Source of the DNA: Candidatus Bathyarchaeota archaeon
GTDB lineage: Archaea > Thermoproteota > Bathyarchaeia > 40CM-2-53-6
Length of the DNA stretch: 7,122 nucleotides
NCBI GenBank assembly: GCA_005888695.1
Contig: VBBH01000088.1
Coordinates: 1 to 7,122, forward strand
Direction: 5' to 3'
Positions within the stretch are counted from its first letter, which is position 1. Each line of letters opens with the position of its first letter. Under the pieces are notes generated by a model. That model saw only the letters and a list, made by a program, of their open reading frames with translations. It did not search any database and had not been told where the DNA came from. A program made the position numbers and the translations under genes. Below are positions 1 through 7,122 of the stretch, in pieces.

Positions 1-2
1 AA

Positions 3-116
3 CCCAGCTTTTCCGTTTGGCAACACCAAAATTTAGGAAGGCTTCGAGACCGCACCATTGTTGGTGACCTGTCGTACGGTTCCACTGGTTGGCAGAATCA
101 GGACGAAGAAGTCTAA
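3..116 (+). CDS. Possible 3' end of an unidentified gene (partial)
   Basis: A frame is open from the left edge through 37 codons to a TAA at 114-116, ending in an acidic tail (NQDEEV). I recognise no family, and 37 codons is short enough to be open by chance. The only support is that a clear inverted repeat (115-137) begins at its stop codon, as a 3'-end hairpin would. The opposite strand also has a short open frame running off the left edge from an ATG at 58, so the direction of the neighbouring gene is not settled. Confidence 0.2.
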   Translation, partial: PSFSVWQHQNLGRLRDRTIVGDLSYGSTGWQNQDEEV

Positions 117-137
117 AGTCAAGGAGATCCTGACTTT
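115..137 (+). promoter_or_regulatory. Stem-loop between the left-edge frame and the DUF131 gene
   Basis: AAAGTCA (115-121) is the exact reverse complement of TGACTTT (131-137). Inside, GG/CC can continue the stem after one bulged A, leaving a 4-base loop. It lies about 30 bases before the DUF131 start and right at the stop of the left-edge frame. It could be a 3'-end processing or termination hairpin, or a leader element of the next gene. There is no long T-run, so a classical terminator is not shown. Confidence 0.3.
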
Positions 138-169
138 CCAGTAAGGGAAAGATTTGGAGTGCTAATGTA

Positions 170-424
170 ATGGACCAGAATCTAGTAGTAGCTGGATTTC
201 TATTGATTCTAGCGGGCTTTGTTATTGGACTAGTCAGTCTGCTTCGGTCTCAGGGATCTCACATTGGAAGTCGAGGCGAAAAGCGTGGAGGCGCAGTGAT
301 AGTCATCGGGCCTATACCGATAATTTTCGGAAGTGACCCTGGGATCGCAAGGATGTTGTTGATACTTTCCATCATACTCGTCATCGTCTTGATAGGAGTC
401 TTTGTCCTGCGTTTATTCTTCTGA
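170..424 (+). CDS. DUF131 / TIGR00304-type small archaeal membrane protein
   Basis: An 84-residue protein with two hydrophobic segments (about residues 5-25 and 61-84). Between them lies a short loop ending in the GGAVIVIGPIPIIFGS stretch (about 40-55), which is the signature of the archaeal DUF131 family as I know it. The family's function is unknown. The hydrophilic loop is rich in Arg, Lys and Gly (SRGEKRGG). The start is ATG at 170, with GGAG at 156-159 about ten bases upstream. The next gene starts 23 bases after its stop, so the two are probably co-transcribed. The family call rests on that motif and the length, not on a search. Confidence 0.72.
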   Translation: MDQNLVVAGFLLILAGFVIGLVSLLRSQGSHIGSRGEKRGGAVIVIGPIPIIFGSDPGIARMLLILSIILVIVLIGVFVLRLFF

Positions 425-447
425 CATGATTGCTGAGGTGTTCGATT

Positions 448-879
448 TTGCCTGCTAGGACATGTGAGATTTGCGGGTTGCGTTCAGCGGTCTATGTATG
501 CCGGGAGGGTCGACGTTTCGTCTGTCCAAACTGTCAGTCCGGCCCCATGTGCAAGGATTATCAGATCCGCTCAGCTGCTGGTCCGCGTTCAACGAGAGGA
601 GCGAGAACTTTTCCCCTGTTGCCGACTCTCGCCGTGATGGCCGTGTTGGCTGGAGTAAGTTTGGTAATCCTTGGCTCTCTGACGGGCAGCTCGTCGACTG
701 GATCATCTAGCACTTGTTTTCTTTGGCCGATTCCGCCCATTATCGCCTGCGGTTTCAGTTCGTCCTCCGGCCAGGGTTTGGCGTTTCCCGCACTGGTCTC
801 TGTCGTGCTGATGATTATTTTCGGATTATTTCTGGGCACTCTTCAATGGCGCCGGAGCGATGGAGAGCTAGATGCTTAG
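448..879 (+). CDS. Cysteine-cluster (zinc-binding) membrane protein, uncharacterised
   Basis: About 143 residues starting at TTG 448. I chose this over the TTG at 430 because GAGGTG at 434-439 sits at ribosome-binding distance from 448. The N-terminal 36 residues carry cysteines at 6, 9, 18, 26, 29 and 35 (C-x2-C, C, C-x2-C, C), the pattern of a small zinc-binding module. Two hydrophobic segments follow: about 55-80 (FPLLPTLAVMAVLAGVSLVI) and about 113-135. Between them is a Ser/Gly/Thr-rich loop (GSSSTGSSST). The topology suggests a cytoplasmic zinc module tethered to the membrane. I recognise no named family. The last 12 bases overlap the convergent gene that ends at 868. It may function with the DUF131 protein just upstream, but this rests only on adjacency. 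Confidence 0.6.
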   Translation: MPARTCEICGLRSAVYVCREGRRFVCPNCQSGPMCKDYQIRSAAGPRSTRGARTFPLLPTLAVMAVLAGVSLVILGSLTGSSSTGSSSTCFLWPIPPIIACGFSSSSGQGLAFPALVSVVLMIIFGLFLGTLQWRRSDGELDA

Positions 880-1416
880 GATGAGTATCCCAAAATAGAC
901 TCCAACTATTCCCAGGATTATCTCGACAGGTGGCAGTGCTAGGAAAGTCGCTACAAAGTCGAACACATCCTCAACGAATCTCAAGATAGCATATGCAAGG
1001 ACCGTGATGATGAGGAATACTACACCTAAGACAACAGTTGTCCCCACGCCAAGTAAAACACGAACACCGTAAACTCCCAAGACGCCGAGGCCGAGGGACA
1101 CCAAGGATGCCCAGCGGGCATTCCTGATGGGTCTTGAAAAGAGCAATGTGCCTAGAATCACCATGACCGGGAGAAAGTATTGCAACCAAGGACTCCTAGT
1201 CGTCAACTGCGACGCAGTTGGGACGCCCAATTCCAGCCCAAACCGTGCGAGATTGAGGTCCAGGGCTAGGATAACCGAAACTGCAATTACGGCTATCCCA
1301 ACGAAAAATCCGAGGAAGGAAACAAACTTCGACAACCCTTTCGAAATGCGACCAATGAGTGGCGTGAGAGCGGCCAATCCACCTGCAATCAGCATATAGG
1401 CTACTGGTAGAATCAT
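868..1416 (-). CDS. Hypothetical integral membrane protein (about 6 hydrophobic segments)
   Basis: 182 residues, almost entirely hydrophobic, with likely membrane segments near 3-22, 33-53, 78-95, 102-121, 123-145 and 158-181. Short basic loops occur at ISKGLSK (24-30) and RPIRNAR (95-101). There are no catalytic motifs, no cysteines and no family I recognise. The start is the ATG at 1416, 45 bases after the uS4 stop, so it is probably the last gene of the uS13-uS4 transcript. In many archaea that position is held by uS11 (rps11) and rpoD, which are absent here. Its 3' end overlaps the convergent zinc-cluster gene by 12 bases. Confidence 0.6.
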   Translation of the reverse strand: MILPVAYMLIAGGLAALTPLIGRISKGLSKFVSFLGFFVGIAVIAVSVILALDLNLARFGLELGVPTASQLTTRSPWLQYFLPVMVILGTLLFSRPIRNARWASLVSLGLGVLGVYGVRVLLGVGTTVVLGVVFLIITVLAYAILRFVEDVFDFVATFLALPPVEIILGIVGVYFGILILSI

Positions 1417-1461
1417 TCGGGCATCAGTCTTTGCTAGGTCGGTAAAACGATGGGGGGATTG

Positions 1462-2160
1462 TTAGGGCTTTTGTTCCCCTTCCGGTCCCGCAACTTCTTC
1501 ATCTGGAGATAGTTCGACCTCAAGAGGCTGCTCTGTCCTCGCCTCTTCAACCACCTCTCTCGGAACGGGTGTCGGCATTGGCGGCAATTCTGACTCTTTA
1601 CGAATGACTTCCTCCCGGACAGGTCGTTCCACGGGTCGGCCTCCTGCTGGTTGTGCCCGGGATGGATGTTGCGGGTTGCTTAAGGCACTGTGAGTGTGAA
1701 ACGCAATCCGCGTCTCATCATCCCTTCGTACAATATAGCCCGGGACGGTAACGATCGATCCACCTATGCTGATGTGACCATGAGTAACGAATTGTCTGGC
1801 TTGATGCACGCTCTTCGCCAGTCCATTTCTGTAAACCATTGTCTGTAGACGCCGCTCCATCAGATCTTTCACGTTGAGGTCGAGAATGTCGTCTACAGTC
1901 GCGCCCGTGGATAGTATTCCGAGCTTTGCCAGGCTCGTAAGATATTGCGGCTCCAATCGCTTCCTTTCCTCCTCAGTCGCTCCGAGGAGCGACCTTGCTA
2001 TTCCTCTTGTCTTTGAGAGAGCTGTTTCATGCCTCCGCAGTTCCCGCTTGTTCCTGAGACCATACTCTCCGAGCAGTCGCAGTTCTTCGTCCAGTTGCTC
2101 CTTCCGCCAGGGGTGGCGAGGAGTTTCGAACTTCTTTTTCGGCTTTCGCGGGTCTCCCAA
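1462..2160 (-). CDS. rps4: 30S ribosomal protein uS4 with an acidic C-terminal extension
   Basis: uS4 is a primary 16S rRNA-binding protein of the small subunit body. The N-terminus (GDPRKPKKKFETPRHPWRK) and the LGEYGLRNKREL segment near 30-41 are typical of archaeal uS4. The S4 RNA-binding fold spans about 101-148 (MERRLQTMVYRNGLAKS, then ARQFVTHGHI and GYIV). At 232 residues it exceeds the usual archaeal length (roughly 160-200). Residues from about 165 on form a Pro/Glu-rich, largely acidic, probably disordered tail. The start is TTG at 2160, since the conserved GDP... N-terminus begins there. It lies 35 bases after the uS13 stop, in the conserved uS13-uS4 order. Confidence 0.95.
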   Translation of the reverse strand: MGDPRKPKKKFETPRHPWRKEQLDEELRLLGEYGLRNKRELRRHETALSKTRGIARSLLGATEEERKRLEPQYLTSLAKLGILSTGATVDDILDLNVKDLMERRLQTMVYRNGLAKSVHQARQFVTHGHISIGGSIVTVPGYIVRRDDETRIAFHTHSALSNPQHPSRAQPAGGRPVERPVREEVIRKESELPPMPTPVPREVVEEARTEQPLEVELSPDEEVAGPEGEQKP

Positions 2161-2195
2161 GAATTGCGCCTACCCTTCTCCCGTCGATCCTGATC

Positions 2196-2690
2196 CTATT
2201 TCTTCTCTTCTGTCTTCCTACTGGCTGCCTTCGCGGCTTCCAACAGGACCTTCTTCTTCACACCCACGGCTTTCCCACTGCGACCGGTTGTCCTAGTTCT
2301 CTGCCCTCGCACCTTCAAGCCGAGTGAGTGTCGTATTCCTTTCCAAGTTCGAATGTCTTTCATGAAATCGATGTCTGCCTTTTGCCTCAGAACAAGGTCG
2401 GGTCCAACAATGTGCATGTCCCTGCCCGTTTCGAGGTCTTTCCGTCGGTTGAAGAGACGCCCAGGGATCCCGTGCTTACCTGGGTCACGGATTACATCCT
2501 CGATCCGAGAAATCTCCGTCTCGGAGAGACTTCCAGTTCGGGATTCCGGGTTTACTCGGGCTGCCTTTACAACTGCGTATGAGAATGAGGTGCCTACTCC
2601 ACGTATCTTGCCAAGCCCATAAACGACCTTCTTACTGCCGTCTACGTCTGTCCCCACCACACGGACGATATGTCTGAATTCCCTTGACAT
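2196..2690 (-). CDS. rps13: 30S ribosomal protein uS13
   Basis: A 164-residue uS13, the head protein that contacts the P-site tRNA and bridges to the large subunit. Visible family features are FRHIVRVVGTDVDG (5-18), the helix-turn around GLGKIRGVG (26-34), the LSETEISRIEDVI region (55-67), WKGIRHSLGLKVRGQ (116-130) and the basic RTRTTGR motif (131-137). A Lys/Ala-rich tail follows, as in other archaea. I start it at the ATG at 2690, where the conserved SREFRH sequence begins. The frame stays open another 129 codons upstream, but that sequence is not uS13-like. First gene of the uS13-uS4-membrane protein group. Confidence 0.96.
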   Translation of the reverse strand: MSREFRHIVRVVGTDVDGSKKVVYGLGKIRGVGTSFSYAVVKAARVNPESRTGSLSETEISRIEDVIRDPGKHGIPGRLFNRRKDLETGRDMHIVGPDLVLRQKADIDFMKDIRTWKGIRHSLGLKVRGQRTRTTGRSGKAVGVKKKVLLEAAKAASRKTEEKK

Positions 2691-2906
2691 GCTGAAATTG
2701 CTCTTGGAGATTGCAGTGCCTGTCCTCACGCGTTCTTTAACATTTCGACCTTTGACGAGCCTCTTTCTATTGGAAAATAGGAACGTTTCCCAAATGAAAG
2801 GAAAATCTCGTTCTTGATTTCTTTGTCGAACAATTGCGAAGACTTGATCTGGTTTTGAAGAATTTCTCTTGGAAAAACTATCCAGTTTTTTCGGTGAAAA
2901 AGTTCG

Positions 2907-2928
2907 GCCACCGAGATTTTTCGGTGGC
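2907..2928. repeat. 8-bp inverted repeat in the uS13/speD intergenic region
   Basis: GCCACCGA (2907-2914) and TCGGTGGC (2921-2928) are exact reverse complements around a 6-base GATTTT spacer. TTTTTCGGTG, which overlaps the right arm, also occurs 30 bases upstream (2887-2896) as a direct repeat. It may be an RNA hairpin in the uS13 leader or a protein-binding site; nothing decides between them. Confidence 0.5.
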
Positions 2929-2929
2929 G

Positions 2930-2948
2930 AGAGAAGAAATTCTTCTCT
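2930..2948. repeat. Near-perfect 19-bp palindrome, operator-like
   Basis: AGAGAAGAA (2930-2938) and TTCTTCTCT (2940-2948) are perfect reverse complements around one central base. A compact symmetric site with one central base would suit a dimeric regulator. It lies about 45 bases upstream of the speD TATA-like box and inside any long uS13 leader. It follows the 2907-2928 repeat with a gap of one base. Confidence 0.45.
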
Positions 2949-2991
2949 AGAAATTTTGTATCCATCATCTCTAGCTATGATGTAAACAATT

Positions 2992-2999
2992 CTTAAATA
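2992..2999 (+). promoter_or_regulatory. Archaeal TATA-like box of speD (perhaps also used by uS13)
   Basis: CTTAAATA at 2992-2999 resembles the archaeal TATA consensus and would place transcription start near 3020-3025, about 40 bases before the speD ATG. Its complement TATTTAAG is an equally good box reading toward uS13. I see no strong ribosome-binding site close to the speD ATG; CCGGAG at 3038-3043 is about 20 bases away. Confidence 0.45.
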
Positions 3000-3062
3000 C
3001 GCGGCGGGCATGTTTGATCGATCACCGAAAAAAATTCCGGAGAAAGAACACGAGCCGCAGAA

Positions 3063-3485
3063 ATGTTCGGACCACATCTAACACTTGATTTGTCGGAATG
3101 TGACCTTCGAAAGCTCTCCGACCTCTCGCATGTTTACAGCATGCTAGACGAGCTTCCCGACCTAATCTCGATGCACAAGATCAGCCCACCCTACGCTTTT
3201 GTCTACAAGCCAAAGGACAAACCTGAAGAATGGGGCGTAAGCGGGTTCGTCATTATCGCTGAGAGCCATATCAGCATCCACACCTTCCCAGACAAAGGCC
3301 ATGCTTTCATCGACATATTCAGCTGCAAACAATTCGACATTCACAAGGCTATCGCGTACCTCACAACGAAATTCGATGCAGGACACGCCGACAAGAGACT
3401 CTCGGGACGAGGCAAGGAGTACCCGCGAGAGGTCGAGGCCGCGAGAGAGATCGTCGCCCGATCCCGCGTAGCAATCAGCCACTAG
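3063..3485 (+). CDS. speD: S-adenosylmethionine decarboxylase proenzyme (class 1B, pyruvoyl-dependent)
   Basis: 140 residues. The enzyme decarboxylates S-adenosylmethionine to supply aminopropyl groups for polyamine synthesis, using a pyruvoyl group made by self-cleavage. The signature ESHISIHTFP lies at 67-76. Cleavage is expected between Glu67 and Ser68, and Ser68 would become the pyruvoyl group. The processing and catalytic residues are present at the family spacing: His73 is five and Cys88 twenty residues after the serine, as with Ser63/His68/Cys83 of the Thermotoga enzyme. The N-terminal beta chain and C-terminal alpha chain have normal lengths. Some crenarchaeal members of this family are arginine decarboxylases, with specificity reported to lie in the N-terminal part, so arginine as substrate is not excluded. 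Transcribed divergently from uS13; a T-run follows at 3538-3542. Confidence 0.93.
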   Translation: MFGPHLTLDLSECDLRKLSDLSHVYSMLDELPDLISMHKISPPYAFVYKPKDKPEEWGVSGFVIIAESHISIHTFPDKGHAFIDIFSCKQFDIHKAIAYLTTKFDAGHADKRLSGRGKEYPREVEAAREIVARSRVAISH

Positions 3486-3527
3486 GCTAGCTTCGACCCA
3501 ATATCCCTGTTTCATCTGGACATCCCT

Positions 3528-3542
3528 CGCAATTGCGTTTTT
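3528..3542 (+). terminator. Possible T-run terminator after speD
   Basis: A self-complementary CGCAATTGCG (3528-3537) is followed directly by TTTTT, 43 bases after the speD stop. Archaeal RNA polymerase ends transcripts mainly at oligo-T tracts, so the T-run is the more meaningful part. The stem itself would be only about three base pairs around AATT. Confidence 0.35.
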
Positions 3543-3673
3543 CCACTAAAAGTCAGAAGGACAGCTGTTCTATCGTTTGAGATCAATCACAGGTTGCAGA
3601 GCCCAAAGTAGGAAATAGTTCCTCAAGAGTTCGTTCTGACTGTGCCGGGATTCCGGAGTCTGGTACCGGGCAG

Positions 3674-3705
3674 TCCAGCTGATTAGCGATGATGGTTGGG
3701 CCCTT
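3674..3705 (+). other. Non-canonical tRNA intron 1 (32 nt, between positions 29 and 30)
   Basis: The junctions fit the bulge-helix-bulge motif cut by the archaeal splicing endonuclease. GGGC (3668-3671) pairs with GCCC (3700-3703) as the central 4-bp helix. It is flanked by 3-base bulges AG|T (3672-3674) and TT|G (3704-3706), each cut after its second base. An inner helix CCAGCT (3675-3680) with GGTTGG (3694-3699), two pairs being G-U, closes a 13-base loop. An outer helix is not evident, which is common for non-canonical sites. Removal is needed to build the 5' anticodon strand CAG|GC. Confidence 0.8.
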
Positions 3706-3713
3706 GCCTGGAA

Positions 3714-3747
3714 CCGTTAGCTCAACAGGAGAAGTACCAGGACAGAT
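3714..3747 (+). other. Canonical-position tRNA intron 2 (34 nt, between 37 and 38)
   Basis: This sits at the usual archaeal position one base 3' of the anticodon. Bulges would be AA|C (3712-3714) and AT|A (3746-3748), with the spliced anticodon stem as outer helix. The central helix is imperfect: CTG (3708-3710) pairs with CAG (3743-3745), but the fourth pair is G3711/A3742, and the inner helix is weak. An alternative perfect pairing CCTGG/CCAGG (3707-3711 with 3737-3741) exists but would leave an 8-base bulge. The boundaries are therefore set mainly by the perfect anticodon stem they produce. Confidence 0.65.
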
Positions 3748-3897
3748 AGCCTGTGCCCCTTTGGGGCGCGTGGGTTCGAATCCCACTCCCGGCGCCACCC
3801 ACTCTATCACACTTCTGAGGCTCAAGCTGATGCGTTCCCGAGAACGTCACTATTCGCACATTTCTTGCAAGGTCAACCCTTCCTCAACTGGACTCAC

Positions 3898-3906
3898 CAT
3901 AAATTG
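3898..3906 (+). promoter_or_regulatory. TATA-like box upstream of the structured RNA candidate
   Basis: CATAAATTG is the only A/T-rich TATA-like run in the stretch after the tRNA. Archaeal spacing would start a transcript near 3924, just before the first strong hairpin at 3935-3974. The match is moderate and unsupported by any direct evidence. Confidence 0.3.
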
Positions 3907-3924
3907 GAGATTTCAAGACTCATC

Positions 3925-4170
3925 CTTCGCATACGATCAAGACGCTTAGGGGCTTGTTCGCAACAAGGTCGATCATTCATAGATGGCGAGGAAAGAATTG
4001 TGAGAGAAAACGTTGAGGCGGCGGTGGGCAAGAGCCAGCCGATTTCCCGTGAAGGGAATGTTGGCAGTGCCCAGGCCCAGGGACGCCACCAGTGACTTTC
4101 TCAAGGAATCGGTTGCGACTCTAAGTCTCGTGTTACTGCCTTTCACTCTCACAAGTTACGTCCTGTAGGG
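3925..4170 (+). ncRNA. Candidate structured non-coding RNA, family unknown
   Basis: This occupies most of the 450-base stretch without a protein gene. The helices are nested or sequential without conflict. (1) GATC/GATC, GAC/GTC and CTTGTT/AACAAG form one hairpin at 3935-3974. (2) A 9-bp perfect long-range helix joins TTGTGAGAG (3998-4006) with CTCTCACAA (4146-4154). (3) Inside it, TTGAG (4013-4017) pairs with CTCAA (4100-4104). (4) GGCG (4020-4023) pairs with CGCC (4084-4087). (5) TGGGCA/TGCCCA (4025-4030, 4068-4073), GCCAGC/GTTGGC (4034-4039, 4060-4065) and TTCCC/GGGAA (4044-4048, 4054-4058) stack into one hairpin with small internal loops and a GTGAA loop. (6) A weaker hairpin lies at 4106-4121. 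I tried SRP RNA, RNase P RNA and H/ACA guide and could not match their conserved cores. Ends are estimates. Confidence 0.42.
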
Positions 4171-4188
4171 AAATTTGAGAGAGGCACC

Positions 4189-4196
4189 GTTTTAAG
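4189..4196 (+). promoter_or_regulatory. TATA-like box of the site-2 protease gene
   Basis: GTTTTAAG at 4189-4196 would start transcription near 4217-4222, giving a leader of about 30 bases before the TTG start at 4249. The run of four T's could equally end the upstream RNA candidate. Confidence 0.35.
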
Positions 4197-4248
4197 TCAG
4201 TCAAAGAGAGCATTAACGGCTATCCTAATCTCGGGAAGTATTCGCTAG

Positions 4249-5127
4249 TTGGATCGGTGTCGTGTCTGCGGCGCGGAGGAGTTCATCCCTTACGTCTGCA
4301 GGTACTGCGGTGGCACTCACTGTGTTCTACACCGTCTCCCTGAGAATCATGAATGTCCCAATATTCAACAGGCTCGCGCGCCACGGCCCTACGTTCGAAC
4401 TGAGCGCAAGGGTGCGATGTTGACGATCCGTCCCTTGGGTGTTGGTGTCCCACGATTGGCAAAATTCTCATCAATCTCAAGAAGAGAACTGTACTCTCTT
4501 CTGGTCGCTTGGGTAGTTCTCGGAATCAGTTTCTCGGTCCGGTACATTTTTCGTAGTGATGTGAGCCAGCTTGATCTTGTTCTGATCTTCTTACTGACTC
4601 TTGTCTTGGTTGGGAGTGGGTTTCTCGGACACGAATTGGCCCACAAGTTCGCCGCGGAGAGGTACGGCTGCTGGGCTGAATTCAAGCTCTGGACTTATGG
4701 TGCCATGATGGCACTCTTGTTCGCGATTGTCTCCCAAGGTAGCTTAGTGTTCGCCGCGCCGGGAGCCGTCTATATCGCCTCTAGGGCAGGCTACTTCGGC
4801 GAGAGACTTGATAGGAAGTCGAACGGAATCGTTTCGGTCATGGGCCCCCTAGTGAATATTGCTGCGGCTCTTGTCTTCTCGGTGGCTCTCTTCGGGACGA
4901 GGTTGCTTGGCTTTCCAGACCTCGTGATTCCAACGCATGACCCAGGAGGTTTCAGGTTCCTTTGGTCAGGCGTGGTGTTGAATCTTTGGTTAGGAGCTTT
5001 CAACATGCTGCCGATCGTCATTCTGGATGGACAGAAGGTTTTCTCATGGGACAAGAAAATATGGGCACTAGTCACGATTCCACTCTGGTTAGCAGCTCTC
5101 TTGGCTCTCTCAGGGTTCCTTGGCTAA
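4249..5127 (+). CDS. AN1 zinc finger fused to a site-2 protease family (M50) membrane protein
   Basis: 292 residues. Residues 4-36 form a complete AN1-type zinc finger: C4-x2-C7-x9-C17-x2-C20-x4-C25-x2-H28-x5-H34-x-C36. A basic linker follows, then a membrane domain with hydrophobic segments near 81-100, 107-127, 150-172, 194-216, 236-256 and 270-290. The M50 zinc-protease motif is GHELAHK with H128, E129 and H132. The second motif is N252-x2-P255 with LDG at 259-261, where the aspartate would be the third metal ligand. Site-2 proteases cut substrates within membranes; the substrate here is unknown. An in-frame TAG directly precedes TTG 4249, and the next ATG would delete the whole zinc finger, so TTG is the start. 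The gene stands alone, convergent with the small zinc-ribbon gene ending at 5149. Confidence 0.88.
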   Translation: MDRCRVCGAEEFIPYVCRYCGGTHCVLHRLPENHECPNIQQARAPRPYVRTERKGAMLTIRPLGVGVPRLAKFSSISRRELYSLLVAWVVLGISFSVRYIFRSDVSQLDLVLIFLLTLVLVGSGFLGHELAHKFAAERYGCWAEFKLWTYGAMMALLFAIVSQGSLVFAAPGAVYIASRAGYFGERLDRKSNGIVSVMGPLVNIAAALVFSVALFGTRLLGFPDLVIPTHDPGGFRFLWSGVVLNLWLGAFNMLPIVILDGQKVFSWDKKIWALVTIPLWLAALLALSGFLG

Positions 5128-5148
5128 TCCTCCTCTCGAAGCTCACTA

Positions 5149-5304
5149 TCATCGCAAGACGCTTCTTCCATAAAATCTGTAGTCCTGCCCACACTTTTCA
5201 CATCTTACCTCGTTATCATTGTCAGGGTTCACGATCACCTTGATCTCGTTTCCACAGTTGCATGTGAACTCCACTTTGTTCTGTTCTACTCCCAAGCCCA
5301 CCAA
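5149..5304 (-). CDS. Small zinc-ribbon protein, uncharacterised
   Basis: About 51 residues. The core is C-x-C (FTCNCGNEIKV) then C-x2-C (VRCEKCGQDYRF), 18 residues apart, which is a compact four-cysteine zinc ribbon, ending in a basic tail (YGRSVLR). The frame is open further upstream to an ATG at 5373, but that would overlap the cbf5 end by 67 bases and add a low-complexity Ser/Arg/Gly stretch. The TTG at 5304 or GTG at 5301, just after the cbf5 stop and about 10-13 bases after a GGGAG, fit better. A TTG at 5295 is also possible. It is probably the last gene of the cmk-eL14-cbf5 transcript. I recognise no named family. Confidence 0.55.
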   Translation of the reverse strand: MVGLGVEQNKVEFTCNCGNEIKVIVNPDNDNEVRCEKCGQDYRFYGRSVLR

Positions 5305-5306
5305 GC

Positions 5307-6385
5307 CTAGGCGGCTCCCTGAACCGGCTCTTGCGGAACGGTTTGTGAGGAATGACTTGTCTTGGACTTCCACAGACGTGGATAGGTGTCTGCTGGCATT
5401 ACTACCCTCACGGTCTTCGCCGCCAAACCCTTCTCCTTGCTCATGATGTCTTCCGAGGTCAAAAGTGCCCTTGCTAGAGCGACTAGTTCGCCTTTCAGAG
5501 TGAAGAGTGCCACCGGAGATTTGACTTTTATCCCATCGGTAAGTCTGACGATTCCTGGAATCGCTAGGTCCGCACCGTGGCAGATCGCGTTAACCGCGGA
5601 GTCTCGTATGAAGATCTTCTGCACGTATACGAACGCCGACTCCATAGGCTGGATGATTTTTCTTACAAGTTCCTCCCTCTTCTCTTGCGATTCTGCTTGT
5701 GATATCTCTAGAATGTCGTATAGATTGTAGATTGTTTCTTCTGTGAAAGGCCCGGCACGTGTTCTGCGCAGTTCTCGCATATGAGCTCCCACGCCGAGAA
5801 TATCGCCAATATCACTCACGAGTTTTCGAATATACGTTCCGGCTTGACAGCCTACTCTGAAGAGCACCAGCCGATCGTTTATCTCAACGTCTTTGATGTA
5901 ATAGATCCGTCTCTTCCTCACTTCTCTCTTCACGGCTGCCCTCAAAGGAGGTTTCTGATAGATCTCCCCGACGAATTCCTCCATCACGGATAGTAGTTTA
6001 GTGGTGGGAACGGAGTCGTGGAGAGTCATGAGGCACACGTACTCTTTCCCGGTGAGTAGGAACACTTGGATAATCTTGGTCGCATCTTCCAGTGCCAGGG
6101 GCAGTACGCCAGTGACCATTGGGTTTCTCCAGCCTGAAGACAGGCTTCTAGAGTCCCACCATGGCCCGCGTGTTTCAGCCCCAGCATCTTCTCCACCCAT
6201 GCAACCACTTCATGGCTCGACGGACCCGACGGCTTATCGAGGTTGATCAAGCCAAAGCGAACGTGTTGGTCGAGAGAACGCTTTTCCGGGATACATCCGA
6301 AGGATGGATCAGTCTCCTCTTGTATCTTGTCCAATATGCTCTGTTCCCGCTCCCAGGGAGCTTTCTCCCGTGGGATTAGTGACAA
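5307..6385 (-). CDS. cbf5: H/ACA RNP pseudouridine synthase Cbf5 (TruB family), gene with an intron
   Basis: Catalytic subunit of archaeal H/ACA ribonucleoproteins, converting uridine to pseudouridine in rRNA; it can also act on tRNA. Two minus-strand exons, 6385-6148 and 6124-5307, join into a 351-residue protein. Residues 44-62 ([19 protein letters not shown]) are TruB motif [20 protein letters not shown] (72-90) is motif II with catalytic Asp80, whose codon G|AC is split by the intron. The middle holds [21 protein letters not shown] and [17 protein letters not shown] domain follows (about 255-330, with [11 protein letters not shown] and [10 protein letters not shown]). Without splicing the frame ends after 119 codons and lacks the catalytic residue. 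The start at TTG 6385 is uncertain; an in-frame CTG at 6418 sits 6 bases after a perfect GGAGGT. Follows eL14 as in many archaea. Confidence 0.93.
6125..6147 (-). other. 23-nt archaeal pre-mRNA intron in cbf5
   Basis: Read on the minus strand, the junctions form a bulge-helix-bulge. The central helix is CTCT (exon 1) with GGAG (intron, one G-U pair). The 3-base bulges are AG|A and AA|A, each cut after its second base. The inner stem is AGCCT/AGGCT with a 6-base loop. An outer helix TGGG/CCCA lies in the exons, with one extra A on the 5' strand. Removing 23 bases restores both the frame and the invariant GGTLDP motif. One-base slips give the same mature mRNA because A's flank both junctions. 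Introns in cbf5 cut by the tRNA endonuclease are known from several Crenarchaeota. Confidence 0.9.
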
Positions 6386-6424
6386 CTCCTGATTGGTCGC
6401 CTCCTCTCCATTCTTCAGAGAGCT

Positions 6425-6430
6425 ACCTCC
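6425..6430 (-). promoter_or_regulatory. Strong Shine-Dalgarno site ahead of cbf5
   Basis: GGAGGT on the minus strand is the best ribosome-binding site in the window. It is 6 bases from an in-frame CTG (6418) that would add 11 residues to Cbf5. It is 13 bases from an ATG (6411) opening an 11-codon frame that overlaps the TTG 6385 start. A second purine-rich site (GGAGAGGAGG) lies about 14 bases before the TTG. The true start of Cbf5 is thus open. Confidence 0.5.
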
Positions 6431-6487
6431 TTTGTTAAGATTCGCAATTCATTGGGAGGAAAAAAGGCTTCTTCGTTCTCTGGAGCT

Positions 6488-6808
6488 TCAGTCTATGCTT
6501 TTTTCGGTAGATTCGGTGGTGGTAATGGATTGTTCTGGGAGGACTGTGGTCTTCATGAATTCTGCGCGCTTTCCTCGGCCCGCGGCCTTCATCACTTCCT
6601 CGTCTGTCGCTCCTTTCTTTACATCGACTGATTCTGAGGTTGGTTCGAGATGCTTTACGTTGGTTCGTCGCCTTTTTACACCAGTCAGCTTAGGGGGACC
6701 TGTTACTAGAACGAAGTTCTTGTCGATGACGTCGACGATAACGCATTTGAGTCCTGCTTCGCGCCCAAGGGTTTTGACGCAGACTCGGCCCACTTCGATG
6801 CTTGCCAT
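6488..6808 (-). CDS. rpl14e: 50S ribosomal protein eL14
   Basis: A 106-residue archaeal eL14. The N-terminus [18 protein letters not shown] is the conserved start of the SH3-like fold, followed by [17 protein letters not shown] and the [15 protein letters not shown] segment. The tail beyond about residue 60 is charged and less conserved. I start at the ATG at 6808, where the family sequence begins. An ATG at 6859, abutting the cmk stop, is in frame but would add 17 residues not usual for the family. It lies between cmk and cbf5, the standard archaeal order, with about 100 bases to the cbf5 start. Confidence 0.93.
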
Positions 6809-6859
6809 AGATGTTTTTCCTGACTTCTCGCGGCCCTCATCGGCGGGGAAATATGTCAT

Positions 6860-7122
6860 TTAAGGTTTGGTCTGATTCTTGGATCGCTCCGCCGTTTTTC
6901 TTCTGGTTCCGTTCATTACAGCTTTCGCAGCATCCACTAGGATTCTACTGATTGATTCTATTGGTCCAATGCTGGTGTCCAAGATCAATTGGTAGATTGA
7001 GAAATCTTCGACCTTGAACCCATAGTGCAACTTGTACCTCTCACTTTGGACTCTCTCCCGAGTAACTGTTTGCCTTCTGGCCTCCTCGACAGTCAATCGG
7101 TCTCTTTCAGCTATCCTTTGGA
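6860..7122 (-). CDS. cmk: Cytidylate kinase, C-terminal part (truncated by the window edge)
   Basis: 86 complete residues are visible, entering from the right edge. Cmk phosphorylates CMP and dCMP for nucleotide recycling. The visible part begins with QRIAERDRLTVEEARRQTVTRE (quoted as QRIAERDR then LTVEEARR), the lid-like region with its Arg pairs, continues with SERYKLHYGFKVEDFSIYQLILDTS and ends in a helix and a basic tail (NGTRRKTAERSKNQTKP). This matches the end of archaeal CMP kinases. The P-loop lies outside the window. The TTG at 7096 is internal, not a start. It is upstream of eL14 and cbf5, as in many archaeal genomes. Confidence 0.88.
   Translation of the reverse strand, partial: QRIAERDRLTVEEARRQTVTRERVQSERYKLHYGFKVEDFSIYQLILDTSIGPIESISRILVDAAKAVMNGTRRKTAERSKNQTKP

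Follow-up and report, generated by a model that had tools for sequence, protein, structure and literature searches.

A conserved two-intron tRNA-Ser(GGA) gene and its intron-rich setting in an order of Bathyarchaeia

We analyzed a stretch of 7,122 nucleotides from a Bathyarchaeota archaeon (the window) and find that positions 3644..3797 of its forward strand are a real, conserved tRNA-Ser(GGA) gene with two introns, an example of a known archaeal arrangement. What we observe directly is the structure of the gene, its exon junctions, their conservation, and the presence of two endonuclease-family genes in the closest genome. From these we conclude with high confidence that the locus is a functional, single-locus tRNA-Ser(GGA) gene whose transcript would be spliced at two bulge-helix-bulge (BHB)-type sites, by a crenarchaeal-type (alpha-beta)2 endonuclease, to an 85-nt tRNA.

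Gene structure and detection

The gene (3644..3797, +), recognized by reading of the sequence, by our own parser and by ARAGORN on the joined exons, has a GCCGGGA/TCCCGGC acceptor stem, a four-pair D stem, a long variable arm, a T arm, a discriminator G, and a CCA encoded at 3795-3797. Exon 1 (3644..3673, +) corresponds, in the parse and in the orthologue alignment, to tRNA positions 1-29, and supplies the 5' strand of the acceptor, the D arm, and positions 26-29. It is followed by a 32-nt intron at 29/30 (intron 1, 3674..3705, +), placed by the parser and by orthologues, one of which (from genome G027) is without an intron at exactly the same junction. The parser then places the 8-nt exon 2 (3706..3713, +; positions 30-37, with the GGA anticodon at 3710-3712) and a 34-nt intron at the canonical 37/38 position (intron 2, 3714..3747, +), where 35/35 of the orthologues found also have an intron. 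Exon 3 (3748..3797, +), delimited by orthologue comparison, runs from position 38 to the CCA and comprises the 3' strand of the anticodon stem, the long variable arm, the T arm and the acceptor. Joined, the three exons form an 85-nt class II tRNA plus CCA with a CAGGC/GCCTG anticodon stem and a CTGGAAA loop, matching in each of these respects what an earlier note on this DNA had described, and ARAGORN in its default mode agrees with that note in reading the product as tRNA-Ser(gga). A split or trans-spliced tRNA is ruled out by the contiguity of all exons within 154 bases, and a check by hand shows that intron 2 of the window cannot slide by one base, since intron and exon begin with different letters. 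Upstream, at 3604..3619 (+), we see by eye a box A/BRE-like element, CAAAGTAGGAAATAGT, which resembles CAAAGGGGAAAATAGT in close relatives and may have a promoter role; by eye it is not evident in other members of the order.

Our parser removes introns with a 3-4-3 BHB, up to two for the window, and scores the product as a tRNA. Among the parses allowed by the BHB rule, removal of 3674-3705 and 3714-3747 scores highest (38.6, with the runner-up at 29.3), so that a multi-intron prediction ranks the parse proposed in the earlier note first. The expectation that default scans would miss or mistype the gene is also borne out. Neither ARAGORN on the whole window nor Rfam at E<=1 returns a tRNA, and the Rfam matches near the T arm, both sub-threshold, are to the T arm of tmRNA (18 nt) and, on the opposite strand, to a plastid element. 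ARAGORN's default mode finds nothing in the intact gene, and with the intron option the program reports tRNA-Gly(acc) for the intact gene and tRNA-His for the joined exons; with either intron alone removed, both modes return Ser(gga). According to the text available of its paper, tRNAscan-SE 2.0 strips introns iteratively (PMC8450103), and it may for this reason find the gene.

The two introns differ in how far they stand out from chance. The BHB score of intron 1 is reached by 0/20,000 shuffles of its own letters, and that of intron 2 by 813/20,000, which is weak alone and modestly above chance; the case for intron 2 therefore comes from comparison and from the spliced product rather than from its own motif. 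When the middle of the gene was shuffled in 400 trials, the highest parse score was 32.3, and when both introns were shuffled, again in 400 trials, the free parse hit 38.6 once and regained the same joined exons 4 times. ViennaRNA pair probabilities, computed for four splicing states at 37 and 20 C, were dropped as evidence because the joined exons give no cloverleaf either: the mean probabilities of the BHB cores in the precursor are 0.05 and 0.02, with neither core predicted, and in the joined exons those of the D stem and anticodon stem are 0.29 and about 0.2. Orthologue comparison, in which both introns recur in 34/35 orthologues, is far stronger support than the shuffles.

Orthologues and the anatomy of the two sites

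The nearest named record is VBBA01000115 (L001, Bathyarchaeota MAG BA_6), which encodes a SAM decarboxylase protein identical to the window's and a tRNA gene differing from the window's at 3/154 bases. A single one of these changes falls within the intron 1 helix, where G at 3678 becomes A and turns a G-U pair into A-U. We let the genome of this record (G001), of soil origin according to its sample name, stand in for the genome of the window.

Across the order to which genome G003 belongs, tRNA-Ser(GGA) is found in 35/38 genomes, and was not found in G021, G035 and G037. The 35 orthologues comprise 32 relatives among 60 fetched stretches, together with those of G003 (L124), G001, and G029 (L249, identified by eye). 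The program parsed 27 of the 32 relatives; in the other five (L190, L191, L204, L217, L230) our parser favored another parse, and they were recognized instead by motifs in the exons, which fix the junctions. In 34/35 orthologues both introns lie at the same two exon junctions, and intron sequences are very different. The exception, G027 (L218), reads CAG|GCCTGGAG, with intron 1 exactly missing, and thus provides a natural empty site. Among the 33 aligned sequences (the window and the 32 relatives), intron 1 is 14-32 nt and intron 2 is 11-34 nt long where present, and mean identity to the window is 90% for exons (n=32), 48% for intron 1 (n=31), and 30% for intron 2 (n=32). Conserved exons, variable introns, and the empty site in G027 therefore fix the junctions, upholding both introns as they were first placed. 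A genome of another order, G223 (L247 / L289), has a tRNA-Ser(GGA) without intron 1, with a 37/38 intron, and with a further predicted intron in the variable arm; no copy without intron 2 was found among the 35 orthologues and G223.

When 256 genomes of the class were searched with an exon pattern spanning the 29/30 region and allowing a gap of 0-30 nt, 35 gave a match, one each: 33 within the order, plus G223 and G110. The G110 match was rejected on reading as not tRNA-like. The pattern is strict on exon letters, and the lack of a match elsewhere does not show that other orders are without such an intron. A second Ser(GGA) copy was not seen with this pattern, which occurs singly in 33/35 orthologue-bearing genomes and is blind to G001 (32-nt intron), to G028 (exon letters differ), and to diverged exons. 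For G001, which looks incomplete (19 T-arm+CCA matches vs 40 in G003), there was no second Ser(GGA) among the BLAST matches listed.

The BHB of intron 1 pairs GGGC at 3668..3671 (+; positions 24-27) with GCCC at 3700..3703 (+), with bulges at 3672-3674 and 3704-3706; all 4/4 pairs of this central helix form in the window, and the 3-4-3 core is as the earlier note gave it. Seven pairs of inner helix follow inward from 3675/3699 (3675..3699, +), as placed by the parser and pair counts, and there is no outer helix. With a 4/4 central helix and 0/20,000 shuffles reaching its score, intron 1 falls among BHB/relaxed BHB introns (hBH, HBh'). For the family, BHB counts cover the window and the 32 relatives and leave out G003, G001 and G029. 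The central helix of intron 1 has 4/4 pairs in 30/32 intron-1 copies and 3/4 in 2, and the intron ends are of GCCC/GCCT type. Inner pairs 1-3 of intron 1 are standard in 76/83 cases across 28 distinct introns, where dealing the partners anew gives a mean of 58.6 and 0/2000 deals reach the observed count; this control does not keep relatedness, and its figures are not probabilities. Inner pair 3 occurs as AT, CG and GC, and the inner helix of intron 1 is kept through compensating changes.

Intron 2 has a less regular site. Its central helix sets CTGG at 3708..3711 (+; positions 32-35) against ACAG at 3742-3745, with 3/4 pairs and the G35/A mismatch that had been noticed before at this 37/38 intron. 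Once intron 1 is removed, the window copy has an outer helix of 6 pairs, the 3/4 central helix, and 1 inner pair. This central helix is imperfect in 33/33 aligned sequences, with U33 unpaired in 28/33, and inner pairs 1-3 are standard in 37/55 cases (dealt-anew mean 24.1, 0/2000 reach, under the same control). Both junctions agree with cleavage between the second and third bulge base on each strand, at what would be the predicted sites.

The 29/30 position had been singled out as unusual but is less so than supposed: it is among the documented archaeal tRNA intron positions in the published list (PMC4090602, as available in part), and it recurs among our own predictions, in Ser(TGA), Leu(TAG) and Gln(CTG) of G003, Leu(GAG) and Gly(TCC) of G223, and Gly(CCC) of G087. 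In the same source, multi-intron tRNAs of Thermoproteales, such as tRNA-Pro(UGG) of Pyrobaculum islandicum, likewise combine a canonical 37/38 intron with non-canonical ones at BHB or relaxed BHB sites. Here, in contrast, the host belongs to Bathyarchaeia, the combination is 29/30 with 37/38 in tRNA-Ser(GGA), shared by 34/35 orthologues of one order, and no aligned copy has a perfect 37/38 central helix. The split tRNA-Ala(CGC/UGC) of Caldivirga maquilingensis is disrupted at the same 29/30 position and undergoes the same kind of splicing, but its split genes are joined in trans (PMC4090602, same text), whereas the gene described here is contiguous.

The splicing endonuclease and the order of the cuts

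Two tRNA_int_endo proteins are encoded in each of G001, G002 and G003. The first protein of G001 aligns with EndA of A. pernix (3p1z_B) at E 4.5e-43 over residues 13-193 of 194, across the stretches GADFAVY, IDHAPF and VRKQF, which we take to be the catalytic Tyr, His and Lys stretches of EndA. Counted from the alignment, it has a Lys opposite A. pernix residue 44, presumably the specificity-loop Lys. The second protein matches Methanopyrus EndA best (5x89, E 4.1e-23), better in the second half of the chain, and has Phe for the catalytic Tyr and no matching His, as would a non-catalytic subunit. The closest genome thus appears to encode a crenarchaeal-type endonuclease pair, as expected of an (alpha-beta)2 enzyme. 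The available text of PMC6379350 reports that only (alpha-beta)2 and epsilon2 EndA efficiently remove relaxed-BHB introns, and that the loop Lys is needed.

From these sequences we infer that the locus is transcribed, that the subunits assemble, and that the RNA is cut and rejoined, along with any order in which the two cuts might be made. In the model that we favor, one transcript would be cut at two BHB-type sites by an (alpha-beta)2 splicing endonuclease, and the three exons would be ligated into an 85-nt class II tRNA. Intron 1 would present all of its central helix, built in part from D-stem bases 24-25, together with an inner helix and no outer helix (the HBh' kind), and intron 2 would present a flawed central helix with a strong outer helix, the anticodon stem.

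That the locus is instead a decaying pseudogene or a chance parse, a reading to which the silence of default scanners lends itself, we consider extremely improbable, given its conserved exons, its variable introns with compensating changes, the gene's presence in 35/38 genomes of the order, and the failure of middle-shuffled genes to reach 33 in 400 trials. A further question is whether splicing is strictly ordered, with intron 1 removed first since the full anticodon stem, the outer helix of intron 2, exists only afterwards. The earlier note had proposed ordered splicing, and for the window copy the idea is plausible: 3/5 pairs of intron 2's outer helix survive while intron 1 is in place, and intron 2, whose central helix is flawed in 33/33 sequences, would lean on that outer helix. 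The tRNAscan-SE authors, in the available text, likewise describe close introns of which one must go first (PMC8450103). The window copy is among the three weakest: 5/5 outer pairs are possible with intron 1 still there in 12/32 copies, 4/5 in 17 and 3/5 in 3. With 4 or 5 of 5 pairs in 29/32 copies, order is not a general requirement, because the last three bases of intron 1 can replace positions 27-29 in the outer helix, and we reject strict order as a family rule; as an account of splicing here it strikes us as rather unlikely.

The empty site bears on the same question. That G027 retains intron 2 and lacks intron 1 would be compatible with a half-spliced intermediate having been reverse-transcribed, but could also be a plain deletion. 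In an unrooted Cbf5 tree from which G029 is missing, G027 is sister, with support 0.995, to G028, whose tRNA gene has the two introns and whose cbf5 has the intron described below. Unless the root lies on its own branch, G027 would have lost intron 1 and the cbf5 intron and kept intron 2, losses that fit, and do not prove, an intermediate from which intron 1 went first. A different dependence on intron 1 could arise if the 3' part of intron 2 and the 3' exon formed a hairpin masking the 3' site of intron 2 until intron 1 is gone. Complementarity seen by eye, GGCT..AGCC in many relatives and CAGG..CCTG in the window, is consistent with this, but ordinary pairing with exon 2 may account for the motif, and we think such masking quite improbable.

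Intron load of the lineage and the cbf5 intron

The gene sits in a lineage whose tRNA genes, in the genomes counted, are heavily interrupted. In G003 (L119-L152), 40 T-arm+CCA matches became 34 fetched loci after six un-tRNA-like matches were dropped, and 32 after a T-stem check that removed L136 and L142. We counted only confident strict parses, leaving out 6/32 loci in G003, 4/14 in G001, 6/24 in G223, and 1/16 in G087 (L323, with no acceptor match). G003 then has 26/32 genes confidently parsed, with 56 introns, 25/26 genes interrupted, and 11 genes with three introns. The corresponding figures are 10/14, 20 introns and 10/10 interrupted for G001; 18/24, 33 introns and 18/18 interrupted for G223 (30/31 pattern matches as loci); and 15/16, 8 introns and 5/15 interrupted for G087, which lies elsewhere in the class (30/35 matches as loci). 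Distinct junctions number 56 in G003, 19 in G001, 30 in G223 and 8 in G087, and in three genes (one in G001, two in G223) more than one intron was called at one junction, which may be single longer introns. Together, G003, G001 and G223 have 53/54 confident tRNA genes interrupted, often by two or three introns, and G087 is mostly intronless, showing that intronless genes are not given introns by the parser. For all 69 confident products, ARAGORN in default mode returns the same anticodon. The strict 3-4-3 rule fails for some genes, and a relaxed version of the parser improved a few parses. Introns at 37/38 with a central mismatch are found in 7/14 cases in G003 and 4/8 in G001 (both including Ser(GGA)), 3/11 in G223 and 1/3 in G087. 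Two tRNA-Met(CAT) genes of G001 (L083, L084), almost identical and interrupted in the same way, lie on different contigs, perhaps as an assembly duplicate.

The same kind of intron interrupts a neighboring protein gene. In the window, cbf5 (5307-6385) is broken into two frames, and removal of a 23-nt BHB intron at 6125..6147 (-) restores one frame, yielding GHGGTLDPMVTGVLP; this removal is the top-scoring frame-restoring BHB, tied with one that deletes more protein. The intron lies within the catalytic Asp codon (G|AC), between a 3' exon at 5307..6124 (-), placed by profile match and frame restoration, and a 5' exon at 6148..6385 (-), placed by frame restoration and with a tentative start codon. 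In 29/32 sequences (the window, L001, and 30 other genomes) this codon holds such an intron, 17-23 nt long; across these 32 it is absent from G027, with G024 and G022 as two unsettled cases. Among five further genomes of the class, cbf5 is interrupted at the same point in G223, G130 and G180, G087 is without the interruption, and G060 has no full match. The crenarchaeal cbf5 pre-mRNA intron lies at the same place, just after the first letter of the catalytic Asp codon, and was reported in 2009 only from Desulfurococcales and Sulfolobales, in the text available (PMC2738675); the window's host, in Bathyarchaeia, is outside those two orders. In 32/35 genomes cbf5 is less than 2 kb from tRNA-Ser(GGA) on the same contig, the exceptions being G008, with only a cbf5 fragment there, and G027 and G034, with the genes on different contigs. 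G027 (L218, L251) thus combines three features: it is the only one in the order in which the 29/30 intron was found missing, its cbf5 has no intron, and tRNA-Ser(GGA) and cbf5 lie on separate contigs.

Two other window genes deserve comment. The S13 ORF at 2196-3077 (-) is much longer than its family, and 2196-2684 suffices to cover almost all of the S13 profile, so the true start is probably downstream of the one listed. The product of 4249-5127 (+), which had no NCBIfam match, looks by eye like a membrane metalloprotease with an N-terminal zinc-finger-like stretch.

Pyrobaculum calidifontis, with 71 introns in 46 tRNA genes, or about 1.5 per gene, has the most among the complete genomes assessed in the available text of PMC8450103. 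G003 has 2.15 introns per gene in its resolved subset of 26 genes, a figure from a census made with our own parser on incomplete genomes, limited to CCA-bearing genes whose T loop fits the consensus and to two genomes of the order. We lean towards a joint reading in which the order has the densest tRNA intron load described, with about two introns per gene and nearly all genes interrupted, above P. calidifontis; its enzyme routinely accepts 37/38 sites with a broken helix; and the cbf5 mRNA uses the same system. We word the density reading with caution since habitat comes from sample names only, those of the named members being mostly soil-depth samples, and since the census covers two genomes of the order. 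In the open-licence PMC literature on tRNA introns in Bathyarchaeota/Bathyarchaeia, the mention in the available text of PMC7714728 is a footnote on the TACK group, and PMC12918454, which also matches these terms, concerns rRNA circularization in the part available.

Taken alone, the gene adds one well-supported multi-intron tRNA, and its setting in an intron-rich lineage matters more. Default scans miss or mistype tRNA genes in this lineage, and cbf5 reads as two ORFs, which can lead to wrong estimates of completeness and codon capacity and to faulty annotation. With dozens of related two-intron precursors, the lineage offers material on splicing order and on the minimal requirements of the BHB. 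It also lets one ask, with a soil origin taken from sample names, whether intron-rich tRNA sets need a hot habitat; if the reading of a densest load is true, intron-rich tRNA sets would not be peculiar to hyperthermophiles.
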